Below are positions 1-63,108 of a stretch of 63,108 nucleotides of DNA, one piece after another. A program made the translations under genes and the position numbers. Under the pieces are notes generated by a model that saw only the letters and a list, made by a program, of their open reading frames with translations, was not told where the DNA came from and ran no database searches. The first letter of the stretch is position 1. The number at the start of each line of letters is the position of its first letter. The DNA is from Syntrophomonas sp. (GTDB lineage Bacteria > Bacillota > Syntrophomonadia > Syntrophomonadales > Syntrophomonadaceae): contig JAENYG010000020.1 in NCBI GenBank assembly GCA_016841875.1, positions 1-63,108 of the forward strand, in the 5' to 3' direction.

Positions 1-103
1 GATTTTTCAACGTTTTATTAACAATTCATCGTTATACTTTTCGGGAACTTAGGATATAAGTTTTTGTTTAAAAAACATCCTTAGCAAAATATATAGCTGT
101 TGC

Positions 104-862
104 TTAGTTCATTTCATAGGTTATAGTTACACTGGCGCTTATTTGGAGTTCACCCGGGTTGATAGGTACCGTGCTTCCCATTCCTTCAGCTTTATCTGCA
201 TATACCATGTTTCCATAGATTATAGGCTGGCTGTACCCTTCGGTAATGCTTATTAATCGGCCTAAATTCATACCCGACGCATTTGATAAAATAAGTGCTT
301 TTTCCCGGGCTCTTTTCACGGCCTGAACTAGAGCCTGGTTTTCAGCAGCAGTGGTATCTGCTTTTTGGAAATTAACATAGTTCAAGTTATTTGCTCCGCT
401 GCTGACAGCCGTATCAAGTATTTTTCCCAATTGGTCCAAATCTCTGACCAGAACCGATATCTCATTTCTCACCTGGTAGGATATAATTTTATTCTGGCCA
501 TTCTCTGAATAATCATATTCCGGATAAACACTAAAATTAGATGTTTCAATATCTTCCCCGCTTATACCTGCATTTTTCAGTGCTGCAATCACCTGTTCAG
601 TAGTGCAATTGTTAGATTCCAGGGCCCGACTGAGATTCTGGTCGGTTTCCAGGACTGCCATGGAAACTTGAGCCTGGTCTGGAATAACGTTTACTGTACT
701 ATAAGCGCTGACTACAACTACTGGTACATTAGGTGCTGGGTTCCCTTCTGCTTGGGCCAGGCCAGGAGCGGTTATCATGAAGACGACCATCAGCAGGATG
801 ATGCTAAGGATCAGAGTATATACTATACTCCTGGATCTAGATTGATTAATCGACAGGTTCAT
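104..862 (-). CDS. SIMPL-domain (DUF541) exported protein
   Basis: 252 residues. An N-terminal hydrophobic segment (about residues 14-36, ending in an AQA signal-peptidase-like site) predicts export or membrane anchoring. The rest has the SIMPL/DUF541 pattern: a VSAYSTVNVIPDQAQVSM opening, alternating strand/helix segments, and a closing strand SASVTITYEM. The family includes periplasmic or surface proteins such as E. coli YggE; its molecular role is poorly defined but often linked to oxidative or envelope stress. I chose the ATG at 862 because GAGGAGGG lies 8 bases upstream; a longer reading frame from 880 has no such site. It overlaps the end of the anti-sigma gene, so it is probably the last gene of a sigma/anti-sigma operon and an envelope stress effector (inference). 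Confidence 0.85.
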   Translation of the reverse strand: MNLSINQSRSRSIVYTLILSIILLMVVFMITAPGLAQAEGNPAPNVPVVVVSAYSTVNVIPDQAQVSMAVLETDQNLSRALESNNCTTEQVIAALKNAGISGEDIETSNFSVYPEYDYSENGQNKIISYQVRNEISVLVRDLDQLGKILDTAVSSGANNLNYVNFQKADTTAAENQALVQAVKRAREKALILSNASGMNLGRLISITEGYSQPIIYGNMVYADKAEGMGSTVPINPGELQISASVTITYEMN

Positions 863-1910
863 AGGGCAATCCCTCCTCAAAATCTATTGAATTAGCTAGT
901 TCTTGAAGTTTATCTAGAGGCATAACCGCCTTAAGGTTGATTTCGAAAGACCGACCTTGACGGGAAATGCTGGTATTAGTAGAATTAAGTACTCCAGCAT
1001 CTGAACGCAGGTACTCCTGATCAGGGTCGTCACCTAACCCTCCGGTGACCAAAAGAGACCGCTGCGTACTACCAGCATCCTCTTGGAGAGCGATAGTGAT
1101 TTCCAGGGCATGGTCAGTCGCAGTATTTCTATATACATATGTTATAACGTTACAACTAGTATTAATGATTTTTTCCATTTTATATTCTGCCGGTAGATTG
1201 TTGGGGTGCATTGAGAGTAAATCTAATTCTGATTCATTCAAATCCTGATCAATAATTTCAGACCCTTCAGGTAAGGTTAATGTGTAATACTGATCATTCT
1301 GTTTAACGGTTGAACTAGTATAGCTATCATTACCATCAATTTCTGGAGCCATTTTTTGTCTATCTTCGCCAGTATTATCAGCAGTCAAGAGCTTATCAAC
1401 AGCTGAAAATTCATCCTGCGTATTAGAAGCAGAACTGTGGTCAGAGTTTTCCAGTGCTTTAGCGCCTGGGAGGGGAATTTGTGTGGTTTGATCCGCAGTA
1501 GATTCGCCAGCGGGGACGGAACGATCAGCCATATTGCTTGACTCCAGATTCATATCCAATGTTATAAATCCAGGCAGGTAAAGGGCCAGCAGGATAACTG
1601 CAGCTGCAGCGGTTCCGCCGATGTACAATCGATATCGGCTCAGTCTGGCTAGCAACCCTGCTGAGGAAGCCCCAGCCGGAGTTGAGGGTTGATCAAAAAT
1701 AGATCGCATCACCTGGCCGGAAAAATCTTCGCTTAACAGGGGAATGTCTGCTGCATCAGTCAGGATCTGGTTTTCCATACGAGTGATTCTGACCATGTTC
1801 TGACAGATCTCGCAGCCATCCAGGTGCTCATCGATTAAGGAACGGAGTTCAGGGGAGAGTTTTTCATCACAATAGGCGAATAAATATTCATCGATTTGCT
1901 GACAATTCAA
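846..1910 (-). CDS. Zinc-finger anti-sigma factor, single-pass membrane protein
   Basis: 354 residues. The N-terminus has the anti-sigma zinc-finger (zf-HC2) motif H29-x3-C33-x2-C36, which in this family binds and holds the cognate ECF sigma factor. One membrane segment spans about residues 95-116, followed by a Ser/Thr/Asp-rich linker and an outward-facing domain of about 200 residues that I do not recognise by name and that could be the signal-sensing part. The start overlaps the end of the sigma gene by 23 bases and its end overlaps the SIMPL gene by 17 bases, implying translational coupling. Function follows from domain order and neighbourhood; the inducing signal is unknown. Confidence 0.85.
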   Translation of the reverse strand: MNCQQIDEYLFAYCDEKLSPELRSLIDEHLDGCEICQNMVRITRMENQILTDAADIPLLSEDFSGQVMRSIFDQPSTPAGASSAGLLARLSRYRLYIGGTAAAAVILLALYLPGFITLDMNLESSNMADRSVPAGESTADQTTQIPLPGAKALENSDHSSASNTQDEFSAVDKLLTADNTGEDRQKMAPEIDGNDSYTSSTVKQNDQYYTLTLPEGSEIIDQDLNESELDLLSMHPNNLPAEYKMEKIINTSCNVITYVYRNTATDHALEITIALQEDAGSTQRSLLVTGGLGDDPDQEYLRSDAGVLNSTNTSISRQGRSFEINLKAVMPLDKLQELANSIDFEEGLPYEPVD

Positions 1911-2484
1911 GCTTCATCCCCCTTTCTTCCTTCTGCTGCAGGATAATTTTTCTCAAGGCTTTACGGGCTCGGTGAATCCTAACCTCAACATTTTCTCGGC
2001 TGATATCCAGGATATCCGCGATCTCCTGATTGTCCAGATCTAAATGATATCTAAGCGTAATCACAGCCCGGTAGTTTTCCGGTAATTTCATGATGGCCGC
2101 CGATATTTCTTTTTCCAGCTCTTTGCGTTCGAACATCAATTGGGGGTCAGTTAAGAACGAAGCATTATTAAGTTCATAATTACTGGGATAGCTTTCCTCA
2201 AAGTTTAGTATTACCACCTTCTTTTTTCTCCGCAAAGCACTGATACTCGCATTGGTAGCAATACGGAAAATCCAGGGCGCAAAATTTTTGCTGTTATCAT
2301 ACTGATACAGCTTTTCATACACCGTTAAGAAAACATCCTGGGTTACATCTTCTGCTTCCTGATGCTGGCCTACTATCCTGTAAACTAATGCGAATACCCT
2401 GTTTTTGAAGCGGTTAACCAGTTCTTCAAAAGCTGCCAGGTCGCCGTTCAGAGATTTACTGGCGAGTAGTTCGTCACTTGTCAA
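1888..2484 (-). CDS. RNA polymerase sigma factor, ECF subfamily
   Basis: 198 residues from the preferred start. Region 2 is seen as VYRIVGQHQEAEDVTQDVFL with the DVTQDVF core, followed by the NFAPWIFRIATNASISALRR segment; region 4 is seen as LPENYRAVITLRYHLDLDNQEIADIL and a helix-turn-helix ending in VRIHRARKALR. These are the usual marks of group 4 (ECF) sigma factors. I prefer the TTG at 2484 because GGGGAG lies 9 bases upstream; an ATG at 2514 would add ten residues but lacks a ribosome site. First gene of the three-gene operon with its anti-sigma factor. No ECF-type -35/-10 pair with proper spacing was found upstream. Confidence 0.9.
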   Translation of the reverse strand: MTSDELLASKSLNGDLAAFEELVNRFKNRVFALVYRIVGQHQEAEDVTQDVFLTVYEKLYQYDNSKNFAPWIFRIATNASISALRRKKKVVILNFEESYPSNYELNNASFLTDPQLMFERKELEKEISAAIMKLPENYRAVITLRYHLDLDNQEIADILDISRENVEVRIHRARKALRKIILQQKEERGMKLELSANR

Positions 2485-2660
2485 AACAATCAGCTCCCCA
2501 AATCCGTTCAACATTTATTACGTCCAGTTTATTTAAAGCTTACACTAAGAAAGTTCATTTTGATAGGATAACCAGCATTTCAATCGAAATTATTTCCCGG
2601 TAAGATGAAATTGCTTCCATATATATGCTAAACTGTTACAGAACACAATGGAGGTGCCTT

Positions 2661-3113
2661 ATGAAATATCAGTCAGGCAGGCTGGGAAGGGTATTCCTGG
2701 TCAAACTGGAGCATGGCGATGACGTGATCGAGGAGTTGAGCAGGCTCGCTGAAAAGGAAGCCATAAATTCGGCAGTTGTCATGCTTATCGGGGCTTTAAA
2801 AAACGCTGTGATGGTATTAGGGCCCAAAGAATGTACTGTACCTCCGCAGGCTACGGAGCATTACTTTGATGATGGAAGAGAAGTTGCGGCGATTGGAACC
2901 CTATTACGTGATAAGGAGGGTAATCCGGCCCTGCATATGCACGGTTCAGCAGGTCGAAACAGCAGCAGTATAACTGGATGTTTAAGACAGGATCTGGAAG
3001 TATATCTGATTGTGGAAGCGATAGTCCTTGAATTAGATGGCATTGCTGCCCAAAGATTATTGGACCCATATTTGCAGGTAAAAGCATTATTCTTTGAAGG
3101 GGAACAATTATGA
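2661..3113 (+). CDS. PPC/DUF296-domain protein
   Basis: 150 residues forming one PPC (plant and prokaryote conserved, DUF296) domain. Visible marks are the IGALKNAVMVLGPKE strand region, the metal-site-like LHMHGSAGR stretch near residue 95, and the closing LIVEAIVLELDG. In plants the domain is joined to AT-hooks; the free-standing bacterial form makes trimers and its role is not settled. ATG at 2661 is preferred because GGAGG lies 7 bases upstream; an upstream in-frame ATG at 2625 has no such site. The stop overlaps the next start in an ATGA arrangement, so the two are translationally coupled. Confidence 0.85.
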   Translation: MKYQSGRLGRVFLVKLEHGDDVIEELSRLAEKEAINSAVVMLIGALKNAVMVLGPKECTVPPQATEHYFDDGREVAAIGTLLRDKEGNPALHMHGSAGRNSSSITGCLRQDLEVYLIVEAIVLELDGIAAQRLLDPYLQVKALFFEGEQL

Positions 3114-3556
3114 GGATACTAGTTGATGCAGATGCCTGTCCGGTAAAGAATATTATTGAAGAAGTTGCAAAACAATATAAAATAGAAGTACTGATGGTGA
3201 GTAATCATCATCATGGCATAAAAAGCTCTTATGCCCAAGTACTGATGGTGGATTCTTACTCACAGTCGGTTGACATAGCTATTGTCAATAGAGCGGTACC
3301 AGGAGATATCGTGGTAACCCAGGATTATGGACTGGCAGCTATGGTACTGGAGAAAGGTATCGGGGCTATCCACCCTGGAGGCAGGATATATACTCGAGAA
3401 AATATTGATAGCCTATTGATGCAGAGATACGTTAACCAGAAGGCCAGAGAATCAAGAACAAAAACGACCCGCAACAAAAAGAGGACCCCCCAGGATGATG
3501 TCCGGTTTAAGCAGGAATTTATACGTCTTATACAAGGTCTGGTTAAAACGATGTGA
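3110..3556 (+). CDS. YaiI/YqxD family protein (DUF188)
   Basis: 148 residues, the normal length for the UPF0178/DUF188 family. Opens with the family signature ILVDADACPVK and carries the conserved NRAVPGDIVVTQDYGLA block and the TPQDDVRFKQEF tail. The fold is PIN-like with acidic residues, so nuclease activity has been suggested, but no biochemical role is established. It overlaps the preceding PPC gene by four bases. Identification is firm at family level only. Confidence 0.9.
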   Translation: MRILVDADACPVKNIIEEVAKQYKIEVLMVSNHHHGIKSSYAQVLMVDSYSQSVDIAIVNRAVPGDIVVTQDYGLAAMVLEKGIGAIHPGGRIYTRENIDSLLMQRYVNQKARESRTKTTRNKKRTPQDDVRFKQEFIRLIQGLVKTM

Positions 3557-3606
3557 GGATACGAGAACCTTAAAAAAACAAAAAGGACATATGCCTAAAA
3601 TACTTG

Positions 3607-3634
3607 TTAACAAACAGGGTGAAGGGTGTATAAT
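3607..3634 (+). promoter_or_regulatory. Probable sigma-A promoter for the Mrp gene
   Basis: A -35-like TTAACA (3607-3612) and a perfect -10 TATAAT (3629-3634) preceded by TG are separated by 16 bases and lie about 30 bases before the gene's ribosome site. Seen by eye only. Confidence 0.5.
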
Positions 3635-3667
3635 AGAAATGAATTATTTTTGGAAAGGGGAATGAAA

Positions 3668-4513
3668 ATGTCGGAACAATGCGGCAGCTGTGCTTCTAGT
3701 GGAAACTGTAATTTAGATCCCGCAGAGTGTGGGGAAGCTAAGCAGGATAAAAGCCTTCTAGGGGCATTTAATAACATTCGCAATGTAATCGTGGTTATGA
3801 GCGGTAAAGGAGGAGTAGGAAAATCTTCGGTTACTGGATTAATAGCCACCAGCCTGGCCAGACAGGGCAAAACCGTTGGGGTTCTAGATGCTGATATAAC
3901 TGGACCCAGCCAGCCCAAAGCATTTGGCGTAAGCAAAGATGCTGGAATGTTGGCATCTGAATACGGAATCATACCTCCCACTACCCGGCTGGGAATAAAA
4001 TTAATGTCTATTAATTTCTTTCTTCCCAATGAGGATGATCCTGTTATCTGGAGAGGTCCGCTTCTGGCCGGAGCAGTTAACCAATTTTGGGGTGAAGTTG
4101 ACTGGAGAGATCTTGACTATATGATAGTGGATCTTCCCCCGGGCACTGGTGATGTACCGCTAACCGTTATGCAGTCCCTGCCGGTAAATGGAATAGTAAT
4201 AGTATCATCTCCGCAGGATCTGGCCTTCATGGTAGTAAAGAAAACTATCAAGATGACCCAGAAGATGAATATTCCAATTCTGGGAATCGTTGAAAATATG
4301 AGCCACGCAATTTGTCCTCACTGCAATGAGATAATTGAAATATTTGGCCAGAATCAGGGAGAAACCGTTGCTCGAGAAGCTGGTATAGATTACCTGGGGA
4401 GTTTGCCATGGGACATAAAACTAAATCAGCTGGTTGACGCAGGAAAAATTGAAGAGTATACCTCAGATGAAATGGAAAACATAATCAGCAAGATTGTGGC
4501 CAAATTACCATAA
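3668..4513 (+). CDS. Mrp/NBP35-type Fe-S cluster carrier ATPase
   Basis: 281 residues. A cysteine-rich N-terminus (CGSCASSGNC, then a further Cys about 8 residues on) precedes a MinD/Mrp P-loop with the deviant Walker A GKGGVGKSS, the switch region DLPPGTGD, and a C-terminal CPHC pair near residue 218. These are the marks of Mrp/ApbC/NBP35 scaffold proteins that bind a 4Fe-4S cluster at the C-terminal CxxC and pass it to apoproteins in the cytoplasm. The ATG at 3668 is placed 7 bases after GGAAAGGGG; ATG at 3662 is too close. A strong terminator follows, so it is probably monocistronic. Confidence 0.92.
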   Translation: MSEQCGSCASSGNCNLDPAECGEAKQDKSLLGAFNNIRNVIVVMSGKGGVGKSSVTGLIATSLARQGKTVGVLDADITGPSQPKAFGVSKDAGMLASEYGIIPPTTRLGIKLMSINFFLPNEDDPVIWRGPLLAGAVNQFWGEVDWRDLDYMIVDLPPGTGDVPLTVMQSLPVNGIVIVSSPQDLAFMVVKKTIKMTQKMNIPILGIVENMSHAICPHCNEIIEIFGQNQGETVAREAGIDYLGSLPWDIKLNQLVDAGKIEEYTSDEMENIISKIVAKLP

Positions 4514-4527
4514 GATAAAAAAAGCTA

Positions 4528-4552
4528 GCCGGGGTGGAGTCCCCGGCTTTTT
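4528..4552 (+). terminator. Intrinsic terminator after the Mrp gene
   Basis: Seven-base GC-rich stem GCCGGGG/CCCCGGC with a 6-base loop, followed by TTTTT. Confidence 0.9.
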
Positions 4553-4587
4553 ACTTAATATGGGTCAAAACAGGGGAGAGTGAGAAT

Positions 4588-5352
4588 TTGAAAATCTGTT
4601 CATGGAACGTAAATGGAATTAGAGCTGCTGGTAAGAAAGGATTTCTCGATTGGGTAAGAACTGAGTCGCCGGACATATTATGTCTGCAGGAAACCAAGGC
4701 CCATCCTGATCAGCTCGAAAAAGAACTCCTGGACATCCCGGGATACACCAGTTACTGGAATGCTGCTAAACGTAGGGGTTACAGTGGAGTGGCAACTTAC
4801 GTTAAGAAACTGCCCCTGTCGGTTGAATATGATTTAGGTACGGAAAAATTTGATAATGAGGGTCGGGTTATTATCAGCACCCACGATAATTTCACGCTAT
4901 TAAATATCTATTTTCCTAACGGGCAGCAGAATGAGGCCAGATTGGAATATAAGCTGCGTTTCTATGATGAAGTAATAGACTTCTGTGAGAGGTTGAAGAA
5001 AATACAACCTCGATTGATCATCTGCGGTGATTTCAATACTGCTCACCATGAAATTGATCTTAAAAACCCTAAAGCTAATGAAACACGGTCTGGATTCTTA
5101 CCGGTAGAGAGAGCAGCCCTGGATGCTTTCCTGGCCAGGGGATATATTGATGCTTTTAGATTCCTGTTCCCAGATAAAATCCAGTATTCATGGTGGAGCT
5201 ATCGAACCATGGCCAGAGAAAGAAATGCGGGATGGAGAATCGATTGTTTTTATGTAAGCCAGGAGCTGACCAAATATGTGTCGGACTGCAGAATATTAGA
5301 GGACGTTCTAGGATCTGATCACTGTCCTATCTTGTTAAATTTAGCAGAATGA
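4588..5352 (+). CDS. xth: Exodeoxyribonuclease III / AP endonuclease
   Basis: 254 residues, usual for ExoIII. Family blocks appear in order: KICSWNVNGIRAA, LCLQETKA (catalytic Glu), YSGVATY, NIYFPNGQ, ICGDFNTAH (catalytic Asp/Asn), WWSYR, RIDCFYVS and the terminal GSDHCP (catalytic Asp-His). It cuts DNA at abasic sites and removes 3' blocking groups in base excision repair. The start is a TTG at 4588 preceded by a GGGGAGAGTGAG ribosome site; the upstream in-frame ATG at 4534 lies inside the preceding gene's terminator and is unlikely. Confidence 0.93.
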   Translation: MKICSWNVNGIRAAGKKGFLDWVRTESPDILCLQETKAHPDQLEKELLDIPGYTSYWNAAKRRGYSGVATYVKKLPLSVEYDLGTEKFDNEGRVIISTHDNFTLLNIYFPNGQQNEARLEYKLRFYDEVIDFCERLKKIQPRLIICGDFNTAHHEIDLKNPKANETRSGFLPVERAALDAFLARGYIDAFRFLFPDKIQYSWWSYRTMARERNAGWRIDCFYVSQELTKYVSDCRILEDVLGSDHCPILLNLAE

Positions 5353-5483
5353 TTCACTATTAAAGCACCAGGATTGATACAAGATATAAAAATAGAATAA
5401 TATTGTATATAAATATGTTATATAATAAAATAAAAATAGTAAAGTTACGTTAACTAATTAATCACTCATAAGAGGTGGGTTTT

Positions 5484-5636
5484 ATGATAACCAAATTATT
5501 TTTGGAAATAAAAAATATTCTCGCTGACCTGGCATCAACTTTAATTACTGGTCGCCATAAAGATGCAGCTGACTTGGCGATGCGATTGTCAGAACAATGC
5601 AAACGGCTGGCCGAAGAACTCTGTAATGAAGTGTAA
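5484..5636 (+). CDS. Small protein of 50 residues, unknown
   Basis: A 50-codon frame begins with ATG 8 bases after AGAGGTGGG and ends just before a strong terminator. The product is predicted helical and amphipathic (MITKLFLEIKNILADL, then AADLAMRLSEQCKRLAEELC), with two cysteines. I do not recognise it. Support for it being real comes from the good ribosome site, the isolated position after an AT-rich leader, and the terminator. It could be a small regulatory or toxin-like peptide, but nothing specific shows that. Confidence 0.55.
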   Translation: MITKLFLEIKNILADLASTLITGRHKDAADLAMRLSEQCKRLAEELCNEV

Positions 5637-5653
5637 TAAATAAAGGAAATATT

Positions 5654-5680
5654 AATCCCCGGGATATATCCCGGGGATTT
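5654..5680 (+). terminator. Intrinsic terminator after the small ORF
   Basis: Ten-base stem AATCCCCGGG/CCCGGGGATT with an ATATAT loop, ending in TTT. The symmetry lets it work in either direction. Confidence 0.8.
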
Positions 5681-5685
5681 CAGAC

Positions 5686-5745
5686 CGATGACAGATGACA
5701 GTGGGGATACCGTAACCGGCGCATGCAGTTCCATTTGTTATCTTT
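5686..5745. repeat. Imperfect palindromic element, copy A
   Basis: Shares three blocks in the same order with a second copy at 8312-8382: GGGATACCG, ACCGGC and GTTCCATTT-GT-ATCTTTTT. The outer arms (GATGACA ... TGTTATC) can pair, so it is a shortened hairpin repeat lacking the central stem seen in copy B. Confidence 0.45.
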
Positions 5746-5797
5746 TTATTTTGGAAGGGTGACAAAAACACCTTCCCCTTTTGACACGCCGGGATTT

Positions 5798-7081
5798 CTA
5801 ATCTCTCAGCATTTCTATGAACGCTTCTATTCTGGTTCTCAGCTGCTCAGAATCCTGTTCACTATAATCAGTTTCAATGTGCAGGAATGGTATTCCCTCA
5901 TTTCTTAATGCTGATCTGAGCAGGTAACTCTCAGTAGAATATAAACCGCAGAACTGCAGGGTATAATCTATGATTCCGTCTACTTGATACTCTTTAGCAT
6001 ATCGAATAATATCTTCAGTACGGGCCTGATTGGGAGTAAAACAAGCACAGTTGGTTTTCATGTACCGCTTAGCTAATGCCATAATCTGTCCATTCAGGTC
6101 GGCACTATCTTCTTCTACCAACTCTTCGAAATAACGGGTACCAGTACAGGATTCTTCACAAACCACCACGGCACCTGAAGTCTCAACCAGGTGATGCAGT
6201 TTCCAGTTGGGCAGGGCCATCGGCGTTCCTGTTACCAATATACGGGGAGTATCTGCTGCAAAAGGACCTTCCGTTTGATTTATCCTTTCTTCTAATTCAT
6301 CACAAAGGATATTAGTCATCTCTGCAAAACGAATCGGGTCATCATAAAACGCTACCTGGATAATCATTAGAGCGTCTTTCCCGCTAATGGGTACCGGAGA
6401 CGCCTGACGGGTTCTATTAAGACGCTTAAGAGCTCTTCGTTTATTGTTAATGGTTATGATGCTTTGGGCCAGAGTATCAGAATTCAGCTGGTTTCCGGTC
6501 AAGTTCTGGGCTATTTCAACCAGCTGCCATATTTCCTCGGCAAAGCGCTGGATATCTTTTTCTCTTTTCATCTGCGGTACTTCCATTATATGCATGGGAA
6601 CATCCTGGGCCAGAATTTCCCAGGCCTTTTTCTTTCCATCGCAGGTTGCTTCACCAATAAACATATCCGCTACCTGACAGAACGGACTGGTTCTATCCAT
6701 GCGGGAACCCATAGATGACTTAATCAAGGGACAGGTATTCGCCGGAAGATATTTTTCGCCGCCCGGCACCCAGAATTGGTCTCCACCGCATAGGCCTGTA
6801 CTAACGCCATTTAAGGCCAGGAGAACTTCATCTGGAACATAAACGCAGTAAGTACCAAAAACCTTGCCCCCTTTCTGCTTATGTTCAAAAAGCTCATAAG
6901 GGCGACGACCATGTACGCTGGTAACTACCTTGTTAAAATAATCAATTTTATCTGGTCGACCTTCCTGCGGTTGAATAATCCTCTTATAAATACCCGGAAA
7001 AGCATTTAAAAATCCGTCATGCTTATCAAGGTCCATGCCTATATCAGACCACATCTGTCTGATCTCCTGATAGGTTGCCAT
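5798..7081 (-). CDS. 2-hydroxyacyl-CoA dehydratase-like iron-sulfur protein, double-cubane type
   Basis: 427 residues, a single-subunit member of the HgdB/BcrB/YjiM superfamily. Cysteines C79, C98, C117, C135 and C147 in the first third, a VVCEESCTGTRYFEE block, and NCACFTPN plus LQFCGLYSTES near the end are placed as expected for cluster ligands. True dehydratases have two different subunits; here only one subunit gene is present, with a divergent activator ATPase 470 bases away. That arrangement matches the double-cubane cluster protein (DCCP) and its reductase known from Carboxydothermus, which carry an [8Fe-9S] cluster and reduce small molecules. Start ATG follows GGAGGTG. The physiological substrate is unknown. 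Confidence 0.8.
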   Translation of the reverse strand: MATYQEIRQMWSDIGMDLDKHDGFLNAFPGIYKRIIQPQEGRPDKIDYFNKVVTSVHGRRPYELFEHKQKGGKVFGTYCVYVPDEVLLALNGVSTGLCGGDQFWVPGGEKYLPANTCPLIKSSMGSRMDRTSPFCQVADMFIGEATCDGKKKAWEILAQDVPMHIMEVPQMKREKDIQRFAEEIWQLVEIAQNLTGNQLNSDTLAQSIITINNKRRALKRLNRTRQASPVPISGKDALMIIQVAFYDDPIRFAEMTNILCDELEERINQTEGPFAADTPRILVTGTPMALPNWKLHHLVETSGAVVVCEESCTGTRYFEELVEEDSADLNGQIMALAKRYMKTNCACFTPNQARTEDIIRYAKEYQVDGIIDYTLQFCGLYSTESYLLRSALRNEGIPFLHIETDYSEQDSEQLRTRIEAFIEMLRD

Positions 7082-7552
7082 TAATGCTGCACCTCCGATA
7101 TATGTTAGAAAAACAACAATTAGTTCAAAAAATATACAGGTAACTACAATAGTATTTTACCAATGGACAATAACAATAACAATAAAAGATTAAACGTATA
7201 ACCAAATCTAATATAAAAGAGACCCCAGGATTGTTTTTTGCCATTCAGCAGACCCTGTAGACTAAAGTTTCCTGATGATAGCTGCCCAAAATCATGGAAT
7301 TTCAAAGCGGTGGAGATAAAAGTATTTAACCGAGCATTATTCATGGTATAGGGGGGGAGTCTTAAAATTATGGAACCCAGCTTATGAGAGCAGACTGGGT
7401 GATGTAAGCTACCTAAAACTTACCAGTGTGAGCAGTATAAGCACAAGAATTCATGCTGTGCTATAATGATATTGATAAAAATATTATCAAAACTATAAAT
7501 AAAGGTAATGATAGCTAATCCCACATTATATTCAGACAGGAGTTGATCTAGG
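7082..7552. other. Divergent intergenic region
   Basis: About 470 bases between the divergent dehydratase-like gene and its activator. It is AT-rich, has a short ACCCAG/CTGGGT hairpin near 7376-7402 and a TATAAT at 7462-7467 that could be the -10 of the rightward gene, though I see no good -35. A 66-codon leftward frame here lacks a ribosome site. I found no other structure. Confidence 0.4.
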
Positions 7553-8314
7553 ATGGTGGGTATCGGTCTTGACATAGGTTCCACCGCATCCAAAGGGGTA
7601 CTGATCCATGATAATAATCAACATTATCGTGAAATATTACCAACCGGCTGGAGTCCACGTGAGGCGGCAGGACAGTTGATTGAGAAACTTATATACCATG
7701 CCGGACTGGAACGTTCCGACATCAGCAGGATCTATGCGACTGGATATGGCCGAATAGCGATTTCTGATGCCGATAAGACAATAACTGAAATTAAATGTCA
7801 TGCCCGGGGAGTGTCTATATTGCATCCGGAAGTGAGAACTATCATCGATATAGGTGGTCAGGATAGTAAGGTTATTAAAGTTAATGAAACAGGTCAGGTA
7901 ATCGATTTTGCGATGAACGATAAATGCGCTGCTGGTACCGGCCGATTTTTGCAGGTAACCGCTACCGCTCTGGGTATGGATGTCAGTGAACTAGCTCAGG
8001 CTGAAGACAGATCGCAGATGATAAGTATCAACAGTATGTGCACGGTATTTGCGGAATCGGAAATTATAGGGTTAATTGCCAGCGGCGTATCACGAAATGG
8101 CGTGATTGCCGGTCTTCATCAATCGGTAGGAAAGCGGGTGTCAGCCATGGCCCGCAGACTGGGAATACAAGAAAAAATAGCCTTTACTGGTGGAGTAGCC
8201 ATTAATAACGGAGTAAGAAGAGCTCTCAGTGAAGAACTTAGCTGTGAGATAATAATACCTGATTTGTGTCAGTTTACGGGAGCGCTGGGAGCAGCTCTGT
8301 TGGCCTGCGAATAG
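7553..8314 (+). CDS. ASKHA-type activator ATPase (HgdC/YjiL family)
   Basis: 253 residues. The N-terminal phosphate loop GIGLDIGSTASKGVL, the DIGGQDSK block and the late FTGGVAINNGVRRAL block are the ASKHA ATPase signature. C125 (in DKCAAGTGRF) and C163 (in SMCTVFAESE) are the cysteines that, one pair from each monomer, hold the single 4Fe-4S cluster at the dimer interface of this family. The protein uses ATP hydrolysis to push an electron at very low potential into its partner, here almost certainly the divergent double-cubane-type protein. ATG at 7553 follows GGAGTTGATCTAGG. Confidence 0.9.
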   Translation: MVGIGLDIGSTASKGVLIHDNNQHYREILPTGWSPREAAGQLIEKLIYHAGLERSDISRIYATGYGRIAISDADKTITEIKCHARGVSILHPEVRTIIDIGGQDSKVIKVNETGQVIDFAMNDKCAAGTGRFLQVTATALGMDVSELAQAEDRSQMISINSMCTVFAESEIIGLIASGVSRNGVIAGLHQSVGKRVSAMARRLGIQEKIAFTGGVAINNGVRRALSEELSCEIIIPDLCQFTGALGAALLACE

Positions 8315-8382
8315 ATGAGAATAGGGATACCGATGCTCCCCCTTTGGGACCGGCAAAGGTTGGTTCCATTTTGTCATCTTTT
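8312..8382. repeat. Imperfect palindromic element, copy B
   Basis: Outer arms GATGAGAATAGGGATACC and GGTTCCATTTTGTCATC pair imperfectly, with an inner CCTTTG/CAAAGG stem around GGACCGG, and a TTTTT tail on the plus strand. It starts at the very end of the activator gene, so it may also serve as its terminator. Related to copy A at 5686-5745. Confidence 0.5.
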
Positions 8383-8733
8383 TCGCGAAATTCATGATTA
8401 AAATAAACAATAATCAACTATAAAATGTTACTGATAACGGCAAATATATCGCATCCAAGATGGAATAATATACCCGTTCACCCTACTTGAGATTTCGACC
8501 CCATGCAGAATAAAGCAGGAATATCATCAGAGCAGAAAATATTAAGCGGCTATAGAATTTAACCAATAATAAAATCAATCAACCAGCAATATATTAAAAC
8601 CATCACCCTGCTCTAACAATGTGAAAGAAAGTACTTGGTGCGAATCGATTGATTTTTCAGTTGCTTTCACGGGATAATGGTAATACATAAGATCGAGCAG
8701 GAAAAAGCTAACAATGGAAAAGGGGTGAAGACT
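8383..8733. other. Intergenic region without recognised gene
   Basis: About 350 AT-rich bases before the PAS protein. A weak pairing TGAAAG/CTTTCA (about 8621-8667) is present; no promoter of good quality and no known RNA motif were recognised. Confidence 0.35.
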
Positions 8734-10620
8734 ATGCCAGGGGAAAATACTGAGTATCAAATTCTAATGGACAGTATTGAGAATCCGGTAATAGCACTGC
8801 AGGAGGATCTGAAGGTCATATATTGCAACCCTGCTTATGCTAAACAAGTCGCTCGGCGGGTAGATGAAATAGAAGGGCATCAATTGCTGGAAATATTTCC
8901 GGAGAATACAGGAAATGCATCTCATCTGGCCTACCTGGAGGTACTTGAAACAGGCAAGTCAACAACTGCTCAAAGTAAAATGGGAAATCAATATTTTAGT
9001 GAGCGGATATTTAGAACCCCGGTAGGAATAATATCTCTGGCTGATAACGTGGACAATCTCAAGCGCTGGGAGGAAGCAGTCGAATTTCTGACGACTGATC
9101 AGCGTGCGGTATTCGATGAAATCAATGATGCTGTTGTTATCCATGATGTAAATGACAACCGGATTGTGGATGTTAATAAAGCAGCCTGTGATATGTTTGG
9201 CTATGAACGAGAAGAGATGCTGCAGTTATCTATAGGGGACCTGACCGCTGATGAACCACCCTACAACCGGGACGACTTTTTGCGCTGGTTAAAAAAACCG
9301 GCTGAATTAAAAATTAAAAATATGGAATGGAAAGTCAGGGATCGATCTGGTCGTACCTTCTGGATTGAATTGAAATCCAAACGGATGAAAATTGGAGATG
9401 AAATACGAGTAGTTGCTGTGATTCAGGACATTACCCGTCGCAAGTATACCGAGAAAGAACTGCGGGAGGTGTATGAACGCTACGAGAGCCTGTTTGAAAA
9501 CCCAGCTGACCTGGTCTTTATCCATGATCTGGCCGGCAATTTCATATCGGTTAACCAGGCTGCAGAAAGAATAACCGGTTACTGGGGAGAAGAACTGGTC
9601 AAAATGAATATCCAGCAGTTGGCTAGCAGTGATAGTCTAAAATTGCTGCGGGGGTTCCAATACCAGAGGATGCCTCAAGATCAGAGCAGCAATTATGAAT
9701 TGGAGATTGTTACCAAGTATGATTCCCGTATATTTGTGGATGTCAACATCAGTCCAATTTATAAAGGTGGAAAAGCCACCGCAGTCCTGGGTATAGCTCG
9801 CGATATTACCCAACGAAAAATGAAGGAAGCTGCCTCAATCGAAACCGCCGAAAGTCTGGTTAGTTTCATCGATTACTTGCCAGATGCCACTATGGCTATT
9901 GACATGGAGGGTAAAGTAGTAGTTTGGAATAAGGCCATGGAGGAGTTAACCGAAATCAAGGCGGAGGATATGCTGGGTAAAGGTGACTATGAGTATGGAC
10001 TGGCGTTTTATAATAAGAGAAGACCGATTATGGTGGATCTGGTATTAAGACCAGAAGAGGTAAAACAGTATTATTCGATTGTAGAAGTAGATAAATACAC
10101 GATGATCAGTGAATTTGATACCCCTCATTTAAGAGGGGAAGGGCACTATCTATGGGGGCAGGCTATGCCCTGGTATGATAAACAGGGTAATTTGATTGGT
10201 GCCATTGAATCACTGCGTGATATCACTGAACGTTATAAAACCAGGCAGGCCCTCAAAGACGCTGAAGAGAAAGTAAGGCAGGATCGCAAATGTCTGTTTA
10301 CCCTGATTGATAATCTGGAAGGTGCAATTCTTACCTGCAATCTGCATGGCAGGATAAGGATGGCTAATCTAAAATTTGGCAATTTATTGGGATACGGGGT
10401 GGAAGAACTGCCGGGTATGAATATTGCAGAGATTATTGAGGATAGCAGCGACCAGATTATAGGCGCTAAATTACTGGATGTTCTTCAGGCCAACGGTGCT
10501 AAAATCTATGATGTTCAATTAATTACCAAGGATGGTATACGTCAGGCGGCTAAAATCAAAATCAGGCCGGTATGGGAAGATGATAAAATTATCGGGTGTA
10601 TCATGCGGGCTGAAGAATAA
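8734..10620 (+). CDS. Multi-PAS sensor protein without output domain
   Basis: 628 residues made of about five PAS/PAC units: a divergent first one (residues about 8-115), then units around 120-240, 240-360, 370-510 and 515-628. PAC ends are visible as VAVIQDITRRK, VLGIARDITQRK and IESLRDITERY. There is no transmitter, GGDEF, EAL, HTH or sigma-54 activation module, and no membrane segment, so it is a cytoplasmic ligand or redox sensor that would have to act through a partner. The ATG at 8734 is preferred because GGGGTGAA is 9 bases upstream; a frame from 8677 lacks a site. A terminator follows at 10681. Confidence 0.8.
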   Translation: MPGENTEYQILMDSIENPVIALQEDLKVIYCNPAYAKQVARRVDEIEGHQLLEIFPENTGNASHLAYLEVLETGKSTTAQSKMGNQYFSERIFRTPVGIISLADNVDNLKRWEEAVEFLTTDQRAVFDEINDAVVIHDVNDNRIVDVNKAACDMFGYEREEMLQLSIGDLTADEPPYNRDDFLRWLKKPAELKIKNMEWKVRDRSGRTFWIELKSKRMKIGDEIRVVAVIQDITRRKYTEKELREVYERYESLFENPADLVFIHDLAGNFISVNQAAERITGYWGEELVKMNIQQLASSDSLKLLRGFQYQRMPQDQSSNYELEIVTKYDSRIFVDVNISPIYKGGKATAVLGIARDITQRKMKEAASIETAESLVSFIDYLPDATMAIDMEGKVVVWNKAMEELTEIKAEDMLGKGDYEYGLAFYNKRRPIMVDLVLRPEEVKQYYSIVEVDKYTMISEFDTPHLRGEGHYLWGQAMPWYDKQGNLIGAIESLRDITERYKTRQALKDAEEKVRQDRKCLFTLIDNLEGAILTCNLHGRIRMANLKFGNLLGYGVEELPGMNIAEIIEDSSDQIIGAKLLDVLQANGAKIYDVQLITKDGIRQAAKIKIRPVWEDDKIIGCIMRAEE

Positions 10621-10680
10621 AATCCAATGCTAATAATGACTCATACTACTGGACGAGTAAAACACTTTATATAAGCACGA

Positions 10681-10715
10681 AGCAGGACTATAAAAGATAT
10701 AATAGTCCTGCTTTT
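10681..10715 (+). terminator. Intrinsic terminator after the PAS protein
   Basis: Eleven-base stem AGCAGGACTAT/ATAGTCCTGCT, 10-base loop, TTTT tail. Confidence 0.85.
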
Positions 10716-10737
10716 AAATTATATCAATACAAAAACC

Positions 10738-10812
10738 AGCACGGGTTCGCCCTCCTCTGGGCTTTGGCCCAGCTCCGAGTTTTGCGGCAATCTGCTGTGG
10801 CGTCCCTACAAT
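10738..10812. other. GC-rich structured intergenic block, unassigned
   Basis: A sharply GC-richer patch than its surroundings with several short self-complementary parts (GGGTTCGCCC, CTGGGCTTTGGCCCAG). It does not fit a reading frame with a start signal. It may be a decayed repeat or a structured RNA; I cannot assign it. Confidence 0.3.
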
Positions 10813-10971
10813 ACATTAATGGCAAAGGATTTTCTTATTAGCAGCAGACTAATTCGATTCGCTTATCTATTCTCAAAGCAGCGAGTTATTGGACCATCCT
10901 CTGTGAAAAATAATAATAATTACTATTAATGGGAATATATATTTAATATCATGGGAGAGAGGAGGAGATTC

Positions 10972-11145
10972 ATGAAAATTTTGTACAATACGGTAATAGA
11001 TATAGAGACGATTCAAAAAATGGAAAAATATATAGAAAAAGCTCTGGTCACTGCAGAACCAACTGAGAAACAGTATATAGATAAAAACCACGTTACGGAA
11101 CAGGCTCTCAATGAATTTCTGAAACGGGTGGAGAAGGACTTATGA
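10972..11145 (+). CDS. Small hypothetical protein, 57 residues
   Basis: 57 residues, charged and mostly helical (TIQKMEKYIEKALVTAEP, then TEQALNEFLKRVEKDL). The ATG at 10972 follows GAGGAGGAG with a 7-base gap, an excellent ribosome site, and a terminator lies about 55 bases after the stop, so it looks like a stand-alone gene. I do not recognise a family. A longer start at 10951 has no ribosome site. Confidence 0.65.
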   Translation: MKILYNTVIDIETIQKMEKYIEKALVTAEPTEKQYIDKNHVTEQALNEFLKRVEKDL

Positions 11146-11200
11146 CAGAAATTCTCAAAATACTGGGAATACCATTTTGTCGACTCTATCTATAACTTTG

Positions 11201-11226
11201 AAGCCTCGTGAATAACGAGGCTTTTA
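11201..11226 (+). terminator. Intrinsic terminator after the 57-residue gene
   Basis: Stem AAGCCTCG/CGAGGCTT with a 7-base loop and a TTTTATTT tail. Confidence 0.8.
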
Positions 11227-11289
11227 TTTGCTTTGAATCATAGTTGATAATTGATATTGTGGACAGTAATTTGTCTGTATAAGGAATGA

Positions 11290-12468
11290 GTGTTTATTCC
11301 AAATGGCAGATTTAGTATGATTAAGATACAAGAATTTATAGGGTTTGAAAGCAGCGGGCATAATATCTATGATACATTTGGACAGAAGGAGTGGCAGTTT
11401 ATGTATGCCATGCATTTTTATAGAATATATGAGACCACAAGGTCGATTGATCTCAATCAATTAGAAAGTGGTCTTCCTCGGAGTGGGCATAATTATTCTA
11501 GAACCGGTCTATCCAGGGTAAAAACCAAGTCCATACAGATGGAGGTTTTGCCCTTGCTGCTCAGGCTTGGAACTGGCACAGCAGAAAAAGACGGGCATTT
11601 TATGGAGCTAGAGGTACAGGCCAGGATTTATGATATCGGGGTCATAAGTATTTGCCTTAGTTATGAAAACCGTGCAGATGATAAGCTGAGTCTGGAAGAA
11701 CTGGCCTTGATATTCGCCGGGCAGGAAGGAATGGAAGCATTATTTGAGGAAAAGCTCAGGATTATACATTCTATTCTGAACATTTGTGTTAAAGGTCTGA
11801 TAATGGACAAAGAGTATTACGAAGATTACACCATCTACTATATCAACCAACCGTCCGAGATTAAAGATCCTGTGTCACTGCTTATGGGAGAAAAAACTGA
11901 TTTCAGTCCTCAAATCAAAGAACAGGTCTTAAGCAACCGGCTCAGTTACAGCAGCGAAGACTATGTAATAATAACCTGGGATACAGCTCTCATTTGTGAT
12001 CCGGAATCATCGAGCGATCTCAGGGATCTAATAGAATTTGCCAATGTGCAGCTGTTAGAACTGCGATACTATGATACTGAGTTGAGCAAGCACATGGATA
12101 AGATGTACGATGATATAGAGGTTGCCGATAAGAAGAGCCGATTCTGGCGATTTAGACAGTATCAGAATATCATGACTGCATTGATGGAACTTATAGCAGA
12201 CTTGACTGAGGTTACAGAGAAAATAGGCAACCTTATCAAAATCACCGAAGATGTCTATTATGCCCGGGTATATCAGACGACCTTGAAGGTTCTGCGCACT
12301 GCACAGTGGAACGACAGTGTAGAACGCAAGCTGCAGGTAATACAGCGAAATTATACTTTGCTGAGCAATGAAGTGAATGTGCGGCATTCCAATTTCCTGG
12401 AGTGGATCATCATTATCCTCATAGCCCTTGAATTTGCCTTTGCTATCCTGGAAGCGGTTCTGAGATAA
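11290..12468 (+). CDS. RMD1/DUF155 family C-terminally anchored membrane protein
   Basis: 392 residues. The C-terminus has the RMD1 (DUF155) signature: a long helical region, then NYTLLSNEVNVRHSNFLEW directly before a membrane helix of about 20 residues (about 368-388). The family covers yeast Rmd1 and many bacterial proteins; it is tail-anchored and its molecular function is unknown. The start is uncertain: a GTG at 11290 has AAGGA 4 bases upstream, and an ATG at 11317 is the alternative. A terminator follows, so it is probably monocistronic. Confidence 0.8.
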   Translation: MFIPNGRFSMIKIQEFIGFESSGHNIYDTFGQKEWQFMYAMHFYRIYETTRSIDLNQLESGLPRSGHNYSRTGLSRVKTKSIQMEVLPLLLRLGTGTAEKDGHFMELEVQARIYDIGVISICLSYENRADDKLSLEELALIFAGQEGMEALFEEKLRIIHSILNICVKGLIMDKEYYEDYTIYYINQPSEIKDPVSLLMGEKTDFSPQIKEQVLSNRLSYSSEDYVIITWDTALICDPESSSDLRDLIEFANVQLLELRYYDTELSKHMDKMYDDIEVADKKSRFWRFRQYQNIMTALMELIADLTEVTEKIGNLIKITEDVYYARVYQTTLKVLRTAQWNDSVERKLQVIQRNYTLLSNEVNVRHSNFLEWIIIILIALEFAFAILEAVLR

Positions 12469-12525
12469 AATATATACTATAAAATAACAGCTATTTGTGA
12501 TAAGAAAAATATTAAAAGAAATAAA

Positions 12526-12560
12526 AAAGCTTGCCTTTGCTGCCAGAGCAGGCTTTATTT
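12526..12560 (+). terminator. Probable terminator after the RMD1-like gene
   Basis: Stem AAAGCTTGC/GCAGGCTTT (one G-T pair), 13-base loop, then ATTTG. Confidence 0.6.
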
Positions 12561-13203
12561 GTGCTACAATTCATTTTCTCCTAGATTTTTAGATTCAAAC
12601 AATACACATGTACTATTAAACTGCTTTTATAGCAGCTAACCCCATTGCAAATCTGCTTACCAACCATATCAACTTTACACTCTAGTAATAAGAACTTACT
12701 ATCTTCATATCCTTGGAAAACGATTGGTGCTGTTAGTTACCTCAAATACTAAGGCGGAATAAAGACTCTATCTGATAGGATTACTGTATTGCATTTTGTT
12801 GTGCAATTTTTGTGATACTGGATTTAGAAATCTTTTTTTCGGTTGATTTACTGACTGATTGATAATCATAAACTAACTAACATATCACATACATAACAGG
12901 GTGAAATACTATCAAACGTGCCCTATATAGCTCTATTAAAATAATCCTTGACATTGCATATAAAGGCAAAAAAAGTGAATAATTCAGTGGTAAGAAACCT
13001 GTTATAAATCCTGCAATAGTTTTTGCAAAAAATTGCAAAAACTATTGCAGGATTTTTCTTAAGAAGTCGGGCTAACAACTAATGCGTCTTAGACAGTTCT
13101 AAAGAGCTGTCGGATATTGTACTTCTTTGTATAAATTTGCAAAGCAATTTTGAAATAGTGATCTTCGAAGGCTATTCGCAGGAGTTTCTTAGTTATTAAT
13201 GTA
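12561..13203. other. Long regulatory intergenic region upstream of the fatty-acid operon
   Basis: About 640 bases without a credible gene. It holds an ATTGCA/TGCAAT hairpin at about 12787-12812, a TTGACA at 12948 without a matching -10, the 22-base palindrome at 13007-13054, and a TTTGCAAAGCAATTTTG motif near 13136-13152. Recurrent TTGCAA words suggest binding sites for the operon's regulator (inference). Confidence 0.4.
13007..13054. promoter_or_regulatory. 22-base perfect palindrome, candidate enhancer site or terminator
   Basis: Two perfectly complementary 22-base arms (13007-13028 and 13033-13054), each carrying CCTGCAATAGTTTTTGC or its complement, flank an AAAA loop; TTTTTCTT follows. 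Its centre lies about 175 bases before the -24 element of the sigma-54 promoter, a normal distance for an NtrC-family enhancer. It could equally be a rho-independent terminator or a small mobile repeat. Confidence 0.5.
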
Positions 13204-13219
13204 TGGCACGTATGTTGCA
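13204..13219 (+). promoter_or_regulatory. Sigma-54 (RpoN) -24/-12 promoter
   Basis: TGGCAC, five bases, TTGCA: an exact match to the sigma-54 consensus, with GG and GC 10 bases apart. It lies about 90 bases before the first gene of the acyl-CoA operon, whose last gene encodes a sigma-54 activator. Confidence 0.85.
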
Positions 13220-13309
13220 ATTTGTAATTGTCAGGTAATCATTAGAAGGGAGTGAAAAACGAGTTATACCAAGTTAATGCAAATATATAGTTGTTTAGGA
13301 GGTATTGCT

Positions 13310-14476
13310 GTGGACTTCAGTCTAAGTGATCAGGAACAGATGCTGCATGATACGGTGTACAAGTTTGCAAAAAATGAATGGGAACCCAGAACGCTTGAGA
13401 TTGACAAAGAAGAAAGATTTCCTATGTGGTTATGGGATAAGTTTAAGGAAATGGGCTGGTGCGGTCTGATGATACCTGAAGAATACGGTGGAGCAGGACT
13501 GAGTTTGTTGGAGCTGTGTACTATGTTTGAAGCAGCAGCCCATGCTGGGGCTGATATTGGTACATGCCTGGCCTGGGGGACTCACTGTACTATTGGAAGC
13601 TTGCCGATCGTATTTTGCGGAAATGAAGAACAAAAGAAGAAATATTTGCCCCGCCTGGCCAGTGGTGAATGGATCGGGTGTTTTTGCCTTACAGAACCTA
13701 ATGTAGGTTCAGATGCAGCGCACGTTCAGTGTACAGCAACTCGTAAAGGTGATCATTATGTTTTGAACGGAACCAAGATGTTTATTACTAATGGACCTAA
13801 TGCCGACCTGGCGGTTGTATTCGCGGCTACTGATAAATCCAGGGGGGCCAAAGGAGTATCAGCATTTATAGTTGAGCGTACTTTTCCTGGATACAGTGTA
13901 GGTAAACGCCTGGACAAAATAGGCATGCATGGTTCAGAAACATCGGAGATTATTTTTGACAATTGTATTGTTCCGGTTGAGAATCGTCTGCTGGAAGAAG
14001 GAGAAGGATTTACCAAAGTAGGGGCTAAAATACTTGAGTATGAAAGAAATTCACTGGTGGCAATATGGACGGGTAACTTAGGGTATAATTTTGATTTATC
14101 TGCTAATTATGCCAAACAGAGAACCCAGTTCGATTATCCTATAATCAGGTTCCCTCAGATCAGGGAAAGACTTGTTCATATGAAGTTGGATTATGATATT
14201 TCAAAATTATTGATGTATAGAGCTGCATCAAAGAAAGACAGCGGCAAGGATGGCCCCCTGGAAGCTACAGAATATAAAATATTTACCGGACAGGCCAGTC
14301 AGCGAAGTGCCTCTGAGGCCATTCAGATTCACGGTGGATATGGACTTATGCGTGAATATAAAGTTGAGCGTTCTTTAAGGGACGCCAAACTGGTCCAGAT
14401 AGGTGCTGGCACAGAACAGGTTTTAACTGAATTGGTTGCTAGATTGATAACAGATACCAGGTCATTGATTGGGTAG
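13310..14476 (+). CDS. Acyl-CoA dehydrogenase, isovaleryl/long-chain type active site
   Basis: 388 residues, normal for FAD-dependent acyl-CoA dehydrogenases that introduce a 2,3-double bond and pass electrons to Etf. Family blocks are CFCLTEPNVGSDA, NGTKMFITNG and IHGGYGLMREY. The usual catalytic Glu of the C-terminal EGT is replaced (IGAGT, Ala366), as in isovaleryl- and long-chain acyl-CoA dehydrogenases, where the base is in helix G; here E245 in LEYERNSL sits at that place. So it may act on a branched or otherwise different acyl-CoA than its two neighbours. Start is GTG at 13310, 6 bases after AGGAGGT. First gene of the sigma-54 operon. Confidence 0.92.
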   Translation: MDFSLSDQEQMLHDTVYKFAKNEWEPRTLEIDKEERFPMWLWDKFKEMGWCGLMIPEEYGGAGLSLLELCTMFEAAAHAGADIGTCLAWGTHCTIGSLPIVFCGNEEQKKKYLPRLASGEWIGCFCLTEPNVGSDAAHVQCTATRKGDHYVLNGTKMFITNGPNADLAVVFAATDKSRGAKGVSAFIVERTFPGYSVGKRLDKIGMHGSETSEIIFDNCIVPVENRLLEEGEGFTKVGAKILEYERNSLVAIWTGNLGYNFDLSANYAKQRTQFDYPIIRFPQIRERLVHMKLDYDISKLLMYRAASKKDSGKDGPLEATEYKIFTGQASQRSASEAIQIHGGYGLMREYKVERSLRDAKLVQIGAGTEQVLTELVARLITDTRSLIG

Positions 14477-14511
14477 GCTCTCTAATTATTAATAGAAAAG
14501 AGGTAGATAAT

Positions 14512-15822
14512 GTGAACCGTTGGCAAAAAATGTATGAAGAAAAACTGACTACTGCTGAAGATGCTATGAAGTTAATTAATAATGGTGACCAGATTGTTGC
14601 TCCCCTTGGAAATGGAACCCCAAGAGGGTTGGGAGATGCCCTGGCTGAGCTGGTTAAAACCGGAAATTACAGGGATACACGTTATTTTTCTGGTTTTAAC
14701 TATAATTGTCCTAACCTGTGTACTAAAGAAGTAATGGAAAAATTCCATTATGAGGATGGATACAGCACTCCTATTTCACGTGCACTTACAGCCGATGCGG
14801 TAGGGGACTTCCATCCCATAAAACTATCGGATTGTCCCCGGCTAATTGGGGATGAAAGAAAATTTAATGTGGTTATGATGACTGTTTCACCTATGGATGA
14901 ACACGGGTTTTTCAGTACCGGTGTTTTTGTGGATTTTGCTTATCCAGTTGCGAAAAGAGATTATCCCAAAAAAATAATTGTCGAGGTTAATAACAATTAT
15001 CCCAAAACTCATGGAAATAATCATCTGCATATTTCAGAAATAGATGCTGTCATCGAAAATGATTGGAAGCTGTTTACAGTTCCGGCAGCAGCCCCCAATG
15101 ATAAGGACAAAGCTATTGCTGCTCTTATTGCTGAACAGATACCTGATGAAGCATGTATACAGTTGGGAATTGGCGGGATACCAAATGCAGTAGGAAAAAT
15201 GTTAGAAAGCAAAAAAGACTTGAGCGTTCATTCGGAAATCATTTGTGATGCTATGCTGGATTTATATAACAAGGGCGTAATAACCAGTAAAAAGAAAACT
15301 TTCATGCCGAATAAATGGATATGTACATTTATAGTGGGCAGTCAGGACCTTTATGATTTTGTTGCGGATAACCCCCTGGTTGAAAGTCATCCCACAGATT
15401 GGGTAAATGACCCCCGGGTAATAGGTTTGAATGATAACCTGATGTCTATAAATAGTGTGCTGGAAATTGATTTAGCTGGTCAGTGTATTTCCGAATCAAT
15501 CGGCTACAGTCCTTATACTGGTATCGGTGGACAAGAAGACTTTGTAACTGGAGCCTGGTATTCAAAAGGAGGAAAATCTTTTTTAACCACCTATTCTACC
15601 TATAGGGATAAGGAAGGAAACCTGCAGTCTAAAATTGTTCCCACAGTTAACGGTTTTGTGGGAATAAGCAGATGGAATTCACAATACCTGGTCACTGAAT
15701 ACGGCATCGCATACATTAAAGGTAAAACCATGAGCGACAGGGTCAAGGCAGTAATAAATATAGCTCATCCAGATTTTAGAGACTGGTTGTTGTCTGAGGC
15801 CAAGAGAATGAGGTTCTGTTAA
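14512..15822 (+). CDS. Acetyl-CoA hydrolase/CoA-transferase family protein
   Basis: 436 residues, full length for class I CoA-transferases of the 4-hydroxybutyrate/butyrate:acetyl-CoA group. Visible marks are QLGIGGIPNAVGKML (the CoA-site Gly-rich loop), VHSEIICDAMLDL with the likely catalytic E242, and the C-terminal GIAYIKGKTMSDR block. It would move CoA from acetyl-CoA or another acyl-CoA to the free acid, activating it without spending ATP. Start is GTG at 14512 after AGAGGTAG. Placement between dehydrogenase genes supports a role in substrate activation; the acid is not determined by sequence alone. Confidence 0.88.
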   Translation: MNRWQKMYEEKLTTAEDAMKLINNGDQIVAPLGNGTPRGLGDALAELVKTGNYRDTRYFSGFNYNCPNLCTKEVMEKFHYEDGYSTPISRALTADAVGDFHPIKLSDCPRLIGDERKFNVVMMTVSPMDEHGFFSTGVFVDFAYPVAKRDYPKKIIVEVNNNYPKTHGNNHLHISEIDAVIENDWKLFTVPAAAPNDKDKAIAALIAEQIPDEACIQLGIGGIPNAVGKMLESKKDLSVHSEIICDAMLDLYNKGVITSKKKTFMPNKWICTFIVGSQDLYDFVADNPLVESHPTDWVNDPRVIGLNDNLMSINSVLEIDLAGQCISESIGYSPYTGIGGQEDFVTGAWYSKGGKSFLTTYSTYRDKEGNLQSKIVPTVNGFVGISRWNSQYLVTEYGIAYIKGKTMSDRVKAVINIAHPDFRDWLLSEAKRMRFC

Positions 15823-15858
15823 AGAAAGTTTATTAGATTGGAAAGAGCAGGTGAGTAG

Positions 15859-17001
15859 ATGGATCTCAGGCTGAGCAAAGAAGAGGAACTGATACAGAAG
15901 GCAGCGCGTGATTTTGCTGACAAGATGATAGTTCCTATTGCAGAACTTATAGATCAGGATAACCACATACCAGAAGAAATCTTTGAAGCACTCGGAGACC
16001 TTGAGATGTTCGGTATACCATTTCCAGAAGCATATGGTGGCGGAGAGGCAGGTTATTTGAGTTACATCCTGGCTATAGAAGAATTGGCTAAAGCTTGTGC
16101 CGGAATTGCGGTAGTTATATCTGTTAATTCGGTAGGATTATCTGTAATTAATGCCTTCGGTACGGAAGAACAGAAGAAAAAATATATGCCAGAATGTATG
16201 ACTGGTAAAAAAATATTTTCGTTTGCATTTACTGAACCTGGAACCGGTTCAGATCCCAAGCAATTAAGCTGTACGGTAACCAAAGCGGGGGATAGTTACA
16301 TCTTGAATGGAAACAAACGTTTTATTACTAATGCTGGTTTTCAAGGTCCCATGGTGGTAATTGCTAAAGATAGTGAAACAGATAAAGCAAGTGCATTTGT
16401 GATTGATAAATTCTGCGAGGGGTATTCCCTGTCCGAACAATGGAACAAAATCGGAGCTCATGGAGGCCCCTTATATGACGTCTATTTTGATAATGTGAAG
16501 ATCCCTGAAGGTAATGTGCTGGGTAGAAGCGGTGAAGGTTTATGGGTACTTAAAGTAGCTATGATTTACGGGAAAATTGGCTTATCCGGACTGTTTCTGG
16601 GTACAGCCAAAGCAGCCTATGAAGAAGCCTTAGCTTATGCAAAACAGAAAACTCATCGCGGTCAACCCATCGGGGCAAAATTCCAGCATATCCAGATATC
16701 TATAGCTGATATGGCCATGAAATATAATGCCTGTCGCTGGTCTGCTTATAATCTTGGGTTTACGGCGGATACGGTTAAAGACCCCAATCAGCTGCTTAGG
16801 GAAGCGGCCTTAACGAAGGTGTTCGTTTCAGAAACAGCCGTTGAAATCTGCAAAATAGCTATGGGAGTTCACGGTTCTTATGGATTGATGAAAGACTATA
16901 AGATTGCCAGGTTATGGGGTGACGTCATTATTGGACCACAGGTTGAAGGGACTTCTCCGCTGCTAAAAATACTGGCAGCTGGTATTATTCTGGGTGATTA
17001 A
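15859..17001 (+). CDS. Acyl-CoA dehydrogenase, short-chain type
   Basis: 380 residues. Blocks FAFTEPGTGSDPKQ, NGNKRFITNAG, GVHGSYGLMKDYKIARLWGD and VEGTSPLLKIL are present, so the canonical catalytic Glu (in EGT) is kept, as in butyryl-CoA dehydrogenases. Oxidises an acyl-CoA to the enoyl-CoA with electrons to Etf. ATG at 15859 follows GCAGGTGAG. It is clearly a tandem paralogue of the next gene (shared openings and C-termini), suggesting duplication with specialisation for different chain types. Confidence 0.92.
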   Translation: MDLRLSKEEELIQKAARDFADKMIVPIAELIDQDNHIPEEIFEALGDLEMFGIPFPEAYGGGEAGYLSYILAIEELAKACAGIAVVISVNSVGLSVINAFGTEEQKKKYMPECMTGKKIFSFAFTEPGTGSDPKQLSCTVTKAGDSYILNGNKRFITNAGFQGPMVVIAKDSETDKASAFVIDKFCEGYSLSEQWNKIGAHGGPLYDVYFDNVKIPEGNVLGRSGEGLWVLKVAMIYGKIGLSGLFLGTAKAAYEEALAYAKQKTHRGQPIGAKFQHIQISIADMAMKYNACRWSAYNLGFTADTVKDPNQLLREAALTKVFVSETAVEICKIAMGVHGSYGLMKDYKIARLWGDVIIGPQVEGTSPLLKILAAGIILGD

Positions 17002-17050
17002 TATCATTAATTCTGGATTTATTCTTAACTAATAATAAGGAGACGATATT

Positions 17051-18184
17051 ATGGAATTTAAACTGAGCAAAGAACAGGAACTTATACAAAAGACAGCCAA
17101 AGAGTACGCTGAAAAGGCGATTGAACCTTTAGTCAACCAGATTGAAGATGAGAATAGGGTGCCTGATGAGGTAATAGAAGGTTTGAGGGAGCTGGGATTG
17201 CTATGTCTTCCGGTTGAAGAGAAGTATGGTGGAGCAGGTGCCGGCTTTGAAGGTTTTGTGGTCGGATTGGAGCAGTTGGCCCGTGTTTCTGGCGGGGTAG
17301 GCATATTTGTGTCTGTGGTTATGCTTGGTACTTCTACTATTGCTGTTCACGGAACAGAAGAACAAAAAGAAAAATATCTGACTGGTACATGCAAAGGCAG
17401 TTGGATTCCATCAGTTGCAATGACTGAACCTGATGGAGCTGATCCAAGAATGTTGAAGACAACTGCTAAAAAAGATGGGGATCATTTTATATTAAATGGA
17501 ACCAAGCGGTTTATAACCAACACCAACTTTGCAGGACCAATGGTTGTATTCGCAAAAGACGCAGATACCGGAAGAATCAACGGTTACATTGTTGACAAAT
17601 TCTGTGAAGGGTATTCTATATCTGAACCCTGGGATAAGCTGGGGAGTAAAGGAGCTTTTCTATCTGACGTTTATTTAAAAGATGTGAAAGTTCCCGTAAG
17701 TAATATGTTGGGGACTCCGGACGAGGGGTTTCAAACCTTGAAAGTTACTATGGCTATGGGCAAAATTGGCCTTTCCGCTATATATCTGGGGAATATACTG
17801 GCGGCGTATGATGAAGCTTTTAATTATTCAAAAGATAGAATTTATTTAGGGAAGCCCATCTCACAATTCGAAAGTGTAAGAAATTCTATTGTTGATATCG
17901 CTATGAAGTATGAAGCAGCTAAATTAATGACTTACCGGATTGGGTATCTGGCAGATAATACCGCCAATAAGGCCAAATTGGTAAAAGATTCTGCTATGAC
18001 TAAGATATTTGTAACTGAAACAGCCGTAGATGTTTCGCGCATAGCTATGAATGTTTTTGGTTCCTATGGTTTAATGAAAGACTATAAGATGTCCAGGATA
18101 TATCGTGATGCCATCGTGGGACCTCAGATAGAAGGAACGGCCAATCTCTTGAAAACGGTAGTTGCCACCGACATGTATAAATAA
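17051..18184 (+). CDS. Acyl-CoA dehydrogenase, short-chain type (tandem paralogue)
   Basis: 377 residues. SVAMTEPDGADPR, NGTKRFITNTN, VFGSYGLMKDYKMSRIYRD and IEGTANLLKTV mark the family, with the catalytic Glu of EGT retained. In the first block the common GTGSDP is changed to DGADP, as also seen in some subfamilies, near the FAD/substrate site. ATG at 17051 follows AAGGAG. Likely works with EtfAB encoded immediately downstream in the same operon. Substrate range cannot be read directly. Confidence 0.92.
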   Translation: MEFKLSKEQELIQKTAKEYAEKAIEPLVNQIEDENRVPDEVIEGLRELGLLCLPVEEKYGGAGAGFEGFVVGLEQLARVSGGVGIFVSVVMLGTSTIAVHGTEEQKEKYLTGTCKGSWIPSVAMTEPDGADPRMLKTTAKKDGDHFILNGTKRFITNTNFAGPMVVFAKDADTGRINGYIVDKFCEGYSISEPWDKLGSKGAFLSDVYLKDVKVPVSNMLGTPDEGFQTLKVTMAMGKIGLSAIYLGNILAAYDEAFNYSKDRIYLGKPISQFESVRNSIVDIAMKYEAAKLMTYRIGYLADNTANKAKLVKDSAMTKIFVTETAVDVSRIAMNVFGSYGLMKDYKMSRIYRDAIVGPQIEGTANLLKTVVATDMYK

Positions 18185-18201
18185 ATTTTAGTTGCAGAAT
18201 G

Positions 18202-18245
18202 GGGGGGGAGTTTCCGGAGGAATATAATCTTTAGAAACTTCCCCC
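18202..18245 (+). other. Hairpin within the operon, between dehydrogenase and etfB
   Basis: GGGGGGAGTTTC (from about 18203) pairs with GAAACTTCCCCC (18234-18245) with one mismatch, around a 19-base loop. No T-run follows, so it is not a good terminator; it may protect or process the mRNA, or attenuate transcription partly. Confidence 0.5.
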
Positions 18246-18284
18246 ATCCATTATTTAAGAAATACAAGGGAGGTTGGTTATAAG

Positions 18285-19040
18285 GTGAATATAGTAGTTG
18301 CCATGAAACAAATACCGGATTTACAGCAGGTTAGAATTCGGAACCGTCAACCGGTTCTGGATGGTGTTCCAATGACCTTCGGAAGTATAGATAAAAATGC
18401 ACTGGAGACGGCACTTCAGCTCAAGGAAGCTGCGGGTGGTAATGTGATAGTAATATCAGCCGGAACAGAAGAGCTGGAAGATACTGTGAAAGAGGCTCTG
18501 GCTGCTGGTGCTGACGAGGCTTATCTGGTGTTGGATGACGAATTGGAAAACATAGAAAGTTCAGTAAGTGCACATCTGCTAGCTGAGCTTATAAAGCAGA
18601 TAGAAAATATAGGGATAATACTCTTTGGAGAAGGCAGCGGGGACAACTATTCCGGTCAGGTAGGGCCACGAATTGCTGAGATATTGGGATTGCCTGAAGT
18701 TGGATATGTATGTGATATTGAGCTGGAAGACAGCAGGGTCAAGGTTACACGTTCACTGGAAGATTGTGAAGAAATAGTTAGAGTTAATCTCCCGGCAGTA
18801 TTAACGATTATGGCAGATATCAATGAACCACGCATACCCTCGGTTACTCAGATATTGAAAGCTGGTAAAAAACCCAAACAAATATTAGAGGTTGAGGATA
18901 TCGGTCTCGATCTAAAAGGAGATAAAAAAATTATAACCCTGAGCAGTCTGGCTCCTGAAAATAAAAGAAAACAGATAACGGTGAAAAATGGAGAAGAACT
19001 GGTAGATGCTTTACTAACAGAAGGCGTAATCAGGAGGTGA
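18285..19040 (+). CDS. etfB: Electron transfer flavoprotein beta subunit
   Basis: 251 residues, typical EtfB length. Opens with IVVAMKQIPD, has the GSIDKNALETALQLKE and AAGADEAYLV segments, and the VGPRIAEILGLP block that lies at the nucleotide site. Forms a heterodimer with EtfA and takes electrons from the acyl-CoA dehydrogenases encoded just upstream; in syntrophs electrons then go to a membrane Fe-S oxidoreductase and menaquinone. Start is GTG at 18285, after GGGAGG. The etfA ribosome site lies across its stop codon. Confidence 0.93.
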   Translation: MNIVVAMKQIPDLQQVRIRNRQPVLDGVPMTFGSIDKNALETALQLKEAAGGNVIVISAGTEELEDTVKEALAAGADEAYLVLDDELENIESSVSAHLLAELIKQIENIGIILFGEGSGDNYSGQVGPRIAEILGLPEVGYVCDIELEDSRVKVTRSLEDCEEIVRVNLPAVLTIMADINEPRIPSVTQILKAGKKPKQILEVEDIGLDLKGDKKIITLSSLAPENKRKQITVKNGEELVDALLTEGVIRR

Positions 19041-19047
19041 TTTAAAA

Positions 19048-19986
19048 ATGGCGGGAATAATGATATACAGTGATAAAGATGAGTTATCCTTTGAACTGCT
19101 TTCGGCAGCAAACCTGATATCCGGTCATACCGGCCTACCGATAAATGCTGTATGCATAAACAATAGTGAGCAGGCTCAAGGGCTGGCAGCCAGAGGAGCG
19201 GAAACCTATCTGATCAACAATGAGGCTATAAATTTGGCAGATTCCAAGGGAATGGCTTCGGCTCTCGAAAGTGCAGCCATCCAGCTTGATGCTAACATTA
19301 TCCTCTTATCCTCAAACAGAAGGGGAAAAGAACTTTCCGGGAGATTGGCTGAAAAACTGGCAGCCGGCTGTTTGACTGATGTAGGCAGTATAAAAGTTAA
19401 CCGCGATAAAATAGAATGTATGCGCAACTCGCTGGGTGGTGCTGTTCTTGCTGCACAGATGATAACAAGTGATTATAAAATAATAGCTGTTGAGTCCAGA
19501 GTTTTTGAAGAAATGGCAGTTGGGAAAGAAGGCCCCATAAATAACCTGAAAATAGAAGCACAACCTGCAGAACTAGAAGTTCTTGAAGAAAGGGCTAAAG
19601 TGGGAGATACAGCAAACATAGAATCAGCAAATATTCTGGTAGCTGTAGGCCAGGGACTCAAGAGCGAAAATGATATGCTTATTATTAAAGAGTTGGCTGA
19701 AGCGCTAGGGGCTGAAATAGCATGTTCCAAGCCGGTAGCTACTGATAAAAAATGGCTTCCTGAGGAAAGAATCATCGGACTTTCCGGCAAGAAATGCAAA
19801 CCTGATCTGGCTGTTATACTGGGGATATCCGGGCAGGTACAGTTTACTGTTGGTATTCGGGATGCCAGGACCATAGTAGCCGTCAACACTGATGAAAATG
19901 CGCTTATTATGCAAATGGCAGACTATATCATGGTAGCAGATTTACATGACCTGGTACCGGAAATGACTAGAGCGCTCTTGGTTTAG
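19048..19986 (+). CDS. etfA: Electron transfer flavoprotein alpha subunit
   Basis: 312 residues. The C-terminal FAD domain is visible: RIIGLSGKKCKPDLAVILG, then IRDARTIVAVNTDENA and YIMVADLHDLVPE, the usual end of EtfA. The N-terminal domain resembles EtfB. ATG at 19048 lies 9 bases after AGGAGGTGA, which overlaps the end of etfB, so the subunits are made together. Carries the FAD that receives electrons from acyl-CoA dehydrogenases. Confidence 0.93.
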   Translation: MAGIMIYSDKDELSFELLSAANLISGHTGLPINAVCINNSEQAQGLAARGAETYLINNEAINLADSKGMASALESAAIQLDANIILLSSNRRGKELSGRLAEKLAAGCLTDVGSIKVNRDKIECMRNSLGGAVLAAQMITSDYKIIAVESRVFEEMAVGKEGPINNLKIEAQPAELEVLEERAKVGDTANIESANILVAVGQGLKSENDMLIIKELAEALGAEIACSKPVATDKKWLPEERIIGLSGKKCKPDLAVILGISGQVQFTVGIRDARTIVAVNTDENALIMQMADYIMVADLHDLVPEMTRALLV

Positions 19987-20146
19987 AAGCGGTTAAACGG
20001 GGTTAGACTGTAGAAATACATTTGCATTTAGAATTTCCTAAGGCTATATATCAAGAATTAGTGAAACTCATTATGTTAAAGATATTAATGATATACTGGG
20101 GAAAAGATATTGTAGAATTCTATCGAATATTTGTAAGGAGGTGACC

Positions 20147-21232
20147 GTGCTGGACATTAAGACTACTGACAATATGCTGGATAAATCGTTTCATGAGATT
20201 ATTATCGAAAGTATTGGCACCGGTATTTTGGTAACCGATTTAGAGGGGAAATTAATAATCTTCAACAAAGCTGCCGAAGAGATGTGGGCATATCCTAAAG
20301 AGGAGGCTCTGGGTAATCCTTTTTTTAACTGTATAGCGGAATTAGATAGACCCAGAATGGAGAAAACATTCTTTTATGTGGTCAGGACGGGACGGTCGCT
20401 TCAGGCCAGCGAAGCGATAATGGGTAACCGGGCCGGGAAAACGCTCTATATTAATGCCCATGCTTCGCTATTCCAGGATACAACCGGAAACAAAATGGGC
20501 GTAGTTATGCTGACTGAAGATATAACTGAAAAGAAAAAATTGGAAGAAGAGGTGCAGCGGGCAGATAGACTTGCAGCTTTAGGACAGCTTTCTATGGGTT
20601 TGTCACATGAGATAAGAACCCCGCTGGCTACCATAAAGGCTTTAACGACTTTAGTTAAGACAGATACTTTGGTAGATGAAAGTTTGCGAAAACAATTAAA
20701 TATGGTTATTAATGAAGTAAACAGATTAGACAGTTTGTGTCGACAATTGCTCAACTTTGCCGGGAAATCGGATTTGCATGTTGAAAAAATCAGTATAAAA
20801 GACATGCTTGATCGGGTTTTATTCATGGGAAGGCTGAACCACTTAGAGATTCCGGTAAAAATCAAAGAAGACATTCAGCCTGATCTGCCGGAAATATCAG
20901 GAGATAAAGAAATGCTGACTCATGCTTTTATAAATTTGCTTATTAATGCTATGGAGGCTGTCAACGATAGCGGTAATAAAGGAGTAGTTACCATAAAGGC
21001 ATTTCGGGATGGAAAATGGAATGTAATAAAGGTTAGTGATACCGGTATAGGTATACCACCTGGAGAGTATGTGAAAATATTTGACCCATTTTATACTACC
21101 AAGGAAAATGGAACCGGGCTCGGCTTATCTATGGTTCATACAATAATTACTAAACATGGTGGTCATATAAATGTAGAATCCAGGGAAGGTATAGGGACTA
21201 CATTTACAATAAAACTGCCTGTGGAAGGGTAG
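20147..21232 (+). CDS. Cytoplasmic PAS-domain sensor histidine kinase
   Basis: 361 residues. A single PAS domain (about residues 15-130, opening IIIESIGTGILVTDLEGK) is followed by the HisKA H-box GLSHEIRTPLATIKAL and a HATPase domain with INLLINAMEAV (N box), VSDTGIGIP (G1) and GTGLGLSMVH (G2). No membrane segment, so it senses an internal signal, plausibly a metabolite or redox state. The GTG at 20147 is preferred because AAGGAGGTG lies just before it; the GTG at 20141 is part of that site. It pairs with the next gene, 11 bases downstream. The family resembles NtrB/AtoS-type kinases. Confidence 0.9.
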   Translation: MLDIKTTDNMLDKSFHEIIIESIGTGILVTDLEGKLIIFNKAAEEMWAYPKEEALGNPFFNCIAELDRPRMEKTFFYVVRTGRSLQASEAIMGNRAGKTLYINAHASLFQDTTGNKMGVVMLTEDITEKKKLEEEVQRADRLAALGQLSMGLSHEIRTPLATIKALTTLVKTDTLVDESLRKQLNMVINEVNRLDSLCRQLLNFAGKSDLHVEKISIKDMLDRVLFMGRLNHLEIPVKIKEDIQPDLPEISGDKEMLTHAFINLLINAMEAVNDSGNKGVVTIKAFRDGKWNVIKVSDTGIGIPPGEYVKIFDPFYTTKENGTGLGLSMVHTIITKHGGHINVESREGIGTTFTIKLPVEG

Positions 21233-21243
21233 GCATTTAACCC

Positions 21244-22614
21244 ATGAAACCATTTAACATTCTCATAGTAGAAGATGATAGCAGTATGGCTTTTGTTCTG
21301 GATGAATGTCTTAAAAGAGAACAATTTACTACTATGCTGGCTGATGATGGTCAGAAGGCTGTTGATCTATTCAAGAGGGAATTTCCTGATTTAGTTTTAC
21401 TGGATTTAATAATTCCTAAAATAAGTGGGATGCAGGTTCTGGAGCACATCAAAGCTATTAACCCTAACATTGCAGTTATAATCCTTACCGGGAATGCGAC
21501 CATTAATACAGCAGTAGAGGCAATGAAAAAGGGAGCCTATGATTTTCTTACCAAACCTTTTGAAGTAGAGGAATTGCTGCTGACCGTAAAAAAGGGGCTG
21601 GATCATACTCGGGTAAATCAAGAAAATCAAAACGCCAGGAATCATTCAAAAGAACTGGGCAGTATTATGTATAAAACGGAAAATTCGTCAAACATGAAGA
21701 GAATGGATGAATTAATTGAGAGTATTGCCTCATGTGATGACACAATACTTATTGAAGGAGAAAGTGGTACCGGAAAAAGTCTTATTGCCAAAGAGATTCA
21801 TAATCTTAGCAACAGGAAAGATGGTCCATTTGTACGTATCGATTGTGCAGCACTGCCGGCCAATCTTATCGAGAGCGAATTGTTTGGTTATGAAAAAGGG
21901 GCCTTTACCGGTGCTGTTAATAGAAAACCGGGGAAAGTCGAAAGAGCTAATGGAGGGACACTTTTTCTAGATGAAATAAGCACCCTTGATATTAATGGCC
22001 AGGCGGCATTACTTAGTTTGATTCAAAACCGAGAATTTGAAAGAATTGGGGGCAATAGTCCTCAAGCTGTAAATACCAGAGTTATAGCTGCCAGCAACCA
22101 AAATTTAAAACAAATGGTAAAAGACAAATTGTTTCGTCATGATCTATATTACCGGCTTAATGTATTTACCATTGACTTACCATCTCTTAGAGAACGTATA
22201 GAAGACATTATTCCGTTAGCATATTTTTTCATAAACAAATACAAGCAGGATGATGACCGGGATATTATATTGTCGACAGAAGCAGCTATGAAAATAAAAC
22301 ATTATGAATGGCCAGGGAACATAAGAGAATTAGAAAATGCTATTAAGCATGCTTTGATTTTGTTAAAAGATGATGAGCTTATTACCAGTGCTCATCTTCC
22401 TCTGGAATTAAACCAGGGATATTGGGCAGTTAGAGACAAAAACCTTGGCTTGAAGCAGATACTTGAGAGGACAGAAATAAGTGTAATTCAACAGGCTTTA
22501 TTGGAAAATGATCTGAATGTCAAGGCATGTGCCAAAGCGCTTAAAATGTCACAGAGAACGCTGTATTACAGAATTGACAAACTTGGTATTGGGCTTCCGG
22601 TAAAAGTTGAATAA
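21244..22614 (+). CDS. Sigma-54-dependent response regulator (NtrC/AtoC family)
   Basis: 456 residues in three modules: receiver with phospho-acceptor D54 (VLLDLIIPK), AAA+ ATPase with Walker A GESGTGKS, the sigma-54-contacting loop GAFTGA, Walker B GGTLFLDEI and the WPGNIRELENAI block, then a Fis-type helix-turn-helix (NVKACAKALKMSQRTLYYRI). It remodels sigma-54 RNA polymerase after phosphorylation by the upstream kinase. Since a consensus sigma-54 promoter stands at the head of this very operon, autogenous control of the acyl-CoA genes is the likely job (inference). Confidence 0.93.
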   Translation: MKPFNILIVEDDSSMAFVLDECLKREQFTTMLADDGQKAVDLFKREFPDLVLLDLIIPKISGMQVLEHIKAINPNIAVIILTGNATINTAVEAMKKGAYDFLTKPFEVEELLLTVKKGLDHTRVNQENQNARNHSKELGSIMYKTENSSNMKRMDELIESIASCDDTILIEGESGTGKSLIAKEIHNLSNRKDGPFVRIDCAALPANLIESELFGYEKGAFTGAVNRKPGKVERANGGTLFLDEISTLDINGQAALLSLIQNREFERIGGNSPQAVNTRVIAASNQNLKQMVKDKLFRHDLYYRLNVFTIDLPSLRERIEDIIPLAYFFINKYKQDDDRDIILSTEAAMKIKHYEWPGNIRELENAIKHALILLKDDELITSAHLPLELNQGYWAVRDKNLGLKQILERTEISVIQQALLENDLNVKACAKALKMSQRTLYYRIDKLGIGLPVKVE

Positions 22615-22745
22615 GGTTACCTTTTATAAGAATACATAAAAAGAACGTCAGAGATCCTAATTCAGTATATAAATAATGGAAAACAGATACGGGAGTTGAA
22701 ATTTGTTATCACTGGATGAGATTATTATGGTAGTAAGCAGTGAGG

Positions 22746-22776
22746 CACCCACCGGTTCTAACCGGGTGGTGGATTT
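22746..22776 (+). terminator. Possible terminator of the fatty-acid operon
   Basis: GC-rich hairpin built on ACCGGTT/AACCGGGT with outer CACC/GGTG pairing, followed by GGATTTTC. The T-run is short, so confidence is moderate. Confidence 0.45.
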
Positions 22777-22860
22777 TCAATACCAGGTAGAAAGAAATCC
22801 GGGTAAGATTAATAATCCCAAGCAAAACCGTTAAAGTTCTAATAGCAGCGCAAATAAAGA

Positions 22861-22902
22861 AAGGGCAGAGTTCCAGATAAATAGGAAACTGCTCTTTTTT
22901 AT
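22861..22902 (+). terminator. Intrinsic terminator
   Basis: AGGGCAGAGTTCC pairs imperfectly with GGAAACTGCTCT around a 9-base loop, followed by TTTTTT. It closes the 450-base gap after the response regulator; the rest of that gap (22615-23063) shows no convincing gene. Confidence 0.7.
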
Positions 22903-23063
22903 ATATCTGAATCTTTATTTTTCTGTCAGGGACTGTTTCAAGGCTTAGGTCCTATTAACGTTCACTAATATTTAAGGGTACATTAAACAGGTAATATATG
23001 GTATATTTATAAGGCAGATACGAAGATCTTACTTGAAGAATAGCGATAAAGGAGGAATACTAA

Positions 23064-24725
23064 TTGAGAAAAGCCATCAGCTGTATTATGTGTTTAGCGA
23101 TACTATTATTGTCTATGCCAGGTTATGCACTGGCCAGTGATGGGGCTAGACAAACATTTATTGAAAATTACCTGCACATAATGGATAAGTCTTTGGAGAT
23201 GCAGAATGTTTATATGGAGGATATGCAGCGCAACACTATACAATTGAACTTTGATGGAGAGCTTACTGAAAGCAGCTACCAGGGCGCGGATGGAACCATT
23301 ATGAGTGAGGTGCCCTGCAATGGCAGCCTGGAAATTATTGGTAATCAAAAGAACGGGCAGTGCCAGGTGAATTTCGGAGGACAGGTGTTAGAATATGTCT
23401 TAGATGGTACGTTGTATCTTAGTAAAGATGGTATCATCATACCGAAGGCAACTATCGAGTCGCTGGCTAAAATAGATGCAGAAGGGTTGTTAGGGTTAGA
23501 TGACTTGGAAGATATGCCTGCATATGTAGTGTTTCAGCCATTTCAAAGTGATGAAGAGTGGGCTCTTCTACAAGAGTCATTTACCTATAACACGGAAATG
23601 TACAGCAAGAAAAACGAAATTAAGGCTTTTTATAGGGAATTACTTGATACCATACCGGCCAGCTGCTTCCGTTATGAAGATGGATATGCGGTGCTGGACC
23701 TGCAGCCGTCCATACTCGGATCAGCAGTATTTATTAATAACTTAAAAAATAACAGCCAGGATCTGGCCGAAAAATTTACTGCCATTATGACCCAACCGCC
23801 ATATGTCAGTGATGAAGAATTCGCGGCCATGAAGGAAGAAATAGAAGTTGGTATTGTAACCGGTATAGATTCGATACAAATATCTGACCTGGCCGATTTG
23901 GAGCTGCCCTTTACAGTAGAAGAATTTAAAATATTAACGAAATATGATGTGATTGATACTTCTATCCATATCAATGGCGACGTGGAAGGGAGTAAAATTA
24001 ACCTTAACCTGACCAGCAGCGGCGTGCTTACCGGCAGCAGCAATTGCTCCAGCCAGGTAGATATCGCTTTACTGATAGATTCTCCTGATATGTTCATGGA
24101 TCTGGCACTACATGGGCAGGGAACATCCTCTGCCAGCAAAAGCGATATGGATATAACCGTTGCCGGTGACTTGCGCTCTGGTGAGGTGTTGCTAAGCGGA
24201 AAGATTGACTTTGAAACCAGCATGGATTTCGACAGTGAATCCCGAATAAACATACCGGAAATAAACGAAAATAATAGCATGGTCATAGACATGGCTGATT
24301 TCATGCCCGATCAGCCAGAGTGGAATTCGGAATATGAAATGTATGGAACGGAAGATTATGACGATGGAAAACTAAAAATATTTCTTTACGGGTATCAGAT
24401 GGATTTCGGGGAGGCTGAGCCGGTAATAATTAATTCCTGTACTATGGTTCCAGTGAGGGAAATAGGGGAAAATCTTTACTGTGAAGTTAGCTGGCAGCCG
24501 CCCGATACAGTTATTTTTAGCGATGGATATAGCGAAGAAGATCTAATACTGAAGATCAATTCCACTACCTATTACGTGGGAGATCAATCCTATACCACGG
24601 ACACAGTACCGGTAATAATAAATGGACATACTTATGTACCATTAAGGGCAGTTGCTGATTATCTTGGTTATACCCTGGATTGGGATGCGGCCAGCAAATC
24701 TGTTTTCATGGAATTCGATTATTAA
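23064..24725 (+). CDS. Exported protein with C-terminal copper amine oxidase N-domain-like (stalk) module
   Basis: 553 residues. A signal peptide (residues 1-24, ending ALA) directs export. The C-terminal 110 residues match the copper amine oxidase N-terminal-like domain common in Firmicute surface proteins: SCTMVPVREIGENL followed by INGHTYVPLRAVADYLGYTLDWD. The central 350 residues are not recognised; they contain repeated acidic and Ser-rich stretches. Start is a TTG at 23064, 7 bases after AAGGAGG. Probably a cell-wall or extracellular protein; an enzymatic role is not indicated. Confidence 0.8.
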   Translation: MRKAISCIMCLAILLLSMPGYALASDGARQTFIENYLHIMDKSLEMQNVYMEDMQRNTIQLNFDGELTESSYQGADGTIMSEVPCNGSLEIIGNQKNGQCQVNFGGQVLEYVLDGTLYLSKDGIIIPKATIESLAKIDAEGLLGLDDLEDMPAYVVFQPFQSDEEWALLQESFTYNTEMYSKKNEIKAFYRELLDTIPASCFRYEDGYAVLDLQPSILGSAVFINNLKNNSQDLAEKFTAIMTQPPYVSDEEFAAMKEEIEVGIVTGIDSIQISDLADLELPFTVEEFKILTKYDVIDTSIHINGDVEGSKINLNLTSSGVLTGSSNCSSQVDIALLIDSPDMFMDLALHGQGTSSASKSDMDITVAGDLRSGEVLLSGKIDFETSMDFDSESRINIPEINENNSMVIDMADFMPDQPEWNSEYEMYGTEDYDDGKLKIFLYGYQMDFGEAEPVIINSCTMVPVREIGENLYCEVSWQPPDTVIFSDGYSEEDLILKINSTTYYVGDQSYTTDTVPVIINGHTYVPLRAVADYLGYTLDWDAASKSVFMEFDY

Positions 24726-24772
24726 AATAATCCAGTTGATTGACTTGCAGGCCTAAGATAATATCAATAAGA

Positions 24773-24808
24773 AGGGGGCAGCCAGGAAAGGCGCCCCCTG
24801 AGTTTTGT
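24773..24808. terminator. Convergent terminator
   Basis: AGGGGGC/GCCCCCT hairpin with a short T-rich tail, between two genes that point at each other. Confidence 0.6.
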
Positions 24809-24928
24809 TACACTAAGTGAATATCAGCACCGGTGAATGACTGCGCATTTTTGACAGCACAGCTAGATGCAATAAGAGCTGAGTTCAAAGTGAAGTACTG
24901 TGCTTGCGTTCTCTTATAGAGCTGTCTC

Positions 24929-25714
24929 TTATGGATCGCAGTAAGTGCAGGGATAATATCCAGCCGCTTCGGCCTCGGCCTTTGAATGGAAGCCGATGAG
25001 GTTTTCCGGATTGATGGTTTCAACGTACTTACAGGTTGGGTAATGATATTTATTGGACTTTATACTCCCCAGATATTTGAAACTTCCTGGAGGAGAGCTG
25101 TTTTTAACAAGTTGCTTATCCTGGCCAGGGTCTATTGGGGTGCTGGTACTCTGCTCGATGCCCCACAGGCCTCGGCCTGCATCACGGGCAGCTGTTTGCG
25201 CAGCGGTAAATCTATCAACATACTTGATATTAGGTGGATAAGTAGACACCTGAGCATATCCTTCCCGTACCAGAGTCTCATTAAATAGTTCACTGCCGAT
25301 CCATATATAAGCCAGGAGCCGACCGTATTGATCCCGTTCCTGTACATCCAATTCCAGTTCTATTATTTGATTGGACAGACGAGCCATCGTATAATCGGAA
25401 GCCTCATGGCCATATGCTTCTTCACCTATGGTGGGATGGACTGTTTCTGGAGTATCCACCCCAATCAGTCGGACTTTCTCGGAGACTCCGTTATAATTAA
25501 CACAGATCGTATCGCCATCTACAATTCTCTCAACCTGAGTGCTAATCAGATCTGCAGACCGGGGAAGCTCGGCTCCGGTCTTGTCGCCGCTGGACGGGGA
25601 TTCACTGCTGCCACCATCTGTATCCATTGCGCAGCCGGCTAGAGTACTCAGGCATAAAATAATGATGATAGGATAGAGCATTCGTTTGAGCTTTACGGGA
25701 ATTAGATTTATCAT
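24929..25714 (-). CDS. Lipoprotein thermonuclease (SNase-like) with C-terminal Ada-like zinc motif
   Basis: 261 residues. A lipoprotein signal ends in the lipobox LAGC (Cys about 28). Then comes a staphylococcal nuclease fold: VDGDTICVNYNG, VRLIGVDTPETV (with the catalytic Arg and Asp region), QYGRLLAYIW and LVREGYAQVSTYPP. The last 45 residues, SNKYHYPTCKYVE and YYPCTYC, resemble the zinc-binding Ada-type module often found attached to such nucleases. It would degrade nucleic acid at the cell surface. ATG at 25714 has AAAGGA 9 bases upstream; a TTG at 25732 is less likely. Confidence 0.88.
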   Translation of the reverse strand: MINLIPVKLKRMLYPIIIILCLSTLAGCAMDTDGGSSESPSSGDKTGAELPRSADLISTQVERIVDGDTICVNYNGVSEKVRLIGVDTPETVHPTIGEEAYGHEASDYTMARLSNQIIELELDVQERDQYGRLLAYIWIGSELFNETLVREGYAQVSTYPPNIKYVDRFTAAQTAARDAGRGLWGIEQSTSTPIDPGQDKQLVKNSSPPGSFKYLGSIKSNKYHYPTCKYVETINPENLIGFHSKAEAEAAGYYPCTYCDP

Positions 25715-25984
25715 TTCAACAGATCCTTTCAAGAATGAGCTTGATTTTTGCCAGGAGTGAGTAATATTTCGTTAAAATTATGAACTTAACCTCTGGTAAT
25801 ATATGGGCTTAAGTTCGGCAGCAGAATAATAAAGATAATTATTGAAAAGAAGGTTGAATTAAATCAATCGTTCTTAACGCCAAACATATTACCGTATCAG
25901 GTCAATAACTGCGTCCTGCTTCCTTTAAAGAAAGCTGTGAGAGTAAATTGGCAAAGATTGAGCTTCTTCAGTATTATTATTAGT

Positions 25985-26013
25985 TTGACATCATCTAATT
26001 TAGCAACCATAAT
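25985..26013 (+). promoter_or_regulatory. Sigma-A promoter of ktrAB
   Basis: Perfect TTGACA (25985-25990), 17-base spacer, CATAAT (26008-26013), about 20 bases before the ribosome site of ktrA. The rest of the 25715-26042 gap shows no gene. Confidence 0.75.
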
Positions 26014-26042
26014 CTTTTTAATAGGATAACGGAGGATCGGTC

Positions 26043-26699
26043 ATGAAGAAAACCCCAATAGCAGTCATAGGTCTAGGAAGATTTGGATACAGCCTGATTG
26101 GTGAATTTAATAAAATGGGATATGAGATACTTGCGATAGACATAGACCAGGCCAGCATTAATAAGGTGCGGGATATTGCCACTCATGCCGTGCGGGCCGA
26201 TTCAATGGATGAAGAAGTGTTGAAAAGTCTGGGTATCAGGAATTTTGATATCGTGGTGGTTGCTATCGGTGATGATATACAGGCTAATATATTAACAGCC
26301 ATCACCCTCAAGGAGCTAGGGGTTAAAAAAGTCATCGCCAAAGCTAAAAATGAACTGCACGGCAAGGTTCTGGAAAAGATAGGGGCAGACATTGTGGTAT
26401 ATCCTGAAAGAGATATGGCAGTGAAACTAGCTCACTCTCTGGTCAGGGACAACATCATTGATTATATTAATCTTTCTAATGAGTACAGCATTTTTGAATT
26501 ATTAACTCCTCGCCAACTGACTGGCAAGACACTGGCAGCGAGCAATCTAAGACAGAAATTCAAGGTTAATCTGGTCGCCATCAAGCGCGGTAATGAAATC
26601 ATAGTTACTCCCACCCCTGAAGAGGAGATGCTGGCGAGTGATATACTTATATTGCTCGGGCATAATGATAACCTGGAAGAACTGAGCCGTTTGAACTAA
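26043..26699 (+). CDS. ktrA: Potassium uptake regulatory subunit, KtrA/TrkA type
   Basis: 218 residues, the KtrA length. An RCK N-terminal Rossmann domain shows VIGLGRFGYSL and an acidic end of strand two (AIDID), followed by an RCK_C (TrkA_C) domain from about residue 135. KtrA forms a cytoplasmic octameric ring that gates the KtrB pore with ATP/ADP; in several Firmicutes the RCK_C domain also binds cyclic-di-AMP. ATG at 26043 follows GGAGG. The stop is followed almost directly by ktrB. Confidence 0.93.
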   Translation: MKKTPIAVIGLGRFGYSLIGEFNKMGYEILAIDIDQASINKVRDIATHAVRADSMDEEVLKSLGIRNFDIVVVAIGDDIQANILTAITLKELGVKKVIAKAKNELHGKVLEKIGADIVVYPERDMAVKLAHSLVRDNIIDYINLSNEYSIFELLTPRQLTGKTLAASNLRQKFKVNLVAIKRGNEIIVTPTPEEEMLASDILILLGHNDNLEELSRLN

Positions 26700-26719
26700 C
26701 ATTGGAGAATATAATATCT

Positions 26720-28042
26720 ATGTTTAACCGCTTCAATGCTCCCCAGATACTGGTGAGCAGTTTCTTAATGCTCATATTATCAGGAACTGTTCTTTTGTTA
26801 ACACCCTGGGCCACAGGTGGCAATGGGACGGATTTCGTAACCGCCCTTTTTACTTCCGCATCAGCAGTGTGTGTTACCGGCCTGGTTGTGGTGGATACAG
26901 GAACTTATTGGACCTTCTTTGGTCAGATGGTAATCCTGCTGCTCATTCAAGCAGGAGGACTTGGTATTATGTCCTTTGCCACTTTTTATGCCCTGCTGCT
27001 GGGGAAAAAGATCATGCTGCGGCAGCGCCTGATTATGCAGGAAGCATTAAACAAGTCTTCTCTGGAAGGTATTGTGAATGTTTTCAGAATCCTATTAATA
27101 TTTTCTTTCGCCATTGAGTTTCTGGCCGGTATCTGCCTGGCCATTCACCTGCATTTCAAATATGGATATGAACCTCTCAAAGCTTTCTGGTTTGGAATAT
27201 TTCATGCTGTATCAGCCTTCAACAACGCTGGCTTTGATCTATTCGGAAATTACACCAGTTTAACGAAATTTACTTCCGATCCCCTGTTTGATTTTCTGAT
27301 TGCATTCTTGATTATCATCGGAGGGCTGGGTTTTGTTGTCATCTACGAACTGATGGATTATCGTAAGAATGGACGGCTTTCACTTCATGCCCGGATAGTT
27401 ATAAGGATGACCATGATCCTGGTTGGCTTTTCAACCTTGATTATTTTCGTCACCGAATATAATCATGCTCTGCAGGGTTTTTCGCTGGGGACCAAGATAA
27501 GCGCATCTTTTTTCCAGGCGGTAACTCCGCGCACGGCTGGTTTTAACACTCTGAACATGAATTCTCTACTGGTATCTACTCAGTTTCTAATCATATTGCT
27601 CATGTTTATAGGAGGCTCACCCGGGTCTACTGCTGGTGGAGTAAAAACATCTACCCTTAGTGTAGTATGGTTGATGGTGGTAAACCAGATAAAGGGGAGA
27701 AAAACGGCTTCCATACTGGAGCGGCAGATTGACAATCAGAATGTACTGCGGGCTTTAACTATTATTATTCTGGCTCTTTCTTTTGTTATTGTGGTTACCT
27801 TCCTGATGTGTTTGACACAGGAGGCGGAGTTGATGGAAATACTATTTGAGGTTGTATCTGCCATGGGAACTGTGGGTTTAAGCCTGGGTTTGACATTAAA
27901 ACTGAATCTGGTCGGGAAATTGCTCATTATTATCACCATGTTTTTGGGGCGAGTGGGACCGCTTACGCTGGTGTTGGCTCTGGCTAATAGAAGGGAACAG
28001 CCGGAAATGCAGTATCCCGAAGATAAAATAATGCTGGGCTAA
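26720..28042 (+). CDS. ktrB: Potassium transporter membrane subunit, KtrB/TrkH type
   Basis: 440 residues, about ten membrane helices. The four pore repeats of the TrkH/KtrB family are visible, with filter-like segments SASAVCVTGLVVVDT, SAFNNAGFDLFG, VTPRTAGFNTL and SAMGTVGLSLGL, and the GGSPGSTAGGVKTST loop. Takes up K+ (usually with Na+) together with KtrA. The ATG at 26720 is preferred with GGAG 12 bases upstream; a TTG at 26702 would add six residues. Same operon as ktrA. Confidence 0.93.
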   Translation: MFNRFNAPQILVSSFLMLILSGTVLLLTPWATGGNGTDFVTALFTSASAVCVTGLVVVDTGTYWTFFGQMVILLLIQAGGLGIMSFATFYALLLGKKIMLRQRLIMQEALNKSSLEGIVNVFRILLIFSFAIEFLAGICLAIHLHFKYGYEPLKAFWFGIFHAVSAFNNAGFDLFGNYTSLTKFTSDPLFDFLIAFLIIIGGLGFVVIYELMDYRKNGRLSLHARIVIRMTMILVGFSTLIIFVTEYNHALQGFSLGTKISASFFQAVTPRTAGFNTLNMNSLLVSTQFLIILLMFIGGSPGSTAGGVKTSTLSVVWLMVVNQIKGRKTASILERQIDNQNVLRALTIIILALSFVIVVTFLMCLTQEAELMEILFEVVSAMGTVGLSLGLTLKLNLVGKLLIIITMFLGRVGPLTLVLALANRREQPEMQYPEDKIMLG

Positions 28043-28085
28043 AGTACATCGTTGGAATAGAGGAAAGATCCCCTATTAGGGGCGG

Positions 28086-28513
28086 TCAAATAGGGATTTG
28101 TAATCTCTGAAAAATTCGGCATAGTCGTTTATAGCGGCTATGCCGTTTTTCGTCCTCTTCTGGAATGTTGATTTCACCGATGCAGTTGTAGGATATCCGG
28201 ATGCGCTGTGTTCTTCGTCCGTTTACCTTTTTTGTTTTGAATACAGTGATTCTGTCAATGAACTCTCGGATGATTTCTGCGTCCAAATGAGGTATCTGTG
28301 TATACTTCCTGACAAGCCCTAGAAAGCGATCTGTATTGAGGGATTGCTCTTTTGCGGTGTCGAGAGCTTTTTTCAACACAGTTGCTCTTGCTTCCAAAGC
28401 CTTCTGCTCGGTCTCGTAATCCGGTGACATCTTGTGAAAGTGTTCCTCCGAGATGTTTCCAAGTACCTTGTCCTCATACAGCTTTTGGATAATTCTATTG
28501 TCATGAGGTTGTA
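28086..28513 (-). pseudogene. C-terminal fragment of a large serine recombinase (TndX/Tn4451-like, DUF4368)
   Basis: About 140 residues from DNRIIQKLYED to the end match the coiled-coil and DUF4368 tail of large serine recombinases of clostridial integrative elements (IREFIDRITVFKTKKVNGRRTQRIRI, RISYNCIGEINIP). The catalytic serine domain and recombinase domain are missing: upstream sequence is unrelated, so the gene was cut at about 28513. A CGGCATAG hairpin lies inside its 3' end. Evidence of a former mobile element at this place. Confidence 0.75.
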
Positions 28514-28856
28514 GATAAACGGATGGTCCCAGCATTTAAATCCCTCAACATCCACAGGACACAATCACATTGGTTGAGTACCGGGAAAAGTATTTTTTTT
28601 GAAAAAAACCTCCCGCTCACCGTATGCCAGGAAAACAGAGCAATTCGGATGGGTTGCGGATAAAATTTGCTGTCCACCGCCTGGATGTGTAGCATTCGGT
28701 AACTTCGAATCCCCCAAAATAAAAATAAAAAAGCACCCGCAAGACGATGCGGATTCAAACATGAATAGGCATTAAAAATAATGCGTTCTTAAATTTAAAG
28801 GTTATTTTCTCCTATAAACGATATAATTGGAATATAATTGCGGGAGGTGCAAAACC

Positions 28857-29034
28857 ATGGCGATAAGCTATAAAGAAAGACCTGCAACGTCTTTCCGGTG
28901 TCAGCTCGGCTACCATCTTGAAGCTTGGCCGAAATGAAAATGTGAACACAGAAATACTTCAAAAGATATGCACCGCTCTAAGCATTAGCGATGTAATGGA
29001 GTTTGTACCAAATACAGATAAGATCTGCTGCTGA
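28857..29034 (+). pseudogene. Broken XRE/Cro-type helix-turn-helix regulator
   Basis: An ATG with GGGAGG upstream opens MAISYK, but the expected first helix is missing and the frame shifts by one base. After the shift the protein reads KDLQRLSGVSSATILKLGR and NENVNTEILQKICTALSI, a clear XRE helix-turn-helix of the short clostridial type, ending at the stop at 29032. An internal deletion of roughly a dozen codons explains both features. Not expected to be functional. Confidence 0.75.
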
Positions 29035-29142
29035 AACTCGGATAATTTCAAAAACAAGATATCGGTTTAATTGGTGAAAGGAGGACTTTTCCAATTTTTC
29101 ATTATCAATAATATATGTTATCAATGGGAGGAGGATAATAAT

Positions 29143-32142
29143 ATGAGTAAATTATTTAAATCTAAGTACACAATATTTTTAGTGTTCCTATTAGCCATAA
29201 GCTTTCAACCATTTATGGGTGTAGCATCAGCTAGTGCTTTAGACCCACTTCCAGAGCGTTATTTTGAGGTGCTGGAAATTGGGTCGCCTGAGTATGACAG
29301 CAAGGACTTAAAGACAATATACGATTTCTATAAGATAGATGAGGATTTATTCATAACCGAACAGTTCGAGAAGGTGGCTGAAGGGATGAAGAAAAAGCCT
29401 CCTGGAGTTATGGTGTTACAGCCTTCAGCTCTGGATATTAAATACAGAGGGATCGCTGAATTCAAAGAATTGGATCCCATAGCTTTGAAGCGGGGTGAAG
29501 TGACGACTCTAAGCCTTAAATATAATGATGAAATGGGTGTAGCATCCAGAAATTATGTGGTTGATCTGGAATTATATTTGGATGAAACACTTGCAAGTGG
29601 AGTCGGCTTTAATGCCACTTCTTCGTTTACAGGATACGACATAGTCCCAGAAAATGGAGAATCAGTGAAACAAAGCATCGAAAGAGGACCTTTTACCTCG
29701 ACAGGAGAAGAAGCAGAGGTCGAAGGTCAGTTTGTTAGGCTGAAAGTACAGGTTGATAAGGATACAGCCCAGGATGAGCGGTGGGGGGGCTACATTCTAT
29801 ACTACCAATTTAAAATATTAGGTGTACAGGCTGGAACAGGTCTAACGGAGGTAGTAAATACTGATGCAGATGCGGAAGCAGGAGAGGGCGGATTTCCTGT
29901 TGCTGCTGTTATCATAGTCGGAGTGCTGGGGCTTGCAGGTGCAACAATCGGAATTAAGGGAAAGAGCAATAAAAACAAAAATACAAAGAAATCAGAGGAT
30001 TCAAAGGAAGAGCAAAGCAGCTATAAGCTTTATGTAAGTAAGGACTTTGGAAACAAGCTCAAACGGGGAGGAGCTCATGAATTTGTATATGCCCGAATGG
30101 TCGAGATCAAAAAAAGCGGCGTTGAGATAAACAGGGATGATTTGACTGCTCGGATCGAAATCTTCTCTCCAGATAATTATATAGAGGTCGGTACCCCTAT
30201 CATCTCTGGGGACTACATGGGTGCCTCAGTAAAGGCTGACTATTTTGAGACCGGCGGTCCAGAGGATGGTACTGTGAGCTTTAGATTTACTGGTGAAGGG
30301 GGAACCTTCCAAAACAATGTGAAGTTCAAGCTTGTCGGAGACCCATATATTCATTATCCGGAAAAGGGAGACGATTTGCTTCCTACGATAAATATAATAT
30401 ATGGATGTAACGGAAAATACTCATATAAGGTCGAGTTTTGCGATTTTACGAAGTCACTTACGAACGCCCAAATTGAGATACCAAGAGATGATCTTGCAAG
30501 CGGTAAAATCGAGAAGCTGGATGAATTCAATTACGTGATCAGCTTGAATAATCTTAGTACAAAGACAGAAGCATCAACATATAAAACTGAGAGCTTCAAT
30601 ATAAAGGTGATAGGAGAGAATGAAACTGAATATGTTGAAGACAGGGTTAGAGTATTGCTCCAGCCTGAAGGCTTAGCAATAGTAGATATGGATAATCAGT
30701 TTGATGAAGAGGGATATTTCAAGGTTATCTGTTATCCCGATTCAGACAACAAGGAATCCGATGAGGTGCTGCCTACTCGTTTCAAGCTGCAACTTACTGT
30801 AGCTGAAACAAATGAAAATGGTGAGACAGAGGTTAAGGTGATTCCTTCAAGTGGGTACACCCCAGAATTTGGAGAATTAAAGGGGACAGATTCAAGGACA
30901 AACACCCTGATATCTCGTTACCTGATCGAGGTCAATGCTGCAGGAGTTTCAAATAGAGGAGTATATAGATTTGAACCTAAGCAAGTGCTTCCTGAGCCAG
31001 AGGTAGGCAGAATTCACGTTAAGCAGCCAATTTCTACCGAGTATGGCAACGAGAAATACGAAATTGAGCTCAAAGTCAGGCTGATAGGAGAGCCCATGGA
31101 CCCAATGGGAGGCTGGGATGAGGAGCTGGATATTCTTAGAAAACGAGTTGAAAGATATGGTCTAAGTGCTGACCTTGCAGAGAAAATGAGGGTATTGGGA
31201 AGAAATCGATCCACGCAGGAGCTCAGACTATTGAACAAGATGATCCTGATCGAATCATCAATATACTTTACTAATGAGGCAAGAGATTACAATGATATCG
31301 CGGACCGTTTACAGCAAATAGAGTCGGGCTTAGAGGTTATCAAGTGGCTTGGTGATCAATCGTTTTCAGTTCTGATGACGATTTATACAGGGCCTGCAGG
31401 AGAGGCGATTATTACTCCAGCAAAGGAAATACTTGTAGCTATGATAGGGGAGGTTGGTACTCAGATCTTTATGGGTGAGACCTTCGTATTTGAAAACCTC
31501 AAGGTCGCCGACAATATTTCAGCTGTATTTGAAAGCTATATATTGAACTCCTTAGGTCCTGACGTGAGCATGAAAAAAGCCGGTGTAGTAATTGCCGGAT
31601 TTGCGATTTTCAATTTCTCGAAGCACTATCTGCTTGATGTTGACGAAAGTGGCAACAGAGACTTTTATAAAGCCCTTAATTCAGCCTTTAGCGATCTGAC
31701 CTCCACAACGATGAAAATCGCTGCAGGTAAGTATTTTGAGAATCTGGTCAGCAGCAAGAAAAGTGGAGATAAGCTGCAGGGTTGGGTATCCAATTGGCTG
31801 AAAGAAGGATTGCCTGAAATGGTTTATGATGATGCCGGAGAAAAAATACTTTCAAAATATCTGGAAGAGATATGCGGTAAGGGAGCTGCATGGGTCTACG
31901 GCACTATGAATGAAGCTAGTGAACGAGGTGAGATCAACGTAGATATGAATAAGCTAATATTGACGGTTCCATTGGAATTTGAAAATACTGGCGTTAAGGT
32001 ACCGGTTTATGTTGGAGTTGACTTAACAAGGATTACTGAGAGTTTATTCGATTATATCTACGACAAGATGTTTGGAACATTACCTCTTCCTAAAGAAAAA
32101 GCAAACATTCCGAAAGATCCAACTTATACACCTGGCATATAA
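29143..32142 (+). CDS. Large exported/surface protein, unknown function
   Basis: 999 residues. A signal peptide (about residues 1-33, ending ASA) is followed by about 210 mostly beta residues, a membrane-like helix (about 249-272, VAAVIIVGVLGLAGATIGI), a Lys-rich linker KSNKNKNTKKSEDSKEE, a second long beta-rich region of Ig-like appearance (about 290-680), and a mostly helical C-terminal third. I do not recognise a family. ATG at 29143 follows GGGAGGAGG; an upstream frame from 29071 has no such site. It stands right after a decayed mobile element and uses AGA/AGG and ATA codons freely, so it may be acquired cargo. No partner gene is apparent. Confidence 0.75.
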   Translation: MSKLFKSKYTIFLVFLLAISFQPFMGVASASALDPLPERYFEVLEIGSPEYDSKDLKTIYDFYKIDEDLFITEQFEKVAEGMKKKPPGVMVLQPSALDIKYRGIAEFKELDPIALKRGEVTTLSLKYNDEMGVASRNYVVDLELYLDETLASGVGFNATSSFTGYDIVPENGESVKQSIERGPFTSTGEEAEVEGQFVRLKVQVDKDTAQDERWGGYILYYQFKILGVQAGTGLTEVVNTDADAEAGEGGFPVAAVIIVGVLGLAGATIGIKGKSNKNKNTKKSEDSKEEQSSYKLYVSKDFGNKLKRGGAHEFVYARMVEIKKSGVEINRDDLTARIEIFSPDNYIEVGTPIISGDYMGASVKADYFETGGPEDGTVSFRFTGEGGTFQNNVKFKLVGDPYIHYPEKGDDLLPTINIIYGCNGKYSYKVEFCDFTKSLTNAQIEIPRDDLASGKIEKLDEFNYVISLNNLSTKTEASTYKTESFNIKVIGENETEYVEDRVRVLLQPEGLAIVDMDNQFDEEGYFKVICYPDSDNKESDEVLPTRFKLQLTVAETNENGETEVKVIPSSGYTPEFGELKGTDSRTNTLISRYLIEVNAAGVSNRGVYRFEPKQVLPEPEVGRIHVKQPISTEYGNEKYEIELKVRLIGEPMDPMGGWDEELDILRKRVERYGLSADLAEKMRVLGRNRSTQELRLLNKMILIESSIYFTNEARDYNDIADRLQQIESGLEVIKWLGDQSFSVLMTIYTGPAGEAIITPAKEILVAMIGEVGTQIFMGETFVFENLKVADNISAVFESYILNSLGPDVSMKKAGVVIAGFAIFNFSKHYLLDVDESGNRDFYKALNSAFSDLTSTTMKIAAGKYFENLVSSKKSGDKLQGWVSNWLKEGLPEMVYDDAGEKILSKYLEEICGKGAAWVYGTMNEASERGEINVDMNKLILTVPLEFENTGVKVPVYVGVDLTRITESLFDYIYDKMFGTLPLPKEKANIPKDPTYTPGI

Positions 32143-32203
32143 ATACAGAGCTGCAATAAACAGAGCAAGCTCACTTACCTTTAAAGTTTGTATAAATAGG
32201 AAA

Positions 32204-32253
32204 AGACCAGCCACACTAAAGCACTTATGCTTGAATGCGACTGGTCTCTTTTT
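32204..32253 (+). terminator. Intrinsic terminator after the surface protein
   Basis: AGACCAG/CTGGTCT outer stem with an inner GCA/TGC pairing, followed by CTTTTTG. Confidence 0.75.
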
Positions 32254-32263
32254 GCCCCCGTTT

Positions 32264-32309
32264 GAAGCTGTTCACTTGGTTTTTTATTCAATCCCTAAGT
32301 GAACGCTTC
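32264..32309 (-). terminator. Inverted repeat downstream of rubrerythrin
   Basis: GAAGC-GTTCACTT pairs with AAGTGAAC-GCTTC (one bulge) around a 19-base T-rich loop, between convergent genes. It may end the rubrerythrin transcript, although the T-run after it is poor. Confidence 0.4.
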
Positions 32310-32331
32310 ATTCAGGGGATCTTTCTTTGTA

Positions 32332-32871
32332 TTAATAATTTTCTGCCATTGCTTCGTAATAAGCTCGGGGGTGGTTACAGGCCGGGCAGGTTTCCGGTGC
32401 TTCAGTGCCCTCGTGAACGTAACCACAGTTTCTGCATCTCCATTTGATCGGCTCATTCCTTTTAAACACAGTACCCTCTTTAATATTGCTGAGCAGTTTG
32501 CGGTATCTCTTTTCATGTTGTTCTTCTACTTCAGCTATTTCTTTAAAATAGTCAGCTATTTCATTGAACCCTTCTTCCCGGGCGATCTTTTCGAACTCGG
32601 GATACATACTGGTGTGTTCCTCATTTTCTCCTTCTGCCGCAGCCAGGAGATTATCCTCTGTACCAGGGATTGCTCCTCCCATTAACATCTTGAAGAACAA
32701 CTTGGCATGTTCTTTTTCATTAAGGGCTGTTTCCTCAAAAAAGCCAGCTATTTGTTCTAACCCATCTTTCTTGGACTGACTGGCAAAGTAGTCGTATTTA
32801 TTCCTGGCCTGTGATTCACCGGCAAAAGCCGCCCATAGGTTCTGTTCGGTCTTTGAGCCTTTTAGTTCCAT
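32332..32871 (-). CDS. rbr: Rubrerythrin
   Basis: 179 residues. The N-terminal four-helix bundle carries di-iron ligands in ESQARNKYDYFA, ETALNEKEHAKLFF, EENEEHTSMYPEF-like and EEQHEKRYR segments; the C-terminal rubredoxin-like module has CRNCGYVH and CPACNHP. It reduces hydrogen peroxide with electrons from rubredoxin or ferredoxin, a standard oxygen-defence enzyme of anaerobes. ATG at 32871 follows AGGAGG. An upstream TTTACT-17-TATATT pair (about 32916-32944, minus) could be its promoter. Confidence 0.95.
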   Translation of the reverse strand: MELKGSKTEQNLWAAFAGESQARNKYDYFASQSKKDGLEQIAGFFEETALNEKEHAKLFFKMLMGGAIPGTEDNLLAAAEGENEEHTSMYPEFEKIAREEGFNEIADYFKEIAEVEEQHEKRYRKLLSNIKEGTVFKRNEPIKWRCRNCGYVHEGTEAPETCPACNHPRAYYEAMAENY

Positions 32872-33075
32872 ATTAATTCCTCCTAGCCATTCATTAATCT
32901 ATCTATGTTTTGTTTATTAAATATAGCTTATACTAACGCTTGAGTAAACAATTCTTTTGCAAATTATGTAAATTAGACGAAAATAGAATGGAACCTGAAA
33001 CATGGAACTGCTTCACTTAACTTAAATCAGAGAAATCATATTGTACTACGGTTAAGATTGGACCCAGGTCTGCTT

Positions 33076-33104
33076 TTGTTATAATAAAGAAAATATAATA
33101 TAAT
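33076..33104 (+). promoter_or_regulatory. Sigma-A promoter upstream of hexokinase
   Basis: TTGTTA (33076-33081), 17-base spacer, perfect TATAAT (33099-33104), about 80 bases before the ribosome site. Confidence 0.6.
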
Positions 33105-33193
33105 AGCTACCTACTTGGTTAGTACATTTATGGTTTTAAGACTATAGGTAAATTCGTAATGATACCTGCGGCTTTCTATAGATGGGAGTTATC

Positions 33194-34564
33194 ATGATAC
33201 CGAACAGTATTATTAAACAAACCTGTGATTTATATCGGGTAGATTTGAGTTCACTTAGGAAGATAGCCGATGATTTTAATAGGGAACTAGACCAGGCATT
33301 GGCCGGACAAAAAAGTTCCCTGAGCATTCTGCCTTCTTTTTTATCAGCACCCACTGGTCAAGAAATGGGTCATTATATAGCAGTTGATTTTGGAGGAAGT
33401 AACCTGCGGGTGATGCTGGTGGCACTGAAGGGGCAGGGACGTTATGAAATAATTAAGCAAATCGCTCGGCCTCTAAAGGACCCGCAGGGCAGATATGACT
33501 ATACTACAGATAACACCAGTGGACAGGAGATCTTTGGGTTTGCTGCCGACCTGGTCGCAGAAGTTGTGAGGGGAGAATCACCGGACCAGCTGGGTCTCAC
33601 CTTTTCCTATCCTATGCAGCAGAATAGTATCTGTTCAGCAAGTCTGATTCGCTGGACTAAGGAACTAAAGCCCAGACAGACTGTAGGTCGGGATATTGGC
33701 AGAATGCTGGGGGAAGCTTTAGTAAATAAAGGCCTTGATATAAAGCCGGCTGCGATAATCAATGATACGGTGGCAGTTTTTCTTGCGGGCTGTTATTATG
33801 ATTCAGCAGTTTGTGCAGGTTCCATCTGCGGCACGGGACACAATACATGTTTCCTGGAATCTAGCCGTAGAACGGCTGCCAATCAGGCTATGATTGTAAA
33901 TACTGAAGCTGGGAATTTTTCAATGCTGTTCGGCAACCTCTATGATAGGTCTCTGGATCTGGCAACAGAAGATCCCGGACAACAAAAAATGGAAAAAATG
34001 GTGTCTGGGAAATACCTGGGGGAGTTATTACGTATTACCTTGCGGGATCTGGGCGAAAAAGGCCTTTTACCTGGTTATACTCCATCTTTGATTCTCTGGA
34101 ACCAACCTTTTACTCTCCCAACAGAAGTACTGGGTTGGCTGCAGACAGAGGGGAGCAGGGAATGGCAGCTGCTCAACAATTGGATGGAGATAAATGGTTT
34201 TGATATTAACCTGGAGAATTTAACCTTGCTCAAGCTTATAGGTGGCGCTATTCTGGAGCGAGCGATGAAGCTAATAGCATCTACCTACATTGCCATTTTA
34301 GAACGGCCAGGCCAAATCAACAATAAAAGACGGGTTATTGCAGTAGATGGAGCATTGTTTAAGCATTTGCCAAAGTTTTTGGCCGGAGTAGAGAGCATAC
34401 TTCGCAGTGAATTGCCAGATCGTTCCGTCTCCCTGCTGTATACAGCAGACGGATCAAATATCGGTGCGGCAGTAGCAGCAGCCCTGGCAGAAGATTGTAT
34501 AGATACAGATGCACGATCATTGGCAAGCGATAGTACTCCTGAGGGGCCGCAGTTTATCATTTAG
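33194..34564 (+). CDS. Hexokinase (eukaryote-type fold family)
   Basis: 456 residues, the size of one classical hexokinase unit rather than a ROK or Glk glucokinase. The order of blocks fits: phosphate-1 YIAVDFGGSNLRVML, sugar-binding LTFSYPMQQNSI and LIRWTKELK, catalytic INDTVAVFLAG, the GTGHNTCFLES adenosine loop, NTEAGNFS, and a late YTADGSNIGAAVAAAL phosphate-2 block. It phosphorylates glucose or a related hexose with ATP in the cytoplasm. ATG at 33194 follows GGGAG. Such hexokinases are uncommon but known in Firmicutes. No sugar genes flank it. Confidence 0.88.
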   Translation: MIPNSIIKQTCDLYRVDLSSLRKIADDFNRELDQALAGQKSSLSILPSFLSAPTGQEMGHYIAVDFGGSNLRVMLVALKGQGRYEIIKQIARPLKDPQGRYDYTTDNTSGQEIFGFAADLVAEVVRGESPDQLGLTFSYPMQQNSICSASLIRWTKELKPRQTVGRDIGRMLGEALVNKGLDIKPAAIINDTVAVFLAGCYYDSAVCAGSICGTGHNTCFLESSRRTAANQAMIVNTEAGNFSMLFGNLYDRSLDLATEDPGQQKMEKMVSGKYLGELLRITLRDLGEKGLLPGYTPSLILWNQPFTLPTEVLGWLQTEGSREWQLLNNWMEINGFDINLENLTLLKLIGGAILERAMKLIASTYIAILERPGQINNKRRVIAVDGALFKHLPKFLAGVESILRSELPDRSVSLLYTADGSNIGAAVAAALAEDCIDTDARSLASDSTPEGPQFII

Positions 34565-34592
34565 GAGGGGGAGCACCAACTCTTTATACAGG

Positions 34593-34621
34593 TTGACAAA
34601 TAGCCCGAGACATAATAATAT
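34593..34621 (+). promoter_or_regulatory. Sigma-A promoter of the permease operon
   Basis: Perfect TTGACA (34593-34598), 17-base spacer, TAATAT (34616-34621). Confidence 0.8.
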
Positions 34622-34635
34622 AAGCATATACTTAT
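34620..34635. promoter_or_regulatory. Candidate ArsR operator
   Basis: Dyad ATAAG-6-CTTAT overlapping the end of the -10 element and the likely transcription start; similar in form to ArsR/SmtB-type operators. An ArsR gene lies in the same cluster. Confidence 0.55.
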
Positions 34636-34650
34636 GAAAAAAGAAAGAAG

Positions 34651-35625
34651 ATGAGTGTTATGCTGCAGTGGTTTGCCGATCTAGTTACCTATCAGTGGTT
34701 TAATTTGCAAGAAGGAACCCATCTGGCCGATGCGGTAGACTTTTTTATTTATGATACATTAAAGATATTTATTATGCTGTCGGTTATCATTTTTCTTGTG
34801 GCGATAATTCGCAGCTTTTTCCCGCCGGAAAAAACTCGCAAGATATTAAGTTACAAGCATCAATATACTGCTAATATCGTAGCCGCTTTGCTGGGGATCG
34901 TAACCCCATTTTGTTCCTGTTCGGCAGTTCCAATATTTATAGGTTTTGTGGAAGCGGGTATCCCTCTGGGCGTTACTTTCTCGTTTTTGATATCTTCTCC
35001 CATGGTGAATGAAGTTGCTCTGATACTATTATGGGGGATGTTTGGGTCTAATATAGCCCTGATATATATATCCGCCGGCCTTACTGTGGCTATTGTGGGA
35101 GGATTAATTATCGGCAAGCTTAACTTGGAGAAGTATGTGGAAGGCTATGTGTATGAAGTCGCTCAAGATATTCAGGGTATCGAAATGGTGGTGGCAGAAC
35201 AAACCTGGAAAGACCGCTTTCTATATGCTAGAGACTATGTTAAGGATATCTTGAAAAGAGTATGGCCTTATGTACTGGTTGGAATCGGTGTTGGTGCATG
35301 GATTCATGGATACGTTCCTACCGACTTTCTAGCCAGCTATGCAGGGAAGGACAACCTGCTGGCAGTACCCATCGCTGTATTAATGGGGGTTCCTCTCTAT
35401 TCGAACGCGGCCGGAGTCATTCCTCTAGTGGCGGCTCTGCAGGAGAAAGGTATGGCTATGGGTACCGTACTTGCATTTATGATGTCGGTTACCGCACTTT
35501 CCCTGCCAGAAATGATCATTTTGCGCAACGTATTGAAACCTCGTTTGATAGTAATATTTGTGAGTATATTAGCTGTCTCAATAATTTTGGTAGGTTATCT
35601 ATTTAATGCTTTGATTCCCGGATAA
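34651..35625 (+). CDS. Permease of the UPF0718/ArsP family (DUF318)
   Basis: 324 residues, about eight membrane helices. The family motif TPFCSCSAVPIFIGF, which supplies the Cys pair implicated in binding trivalent arsenicals in ArsP, lies near residue 90, and a second matching block GVPLYSNAAGVIPLV near residue 250. ArsP exports trivalent organoarsenicals; other members have unknown substrates. The gene is followed by an arsenic-type ArsR and two thioredoxin-like proteins, supporting a thiol-reactive metalloid substrate. ATG at 34651 has a moderate site (AAAGAAG). Confidence 0.85.
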   Translation: MSVMLQWFADLVTYQWFNLQEGTHLADAVDFFIYDTLKIFIMLSVIIFLVAIIRSFFPPEKTRKILSYKHQYTANIVAALLGIVTPFCSCSAVPIFIGFVEAGIPLGVTFSFLISSPMVNEVALILLWGMFGSNIALIYISAGLTVAIVGGLIIGKLNLEKYVEGYVYEVAQDIQGIEMVVAEQTWKDRFLYARDYVKDILKRVWPYVLVGIGVGAWIHGYVPTDFLASYAGKDNLLAVPIAVLMGVPLYSNAAGVIPLVAALQEKGMAMGTVLAFMMSVTALSLPEMIILRNVLKPRLIVIFVSILAVSIILVGYLFNALIPG

Positions 35626-35782
35626 GATCCAGTGAGTGAAAAGAGCAGCAAATGGCAGTGTTCTAAAAATGGTACTGCACAGAAAATTTGTGAGGGTGGT
35701 AAGATAATAATCGTACTGTTTGCTGGCAGCTTCGATAAACAATGCATCTTGCCCACCAGGAAATCTGATTAGGAGTGAAAAT

Positions 35783-36142
35783 ATGTTTGAAACCTTATTC
35801 AAAGCCTTGGGCGAACCGACCCGGTTAAAGATTCTGAAACTTCTTGCAGTTAAAGATTTATGTGTTTGCGATCTGGAAGAAATTATGCAGGCCAGTCAAC
35901 CGCGCATATCCCAGCATCTAAAAGTGCTAAAACATGCCAATCTGGTTAATGAACGCAGGGAAGGACAGCGCCGAGTTTGCAGTTTGAATAAAGAACTGCT
36001 GGTAAATAATTTAAAGGAATTTATGGATTATATCGATCAACCGCTTAATGAAGATTGCGAATTGTCTGAAGAATTATTGCGATTGCGGTCAATGGACGGT
36101 CAGGCCTGTGCCAGGAAATATGGGGAAGAAGCCGGGCAGTAA
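35783..36142 (+). CDS. ArsR-family metalloregulator
   Basis: 119 residues with a winged helix-turn-helix (ALGEPTRLKILKLL, then ASQPRISQHLKVLKHANLV). The sensing motif LCVCDL in the third helix is the arsenite-binding CxC of classical ArsR. It should repress the operon and let go when As(III), Sb(III) or a similar thiol-binding metalloid binds. ATG at 35783 follows AGGAGTG; an upstream start at 35720 is not supported. A candidate operator is seen at the upstream permease promoter. Confidence 0.92.
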   Translation: MFETLFKALGEPTRLKILKLLAVKDLCVCDLEEIMQASQPRISQHLKVLKHANLVNERREGQRRVCSLNKELLVNNLKEFMDYIDQPLNEDCELSEELLRLRSMDGQACARKYGEEAGQ

Positions 36143-36199
36143 ATCAATTATGAGTGCTTTGCAATCAAAACCATGGAATAATAAAGAGGAGGTTATTTA

Positions 36200-36439
36200 A
36201 TGAAGATTGAAGTGTTAGGCAGTGGGTGTTCAAGATGTCAGCAGCTGGAAAAGGATGTCTACAATGCTCTGGCAGATTTGAATATAGCAGCTGATGTCTC
36301 CAAGGTGCAGGACATCAAAAAGATCATGGAGTATAAGGTTATGACCACACCGGCTCTGGTAGTTGATGGTCAGGTAAGAATTGCTGGTAGATTACCCCGC
36401 AAAGATGAACTATATAATATCTTGGAAAATGCTAAATAG
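36200..36439 (+). CDS. Small thioredoxin-like redox protein
   Basis: 79 residues, one short thioredoxin fold of the redox-active disulfide protein 2 (MTH895/TM0996) type. The active site is CSRC at residues 10-13, and the TTPALVVDGQ cis-proline block is present near residue 52. Such proteins often sit beside DUF318 permeases and ArsR regulators, where they may reduce or hand over the metalloid. ATG follows GAGGAGG. Confidence 0.9.
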   Translation: MKIEVLGSGCSRCQQLEKDVYNALADLNIAADVSKVQDIKKIMEYKVMTTPALVVDGQVRIAGRLPRKDELYNILENAK

Positions 36440-36512
36440 GGTAGCATCTTGTAAAATAGGCATGGTATAGTAACTGAAAAAGATATCAGGTGTTTAATAA
36501 AGGAGGAAAACA

Positions 36513-36839
36513 ATGGACACTATCAAAATTGAAGTATATGGCGGAACTAATGCTGCAGGTGGAGGATGCAGCTGCGGCTGCAGCAGTTGTACTCCTGCCG
36601 ATGCCAGAACTGAATTTGAAACAGTGCAAGCTGCTCTGGTGCAAAAATACGGAGAAGGGGTTCTGGATTTTGAATTCATAGATACCGGAATTAATCTTCA
36701 GAATTATCCCCAGGTACAGCAGATAATTCAAGCAGGATATTCTTTCCCGGTTATAGTAGTGAATGGAAATCCCCGTTTGGCTGGAGGCATGCCCATAGAT
36801 TCTATGGTACAAATCATAAGTGAAATTCAATCAGCTTAA
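36513..36839 (+). CDS. Cysteine-rich thioredoxin-like protein
   Basis: 108 residues. A GGGCSCGCSSC cluster of four cysteines lies near residues 16-25, after a beta strand IKIEVYGG, and the later SFPVIVVNGNPRLAGG matches the cis-proline and glycine loop of a thioredoxin-like fold. So this is a divergent thioredoxin-like protein with a metal-binding-looking cysteine group in place of a plain CxxC. ATG at 36513 follows AAGGAGG. It ends the permease/ArsR/thioredoxin cluster and could act as a metalloid chaperone (inference). Confidence 0.7.
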   Translation: MDTIKIEVYGGTNAAGGGCSCGCSSCTPADARTEFETVQAALVQKYGEGVLDFEFIDTGINLQNYPQVQQIIQAGYSFPVIVVNGNPRLAGGMPIDSMVQIISEIQSA

Positions 36840-36876
36840 ATTCACCTGGTCCGGCTAAAGGCCCGGGCTACTCGAC

Positions 36877-36920
36877 GGTTGTTGACATATTGTTTTTAAC
36901 GCATTAATGTGTCAACAACC
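36877..36920. repeat. Inverted repeat with face-to-face promoter-like elements
   Basis: GGTTGTTGACATATT and its near-perfect complement (14 of 15) lie 14 bases apart between convergent genes. Each arm contains TTGACA with a possible -10 seventeen bases inward (TAATGT rightward, CAATAT leftward). It lacks T-runs expected for a terminator. Confidence 0.5.
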
Positions 36921-36946
36921 CTGTATCCCTGATATACTGACCTAAC

Positions 36947-37672
36947 TTACTCTATTAGTAAATAATCATAGCCTGTTTTAATATAATCAATAATTTTATC
37001 AGCAATCAACTTATGTCCTTCTCTATTGGGGTGCATCCCATCTTTGCAAAGAAATTTGGTGAAATCGGGATACTGCAGAAATGCACTTCTAACATCAATA
37101 AATTTAGTATGAGTTTCTTCTGCAACTTTTGTAATGACAGAACTATACCTTTCCTGCCAGAAATAAATCTCAGGAACGCTTCCAAGCCATTTAAGAATAT
37201 TACTTTGGGTAAGAGGGTTTTTTTGGCTGACCCATTCAAAATATTTCTCGGCATTAAGCGGAGGCAAAGTCATAAGTACGGGAGTAATTTTAATATTTTT
37301 TAGCAACTCTATCGTCTCTCGCAGGGAAGTTTCAAATATCCTGATATCTGTTTGCGGCAGGTGGTTAGCATCTGGACTATCTGCCACTTCATCCCAATTG
37401 AAAGCACAATCATTTCCACCGTATTCAATAAAAACAATATCGGGGGTCTCTTTGCGTATATACTTTTCTAATTTACTAAAGCCTCTGGTTATAGTGCTTC
37501 CGAACCTGGAAATATTCTTGATAGAACCTTCAAGTTTAGCGCTGATGGTGTTTACATAATTTTCTGGCAGCACAATATATTTATTTTTAGCTTCATCATA
37601 TATTACGCCTTTAGAGATTGAATCTCCAGACACCAGAATGTTAATGCTATCTTTAGTATTGATCTCGCTCAT
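36947..37672 (-). CDS. SGNH/GDSL hydrolase
   Basis: 241 residues. Block I ILVSGDSISKG holds the nucleophilic Ser, block III EYGGNDCAF the oxyanion Gly/Asn, and block V DGMHPNREGHKL the catalytic Asp-x-x-His. This is the SGNH hydrolase layout for esterases, lipases or deacetylases. No signal peptide is seen, so it is probably cytoplasmic; the substrate cannot be inferred. ATG at 37672; no neighbour gives a functional hint. Confidence 0.88.
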   Translation of the reverse strand: MSEINTKDSINILVSGDSISKGVIYDEAKNKYIVLPENYVNTISAKLEGSIKNISRFGSTITRGFSKLEKYIRKETPDIVFIEYGGNDCAFNWDEVADSPDANHLPQTDIRIFETSLRETIELLKNIKITPVLMTLPPLNAEKYFEWVSQKNPLTQSNILKWLGSVPEIYFWQERYSSVITKVAEETHTKFIDVRSAFLQYPDFTKFLCKDGMHPNREGHKLIADKIIDYIKTGYDYLLIE

Positions 37673-37855
37673 ATGGTACCTACCTCGTATAATAAGTTTT
37701 GCAAACAGATTTACATGCGTTTGCGAGCATTATTTTGTGTTAGTAAGAGTTTTGTCTAAGTATACCTTCTTTATTTTAATTATATAACCCCAATATATCC
37801 TTTTCGCAAAACATTTTATAATCCTTCCAACCTGGACCTGCGATCAATAGGTATT

Positions 37856-38047
37856 CTAATCGTAACGGGTGCACATTCTAAGTATATTAACAACCTTTAA
37901 TTCTTCATTCACCTTATAAACGAGACGATGCTGGATATTGATACGACGCGAATATAAAACTGTTAGATTACCAACTAGCTTTTCATAGGGAGGAGGATTT
38001 GACTCCTGAACCAGCTCCACAACCCATGTAGCCGGAAGCGAAGGCAT
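37856..38047 (-). pseudogene. Truncated Txe/YoeB-type toxin fragment
   Basis: The last 45 residues, NPPPYEKLVGNL, YSRRINIQHRLVYKV and VVNILRMCTRYD, match the C-terminal half of YoeB/Txe mRNA interferases, including the conserved His and final Tyr region. The N-terminal 35-40 residues of the family are missing, there is no ribosome site, and no YefM antitoxin gene lies upstream. It is most likely a decayed toxin-antitoxin locus. Confidence 0.7.
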
Positions 38048-38186
38048 TCAAGCAGCAACTCTTAATTGACAGCCAGGTAAAAAGTTGGTATATTTAATTC
38101 ATAATGAACATATGCCCATAAACTGTAGGCTTGATAAAACTAGGATATACTAGAAAAACCACTGAATTTAGAAAGGAGGTAATGTT

Positions 38187-38378
38187 ATGCCGCGAGGAGA
38201 TGGAACAGGACCGCAGGGTAAAGGTTCGGGTACCGGCAGAGGTCAGGGGAAATGCAAAAAAGGAAATAATTCACCGGATGCAGATAAAGCAAAAGGATCT
38301 GGTTCTTCCGGCAATGGTGGCCGTGGATCAGGTAAAACCGGCAGAGGTATGCCGGATAAGGGTCAAGGAAATAAATAA
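38187..38378 (+). CDS. DUF5320-type Gly-rich small protein
   Basis: 63 residues, starting MPRGDGTGPQG and rich in Gly, Lys and Ser, as in the DUF5320 proteins that commonly accompany NifX-like and MinD-type genes in anaerobes. No fold is evident; only one Cys is present, whereas relatives often carry several. ATG at 38187 follows AAAGGAGG. It opens a five-gene cluster with NifX-like, two MinD-type ATPases and a ferredoxin. Confidence 0.8.
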   Translation: MPRGDGTGPQGKGSGTGRGQGKCKKGNNSPDADKAKGSGSSGNGGRGSGKTGRGMPDKGQGNK

Positions 38379-38420
38379 TACTAAAATAGTATAGAAGTAT
38401 GATAGAGGAGGTATAAGAGC

Positions 38421-38771
38421 ATGAAAAATATAGCTATTTGTTCTAGCGAAGATAAAGCTGAGGCTATGGTAGATGGACGATTTGGTCGCTGCTCATATTT
38501 TATGGTATGGAACCCTGAATCATCTGACTTTAAGAGTTTAAAGAACACTGGTATCGATGCTGCTCATGGTGCCGGCACCGGAGCGGCCCAGGTTCTGCTG
38601 CAGAATAATGTAGGGGTTGTCCTGACTTCTCGTGTTGGTCCCAAGGCTTTTCAAGTCTTGAATTCGGCCGGTATTAAGATATTTCAGGGTCAGGACAATA
38701 TAAGTGTTCAAGCCTTGTTGGGAAAATACCTGGATCAGCAGTTGCAGGAACTAAAACAGCCCAATAACTAG
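38421..38771 (+). CDS. NifX/NifB-like cofactor-binding protein
   Basis: 116 residues of the dinitrogenase iron-molybdenum cofactor (NifB/X/Y, DUF35-unrelated) domain: DGRFGRCSYFMVW, the GAGTGAAQVLLQNNVGVVLTS segment and GPKAFQVLNSAGI. The family binds or carries Fe-S or Mo/Fe cofactors. Many anaerobes without nitrogenase have it beside MinD-type ATPases. ATG follows GAGGAGG. Confidence 0.88.
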   Translation: MKNIAICSSEDKAEAMVDGRFGRCSYFMVWNPESSDFKSLKNTGIDAAHGAGTGAAQVLLQNNVGVVLTSRVGPKAFQVLNSAGIKIFQGQDNISVQALLGKYLDQQLQELKQPNN

Positions 38772-38809
38772 TCATTTATGATATGAGTTTTGGTAAAGGA
38801 GAAGCATTA

Positions 38810-39655
38810 ATGGAAATAGCTGTCGCAAGTGGCAAAGGAGGTACAGGTAAAACTCTGGTAGCTACCTGCTTGGCCAGAATTCTTGCTGAGTATAATCCCA
38901 TATTAATTGATGCTGATGTGGAAGAACCTAATGCAGGCTTAGTAATACCCCATCGGGTAATAGATACTAAGCCTGCATTCAGGCCGGTTCCGGAAGTTGA
39001 CATGAAAAGCTGTACCCTGTGCGGCAAATGCGCCGAATTATGCCGATTTAATGCCCTGGTGGTGCTGCCCAGTGAGGTTATGGTGTTTACTGAACTGTGC
39101 CATTCCTGCGGCCTCTGCGCTTATATTTGCCCGGAAAATGCCATTAACGAAGTAAATCACAAAATAGGAGTTGTCGAAGAATCTGACTTACTTAGCGGAG
39201 GCCAATTAATTACTGGCCGGTTATTAGTGGGTGAAGTTCAGAGTCCTCCTTTAATTAAAGCGGCCCGGGCGACCAGGCGGCAGGACAGTGAATACCGGTT
39301 GGTAGACTGCCCGCCCGGAACCACCTGCCCGGCTATTGAATCTATACGGGATAGTGATTTTTGTCTGCTGGTGACCGAGCCATCTTTATTTGGCGCCCAT
39401 GACCTGGAACTATCTATTGCCGCAACCAAACTGCTGGATATTCGTACAGGTATTATCATAAACCGCTGGCAGGGTGATGATTGCGATGTGGGAATTATTG
39501 CCCGGGAACAAGACATTCCCATCCTGGAGCGCATACCCTACAGTCTTGAACTGGCCAAATCATATGCTAAGGGAGAAAATCCTTTAACAGTGATGCCGGA
39601 ACTGCAGGTCATACTTGAAAACGTGATAAAATCGGTGAAGGAGAGGGTGGCGTGA
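38810..39655 (+). CDS. MinD-superfamily ATPase with inserted ferredoxin domain (first copy)
   Basis: 281 residues. Walker A SGKGGTGKTL and the DADVEEPN switch belong to MinD/Mrp P-loop ATPases. A 2[4Fe-4S] ferredoxin domain is inserted at about residues 64-110 (CTLCGKCAELC and CHSCGLCAYICP). The paired copy follows with a four-base overlap. Such ATPase pairs are thought to assemble or deliver metal clusters or to gate electron flow, but no member of this subgroup has a firmly known role. ATG at 38810 follows AAAGGAG. Confidence 0.88.
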   Translation: MEIAVASGKGGTGKTLVATCLARILAEYNPILIDADVEEPNAGLVIPHRVIDTKPAFRPVPEVDMKSCTLCGKCAELCRFNALVVLPSEVMVFTELCHSCGLCAYICPENAINEVNHKIGVVEESDLLSGGQLITGRLLVGEVQSPPLIKAARATRRQDSEYRLVDCPPGTTCPAIESIRDSDFCLLVTEPSLFGAHDLELSIAATKLLDIRTGIIINRWQGDDCDVGIIAREQDIPILERIPYSLELAKSYAKGENPLTVMPELQVILENVIKSVKERVA

Positions 39656-40536
39656 AAGAACTGTTAGTACTCAGCGGCAAAGGAGGAACTGGTAAAACAT
39701 CCCTAACTGCTTCGTTTGTCTGCCTGGCAGAGAAAGCTATAGCCTGTGACTATGATGTTGATGCCTCTAACCTGCCGATTCTCCTGAAACCTGTTGATTC
39801 CGAGGGGCACGAGTTTAGTGCCGGTTTAACTGCTAATTTGGATAAGGATATCTGTATTGATTGCGGTTTGTGCCGCGATCTTTGCCGATTTGATGCCATC
39901 AGCATCGAATATGAGATTATAACCTTATCCTGTGAAGGTTGCGGCTTTTGTTCTGAGGTCTGCCCGGTAGATGCCATAAGCATGTCTGAAAGACCTTCTG
40001 GAAGATGGTTTGCGAGCATGTCGGATATAGATGGGAAAATGGTTCCCCTTTTTCATGCCGAGTTGAGACCGGGAGAAGAAAACTCCGGGAAACTGGTAGC
40101 CCAGGTTAAAAGCTCAGCCCGCCAAAAGGCTAAAGAAGAAGGGTATTCTTTATTGATATCAGATGGCTCGCCCGGAATCGGTTGTCCGGTCATATCTTCT
40201 CTGGTGGAAGCGAATCTGGTCGTTATAGTGGCTGAACCCAGTGTATCTGGCTTCCATGACTTAAAACGGGTGCGGGAATTACTGGCCTTAAGAGGAGTAA
40301 GAAGCACACTGCTAATTAACAAGTGGGATCTTAATCCTGAAGCATCAGAGGCCATGGAAAAATGGGCCCAGGAGTGTGATATACCCTGTGCGGGCCGGCT
40401 GCCCTATAGTTCGGAACTGGCTGCAGCTGTGGCCGTAGGCGAAGTTCCGGTCAGCAGGAAAGAACTGCATGACCTGATTTTGCCGCTATGGGAAAATATT
40501 GTGAAAACTCTGGAAAAACAAAACCAAATAAGTTAG
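39652..40536 (+). CDS. MinD-superfamily ATPase with inserted ferredoxin domain (second copy)
   Basis: 294 residues. GTG start overlaps the stop of the first copy. Walker A SGKGGTGKTS, DYDVDASN switch, inserted ferredoxin cysteines CIDCGLCRDLC and CEGCGFCSEVCP, and the DGSPGIGCPVISS block are visible. Homologous to the first copy, so the two probably form a heterodimeric ATPase, with the NifX-like protein and ferredoxin as cofactor or electron partners. Confidence 0.88.
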   Translation: MKELLVLSGKGGTGKTSLTASFVCLAEKAIACDYDVDASNLPILLKPVDSEGHEFSAGLTANLDKDICIDCGLCRDLCRFDAISIEYEIITLSCEGCGFCSEVCPVDAISMSERPSGRWFASMSDIDGKMVPLFHAELRPGEENSGKLVAQVKSSARQKAKEEGYSLLISDGSPGIGCPVISSLVEANLVVIVAEPSVSGFHDLKRVRELLALRGVRSTLLINKWDLNPEASEAMEKWAQECDIPCAGRLPYSSELAAAVAVGEVPVSRKELHDLILPLWENIVKTLEKQNQIS

Positions 40537-40570
40537 GTACTTGGTACCAGGTACCTGGTACCTAACTTAT
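40528..40570. repeat. GGTACC palindromic repeat, copy 1
   Basis: Arms ATAAGTTAGGTAC and GTACCTAACTTAT enclose a centre with two GGTACC words and a CAGGTACCTG palindrome. Starts inside the last codons of the second ATPase gene; can fold as a strong hairpin. Confidence 0.7.
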
Positions 40571-40608
40571 TATTGTGCAGAAATTTATGTTTGAGGAGAT
40601 GGCAAGTA

Positions 40609-40776
40609 ATGCAGATAAACGAAAAATGTGTTGGTTGTGGTATTTGTGAAGATTCCTGTGGCTTTGAAGCTATATCAATAATTGATGGCAAAGCGGTTAT
40701 CGATAAGGATTTGTGTGTGGGCTGCGGTTTATGTAAGGAAATGTGTCCATTAGAAGCTATTGAAGAGGCTGCTTAA
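40609..40776 (+). CDS. 2[4Fe-4S] ferredoxin
   Basis: 55 residues, a minimal clostridial-type ferredoxin. Two cluster motifs are CVGCGICEDSC and CVGCGLCKEMCP. The expected proline after the first fourth Cys is replaced by Gly (SCGFEA). Low-potential electron carrier, probably serving the ATPase/NifX group. ATG at 40609 follows GAGGAG. It lies between two related palindromic repeats. Confidence 0.92.
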   Translation: MQINEKCVGCGICEDSCGFEAISIIDGKAVIDKDLCVGCGLCKEMCPLEAIEEAA

Positions 40777-40871
40777 TATACGGAAGAGGAGAGACTGTTT
40801 ACAGATACTTCTATTCGTTGGAATAGAGAATACTGGATTGATAGCAGTCACTTTTCAGCTACCTTTCAAAT

Positions 40872-40912
40872 AAACAAATAAGTTCGGTACCAGGTACCAA
40901 ACTTATTTGTTT
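40872..40912. repeat. GGTACC palindromic repeat, copy 2
   Basis: Perfect 19-base arms (40872-40890 and 40894-40912, AAATAAGTT, then GGTAC) around a 3-base centre, closely related to copy 1 on the other side of the ferredoxin gene. Confidence 0.75.
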
Positions 40913-40999
40913 ATATGAGGATACTTGATACATTACCGGCACTTTTTAGTTACTATTCCAATACAATGATAATAAGATGGTTTGCAAGGGGTAAAACAT

Positions 41000-42907
41000 A
41001 TGAGGAAAGCTTTAATCCGGTTCGAAGATGTTGGCCCCGGTGGTCATTATGCATCAGTTGAAGCTTTGCAGAAGCTGAGAATCATTTCTGACTATCTTGC
41101 TTCAGAACAGGTTCCTTATCATATCTCGATTATTCCTAGATTCGTTAACCCCTCTATAGAGTATGACAAATCCATCGACATGGACCAAGATCCCTATATA
41201 AGGTTATTCAATGATACCATTCAGTACTGCAGCCAGAGTAATGGTGCTCTGGGTATGCATGGCTATACTCATCAATATGCAGAATCGGTCAGCGCTGATG
41301 GCTGGGAATTTACTTGTTCCTGGTGCAGCAGCAGCAGTCCCCATGATGATGTGCCAGAAGCGTGCAGCCAGCAGGATGCATTGATAAACTCCTACGCCTA
41401 TCAGCGCATGAAAGAGGGCTTTAACACCTTTTCTAAATCTAAGCTTCAGCTGAGCTGGGGCTTTTCTACCCCCCACTATACTGCTTCATCCACTCAGCGA
41501 TGTATCATAGAGGCGTGGTCAGGCCTGATTTATGAAAGCTCTCCCTGTGGTTCTAACCCTCGAAGAGCAGCGCTTTACGATACCGATAATCAGTTTTATC
41601 GGGGTGTTATTTACGTTCCCACCCCGCTGTTCTATGTGAAGCCGGATAGTGCTGATCTGGACGTGGAACGGATCTGTCTGGAAATTAAAGAATATGAGGA
41701 GGAGGAGTTGGGGTCTTTTTTCTTTCATCCCTATCTGGACTTTCCCTTTATACAATTGGCTGAGGATGGGAAGGCAAGCTATGACGAAAATTCCTATCTA
41801 AAACGTTTGATCAGAGGTTTTAAGGAATCGGGCTTCATTTTCGTACCCCTGTTAAGCCTGTTTGATTTTGTCCCCGCATCCCGCAGAACCAATTTCTATT
41901 CGGGTATGGAAAATGTCATGCTTACAGCTAATATTGACGGCAGCAGTATGACTGGTTTGGTAATCTGGCAGCCATCCAGCGGCAGGTGGTTTCTGGAACC
42001 TTGTCCCCTGGAAAACTATCCATGTCGGCAGTGTGAAGTGGATCACGATACAAGCAAAGGCAGCGCCTTAGATAACTGGGCGGTAGGTGAGGGATGGAAA
42101 CCGCTGGTAGGGGATTTTAATGGAGATGGTATAGATGATGTGGTGGTATGGGATCATCTCAACGGTGATTGGCAGTTAGCTGTCAATGACGGAACCATAT
42201 TGACCCCTGATCCAGGGCGCGGTGACTTTAGCTGGCTCAAACCATGGGCACGGGGTAAGCATTGGGTTCCTTTGGTAGGTGACTTCGATGGTGACGGTAG
42301 AGATGATATTCTGGTATGGGATCCTGGTACCGGCATCTGGCAGGTGGCTTTAAGCGATGGCACCCAGTTTGTTCCTAGCCTGGGTCGGGGTGATTATATC
42401 TGGCTGGAGCTCTGGGCCATAGGGAGCGGCTGGATTCCTCTGATTGGAGATTTTAACGGAGACGGTAAGAGCGATATCGCTATATGGAATCCGGACAATG
42501 GAGAATGGCGGGTGGCTGTGAGTGATGGTACACGGTTTGTTCCTGATGCAGGGAACGGAGACGGTATTTGGTTGTATCCCTGGGCTCTGGGCTCCAGTTG
42601 GAAGATACTAGCGGGGGATTTTAATGGCGATGGATACGATGACATCGCGGTAGTGAATCCCGACCAGGGGGAATGGCAGGTAGCTTTGAGCACCGGGAAA
42701 TACTTTCGCCCCACCGAGAACATTTTTCGACCCTGGGCTGCTGACCCCGATATGCAGCCTTATGCGGGCGACTTTAATGGAGATGGGACATATTCCATAA
42801 TGGCTCGGCATCCGTATCTGAGAAACGGAACCCTGGACGTAGCAGTGTCGGTAATAAACAAAAAACAGAAACTAAATATCTATGATACATGTGATGAGAT
42901 GAAGTGA
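41000..42907 (+). CDS. DUF2334 deacetylase-like protein with C-terminal FG-GAP/VCBS repeats
   Basis: 635 residues. The first 300 are a DUF2334/polysaccharide deacetylase-like domain (ALIRFEDVGPGG opening, LGMHGYTHQY and SFFFHPYLDFP with candidate metal-binding His residues). From about residue 355 come four to five near-identical repeats of about 55 residues, each with a calcium-loop-like GDFNGDGxDDxxVW core, as in FG-GAP/VCBS beta propellers. No signal peptide is seen at the N-terminus, odd for a protein with such repeats. ATG at 41000 follows AAGGGGT. Possibly a wall- or glycan-acting enzyme; substrate unknown. Confidence 0.85.
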   Translation: MRKALIRFEDVGPGGHYASVEALQKLRIISDYLASEQVPYHISIIPRFVNPSIEYDKSIDMDQDPYIRLFNDTIQYCSQSNGALGMHGYTHQYAESVSADGWEFTCSWCSSSSPHDDVPEACSQQDALINSYAYQRMKEGFNTFSKSKLQLSWGFSTPHYTASSTQRCIIEAWSGLIYESSPCGSNPRRAALYDTDNQFYRGVIYVPTPLFYVKPDSADLDVERICLEIKEYEEEELGSFFFHPYLDFPFIQLAEDGKASYDENSYLKRLIRGFKESGFIFVPLLSLFDFVPASRRTNFYSGMENVMLTANIDGSSMTGLVIWQPSSGRWFLEPCPLENYPCRQCEVDHDTSKGSALDNWAVGEGWKPLVGDFNGDGIDDVVVWDHLNGDWQLAVNDGTILTPDPGRGDFSWLKPWARGKHWVPLVGDFDGDGRDDILVWDPGTGIWQVALSDGTQFVPSLGRGDYIWLELWAIGSGWIPLIGDFNGDGKSDIAIWNPDNGEWRVAVSDGTRFVPDAGNGDGIWLYPWALGSSWKILAGDFNGDGYDDIAVVNPDQGEWQVALSTGKYFRPTENIFRPWAADPDMQPYAGDFNGDGTYSIMARHPYLRNGTLDVAVSVINKKQKLNIYDTCDEMK

Positions 42908-42951
42908 ATTTAGGGTCAGCCCGGTTCCTGAAAACAGAAAAATGACAATAA

Positions 42952-42990
42952 AAACCGGGGCCGTTGATGTGTGCCCCGGTTTATTTTTGG
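42952..42990 (+). terminator. Intrinsic terminator
   Basis: Ten-base stem AAACCGGGGC/GCCCCGGTTT, 11-base loop, then ATTTTT. Confidence 0.9.
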
Positions 42991-43106
42991 CTATGATCAA
43001 AAACATGTTAACGAGATAAATTTCGGGAACCAATCTTATAGCCAATAATAATGGGTGTACCTGTCTAAAGTCCCCTGACTACATAATCTCTGCAGCATAT
43101 GGCGGT

Positions 43107-44399
43107 TTATGATTTCTTAGACCGGACTATAGCCAAATCCTCTGATTCATCCTGGTTAGTGTTCACATTATCGCACTTGATGACCCGGTTTTCCCAGGTG
43201 CGGATGGTCAGCTCCTCATCATCCAGGGAGAGCATGTAATCAGGAAGCAGCGGTGTTTTACCATATCCATGCGGTGCATTTATTATATAGGTCGGAATTG
43301 CTAATCCAGAGGTATAACCTCTCAGGTTTTCCATAATATTTAGTCCGGTTTCAATATTGGTCATGAAGTGAGCCGTACCTTTTACCTGTTTGGCATGGAA
43401 AATATAATAAGGACGCACTCTTATCTTGAGTAGTTCCTGATTCAGCTTTTTCATAACATGGGCATTATCATTGATCCCTTTTAATAATACCGCCTGATTA
43501 CCCAAAACTACCCCTGCTTTTACCAGTCTGTCACATGCTTTTTTGGCTTCTGGAGTAACTTCCATCGGGGAATTAAACTGGGTATTTATATACAACGGAT
43601 CATGTTTGGCGAACACCGCACACAATTCCGGAGTAATTCTCTGAGGCAGCGTAACTGGAGTTCTAGTCCCCAATCTTTTAATTTCCACATGCTCCATATT
43701 GTCCAACTCACTGAGCAGCCAATCAAGTACCGAGTTGCTCAACATCAAGGCGTCTCCACCGGTTATGAGTACATCTCGGATTTCCTCATTATTCCTAATA
43801 TAATCTAGTGCCAGAACCAGATTAGCCATAGTGGCATGGGTATCCTTTTGCTCGAAATTCCGGCGTCTCTGGCAGTGTCGGCAGTACATACCGCATTGAT
43901 TAGTTACGTTTATAATCAATCGATCCGGATATCTTCTGGTTATTGTGGGTGCTGGACAGGTTTCAGCTTCTCCCATAGGGTCCTCATGACCGGTATCGTC
44001 TTGCAGTTCTCTTATATCTGGAACCGACTGCATATATATGGGGGAATTTCGATAATCAGCGGTATCAATCAAACTCAAGTAATATGGCGAAATCGCCCAG
44101 CGAAACTCCTGGGATATCTCTTCCAATTCTTGAATCTCGAAGTTTTTGAGAGGAATAAGATCTTTTAGAACTTGCACCTCACTTATGCGGTGCTTCATCT
44201 GCCATCCCCAGTTATTCCAATCCGTTTCTTTAGCACCCAAATACTTCATTATATTTTCTTTATTTTTTTTGCTTCTCTCCATCATGCTAAAACCAGTTTC
44301 TATGCTTTGTTCTACGTCTAAGTAATCCTGTATGCGGGATTTTAATTCCTCAGCTCTTTTTAACCCGGCTGCATGATCTAAGTTATAGTTTTTTCCCAT
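43107..44399 (-). CDS. Glutamate 2,3-aminomutase-like radical SAM enzyme (KamA family)
   Basis: 430 residues. Radical SAM cluster motif C169-x3-C173-x2-C176 (CGMYCRHC), ITGGDAL block, and PLP lysine K381 in HGYGK. In lysine 2,3-aminomutase two Asp (293 and 330) hold the substrate's side-chain amine, 37 residues apart; here the aligned residues are K337 and N374, the same spacing and the same Lys/Asn change known in Clostridioides glutamate 2,3-aminomutase. So the product is probably beta-glutamate, a compatible solute. No ablB acetyltransferase is adjacent, which fits. ATG at 44399 follows GGAGGA; a GTG at 44501 would add 34 residues without a good site. A cyclic-di-AMP riboswitch lies upstream. 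Confidence 0.85.
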   Translation of the reverse strand: MGKNYNLDHAAGLKRAEELKSRIQDYLDVEQSIETGFSMMERSKKNKENIMKYLGAKETDWNNWGWQMKHRISEVQVLKDLIPLKNFEIQELEEISQEFRWAISPYYLSLIDTADYRNSPIYMQSVPDIRELQDDTGHEDPMGEAETCPAPTITRRYPDRLIINVTNQCGMYCRHCQRRRNFEQKDTHATMANLVLALDYIRNNEEIRDVLITGGDALMLSNSVLDWLLSELDNMEHVEIKRLGTRTPVTLPQRITPELCAVFAKHDPLYINTQFNSPMEVTPEAKKACDRLVKAGVVLGNQAVLLKGINDNAHVMKKLNQELLKIRVRPYYIFHAKQVKGTAHFMTNIETGLNIMENLRGYTSGLAIPTYIINAPHGYGKTPLLPDYMLSLDDEELTIRTWENRVIKCDNVNTNQDESEDLAIVRSKKS

Positions 44400-44540
44400 A
44401 GTAAAGTCCTCCTTCATTGAAGTTGCTGATAGTTCAGCTGCTTTTGTGTTGAAATGATATTTATCTGCTGAATTCATATATTTCTTTACCTTCTTGATCA
44501 CCTTTACTTACCAAAGAATTATCTTTATCGGCACAAAGGA

Positions 44541-44577
44541 CAACAACAAAAACATATGCGCTTGAAGCGCAACTATG
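44541..44577 (-). terminator. Riboswitch-linked intrinsic terminator (candidate)
   Basis: On the minus strand GCGCTTCAAGCGC with outer CATA/TATG pairing is followed by TTTTTGTTGTTG. It lies between the riboswitch and the aminomutase start, where an expression platform is expected. Confidence 0.6.
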
Positions 44578-44711
44578 TATTCTCCTGCACAAGGTAAAGC
44601 AAAAATATACGCCAAATACTTGTGTCCAGCAGTAGATATCAACTGTTGATGAAAAATAAGAAAAGCTTGAGATGATGTTTAGGAATAAATATTAATCACT
44701 CATCCAACTTT

Positions 44712-44845
44712 TCCTGTAGTGCCTACGAGGTTAGCTGACGGATTCGGGCCAGGAAGCCCTACCAGTAAATCTGGATTCACCCCATTAATTGGTTCCCCCG
44801 TTTCCTGCATCGGGAGATGCAAGAATTCGGCATAAAATTGAAAAT
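44712..44845 (-). promoter_or_regulatory. Cyclic-di-AMP riboswitch (ydaO/yuaA type)
   Basis: Read on the minus strand, the conserved ydaO blocks appear in order: GCCGAAT, a variable hairpin, ACGGGGGAACC, TGGGGTGAATCC, a variable stem with GGTAGGGC, CCCGAATCCGTCAGC and TAACCTCGTAGGC. These are the hallmark sequences of the c-di-AMP riboswitch, which usually turns genes for osmolyte synthesis, K+ transport or wall turnover off when c-di-AMP is high. It sits in the leader of the glutamate 2,3-aminomutase-like gene, about 310 bases upstream. Confidence 0.9.
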
Positions 44846-44878
44846 CATTCCTGTTAAATATTCTCTATATCTATATAT

Positions 44879-44908
44879 ATTATAATGGCATACCCGTAGG
44901 TGTGTCAA
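44879..44908 (-). promoter_or_regulatory. Sigma-A promoter of the riboswitch/aminomutase unit
   Basis: Minus strand: perfect TTGACA (44908-44903), 18-base spacer, perfect TATAAT (44884-44879). The aptamer begins about 35 bases downstream of the -10. Confidence 0.85.
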
Positions 44909-45023
44909 AGCCCGAATAGTTCATTTCTAGATTTATTATCATTCTATATGCTATTTATAGGCTGTTATATAGCGATATCAAATATCTATATGATAATAAT
45001 ACAATAAATAACAAAAAAAGGAA

Positions 45024-45443
45024 ATGCAATATTCGATGCGACAGCCAGATAGCCTTCGGCATGGAATGAACAGTTTATTTAATGAAGGATTTTTTAATTA
45101 CTCCCAGGCATTGCAAAGTCCCAAAGTAGATATTTATGATTCTGGCAACGAAGTAGTTGCTTCCTGTGAAATACCAGGAATAGAGAAAAAGGATGATGTA
45201 CGCATTGATATACGTGATGATATTTTAACCATAAGCGGCACCATACGCCGGAGCGAAGAAGTGCGAGATGAACAAATGCACAGAAAAGAACGTTTTACCG
45301 GACGTTTTCAACGTTCCATACGACTACCGCATAATGTATCACCGGATAAAACTACTGCGTCCTACAAAAATGGTATTCTAGAAATTAAGATGCCGAGGGC
45401 CACGACAGGCAACCAGAAGGCTATGGAGGTAAGTTTTCACTAA
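45024..45443 (+). CDS. Hsp20/alpha-crystallin small heat shock protein
   Basis: 139 residues. The alpha-crystallin domain spans about residues 33-139: VDIYDSGNEVVASCEIPG, DILTISGT, the GRFQRSIRLPHNV strand pair and YKNGILEIKMPR with the family's GxLxI-like end. ATP-independent holdase that keeps unfolded proteins soluble. ATG at 45024 is only one base after AAAGGA; ATG at 45036 (MRQPD) is also possible. No CIRCE element is seen upstream. Confidence 0.92.
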   Translation: MQYSMRQPDSLRHGMNSLFNEGFFNYSQALQSPKVDIYDSGNEVVASCEIPGIEKKDDVRIDIRDDILTISGTIRRSEEVRDEQMHRKERFTGRFQRSIRLPHNVSPDKTTASYKNGILEIKMPRATTGNQKAMEVSFH

Positions 45444-45521
45444 TATTTTCATGAATGGACAGTCTTATGAACATATTCGGAGAATAATATTATGGACAGG
45501 AAAGTTGTTCCTTGTGTTCTA

Positions 45522-45561
45522 AATAGAGGAGCCCCCGGTGGAACACCGGGGCTCCTCTATT
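45522..45561. terminator. Bidirectional terminator between hsp20 and prfC
   Basis: AATAGAGGAGCCCC-GGTG pairs with CACCGGGGCTCCTCTATT around a GAA loop, with one unpaired C. It separates convergent genes. Confidence 0.85.
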
Positions 45562-45587
45562 ATAGCTCTATAAACAAAGATGATTTA

Positions 45588-47213
45588 CTATATGACACTG
45601 ATCAAGTCATTTTGAATATCGGCTTCATGGGGACTGGAATAAAAATAAAGCGCCGGGTTTTGCCTCTGCAAAAGAGTAAGGGTAGATTCATATTCGCAAA
45701 GGACAACTATACGCTGGTCCTGATCAGTTACACACAGGCTGCTGAGAGTACTAAGCCTACCTGGATCAACTGATGTGTTGCGGTTTGTCCACCGTGCCAG
45801 CTGATAGGGAAGTCGTTCCAGTCTGATATCAGCACCATATTCGCTTTTGAGGCGGTAGGCGAAGACTTCAAACTGAAGTTCACCCACTACACCCAATATT
45901 AAGTCCTCGGTCCGATCAGCAGTACGAAAAGTCTGGACAGTTCCTTCTTCTACCAGCTGCGCTACCCCTTTTTGGAACTGTTTGTATTTCATAGCATTAA
46001 TATTCAGCACCCTGGCAAAATGTTCAGGTGGAAATTGCGGCAGTGGTTCAAATTCAAAGCTGTCTTGAGCACACAGACTATCTCCGATGCGAAACGTACC
46101 AGTATCATGGAGTCCAATGATATCTCCGGGATAGGCTTCTTCAATAATATCCCTATCCTGAGCCAGGAACTGCTGAGGCTGGGCCAATTTTATCTTTTTC
46201 CCGCTGCGCACATGGTTAACGGTCATTCCACGTTCGAATTTTCCCGAACAGACTCGCAGGAAGGCGATTCGATCGCGATGGGCTGGATTCATGTTGGCCT
46301 GGATCTTAAAGATAAATCCAGAAAACTCGGTATTGACCGTATCCACTGGACCGATACTGCTGTTATGGGCGTGAGGTGCTGGCGCTAGCTTAAGGAAATT
46401 ATTTAAAAAGGTCTGCACTCCAAATTTGCTAATAGCACTGCCAAAAAATACTGGTGTGAGTTGTCCCTGTTTAATCATATCTTCATCAAAAGGATCTCCA
46501 GCTATATCCAGCAGATCTATTTCTTCACAAAGTTTATAATGCCGGGAAGTACCGATAAGCTCAACGATAGCAGGGTCTTTTAACCCACGTCCTTCCAGGG
46601 AAATAGATTGGGACTGCCCGTCTTTACGGTACAGTTCTATCTGTTGGTTCTGGCGATCAAAGATACCGCAGAACTCATCGCCCATACCTATGGGCCAGTT
46701 CATGGGACAGGAACGGATACCCAGTACCTGTTCAAGTTCCTCCAGAAGTTCCAGGGGGTCCTTACCATAACGGTCCATTTTATTGATAAAAGTAAATATA
46801 GGGATGCCGCGCTGGCTGCAGACTTTAAAGAGTTTGATAGTCTGGGCCTCCACTCCTTTAGCGGCATCGATCAACATTACCGCGCTATCAGCCGCTATCA
46901 GAGTGCGATAGGTATCTTCACTGAAGTCCTGATGCCCCGGAGTATCCAAGATGTTAATATGGTGCCCATGGTAGTTAAACTGCATAGCACTTGAGGTAAC
47001 GGATATTCCTCGTTCCTTTTCAATCTGCATCCAGTCCGAGGTAGCGAATTTCTTGGCTTTACGCCCTTTCACTTCTCCGGCCATACGGATAGCACCACCG
47101 AAAAGCAGCAGTTTTTCAGTAAGGGTGGTTTTGCCCGCATCAGGATGAGAAATAATTGCAAAAGTCCGCCGTTTTTCGATTTGAGACTGTATTTCTTCAT
47201 GTATCATTGCCAC
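45588..47213 (-). CDS. prfC: Peptide chain release factor 3
   Basis: 541 residues, full length. GTPase motifs: G1 SHPDAGKTTLTEKLL, G2 region ERGISVTSS, G3 DTPGHQDFSED, G4 FINKMDR. RF3-specific blocks such as RKAKKFATSDWMQIE and the C-terminal LQFEVFAYRLKSEYG are present. It removes RF1/RF2 from the ribosome after peptide release. The start is GTG at 47213 with AGAGAGG 10 bases upstream; an ATG two codons later is possible. Confidence 0.95.
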   Translation of the reverse strand: MAMIHEEIQSQIEKRRTFAIISHPDAGKTTLTEKLLLFGGAIRMAGEVKGRKAKKFATSDWMQIEKERGISVTSSAMQFNYHGHHINILDTPGHQDFSEDTYRTLIAADSAVMLIDAAKGVEAQTIKLFKVCSQRGIPIFTFINKMDRYGKDPLELLEELEQVLGIRSCPMNWPIGMGDEFCGIFDRQNQQIELYRKDGQSQSISLEGRGLKDPAIVELIGTSRHYKLCEEIDLLDIAGDPFDEDMIKQGQLTPVFFGSAISKFGVQTFLNNFLKLAPAPHAHNSSIGPVDTVNTEFSGFIFKIQANMNPAHRDRIAFLRVCSGKFERGMTVNHVRSGKKIKLAQPQQFLAQDRDIIEEAYPGDIIGLHDTGTFRIGDSLCAQDSFEFEPLPQFPPEHFARVLNINAMKYKQFQKGVAQLVEEGTVQTFRTADRTEDLILGVVGELQFEVFAYRLKSEYGADIRLERLPYQLARWTNRNTSVDPGRLSTLSSLCVTDQDQRIVVLCEYESTLTLLQRQNPALYFYSSPHEADIQNDLISVI

Positions 47214-47303
47214 TGTCTTTAATCCTCTCTAATAAAAATACATCAGCTTATTATTTTATCACAAAACTCTTTCATGCCCAATAGGGCAGGGTAGGAGGAT
47301 GAA

Positions 47304-47337
47304 AAAAGGAACCAGAGGTAATTCCTCTGGTTCCTTA
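47304..47337 (-). terminator. Intrinsic terminator of the CBS-ACT gene
   Basis: Thirteen-base stem AAGGAACCAGAGG/CCTCTGGTTCCTT, 5-base loop, T-run on the minus strand. Confidence 0.85.
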
Positions 47338-47377
47338 CAGGCCGACTTTGTAGATAATATGCCAGACTGGTGAGTAT

Positions 47378-48043
47378 TTAAGTTTCATTTTCCGGGCGGA
47401 TGATTACAGATTCTACCTCATAACCCCGGTTTTCCAGCTCTTTCACCACATCGTCAATTTCCAGTTCTTCCAGGCGGATTATCAGCTTGTAAAGCCCCTT
47501 TTTTTCATCCAAGTACGCAACTGTATTAAGAATATTTTTGCCTTTGGAGGCAATCATTCCGGTAATCTCAGCCAGAGTCCCCTGACGTTCAGAGGTATAA
47601 AAGTCGATGCGGCTGTGAGTGCGTTTGACCCCCAGGATATCAATGAAGGCAACGAAAATATCTGTTTCCGTGACGATCCCCACCAGTCTGTTTTTTTCAT
47701 CGATGACCGGAAGACCGCTTATCTTGTTCTGGTGCATGAGTTTAGCAGCGGTTTCGATATAATTATCTGGACCGATGCTGATAACCTTCTGTTTCTTCGG
47801 AAGGATTTCCTTAATTTTCGTCTTCATTAGCAGGTAATTTAATTCATGAACACTCAGGGACGTAGCTGAAGAGGGTGCTGCCTTATTCAAATCGCTAAGG
47901 GTGATGATCCCAACCACTTTATCCTTTTTCATCACCGGGAGCCTGCGGATGTTGTTTTCCTCCATCAAAAAAAACGCGTCGGTAAGGCTGCTTTCAATCT
48001 CAACAGTCTTAACGTTAGCGGTCATTCGCTCCTTTACCTTCAT
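47378..48043 (-). CDS. CBS-pair and ACT-domain protein (AcuB-like)
   Basis: 221 residues. Two CBS domains (about 1-60 and 75-135; MTANVKTVEIESSLTDAF, then GIVTETDIFVAFIDIL) bind adenine nucleotides in this family, and an ACT-like domain follows (about 145-215, GTLAEITGMIASKGKN). The arrangement resembles Bacillus AcuB, linked to acetoin use, but it is widespread and its target here is unknown. ATG follows GGGGGAT. It lies downstream of the Liv transporter genes on the same strand, about 100 bases away. Confidence 0.85.
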   Translation of the reverse strand: MKVKERMTANVKTVEIESSLTDAFFLMEENNIRRLPVMKKDKVVGIITLSDLNKAAPSSATSLSVHELNYLLMKTKIKEILPKKQKVISIGPDNYIETAAKLMHQNKISGLPVIDEKNRLVGIVTETDIFVAFIDILGVKRTHSRIDFYTSERQGTLAEITGMIASKGKNILNTVAYLDEKKGLYKLIIRLEELEIDDVVKELENRGYEVESVIIRPENET

Positions 48044-48140
48044 TATTCGATCCCCCTGTCACTTTCATTTCATAAGTATCGGTTTACATCCTACCAGAGG
48101 ATAATAGTTAGTTTTGCTGAATTATTATTAGGATATTAAG

Positions 48141-48845
48141 CTAGCCTCCCAGATAGGCTTTTTTTACTTCCTCGCTCTTCAGGAGTTGTTCGGCAGATCC
48201 CTCCAGAACTATTTCACCGGTTTCGATGACATAGGCTTTGTCCGCAATTGATAAAGCCATATTGGCGTTCTGCTCGACCAGCAGGATAGTAGTACCACGT
48301 GAATTGATATCCTTAATGATGTCAAATATCTCTTTCACCAGCAGGGGGGCAAGCCCCATAGAGGGTTCATCCATCAATAATAGTTCGGGTTGAGCCATTA
48401 ATGCTCGACCGATAGCCAGCATCTGTTGTTCGCCACCGCTTAAAGTTCCTGCCTCTTGTTTACGCCGTTCCTTCAATCTGGGAAAACGGGCAAAAACATT
48501 TTCCATATCTTTTTGGATCTCTTTTTTGTTAGAACGAAGATAAGCCCCCATCTCCAGATTCTCCAGCACCGACATGGTCTGAAACACTCTACGTCCTTCC
48601 GGTACTTGAGAGATACCCAGGGCAACGATATTTTCTGGTGCAGTCTTAGTGATATCTTTTCCTTTGTAAAGGACGGCTCCGCTGCTGGGACGCAGGATTC
48701 CGGAGATGGTCTTTAGAGCAGTGGTCTTACCTGCTCCATTTGCACCGATCAAGGTAACAATACTGCCCTGCTCAACATCCAATGACAAATTTTTGAGAGC
48801 ATGGATGGCGCCATAATATACGTCGATTTCTTTAACTGCCAGCAC
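48141..48845 (-). CDS. livF: Branched-chain amino acid ABC transporter ATPase LivF
   Basis: 234 residues, the short Liv ATPase. Walker A GANGAGKTTAL, signature LSGGEQQMLAIGRAL, Walker B LLLMDEPSMGLAP and the H-loop replaced as VEQNANMAL, typical of LivF. It powers import together with LivG. GTG start at 48845 after GAGGTAGG; it overlaps the end of livG. Confidence 0.93.
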   Translation of the reverse strand: MLAVKEIDVYYGAIHALKNLSLDVEQGSIVTLIGANGAGKTTALKTISGILRPSSGAVLYKGKDITKTAPENIVALGISQVPEGRRVFQTMSVLENLEMGAYLRSNKKEIQKDMENVFARFPRLKERRKQEAGTLSGGEQQMLAIGRALMAQPELLLMDEPSMGLAPLLVKEIFDIIKDINSRGTTILLVEQNANMALSIADKAYVIETGEIVLEGSAEQLLKSEEVKKAYLGG

Positions 48846-49612
48846 TACCCTACCTCCTCACCTAGATAAGCTTCTATAACCTTCTTATTATTACGGATTT
48901 CTTCAGGTAATCCATGGGCGATGATCTGGCCATAGTCAAGCACATATATCCGTTCACATACACCCATTACCAGAGACATATCATGCTCGATCAAGAGGAT
49001 AGATAGTTGGAAATCCTTGCGGATCCACTCGATCAATTGCATGAGTTCTCTGGTTTCCTGAGGATTCATTCCGGCTGCCGGTTCATCCAGGATCAACATA
49101 GTTGGTTTGGTAGCCAAAGCCCTGGCGATCTCCAGACGGCGTTGTTCTCCGTAGGGAAGGTTAGATGCTATTTCATCCCGTTTATCCTCCAGTTTAAATA
49201 TCTTGAGGTATTCCAGAGCTTTTTCTTCAATAATCTTTTCTCCCCTAAAAAACGCTGGGGTTCTAAGAATGGTACTCAGGAGATTGTAATTTACATTTTT
49301 ATGAAAGGCTATCTTTACGTTATCGATTACACTCAAATCCTTAAACAAGCGGATGTTTTGAAATGTACGTGCAACACCTTTTTTACAGATATTGTATGGG
49401 GCCATGCCGGCGATATCTTCATTATTGAAGACGATACTGCCCCCATTTGGTTTGTAAACCCCGGTTATGAGGTTGAAGACCGTAGTCTTACCAGCTCCAT
49501 TAGGACCTATCAGGCCGACTAATTCCTGCGCATCAAGCCGGAAATTAAATTTCAGTACTGCACTGAGTCCTCCAAAGGATTTATGCAAATTAGTGATCTC
49601 TAATAAACTCAT
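48845..49612 (-). CDS. livG: Branched-chain amino acid ABC transporter ATPase LivG
   Basis: 255 residues. Walker A GPNGAGKTTVF, the LivG-specific long insertion before the signature LPYGEQRRLEIARAL, Walker B MLILDEPAAGMNP and IEHDMSLVMG H-loop. ATG at 49612 follows GGAGTGG; a TTG five codons earlier is part of that site. It overlaps the end of livM. Confidence 0.93.
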   Translation of the reverse strand: MSLLEITNLHKSFGGLSAVLKFNFRLDAQELVGLIGPNGAGKTTVFNLITGVYKPNGGSIVFNNEDIAGMAPYNICKKGVARTFQNIRLFKDLSVIDNVKIAFHKNVNYNLLSTILRTPAFFRGEKIIEEKALEYLKIFKLEDKRDEIASNLPYGEQRRLEIARALATKPTMLILDEPAAGMNPQETRELMQLIEWIRKDFQLSILLIEHDMSLVMGVCERIYVLDYGQIIAHGLPEEIRNNKKVIEAYLGEEVG

Positions 49613-50559
49613 TTTTTTCCACTCCAAATCCTGGCGAATGTTTTTCTGGTCAGCTCTTTACTTCCCATCAACCCCTGGGGGCGGTAAATCATCACGATGA
49701 TAAGGATCAAAGAGTAAATAATCATTCGCACTGCCGCATATTTCTGCAGTGCAAAAGTAAGGAAGGTGATAAATATGGCTGCAATCACTGCTCCGGTAGT
49801 GCTGCCCAGACCACCTAATACTACCATAACAACTATATCAAATGATTTCAAAAATCCAAATGTTTCAGGTTTAATGATATAGAAAAAATGTGCATATAAA
49901 ACCCCCGCCAGTCCGGCAAACATGGCACCGACCACAAAGGCCAGAACCTTATAACTGGTGGTGTTGATTCCCATCAATTCTGATGCGATCTCGTCTTCGC
50001 GAACAGAAATAATCGCTCTTCCATAACTGGAGTTAATCAAATTAACAATGACCAGTATGGTAACGATGGTGGCAGCGTAGAGCCAGGGCCAACTGGTAAG
50101 TCTGGTTATGCCCACCATTCCTGCTGGACCGCCTACGTAATCAATATTTTGGAGCACCACCCGTATGATCTCGCCAAATCCCAGAGTGGCGATGGCCAGG
50201 TAATCGCCTTTAAGCCTCAGAGTCGGGACCCCGATCAGAAAACCGGCTATACCGGCCGCCAGACAACCAACCAGGATTCCAACGATAAAGGGCATTCCCA
50301 GATTGTTGGTCATGATGACCGAAGCATAAGCGCCTACCGCCATGAAACCTGCATGCCCAAGAGAGAGCTGTCCGGTAAAGCCATTGATCAGGTTTAGACT
50401 AACTGCTAGAATGATGTTGATACACATGGAGGTTATGTTAATCTGGTAGGATTGATTGATCAATCCTACTGTCATTGCATATTGAACTATCGTAAATAAT
50501 ACGGCCAGCACGATTACTTCAAATATAAATGTCAGCCAGGTCTTTTTTTTCTCGTGCAT
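49609..50559 (-). CDS. livM: Branched-chain amino acid ABC transporter permease LivM
   Basis: 316 residues with eight to nine membrane helices and the family loop NLINGFTGQLSLGHAGFMAVGAY, FLIGVPTLRLKGDYLAIATLGFGEI, and VVLGGLGSTTGAVIAA. Inner-membrane half of the transporter, paired with LivH. ATG follows GGTGATAAG. Confidence 0.93.
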   Translation of the reverse strand: MHEKKKTWLTFIFEVIVLAVLFTIVQYAMTVGLINQSYQINITSMCINIILAVSLNLINGFTGQLSLGHAGFMAVGAYASVIMTNNLGMPFIVGILVGCLAAGIAGFLIGVPTLRLKGDYLAIATLGFGEIIRVVLQNIDYVGGPAGMVGITRLTSWPWLYAATIVTILVIVNLINSSYGRAIISVREDEIASELMGINTTSYKVLAFVVGAMFAGLAGVLYAHFFYIIKPETFGFLKSFDIVVMVVLGGLGSTTGAVIAAIFITFLTFALQKYAAVRMIIYSLILIIVMIYRPQGLMGSKELTRKTFARIWSGKK

Positions 50560-50569
50560 TTCTTATCAC

Positions 50570-51460
50570 CTACACTTTTTCGCCGGTGTTTTTGCCAAAC
50601 AATCCGGTGGGTTTAATCAGCAATATCAAAATAAGTACCCCAAAGGCTACTGCGTCCCGGTACATACTGTTTCCGTAGCCGCTGACCATGGTTTCTAGAA
50701 GCCCCATTACGAAACCTCCTACCATGGCTCCCGGTATGATCCCGATTCCACCCAGTACCGCAGCAACAAATGCTTTAAGACCCGGGATGATCCCCATCAA
50801 GGGATTGATGGTATTGTAATATACACCAACCATTACACCGGCTGCCGCAGCCAGCGCAGAGCCAATAGCGAAGGTAATGGAGATAGTTTTATCAACACTG
50901 ATGCCCATCAAAACGGCTGCTTCCATGTCCAATGATACTGCTCGCATGGCTTTTCCAGTCTTGGTCCATTTAATAATGTATTGGAGGATCAACATTAAGA
51001 CAACCGCCGAGATAAATACAAAGATATTTTTATTTAAAATTGAGATGCCCGCGATATGGTACTCCGTAATCGGAAAGGCACTACTGGGGAAAACTTTCTG
51101 GGCTGGGCCCAGGATGAAAATGGTTATATATTCTAAGAACAAGGATACGCCGATCGCTGTTATTAGCGCAGCTATACGGGTTGAATTCCGCAGTGGACGG
51201 TAGGCAACTTTTTCGATGATAACACCGAGTATGGCACAGAATAACATAGCAACCAGCATGGCTGCCAGGATGTTGGTACCAAGAAGGGTGATCGAAAAAA
51301 ATCCGACATAGGCACCTACCATCATGACATCCCCATGGGCAAAATTGATCAATTTAATAATACCATAGACCATCGTATATCCTAGTGCAATTAGAGCGTA
51401 AATCGCCCCGAGTGATAAGCCGTTGACGAGTTGTTGTGCAAATTCTATCAAATTGGCCAC
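50570..51460 (-). CDS. livH: Branched-chain amino acid ABC transporter permease LivH
   Basis: 296 residues. Opens QQLVNGLSLGAIYALIALGY with INFAHGDVMMVGAYVGF and a late AVLGGIGIIPGAMVGG, all standard LivH blocks. Start is uncertain: GTG at 51460 stands only two bases after AGGAGG, and a TTG four codons in would have better spacing. A hairpin between livK and livH probably lowers its expression relative to the binding protein. Confidence 0.92.
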   Translation of the reverse strand: MANLIEFAQQLVNGLSLGAIYALIALGYTMVYGIIKLINFAHGDVMMVGAYVGFFSITLLGTNILAAMLVAMLFCAILGVIIEKVAYRPLRNSTRIAALITAIGVSLFLEYITIFILGPAQKVFPSSAFPITEYHIAGISILNKNIFVFISAVVLMLILQYIIKWTKTGKAMRAVSLDMEAAVLMGISVDKTISITFAIGSALAAAAGVMVGVYYNTINPLMGIIPGLKAFVAAVLGGIGIIPGAMVGGFVMGLLETMVSGYGNSMYRDAVAFGVLILILLIKPTGLFGKNTGEKV

Positions 51461-51482
51461 TTCCTCCTACTACTACTTAATA

Positions 51483-51513
51483 AGAAAGAGAGGGCTCAAC
51501 CCCCTCTTTCTTT
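51483..51513 (-). terminator. Attenuator hairpin between livK and livH
   Basis: AGAAAGAG-GGGG pairs with the complementary CCTCTTTCT arm (one mismatch) around a short loop, with a weak T-rich tail on the minus strand. Typical of partial terminators after binding-protein genes. Confidence 0.6.
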
Positions 51514-51525
51514 TAACTGCATATT

Positions 51526-52713
51526 TTAAGGCTGGATTCTAGTCCTAACTACCTGTACACCATCCTTGAATTCTATGATTACACCAGCTTTTACTGGATT
51601 ATGTTGTTCGTCAATGCTCATCTTGCCGGTTATTCCCTCAAAGTTAGTTATTTTTGCTAGAGCTTCTGCGATCTTGACTGAATCAGCAGCATTTGCATCT
51701 TTGATACCCTGTACCAGCAGCTGTACGGAATCATATCCCAAGGCAGCAAACGCATCGGGCTCTTTGTCATATTTAGCTTTGAATGCTTCAACAAAGGCTA
51801 CGATTTTGGGGTCGGTGTCCTGGGAAGAGTAATGATTGGTGAAAAACGTATTATTCAGGGCATCTCCACCTGCAACCGATACCATATCAGGAGAATCCCA
51901 TCCATCGCCTCCACCTATGGGAGCAGCGATTCCCAGTTCACGAGCCTGCTTGATCAGAGGAGCAACTTCCTGATAGTATCCAGGAACATAGATGAAATCA
52001 GGATTTTTGCTTCTAATCTTGGTTAAAGTGGCATTGAAATCACGGTCATCTTTGACAAAACCTTCTTCGGCTACAATGGTTCCGCCTTTTTCAACGAAGG
52101 TCTTTTTAAAATATTCAGCCAGACCTTTGGCATAATCACTGGAAGTATCGGCATAAATAGCGGCATTCTTCGCTCCCAGCTCGTCAGCGGCATATTGGGC
52201 CATCAAAGTGCCCTGAAATGGGTCTATGAAGCAAACCCGGAAAATATAGGCTTTGGTTTCGCCAGTCTTATCATCGACTGTTACATTGGCTGCAGTTGCA
52301 GCAGGAGCAATTAGAGGAATCTTATTCTCCATCATAACCGGAGTGCTCCCCTGGACGTCACCACTGGTGAGCGGTCCGATTTGAGCGACGATATTTTCTC
52401 CTGCCAGGGCAGCACTTACGCTCATAGCTTCATCCGCAGTTGATTTGCAGTCTCTGATAATAGGTTCGAGTTGCATGCCGAGCACACCACCGGCTGCGTT
52501 GATCTCTTCGATGGCCAGTACAGCACCATCTCTCGCGTTGCTTCCATAGCTAGCGACACCGCCGGATAGTTCAACATTGATACCTACCGCAATCTTCTCA
52601 GCTTCAGTGGCCTGGTTTTCCTCGGCTGTTCCGCCGCCACAACCGGCAACGAAACTGATCATCAATAACATCGCAACCAGGATAACAAAATATTTGTTCC
52701 CTTTTCTCTTCAT
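51526..52713 (-). CDS. livK: Branched-chain amino acid ABC transporter substrate-binding lipoprotein
   Basis: 395 residues. Lipoprotein signal ends FVAGC (Cys about 25). The mature part is a type I periplasmic-binding fold: GINVELSGGVASYGSNARDGAVLAIEEINAAGG split over the first strands, and DKEPDAFAALGYDSVQLL near the end. First gene of the liv operon; captures leucine, isoleucine, valine or related amino acids. ATG follows GAGGAGG. Confidence 0.93.
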   Translation of the reverse strand: MKRKGNKYFVILVAMLLMISFVAGCGGGTAEENQATEAEKIAVGINVELSGGVASYGSNARDGAVLAIEEINAAGGVLGMQLEPIIRDCKSTADEAMSVSAALAGENIVAQIGPLTSGDVQGSTPVMMENKIPLIAPAATAANVTVDDKTGETKAYIFRVCFIDPFQGTLMAQYAADELGAKNAAIYADTSSDYAKGLAEYFKKTFVEKGGTIVAEEGFVKDDRDFNATLTKIRSKNPDFIYVPGYYQEVAPLIKQARELGIAAPIGGGDGWDSPDMVSVAGGDALNNTFFTNHYSSQDTDPKIVAFVEAFKAKYDKEPDAFAALGYDSVQLLVQGIKDANAADSVKIAEALAKITNFEGITGKMSIDEQHNPVKAGVIIEFKDGVQVVRTRIQP

Positions 52714-53091
52714 ACTAAGTCCTCCTCTTATTAATATTTTTCACAATCAAGGATTGTTATAATCGATTAAAACTCGTACCGTCCTTTCCATGCCAAGATT
52801 TTTATAAAATAAATCGAACTGACGGATGCAAAAAAATTGGATATCACTTGCTAGTTTAGTTTGCCCGATAACTAAGCTTCATATTGGATTCGGCATAAAC
52901 TTTAATCTTCCCTGCATCCAAATCAAAATTAACTATATTAATAAATTGAGCAGGGGATAGAATAATATAAACCAACGTTTATCCATATTTATCGCTGCCC
53001 TTTTTATAAACATATACTAGTTCTATATTACTGCAAATGCAGTTACAACCTGCTATAGATAAATATTATAGATGGAAATAAAGTTTGCATA

Positions 53092-53122
53092 TTGACTCTA
53101 ACGTAACGGCATAGTTTATTAT
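53092..53122 (+). promoter_or_regulatory. MerR/TipA-type promoter with 19-base spacer
   Basis: TTGACT (53092-53097), 19 bases, TATTAT (53117-53122). The spacer carries CTAACGTAACG, matching the operator form GACCCTAACGTT-CG of Mta/TipA regulators. The remaining 52714-53091 holds the leftward liv leader and no other gene. Confidence 0.75.
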
Positions 53123-53140
53123 GATTATGGAGGTGATCCG

Positions 53141-53902
53141 ATGTCTTACAAAGTAAAAGAAGTGGCTGACATGGTTGGAGTGAGTGTGCGAACCCTTCAT
53201 CATTATGACCAGATCGGATTACTGCGGCCAGAGTCTGTAAGCCCGGCCGGTTATAGACTTTACAGTGACAATGATCTTGAAAGACTGCAGCAGGTACTGT
53301 TCTTCAAAGAATTGGGTTTTAGCCTGCAGGAAAGCAAAGATATTATCAATAAGCCAGGCTTTGACAGGAAAGAGGCATTGAGTGCGCACAAAAATCTCTT
53401 GATTGAAAAGAAGAACCGACTTGAAAAGATAATCTCTAATGTTGAGCAGACCATAGGGGCAATAGAAGGAGGCAGACAAATGGATAAAAAAGAAATGTTT
53501 GAAGCATTTGATATGTCGGAGATAGAAAGACATAAAGAAAAGTATGCAGAGGAAGCTGAACAAAAATACGGCCATACCGACGCTTTCAGGGAAAGTCAGA
53601 AGAAGACCGCCCAATATACCAAAGAAGATTGGACAGCTATTATGAACCAGGGAAATGAACTGTATACCAGGATAGCATCCAAGATGGATAGAGGACCAGA
53701 AGATCCTCAGGTGCAGGAAGCCGTGGCCCAGTGGCGGCAGCACATCACTAACAGTTTTTATAATTGTACTCTGGAGATCTTTCGCGGATTAGGTGATCTA
53801 TATGTCAATGATGAACGATTTACCGCTAATATTGACCAGATCAAGCCAGGTCTTGCCAGATTCCTGAGAGAAGCTATTAATATCTACTGTAATAAACTGT
53901 AA
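53141..53902 (+). CDS. MerR-family regulator with TipAS effector domain
   Basis: 253 residues. N-terminal MerR helix-turn-helix (YKVKEVADMVGVSVRTLHHYDQIGLL) and dimer coil, then a TipAS domain from about residue 130 (YAEEAEQKYGHTDAFRES to the end). TipAL/Mta proteins bind thiopeptide or bulky drugs and twist a promoter with an overlong spacer, usually their own and that of an efflux gene. Exactly such a promoter lies upstream; no drug pump is adjacent. ATG follows GGAGGTGATCC. Confidence 0.93.
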   Translation: MSYKVKEVADMVGVSVRTLHHYDQIGLLRPESVSPAGYRLYSDNDLERLQQVLFFKELGFSLQESKDIINKPGFDRKEALSAHKNLLIEKKNRLEKIISNVEQTIGAIEGGRQMDKKEMFEAFDMSEIERHKEKYAEEAEQKYGHTDAFRESQKKTAQYTKEDWTAIMNQGNELYTRIASKMDRGPEDPQVQEAVAQWRQHITNSFYNCTLEIFRGLGDLYVNDERFTANIDQIKPGLARFLREAINIYCNKL

Positions 53903-53909
53903 TCTGACA

Positions 53910-53972
53910 GAAGCAGGGGGACGTTCTTTTTGCTTCCTCATTTAGGAAGCAAAAAGAACGTCACCCTGCTTC
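53910..53972. repeat. REP-like palindromic repeat
   Basis: GAAGCAGGG-GACGTTCTTTTTGC-TTCCT pairs with its complement (about 28 base pairs, one G-A mismatch) around a CATTT loop. Its GGGGGACGTTCT start resembles the widespread clostridial REP family. It can also act as a terminator for the MerR gene. Confidence 0.75.
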
Positions 53973-54034
53973 TTGTTGTAGGCTTTTATTACACTATGGT
54001 TTACAATTAAGTCTATAAATGAGAGGTGATAATG

Positions 54035-54721
54035 ATGTCCGAAGAAACGATTCTGGTAGTGGATGATGACCAGAATATTTGCGAACTCATCAACCTTTAT
54101 CTGAGCAATGACGGCTACCAGCTCTTTTTTTGTCACAATGGCAGCGACGCATTGAATTTATTGAAAAATGAAGAGATAGATCTGGTCCTGCTGGACGTTA
54201 TGCTGCCGGTGATCAACGGCTGGGAGGTCTGCCGTATGATCAGACAGAGCAGTCAGATCCCTATAATATTTTTAACTGCCCGGGATATGGTAGAAGACAA
54301 AGTACAGGGCTTTGAAATGGGGGCCGATGATTATCTGGTTAAGCCATTTGAACCTCGTGAGCTGCTGGCCCGGATAAAAACCCGGTTAAAGAGTGTCAAC
54401 AGGATTTCCCGGCAGCAGGATAGCTCTGTGAATCTGGGCAATTTATCGGTAGATATTCTCAGCTATCAGGTAAAGGTGAATGAGCGAATCATAGACTTAA
54501 AGCCTAAAGAAATACAACTATTGTATTTCCTGATATTAAACAAGAATATCGTTTTATCCCGGGAAATGCTGTTGGAGAAAGTCTGGGATTATAATTATGA
54601 AGGCGATACCAGAACGGTTGATGTTCATATCAATCGCCTGCGGGAAAAACTGGATGACTGCTGTGATGCATGCAAAATCAAAACCGTCTGGGGCGTTGGG
54701 TATAAGTTGGAGGTTATGTAA
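54035..54721 (+). CDS. OmpR-family response regulator
   Basis: 228 residues. Receiver domain with D54 (VLLDVMLP) and the conserved Lys in YLVKPFEPRELLAR, then an OmpR winged helix (LKPKEIQLLYFLILNKN, TRTVDVHINRLREKL, TVWGVGYKLE). ATG at 54035 is 7 bases after GAGAGGTG; ATG at 54032 is possible. Its stop overlaps the kinase start by one base. Confidence 0.93.
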   Translation: MSEETILVVDDDQNICELINLYLSNDGYQLFFCHNGSDALNLLKNEEIDLVLLDVMLPVINGWEVCRMIRQSSQIPIIFLTARDMVEDKVQGFEMGADDYLVKPFEPRELLARIKTRLKSVNRISRQQDSSVNLGNLSVDILSYQVKVNERIIDLKPKEIQLLYFLILNKNIVLSREMLLEKVWDYNYEGDTRTVDVHINRLREKLDDCCDACKIKTVWGVGYKLEVM

Positions 54722-56127
54722 TGTTTAGGAGCATATTTACCCGTCTGCTGGCAACCTATCTTCTTCTTACCCTGTTGATCACCGGGAGTCTGGCCCTGAT
54801 TTTGTCCTTCGGCTTCAATCATTATATTTTTATGGACAAGAACCGGGTTCTCAGTGCTGCCGCACTCAAGGTGGAAAATTTAATGAACGGCTACTACCAT
54901 GGGACACTTCAGCCGGATGAACTGCAGATAGGACTCGATACCCTGGGATATATCAGCGACTCAACGATATACGCTCTCAAAGTAGATAAAACCACCCTGT
55001 ACAATTCCCAGAACAGAGAAATGGAAGCAGAGCTTGCTCAAGATTACCTGCTGGATGATTTGAGGAACATACTGGATGGGCAAAATGTATACCGTAAGAA
55101 GCAGTTTTCAAAAGCACTGGATACTGATGTGGTCTTTTTGGGAACACCATTAAAAGTAGATGATGAAATAATAGGAGCGGTACTCATCTTTTCACCCCTG
55201 AAGAATATTAACACCTACCTGGCTCAAATTAACGCGGTTATTGGAGCAACCGCCCTGGCTGCAGTGATCTTTAGTTTTTTCTTTATCTCCATTACCGCTG
55301 CCCGTATTTCCAAGCCTATCCGAGAAATGGATCAGACTGCCCGCAAATTGGCAGCCGGTGAGCCTGCTAGGGACCTGGATATCCATACCGGAGATGAGAT
55401 AGAGGGGCTGGCTAAGAGCTTCAACTATATGAAGAGTCAGGTTGAAGCTACCGAGCATATGCGCCGGGAATTTATCGCGAATGTTTCTCACGAATTGAGA
55501 ACTCCATTAACATCAATTAATGGGTTTATCCAGGGGATGCTGGATGGATTAGTTCAGCCTGCTCAGCATAGCAAGTATCTGCACCTGGTTCAGGATGAGA
55601 CCCAGCGTCTGATTCGTTTGACCGGGGATATACTGGAACTGGCAAAAATTCAAAGCGGGAATATAAAATTGAATAAAAGAATTATTATAGTAAAAGAAAT
55701 CCTGGCGAAAGTACTGGAAGGTTTTGATATTCCCAGAAGACACGGCGAGATTACTGTTGCTGTCAAATGTGCTGAAGAACTAAAGGTGTGGGCAGACCCG
55801 GATCGTTTGCAGCAGATCCTGAATAATCTGGTCGGAAACGCCCTGCGCTACACTGGAGATGGGGGTTCTATAAGCATCCAGGCATATGAGCAGGAGGAAT
55901 GGCTGGTGTTTATGGTTACTGATACCGGCGTGGGTATCAACCAGGAAGATCTGCCCTATATCTTTGAAAGGTTTTATCACGATAATAAGTCCCTTCAGGG
56001 ACATAGCGGATCAGGATTGGGCTTGAGTATAACAAAAAATCTGGTGGAAATGCATGGAGGTACTATCCGGGTGGAAAGCCAGCCGGAACAGGGTACAAGT
56101 TTTATTTTCCAGCTGCCTCAAGGATAA
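54721..56127 (+). CDS. Membrane sensor histidine kinase
   Basis: 468 residues. Membrane helix about 9-31, an extracytoplasmic sensor of about 130 residues, a second helix about 164-190, HAMP (AARISKPIREMDQTARKLA), HisKA with NVSHELRTPLTSING, and HATPase with NNLVGNALRYT, VTDTGVGI and GSGLGLSIT. Partner of the preceding regulator. The two exported proteins downstream are likely targets or accessory sensors. Confidence 0.93.
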   Translation: MFRSIFTRLLATYLLLTLLITGSLALILSFGFNHYIFMDKNRVLSAAALKVENLMNGYYHGTLQPDELQIGLDTLGYISDSTIYALKVDKTTLYNSQNREMEAELAQDYLLDDLRNILDGQNVYRKKQFSKALDTDVVFLGTPLKVDDEIIGAVLIFSPLKNINTYLAQINAVIGATALAAVIFSFFFISITAARISKPIREMDQTARKLAAGEPARDLDIHTGDEIEGLAKSFNYMKSQVEATEHMRREFIANVSHELRTPLTSINGFIQGMLDGLVQPAQHSKYLHLVQDETQRLIRLTGDILELAKIQSGNIKLNKRIIIVKEILAKVLEGFDIPRRHGEITVAVKCAEELKVWADPDRLQQILNNLVGNALRYTGDGGSISIQAYEQEEWLVFMVTDTGVGINQEDLPYIFERFYHDNKSLQGHSGSGLGLSITKNLVEMHGGTIRVESQPEQGTSFIFQLPQG

Positions 56128-56214
56128 ATTTACAAATTGTTTACAAATCATCTGTTTTTTATTGATAACTTGGTTTTATGCTGTAATCACACAGACCATA
56201 GAAAGGAGGATGCT

Positions 56215-56610
56215 ATGAAAAGATATGTCATTTTACTGATCACATTAGCTGTCCTGGCTTTTATCGCAGGCTGCGGCCAGGGTTCAGTTGAATCTATGGA
56301 ATCGAAGACGGCGATAGAAACTGAGATAGGAACTGATTCGAAAACTGGTATTGAAAATGATAGTCAGAATGGCAGTCTAACTGATATTGGAACTGATAGT
56401 CAAACAGATACTAAAGCACCCGACAGCCTGGAGGTTGGAAGTGCAGGCGAAAGTGATGGACAGGGAACAGAAATAATCGCCAAATCAGGAAACAGCATTT
56501 CCAGTCAGAATACTGAAGAAGTAATCGATGAGATCGATGAAGAATTGGATCGTATTATAGATACTATCAACAGCCTGGAAGATGTTGCTGATGAAGATCT
56601 GAGTTATTAA
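56215..56610 (+). CDS. Small acidic lipoprotein
   Basis: 131 residues. Lipoprotein signal with lipobox FIAGC (Cys about 20). The mature part is low-complexity Ser/Thr/Asp/Glu/Gly-rich with near repeats of IGTDSQTD, ending in an acidic helix EEVIDEIDEELDRIIDTINSL (given in part). No enzyme motif. ATG at 56215 follows AAAGGAGG; an upstream start at 56137 is unsupported. Probably co-transcribed with the two-component genes. Confidence 0.75.
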   Translation: MKRYVILLITLAVLAFIAGCGQGSVESMESKTAIETEIGTDSKTGIENDSQNGSLTDIGTDSQTDTKAPDSLEVGSAGESDGQGTEIIAKSGNSISSQNTEEVIDEIDEELDRIIDTINSLEDVADEDLSY

Positions 56611-56629
56611 AAAAGGAGTGAGTAAATTA

Positions 56630-57172
56630 ATGAAGAAAACTATAGCATTGATATTAATAACAGCATTCATATTAAGTTTTGGCACCTTAGCCTATGCCCA
56701 GTCAGGCTCGACAGACAACGGTTCAGGTGGAAATGCGTCTGTTGAACAACAAGTGGGAGATGTGCAGCAAAAAATCCAGGCTGGCAAAGATCTCAAGGAC
56801 CAGATGGAACCGCAGACCAACCGGATCCGAAACAACCGAACTGAAATTCTGGGATTAAGAAATGAAGTACAGGCGGCCCACCAGGAAGCAGTGATGCACA
56901 TTCAGCAGTTGAGACAGAATCAGGACTGTCTGACCGACGAGCAGGTAGAAGCACTGAGATTATGTCTGCAGACTTTACAGCAGAACCGCCTGCAGATATG
57001 CGAAACCGTAGGGGATATTCAGAGCGAAGGATTAAAACTCAGACAGGCTCGCAGGGAGCAGAACACGGAACAGATGCAGGCCTGCCTGGAAAATATGGCT
57101 GCGGTACAGGAAGCCCGGATCAAGCTTTTGGAAGCCAGTTTGGAAGACATAAACGATATACTGGATATATAA
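56630..57172 (+). CDS. Exported coiled-coil protein
   Basis: 180 residues. Signal peptide about 1-23 (ending AYAQS), then Gln/Glu-rich helices predicted to form coiled coil (QQVGDVQQKIQAGKDL, LQTLQQNRLQICETVGD). The LTDEQVEAL segment recalls the LTxxQ motif of Spy/CpxP periplasmic chaperones, but the resemblance is short. Four cysteines are present. It follows the lipoprotein by 19 bases. ATG at 56630 has AGGAG 11 bases upstream. Confidence 0.7.
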   Translation: MKKTIALILITAFILSFGTLAYAQSGSTDNGSGGNASVEQQVGDVQQKIQAGKDLKDQMEPQTNRIRNNRTEILGLRNEVQAAHQEAVMHIQQLRQNQDCLTDEQVEALRLCLQTLQQNRLQICETVGDIQSEGLKLRQARREQNTEQMQACLENMAAVQEARIKLLEASLEDINDILDI

Positions 57173-57257
57173 ATACCACCATAATTATCGGCAATCATGC
57201 CTATATAGTTAATCCGTTTCAAATCATTGAATAATAACAGTTAATATAAGCTTGAGA

Positions 57258-57302
57258 AGCAGAGGGATATACATGAGGTACATGTAAGCCCTCTGCTTTT
57301 TT
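57258..57302 (+). terminator. Intrinsic terminator of the two-component operon
   Basis: AGCAGAGGG/CCCTCTGCT stem with inner ACATG pairing, then TTTTTT. Confidence 0.9.
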
Positions 57303-57550
57303 GGTGGAGGTATAAATATTGACCAGAAGTAAAGCGCATGACAGCATCGCATCATGGATGAAGGAGTTTTCTTGTGATAGGATTAGATAAATAAGGAAAA
57401 ACTTAATCGTAACAAGGAGGATATTATCAGGGCCAGTTTATATTTTTTCTGGCTCAGGTTCTGGAATAGGCAGGATTGCAGATATAATAAAACAAATACT
57501 ATTTGCCGGAACTGCGATGCGCAGGAAGCAATATCAAAGGGGGACTCGAC
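57303..57550. other. Leader region of asnS
   Basis: About 250 bases. A GCCAG/CTGGC hairpin at about 57432-57455 is visible. I looked for T-box blocks (AGGGTGGNACCGCG and partner) because asnS genes often have one, and saw none. Confidence 0.4.
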
Positions 57551-58945
57551 ATGGAAAAAGCAGTAATCAGACAGCTGGTCAGGGACAGCAGCAGATATGA
57601 AAACCAGGAAGTTGAAATCAGTGGTTGGATACGGAGTAATCGTGACCAAAAATCTTTTGGTTTCTTAACCTTAAACGATGGAACTCATTTCAACTCTATA
57701 CAAATAGTATATGAAAAGGAGTCATTATCTAACTTCCAGGAGGTAGCCAGGTACAGAGTAGGTGCTGCGGTAAGAGTCCAGGGGGTTTTGCTTATGACCC
57801 CCAAGGGTAAACAGCAGTTTGAAATAAAAGCACGGGTAGTTAATCTGGAAGGTGACGCACCCGAAGACTACCCCATACAGCCCAAGAGGCATAGCAGGGA
57901 GTTTCTGAGACAGGTGGCCCACCTGCGTCCCCGGACTAATCTGTTCACTGCCGTTTTCAGGGTTCGCTCGCTGCTGGCCTATGCCATCCATATGTTTTTT
58001 CAGGAACGAGGTTTTATTTATGTGCATGCCCCCATCATTACTGCCAGTGATGCGGAAGGTGCCGGGGAGATGTTCCGGGTAAGCATTTTTGATCCTGAAA
58101 AACCACCCCTGAGTGAACAGGGCGAGGTGGATTTCTCCCAGGATTTCTTTGGACGCAGGACTAATCTTACCGTCAGTGGTCAGTTAGAGGCAGAGGCTTT
58201 TGCACTGGCATTCAGAGATGTATATACCTTTGGCCCCACGTTTAGAGCCGAGAATTCCAATACCGCCCGCCATGCGGCTGAATTCTGGATGATAGAGCCG
58301 GAAATCGCCTTTGCCGATCTGCAGGATGATATGAAGCTGGCCGAAGACATGGTGAAATTTGTGATAGCATATATACTGAAAAATGCACCAGAAGAAATGG
58401 CATTCTTCAATGAGTTTGTAGATAAAGGGTTGATGGGAAGACTGCACAACGTGGTAAATTCTGATTTTGCCCATGTGACCTATACTCGGGCGATTGATAT
58501 CCTTAAAGAATCGGGAGAAGAGTTTGAATATCCCGTGCAGTGGGGCTCTGACCTGCAGACTGAGCACGAAAGATGTTTGACCGAAAAAATCTATGAGAAA
58601 CCGGTATTTGTAACTGACTATCCCAGAGACATAAAAGCTTTTTATATGCGGCAGAACGATGATGGTAAAACGGTGGCGGCTATGGATTTACTGGTTCCTG
58701 GAATAGGGGAGATAATCGGCGGCAGTCAAAGGGAAGAAAGAACTGAGGTATTAGAAAAAAGGATGACCGAATTGGATATGCAAAAAGAAGATTTATGGTG
58801 GTATCTGGAACTGAGGAAATATGGCGGTGTAAAACACGCCGGCTTTGGACTCGGTTTTGAAAGGTTGATCATGTATATAACCGGAGTAAGCAATATAAGA
58901 GATGTAATACCGTTTCCACGTACCGTTAAATCCTGTGAATTCTAG
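57551..58945 (+). CDS. asnS: Asparaginyl-tRNA synthetase
   Basis: 464 residues, class II. OB-fold anticodon-binding domain (about 1-110, [19 protein letters not shown]), motif 2 [21 protein letters not shown] split across strands, and motif 3 [32 protein letters not shown] insertion is typical of the AsnRS form in Clostridia and Bacteroidetes. Charges tRNA-Asn. ATG at 57551 follows AAAGGGGG; an upstream start at 57503 is unsupported. A GGGGGA/TCCCCC hairpin lies just after the gene (58956-58977). Confidence 0.95.
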
Positions 58946-59150
58946 GCTGACAGGGGGAGGGTTTCCTTGTTCCCCCAGGATATATAAGCCTTTATACACT
59001 AGCAGTTGGCCTGAGCAGATGTTTACAGTACTTTACATTTTGAAGGTAAAGTTGATAATATATTACCTAATACCTTCATAAAAATATCTGGGGATAGTAT
59101 TTGCGCTTCACGATAGACTGCAGATTATGAAGGTGGAGGTGAGAGCAATT

Positions 59151-60506
59151 ATGAATGGTCCCCTGCAAAAACTCCATCAATCTTTAAGAATTATCGATGG
59201 TCCTATCCGGGAAATGCTGAACCAGCAGTTGTGGGCTAAAATGCTGGTGGCCATGATCCTGGGAGTTCTAACTGGTTTAATTATCAGCCCCTCTACAGGC
59301 TGGTTTTCATATAGTACCGGCTCAATCATAGGAAACTGGCTTGCTTTGCCAGGCCGGGTCTTTCTTAGCTTGATACAGATGATAGTAGTACCTCTGGTTT
59401 TCGCATCTATTATCCGTGGAATAGCCAGCAATGAAGATATTGAATTTCTAAAAAAGATGGGTATACGCCTGGTAATTTATTTTATTGCTACCACCAGTCT
59501 GGCTATTTTAATTGGAATATCTATGGCTGTGATTTTAAACCCTGGACAATACATAGATAAAAATATGTTTGATATAAATCAAGAGGTGTCTGCAGCTGCC
59601 GTAACAGATCAACCTTTACTGGATACCAGCATTACCAGTATACCGGAGTATTTTGTTAATATTTTGCCTAACAATCCTCTGCAGGCCATGGTAGAAACTC
59701 AGATGCTGCAAGTGGTAATATTTGCGGTGATCCTGGGAGTTGCTTTGGTCAGCACCGAGGTGAAAAATTCACGGCCCCTGCTTGAGCTTATGGATTCAAT
59801 ACAGCAAGTATGCATGACCGTGGTCCGATGGGCGATGCTTATCGCTCCCCTGGCCGTCTTCGGTCTGCTGGCCCAGATTACCATAAAGGTGGGACTTGAA
59901 GCCCTGGTGGGCATGGCTGCATATGTGTCCACTGTACTTCTGGCATTATTCTTATTATTATGTATGTACTGTATCATAGTATTTTTCGTGTCCCGAATGT
60001 CTCCCTTTACTTTTCTAAAGAAGATTCGATCAGTCCAGCTGCTGGCCTTTTCTACCTCTAGCTCAGCAGCAGTTATGCCTCTATCCATCCAAACTGCTGA
60101 AGAAAAACTAAATGTCCGTCCGGCTGTTGCACAATTTCTAATTCCCCTAGGTACCACTATAAATATGGATGGTACAGCCTTGTATCAAGGAGCTGCGGCA
60201 GTATTCCTGGCCCAGGTGTTTGGGGTAGACCTCAGCTCTACAGTATTACTGCTGATCCTGGTTACTTCGGTAGGAGCATCAATTGGTTCCCCGGCTACCC
60301 CAGGGGTTGGTATAGTTATTCTTGCCACCATACTTAACAGTGTGGGAATACCAGCTGGGGGGATAGCAATCATACTGGGAGTTGACAGGATTCTGGATAT
60401 GAGCCGGACTGCGTTAAATGTCACCGGAGATCTGACTGCATCGATGGTGATGGATCGGTGGCTTGGTAAGCAGGATGAGCTTGAGATAAAAGATGGTATG
60501 CTATGA
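59151..60506 (+). CDS. Dicarboxylate/amino acid:cation symporter (DAACS family)
   Basis: 451 residues, about eight membrane helices plus two re-entrant loops. Family marks are FSTSSSAAVMPLS (Ser-rich HP1), LGTTINMDGTALYQG (cation site), GASIGSPATPGVGIVIL (HP2) and RILDMSRTALNVTGD (substrate carboxylate site). Takes up glutamate, aspartate or C4-dicarboxylates with Na+ or H+. ATG at 59151 has GGAGGTGA about 10 bases upstream; ATG at 59127 is less likely. Substrate cannot be fixed from sequence; the Arg-Asp-x-x-Arg-Thr region is compatible with acidic amino acids. Confidence 0.9.
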   Translation: MNGPLQKLHQSLRIIDGPIREMLNQQLWAKMLVAMILGVLTGLIISPSTGWFSYSTGSIIGNWLALPGRVFLSLIQMIVVPLVFASIIRGIASNEDIEFLKKMGIRLVIYFIATTSLAILIGISMAVILNPGQYIDKNMFDINQEVSAAAVTDQPLLDTSITSIPEYFVNILPNNPLQAMVETQMLQVVIFAVILGVALVSTEVKNSRPLLELMDSIQQVCMTVVRWAMLIAPLAVFGLLAQITIKVGLEALVGMAAYVSTVLLALFLLLCMYCIIVFFVSRMSPFTFLKKIRSVQLLAFSTSSSAAVMPLSIQTAEEKLNVRPAVAQFLIPLGTTINMDGTALYQGAAAVFLAQVFGVDLSSTVLLLILVTSVGASIGSPATPGVGIVILATILNSVGIPAGGIAIILGVDRILDMSRTALNVTGDLTASMVMDRWLGKQDELEIKDGML

Positions 60507-60661
60507 TTGAAGTCACACCCGAGCTTTACGGCAAATTGTATATGCAATAATTCAGGCACAAGGGTAATAGGGTTTTGGAAGATAAAAATAGAAACGTTTA
60601 GTGAGCAAAGATAAAGGTTTATATGGTCTGCATTTAATGTGGTTATGAAAGCAGGATAGAT

Positions 60662-61819
60662 GTGTATAATTTTGATGAGGTAATTGAGCGCAGGAACACA
60701 GACTGTGCCAAATGGGATATTGTCAAAGATGAAGATATGCTGCCTATGTGGGTTGCGGATATGGATTTTAGATGCCCGCCGGAGATTATCGATGCACTGT
60801 ACAGGCGAGTAGAGCATGGCGTATTTGGTTATGCCGGGGCTTATCATTCATACTATACCTCAACGATAAACTGGATGAAGAAACGTCATAACTGGGAAAT
60901 AGAACTGGACTGGATCTGTTCCAGTCCAGGAATAGTACCTGCCCTGGATATGCTGGTGCGAGGACTGACTCATCCCGGGGATGAGGTTATAATCCAGACT
61001 CCTGTGTATCACCCTTTTTTCTCAGTAATTAGCAACAATCATTGTAAGGTAGTTGAAAACGAGTTGGTTTTGGACGGTTATCGCTATATGATGGATCTAG
61101 ATGACCTGGAGAAGAAATTAAATCCTAATGTTAAGCTGTTGATTTTATGCAGCCCACATAATCCAGTAGGTAGAGTTTGGACTAAAAATGAACTTATAAG
61201 ATTAGGGGAATTATGCCTAAAACATGATGTAACAGTAATATCGGATGAAATCCATTCCGATCTCGTTTTTCCCGGTTATGAACACCAGGTTTATGCCTCA
61301 ATATCACCTGAGCTGGCCCGGAAATGTGTAGTCTGCAATGCTCCCAGTAAGACATTTAATATTGCTGGAATACAAGCATCCTCCATTATCATTCCTGATG
61401 AGAGTATCCGAAGGGAATACCAAAAGATTGCAAAGAATACCGGGTTGGGATTGCCCAACGTATTCGCTATTACTGCCCTGCAGGCAGCTTATGATCATGG
61501 CGGTGAATGGCTGGATGAATTAAGAATATATTTAAAAGATAATTTTGAATATCTGCAAAAGTATGTGCGAGAAAAAATACCCACAGTAAACGTAATCTCC
61601 TCAGAAGGAACCTATCTGGCCTGGTTAGATTTCCGCGGCCTAGGTATTGATGATATGGAGTTAGAAAACTTAATGAAACAAGAAAAACTGGTGCTGAGCC
61701 CGGGACGTATTTTTGGTAACAATGGATGGGGATTTCAGAGAATCAATATCGGCTGCCCCCGGGCAATTTTAATCGAAGGATCACATCGGCTGGAAAAGGC
61801 CGTTGGTAAAATTAAGTGA
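60662..61819 (+). CDS. PatB/MalY-type PLP-dependent C-S lyase
   Basis: 385 residues, fold-type I aminotransferase family. Opens MYNFDEVIERRNTDCAKWD, with MWVADMDFRCPPEI, CSPHNPVGRVW (Asn contact), SDEIHSDLVF (Asp-Glu contact) and the PLP lysine in NAPSKTFNIAG. PatB/MalY enzymes cleave cystathionine or cysteine to thiol, pyruvate and ammonia. Start is a GTG at 60662 with AGGA upstream. Next to a symporter gene, but 155 bases apart. Confidence 0.9.
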   Translation: MYNFDEVIERRNTDCAKWDIVKDEDMLPMWVADMDFRCPPEIIDALYRRVEHGVFGYAGAYHSYYTSTINWMKKRHNWEIELDWICSSPGIVPALDMLVRGLTHPGDEVIIQTPVYHPFFSVISNNHCKVVENELVLDGYRYMMDLDDLEKKLNPNVKLLILCSPHNPVGRVWTKNELIRLGELCLKHDVTVISDEIHSDLVFPGYEHQVYASISPELARKCVVCNAPSKTFNIAGIQASSIIIPDESIRREYQKIAKNTGLGLPNVFAITALQAAYDHGGEWLDELRIYLKDNFEYLQKYVREKIPTVNVISSEGTYLAWLDFRGLGIDDMELENLMKQEKLVLSPGRIFGNNGWGFQRINIGCPRAILIEGSHRLEKAVGKIK

Positions 61820-61855
61820 TTTGATTCCACAATAGATAACAGCCCTTGATACTTC

Positions 61856-62059
61856 TTACTTCTTAGCTACCCAAGACATGATAGAGTCTGAGTAGATTCG
61901 GCCCGCCTCGACACCCATCCTGGCAGCCCAGTAAGTTTTAACCAGAGCTCCAAACATCTGCTGGGGAGATTTACAGGTAGAAAGGTGGTCCGGGAGATCC
62001 GGGTAAAAAGTCTCGCAGAAATTTATCCATCCCGGGCTGCATGATGTGATCATAGGAAA
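61856..62059 (-). pseudogene. Internal fragment of an [FeFe]-hydrogenase catalytic subunit
   Basis: About 66 residues match the H-cluster domain: MITSCSPGWINFCETFYPDL (hydrogenase L1 signature with its Cys) and CKSPQQMFGALVKTYWAA, ending SIMSWVAKK where functional enzymes have MPCTAKK. So the second signature has lost its cysteine and the frame stops there. Everything before the L1 motif and after L2 is missing. It is a remnant of a gene once present here, with no accessory genes nearby. Confidence 0.85.
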
Positions 62060-62275
62060 CCGCTCATTATTTCTTGTTCTCTGAGACCTATTGATAATCA
62101 TTAAGAGCACCCATTATTAACATGAAGTGGTAAAATCATATATAAAGGCTGCTCTCAGCATACCATGTTATCAGTCAGGAGTTACCTCAGGGCAGAAGAT
62201 CATATGGTTTCTAATGCCAGCAAATGCCAAGAGTTAGTTTTGATCACAGCAGATAATAAAAAGGAGAGGGTTGCT

Positions 62276-62950
62276 ATGTATTGCCCAAACTGTGGCGCAA
62301 ATTTACCGGAGAATGCTAATTTCTGTACCGGGTGCGGAAATAGCCTTCAGACTCCAGATCATGAAATTAATTCCCAAGCCAGTATCGGTCTAATCGGGTA
62401 TTCACCCAGGATAAATGATCCAGCTTTCCAAAAATATCAAACTGCTTCAAAAAAATGGGCGATTATATTCTCACTGATTCTTTTTGTTATAGCTGTTATA
62501 GCTTTTCCCATTTATGGCCAGGTGAGCGGAGAAATGGAGATGCCCTACTCACTCTACTATGGTATGGGAATAGGTGGTATGTTTGTGGCGATAGCCCTTA
62601 TTCAAAATATCAGTAAAAATGCTGACAGCACCTGGGATGGCGTGGTGGTGAACAAAAAAACATATAAGAGGACGCGCTACGATAAGAACACAGATTATCA
62701 TACTACCTATACCGTGTATGAATACCAGGTAAAAAGAGACAATGGCAAGATATACTCCCATCGAACCGAGGATGATGATACGGTTTATAATTATTACCAA
62801 ATAGGTGATAAGGTACGTCACCACAAAGGCTTTGGATATGAGAAATATGATAAGTCCAGGGATTCTTTTCTTTTTTGTACGGCCTGCGCATCTATAAATG
62901 ACATCTCCAACGACGTGTGCTTTCGCTGCAAATGTCCGCTCTTAAAATAA
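62276..62950 (+). CDS. Zinc-ribbon membrane protein
   Basis: 224 residues. N-terminal zinc ribbon with C3, C6, C17 and C20 (CPNC/CTGC), two membrane helices (about 61-81 and 91-110), a basic beta-rich domain resembling DUF3592-like modules (WDGVVVNKKTYKRTRYDK), and a second Cys-pair site at the end (CTAC, CFRC). Function unknown. ATG at 62276 follows AAGGAGAGGG; an upstream start at 62165 has no site. Confidence 0.75.
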   Translation: MYCPNCGANLPENANFCTGCGNSLQTPDHEINSQASIGLIGYSPRINDPAFQKYQTASKKWAIIFSLILFVIAVIAFPIYGQVSGEMEMPYSLYYGMGIGGMFVAIALIQNISKNADSTWDGVVVNKKTYKRTRYDKNTDYHTTYTVYEYQVKRDNGKIYSHRTEDDDTVYNYYQIGDKVRHHKGFGYEKYDKSRDSFLFCTACASINDISNDVCFRCKCPLLK

Positions 62951-62997
62951 GTTATAAAAATCAAGAATATGTATGAATCATGAAAGGAGAGGTGTAA

Positions 62998-63093
62998 ATG
63001 CCTAAAGTAGGAATAATACGCTGTCAACAAACGGAAGACCTGTGTCCTGGTACGGGGGTGCGGACATTATTTTGGACTTACTCATGCCACTAA
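62998..63093 (+). pseudogene. Broken CGGC-domain protein gene at window edge
   Basis: The frame opens MPKVGIIRCQQTEDLCPGT, the standard start of CGGC-domain proteins, after GGAGAGG, but then departs from the family and stops at 63091-63093. Another frame further on (GADIILDLLMP) could be the continuation after a deletion. Probably a pseudogene; the region right of the window would settle it. Confidence 0.55.
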
Positions 63094-63108
63094 ACCAATA
63101 CTTCGTCT

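Follow-up and report, generated by a model that had tools for sequence, protein, structure and literature searches.

A 50-bp inverted repeat with perfectly matched arms lies upstream of a fatty-acid oxidation operon in Syntrophomonas sp., and comparison of sequences indicates that it is probably a double enhancer of the AtoC type serving the operon's own sigma-54 activator. The window analyzed here is the whole stretch of 63,108 nucleotides of contig JAENYG010000020.1 (assembly GCA_016841875.1; the genome is designated G000), and its relevant features are listed in Table 1.

Table 1. Features of the palindrome region and the downstream operon (positions of the window)
Feature	Coordinates	Strand	Remarks
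Block conserved with the syntenic intergenic region of G004	12752..12823	.	Contains W1
Proposed distal activator site W1, TTGCATTTTGTTGTGCAA	12789..12806	.	TTGCA-N8-TGCAA
Possible activator site W2, TTGCATATAAAGGCAA	12954..12969	.	TTGC-N8-GCAA
50-bp palindrome, proposed double upstream activating site	13006..13055	.	23-nt arms; spacer AAAA at 13029-13032
Proposed activator site 1, TGCAATAGTTTTTGCA	13012..13027	.	TGCA-N8-TGCA
Proposed activator site 2, TGCAAAAACTATTGCA	13034..13049	.	Mirror of site 1
Sigma-54 promoter, TGGCACGTATGTTGCA	13204..13219	+	Exact consensus match; unchanged in G003, same type in G004
Acyl-CoA dehydrogenase, operon gene 1	13310..14476	+	GTG start; ATG at 13277 also open
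CoA-transferase of the acetyl-CoA hydrolase/transferase family	14512..15822	+	
Two more acyl-CoA dehydrogenases, electron transfer flavoprotein beta and alpha	15859..19986	+	
PAS sensor histidine kinase	20141..21232	+	Best NCBIfam match AtoS, below cut-off
Sigma-54 activator response regulator, Fis-type HTH	21244..22614	+	Proposed ligand of the palindrome

Structure of the palindrome

The arms of the palindrome, 13006-13028 and 13033-13055, are 100% complementary, and 46 of the 50 bases are symmetric, the central 4-nt spacer not being self-complementary. The earlier note had described a perfect 22-base palindrome and, at 13007-13054, a 48-base element of perfect dyad symmetry; the perfection holds for the arms, which are 23 nt long, but not for the AAAA between them. 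Perfect 23-nt arms with a spacer of 0-10 nt are expected 1.6e-8 times in the window (1.8e-7 if the base composition of the intergenic region is assumed), which places the palindrome far beyond chance. Folded as RNA, the element reaches -35.1 kcal/mol (z -7.7), a value equalled by none of 200 shuffles. Four TGCA cores begin at 13012, 13024, 13034 and 13046, at spacings of 12, 10 and 12 bp. Each arm is thus built on one TGCA-N8-TGCA dyad, and the two dyad centres are 22 bp apart. Since the dyad of the second arm is given by that of the first through symmetry, the pair counts as one independent motif and not two.

A genome-wide search with the half-site had been suggested earlier, and the arm used as a search word gives no other site: at up to 3 mismatches, G000 contains only the element's own two arms, which rules out a dispersed repeat. 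Exact arm matches among 54 genomes of the family were confined to G000 and G003, one per arm, and the full arm was rejected as a regulon search word (some match at up to 2 mismatches in 10 of the 54). The exact four-core pattern was likewise found only in G000 and G003 among 63 genomes of the class searched. TGCA-N8-TGCA is the more useful search motif. A known RNA family was also rejected, as the 12 Rfam matches at E <=1 (11 to microRNA families and one to rli43) all fell far below gathering scores.

Eight hairpins were counted in the window (arms of at least 12, at most 1 mismatch, spacer of at most 8), and TGCA occurs in the palindrome only. Other hairpins were noted in passing. Two long ones centred on GGTACC, with arms of the AATAAGTT type, lie at 40527-40571 and 40866-40918; the same type appears at 1258-1286 of locus L034, ahead of a different sigma-54-like site in G000, and these hairpins are probably a small dispersed hairpin element. 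A near-perfect 30-bp hairpin at 53909-53973 has no aligned counterpart in the best G003 alignment. A small hairpin, GACAGTTCTAAAGAGCTGTC, is located between the palindrome and the promoter (13084-13112) and is one base shorter in G003.

Promoter and operon

TGGCACGTATGTTGCA matches the sigma-54 consensus exactly and is the sole site in the window that fits it with at most one mismatch. The palindrome centre was measured at 173.5 bp before this promoter, in agreement with the roughly 175 bases to the -24 site estimated earlier; this distance of 174 bp falls within the approximately 100-250 bp that typically separate a sigma-54 enhancer from the promoter downstream of it. The operon spans 13310-22614 and encodes three acyl-CoA dehydrogenases, a CoA-transferase, EtfBA, a PAS histidine kinase and a sigma-54 activator. 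The kinase scores 304.3 bits against NCBIfam AtoS, for which the cut-off is 646. For the regulator, AtoC is the second-best match (403.9 bits, cut-off 714), slightly below PEP_resp_reg (412.6 bits, cut-off 502.6), and BLAST gives 41% identity with E. coli AtoC. As it falls short of the curated NCBIfam cut-off, the regulator is described as AtoC-like and is not classed as AtoC itself.

About 840 bp of AT-rich sequence separate the operon from the upstream gene 11290-12468, which encodes a protein of 392 aa without a Pfam match. By eye, a gene for a similar 392-aa protein also adjoins the operon in G003 and G004, and in G004 it is accompanied by an apparent relative of the PAS protein encoded at 8677-10620.

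Recurrence and specificity of the TGCA dyad

The TGCA dyad is not restricted to the arms. The earlier note had placed further TTGCAA words at 12787-12812 and 13136-13152. The latter does contain TTGCAA; the former holds TTGCAT and GTGCAA, which together form the TTGCA-N8-TGCAA dyad of W1. The form TTGC-N8-GCAA was tried first and has 62 copies in G000, 2 of them in the present upstream region. TGCA-N8-TGCA, despite its higher copy number (117 vs 62), was preferred because W1, the two arms and G004 all contain it. Its density of 117 per 3.97 Mb corresponds to an expectation of 0.015 per 500 bp.

Within 500 bp upstream, TGCA-N8-TGCA is absent from all 26 other exact sigma-54 promoters of G000, which lends further support, at the level of sequence, to the reading that the element serves the operon's own activator. 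When any two TGCA words 10-14 bp apart were accepted over the same distance, only one of the 27 exact promoters qualified, that of the present operon. The stricter TTGCA-N8-TGCAA has 4 copies in G000, 7 in G003 and 6 in G004; one copy in G000 and one in G004 precede the present operon, with P of ~5e-4 and ~8e-4 per 500 bp, values that differ from those of a blind test since the motif was picked after inspection of the sequence. Of these 17 loci, 16 were checked for sigma-54 promoters within 600 bp: an exact one follows only at the present operon, in G000 and in G004, and two further loci (L146 and L148) have a site with one mismatch. The arms' own form, TGCAA-N6-TTGCA, has 7 copies in G000, 2 of which are the arms. 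No sigma-54 promoter (at most 1 mismatch, within 600 bp) was found at 4 of the 5 other copies, one of these four, C33, having been checked through the overlapping TTGCA-N8-TGCAA locus L145.

Comparison with related genomes

In a regulator search of named genomes, the nearest named relatives of G000 were two Syntrophomonas metagenome-assembled genomes. They contain the only two close loci, G003 and G004; other relatives showed at most 50% identity. Among 63 genomes of the order, close regulator orthologues at E <=1e-125 occur in three: G000, G003 (97% identical) and G004 (66%).

The G003 counterpart of 12953-13500 is 95% identical. None of the 46 arm positions is substituted, compared with 10 of 88 in the adjacent flanks, where 5 gaps are also found (Fisher P 0.015, gaps left out). 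Conservation is nearly equal to that of the arms at 13111-13309, where 3 of 199 positions are substituted. G003 retains the palindrome and W2, the latter with its end words preserved and 2 of 16 bases different, and lacks W1. The region 12560-12950 (~400 bp, including W1) is absent from G003 or unalignable there, between flanks of 85% and 95% identity.

The neighbourhood in G004, read by eye from translations, is syntenic: a similar upstream gene is followed by a shorter operon that ends in the kinase and regulator genes and has the sigma-54-type promoter TGGCACGAATTTTGCA. The long palindrome is absent from the upstream region of G004, which contains a single TGCA-N8-TGCA. Positions 12752-12823 form the sole significant alignment between the intergenic regions of the window and G004 (local score 24; shuffles 12.2 +/- 1.4, with 0 of 500 reaching it). 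The TTGCA-N8-TGCAA dyad stands 155 bp before the -24 element in G004 and 415 bp before it in the window. The best intergenic alignment between G003 and G004 was not significant, being equalled by 84 of 500 shuffles. As G004 lacks the palindrome and G003 lacks W1, no single site is common to all three genomes; at least one TGCA-N8-TGCA at enhancer distance is present in each of them, though at differing positions, and the dyad may be conserved with the regulator across the three genomes compared.

Dyads suit any dimeric protein, and the palindrome might be bound by a different dimeric regulator, such as a repressor or a nucleoid protein, instead of the operon's activator. Against this, the motif is confined to the present operon among the 27 sigma-54 promoter regions, and it is found upstream of the operon in all three genomes with a close copy of the regulator. 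A foreign ligand is accordingly considered very improbable.

The hairpin as a possible terminator

The earlier note remarked that the T-run after the palindrome leaves a terminator reading open, and this was borne out: the stable hairpin is followed immediately by the tail ATTTTTCTT, which is identical in G003, and the element passed the terminator scan. Its sole role could then be that of an intrinsic terminator, in which a + strand 23-bp hairpin with a U-rich tract shields the operon from transcripts originating from the gene at 11290-12468 or from an undetected small RNA. The folding energy and z score given above are in keeping with such a role. On the minus strand the tail contains few T, so the terminator-like element is directional. 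Moreover, perfect hairpins with T-runs occur upstream of other sigma-54 promoters of the genome, at L016 (16 bp), L019 (12 bp) and L034 (10 bp), and the L016 hairpin is located closely downstream of the stop of the upstream gene. The present palindrome, however, lies ~540 bp past the stop of its upstream gene, and a GCAGGC hairpin is closer to that gene in both the window and G003; in the window it is a weak one (z -1.2). Neither the TGCA dyads nor their reappearance at 12789-12806 and in G004 would be explained by a terminator. On balance, termination as the only function is regarded as unlikely.

Two observations are neutral here. The G003 arms carry no base change at all and thus say nothing on the upkeep of pairing, and at the equivalent place upstream in G004 both the palindrome and any terminator-like site are missing. 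A double role as enhancer and terminator is possible. An attenuator of the sigma-54 transcript was rejected because the hairpin is upstream of the promoter.

The L016 locus has an arrangement of its own. The upstream gene is directly followed by the 16-bp perfect hairpin with T-run (1321-1356), and closer to the sigma-54 promoter of what appears by eye to be a hydroxyacyl-CoA dehydrogenase operon lies a TTTTGGC/GCCAAAA dyad; hairpin and dyad are likely a terminator plus enhancer pair.

Inversion of the spacer

The spacer is AAAA in G000 and TTTT in G003, between identical arms. The change is read as one inversion, which is simpler than four transversions. It was seen in the palindrome only, among the 5 of the 8 window hairpins with a listed G003 counterpart, and suggests that the orientation of the spacer is under no strong constraint. 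In yeast, template switching is described as homogenizing perfect inverted-repeat arms and inverting their spacers, where the arms exceed 9 bp and the spacer measures 2-5 bp (PMC8604942). The present case resembles the AA/TT example reported in that work, in that the arms are intact and the spacer is replaced by its own reverse complement; the yeast cases presented there are in coding DNA, whereas that of Syntrophomonas is in a bacterial regulatory region and has 23-bp arms. Template switching could explain the perfect symmetry.

Such a process might even sustain a perfect inverted repeat without any present function, as the flipped spacer between identical arms and the absence of the palindrome from G004 would allow. 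Template switching equalizes the arms and permits them to drift jointly, yet the arms have not drifted while their flanks have, in the proportions given above, and the common TGCA-N8-TGCA motif would find no explanation. A functionless repeat is therefore held to be highly unlikely, and the enhancer reading is retained.

Similarity to the AtoC site of Escherichia coli

AtoC of E. coli is described as activating atoDAEB together with sigma-54 and as binding, upstream of that operon, to an inverted palindrome of 40 bp (PMC3118216). The atoC-atoD interval of E. coli K-12 contains CTATGCAGAAATTTGCACAGTGCGCAATTTTCTGCATAG, in which 18 of 20 pairs are symmetric and whose centre lies 103 bp before TGGCACTCCCCTTGCT. 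Its cores are three TGCA and one CGCA, with a TGGCAC promoter downstream; these cores are a reading of the sequence made in the present work, and not a claim of the account of the site in PMC3118216. The Syntrophomonas element shares this design: it is a long inverted palindrome (50 bp, as against about 40 bp) whose TGCA cores stand ahead of a fatty-acid operon with an exact sigma-54 promoter. Both operons concern short-chain fatty acids, include a CoA-transferase and adjoin genes for the regulator and kinase. Among 26 sigma-54-like sites (25 of them listed) from 18 of the 58 regulator-search loci and E. coli, at least 18 of 20 symmetric pairs were found only at the E. coli and G003 sites, and each of these two has TGCA cores; the site ranked after them had 15 pairs and no TGCA.

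Differences between the two systems are also clear. The arms are perfect in Syntrophomonas and match in 18 of 20 pairs in E. coli, the cores are spaced by 12, 10, 12 bp as opposed to 10, 9, 10 bp, and the centre is 174 bp rather than 103 bp from the -24 element. The kinase-regulator pair stands at the end of the operon and not before it as in E. coli, and the organisms belong to different phyla.

In Clostridiales, activator sites are reported to lie mostly 100-250 bp before the sigma-54 promoter, often several per operon (PMC6615313). The present arrangement resembles the Fis-type enhancer-binding regulons described there, in which the regulator gene is usually near its target and some targets belong to butyrate metabolism. 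Unlike the TGCA dyad, the sites of 15 Clostridiales groups in that report are TGT/ACA inverted repeats with a 10-12-bp spacer, and its main text contains no match to the words palindrom, Syntrophomonas or AtoC. Predicted sigma-54 targets in Clostridia include acyl-CoA dehydrogenases and Etf subunits (PMC12316311). A PAS/sigma-54 regulator is named in PMC4324140, with no site given in that context. Open-licence full texts yielded no literature on Syntrophomonas together with AtoC, or with sigma-54, butyrate and promoter.

Proposed mode of action

The earlier suggestion that the palindrome may bind the operon's own sigma-54 activator gains support from the recurrence of the dyad at 12789-12806 and in G004, from the AtoC/AtoS-like pair and from the E. 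coli palindrome. We infer the following course of events. The AtoS-like kinase would sense a signal and phosphorylate the regulator (21244-22614). The 22 bp between the dyads correspond to about two helical turns, and two activator dimers could thus sit side by side on the same face of the DNA, one on the dyad of each arm, with W1 and perhaps W2 assisting as more distant sites. Once phosphorylated, the regulator would form its AAA+ ring at the palindrome, and a DNA loop of ~174 bp may bring it to RNA polymerase-sigma-54 at 13204-13219. Opening of this promoter would drive the acyl-CoA dehydrogenase/CoA-transferase/Etf operon. Template switching during replication may keep the arms identical, the inverted spacer of G003 being its likely trace, and the hairpin may also halt transcripts arriving from upstream.

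A broader proposal is more doubtful. An AtoC-type enhancer code might be shared across phyla, consisting of two abutting TGCA dyads, two dimers on one face, symmetry maintained by template switching and a free spacer. In such a code, four TGCA-like cores, each roughly one helical turn from the next, would be arranged alike in E. coli atoDAEB and Syntrophomonas. This is offered as a tentative possibility.

The palindrome and the regulator make up a concrete, testable candidate pair for a fatty-acid oxidation operon of syntrophic bacteria. The likeness to E. coli AtoC would tie enhancer architecture across two phyla. The flipped spacer illustrates cleanly, in a natural setting, how perfect symmetry may be preserved in long regulatory palindromes.
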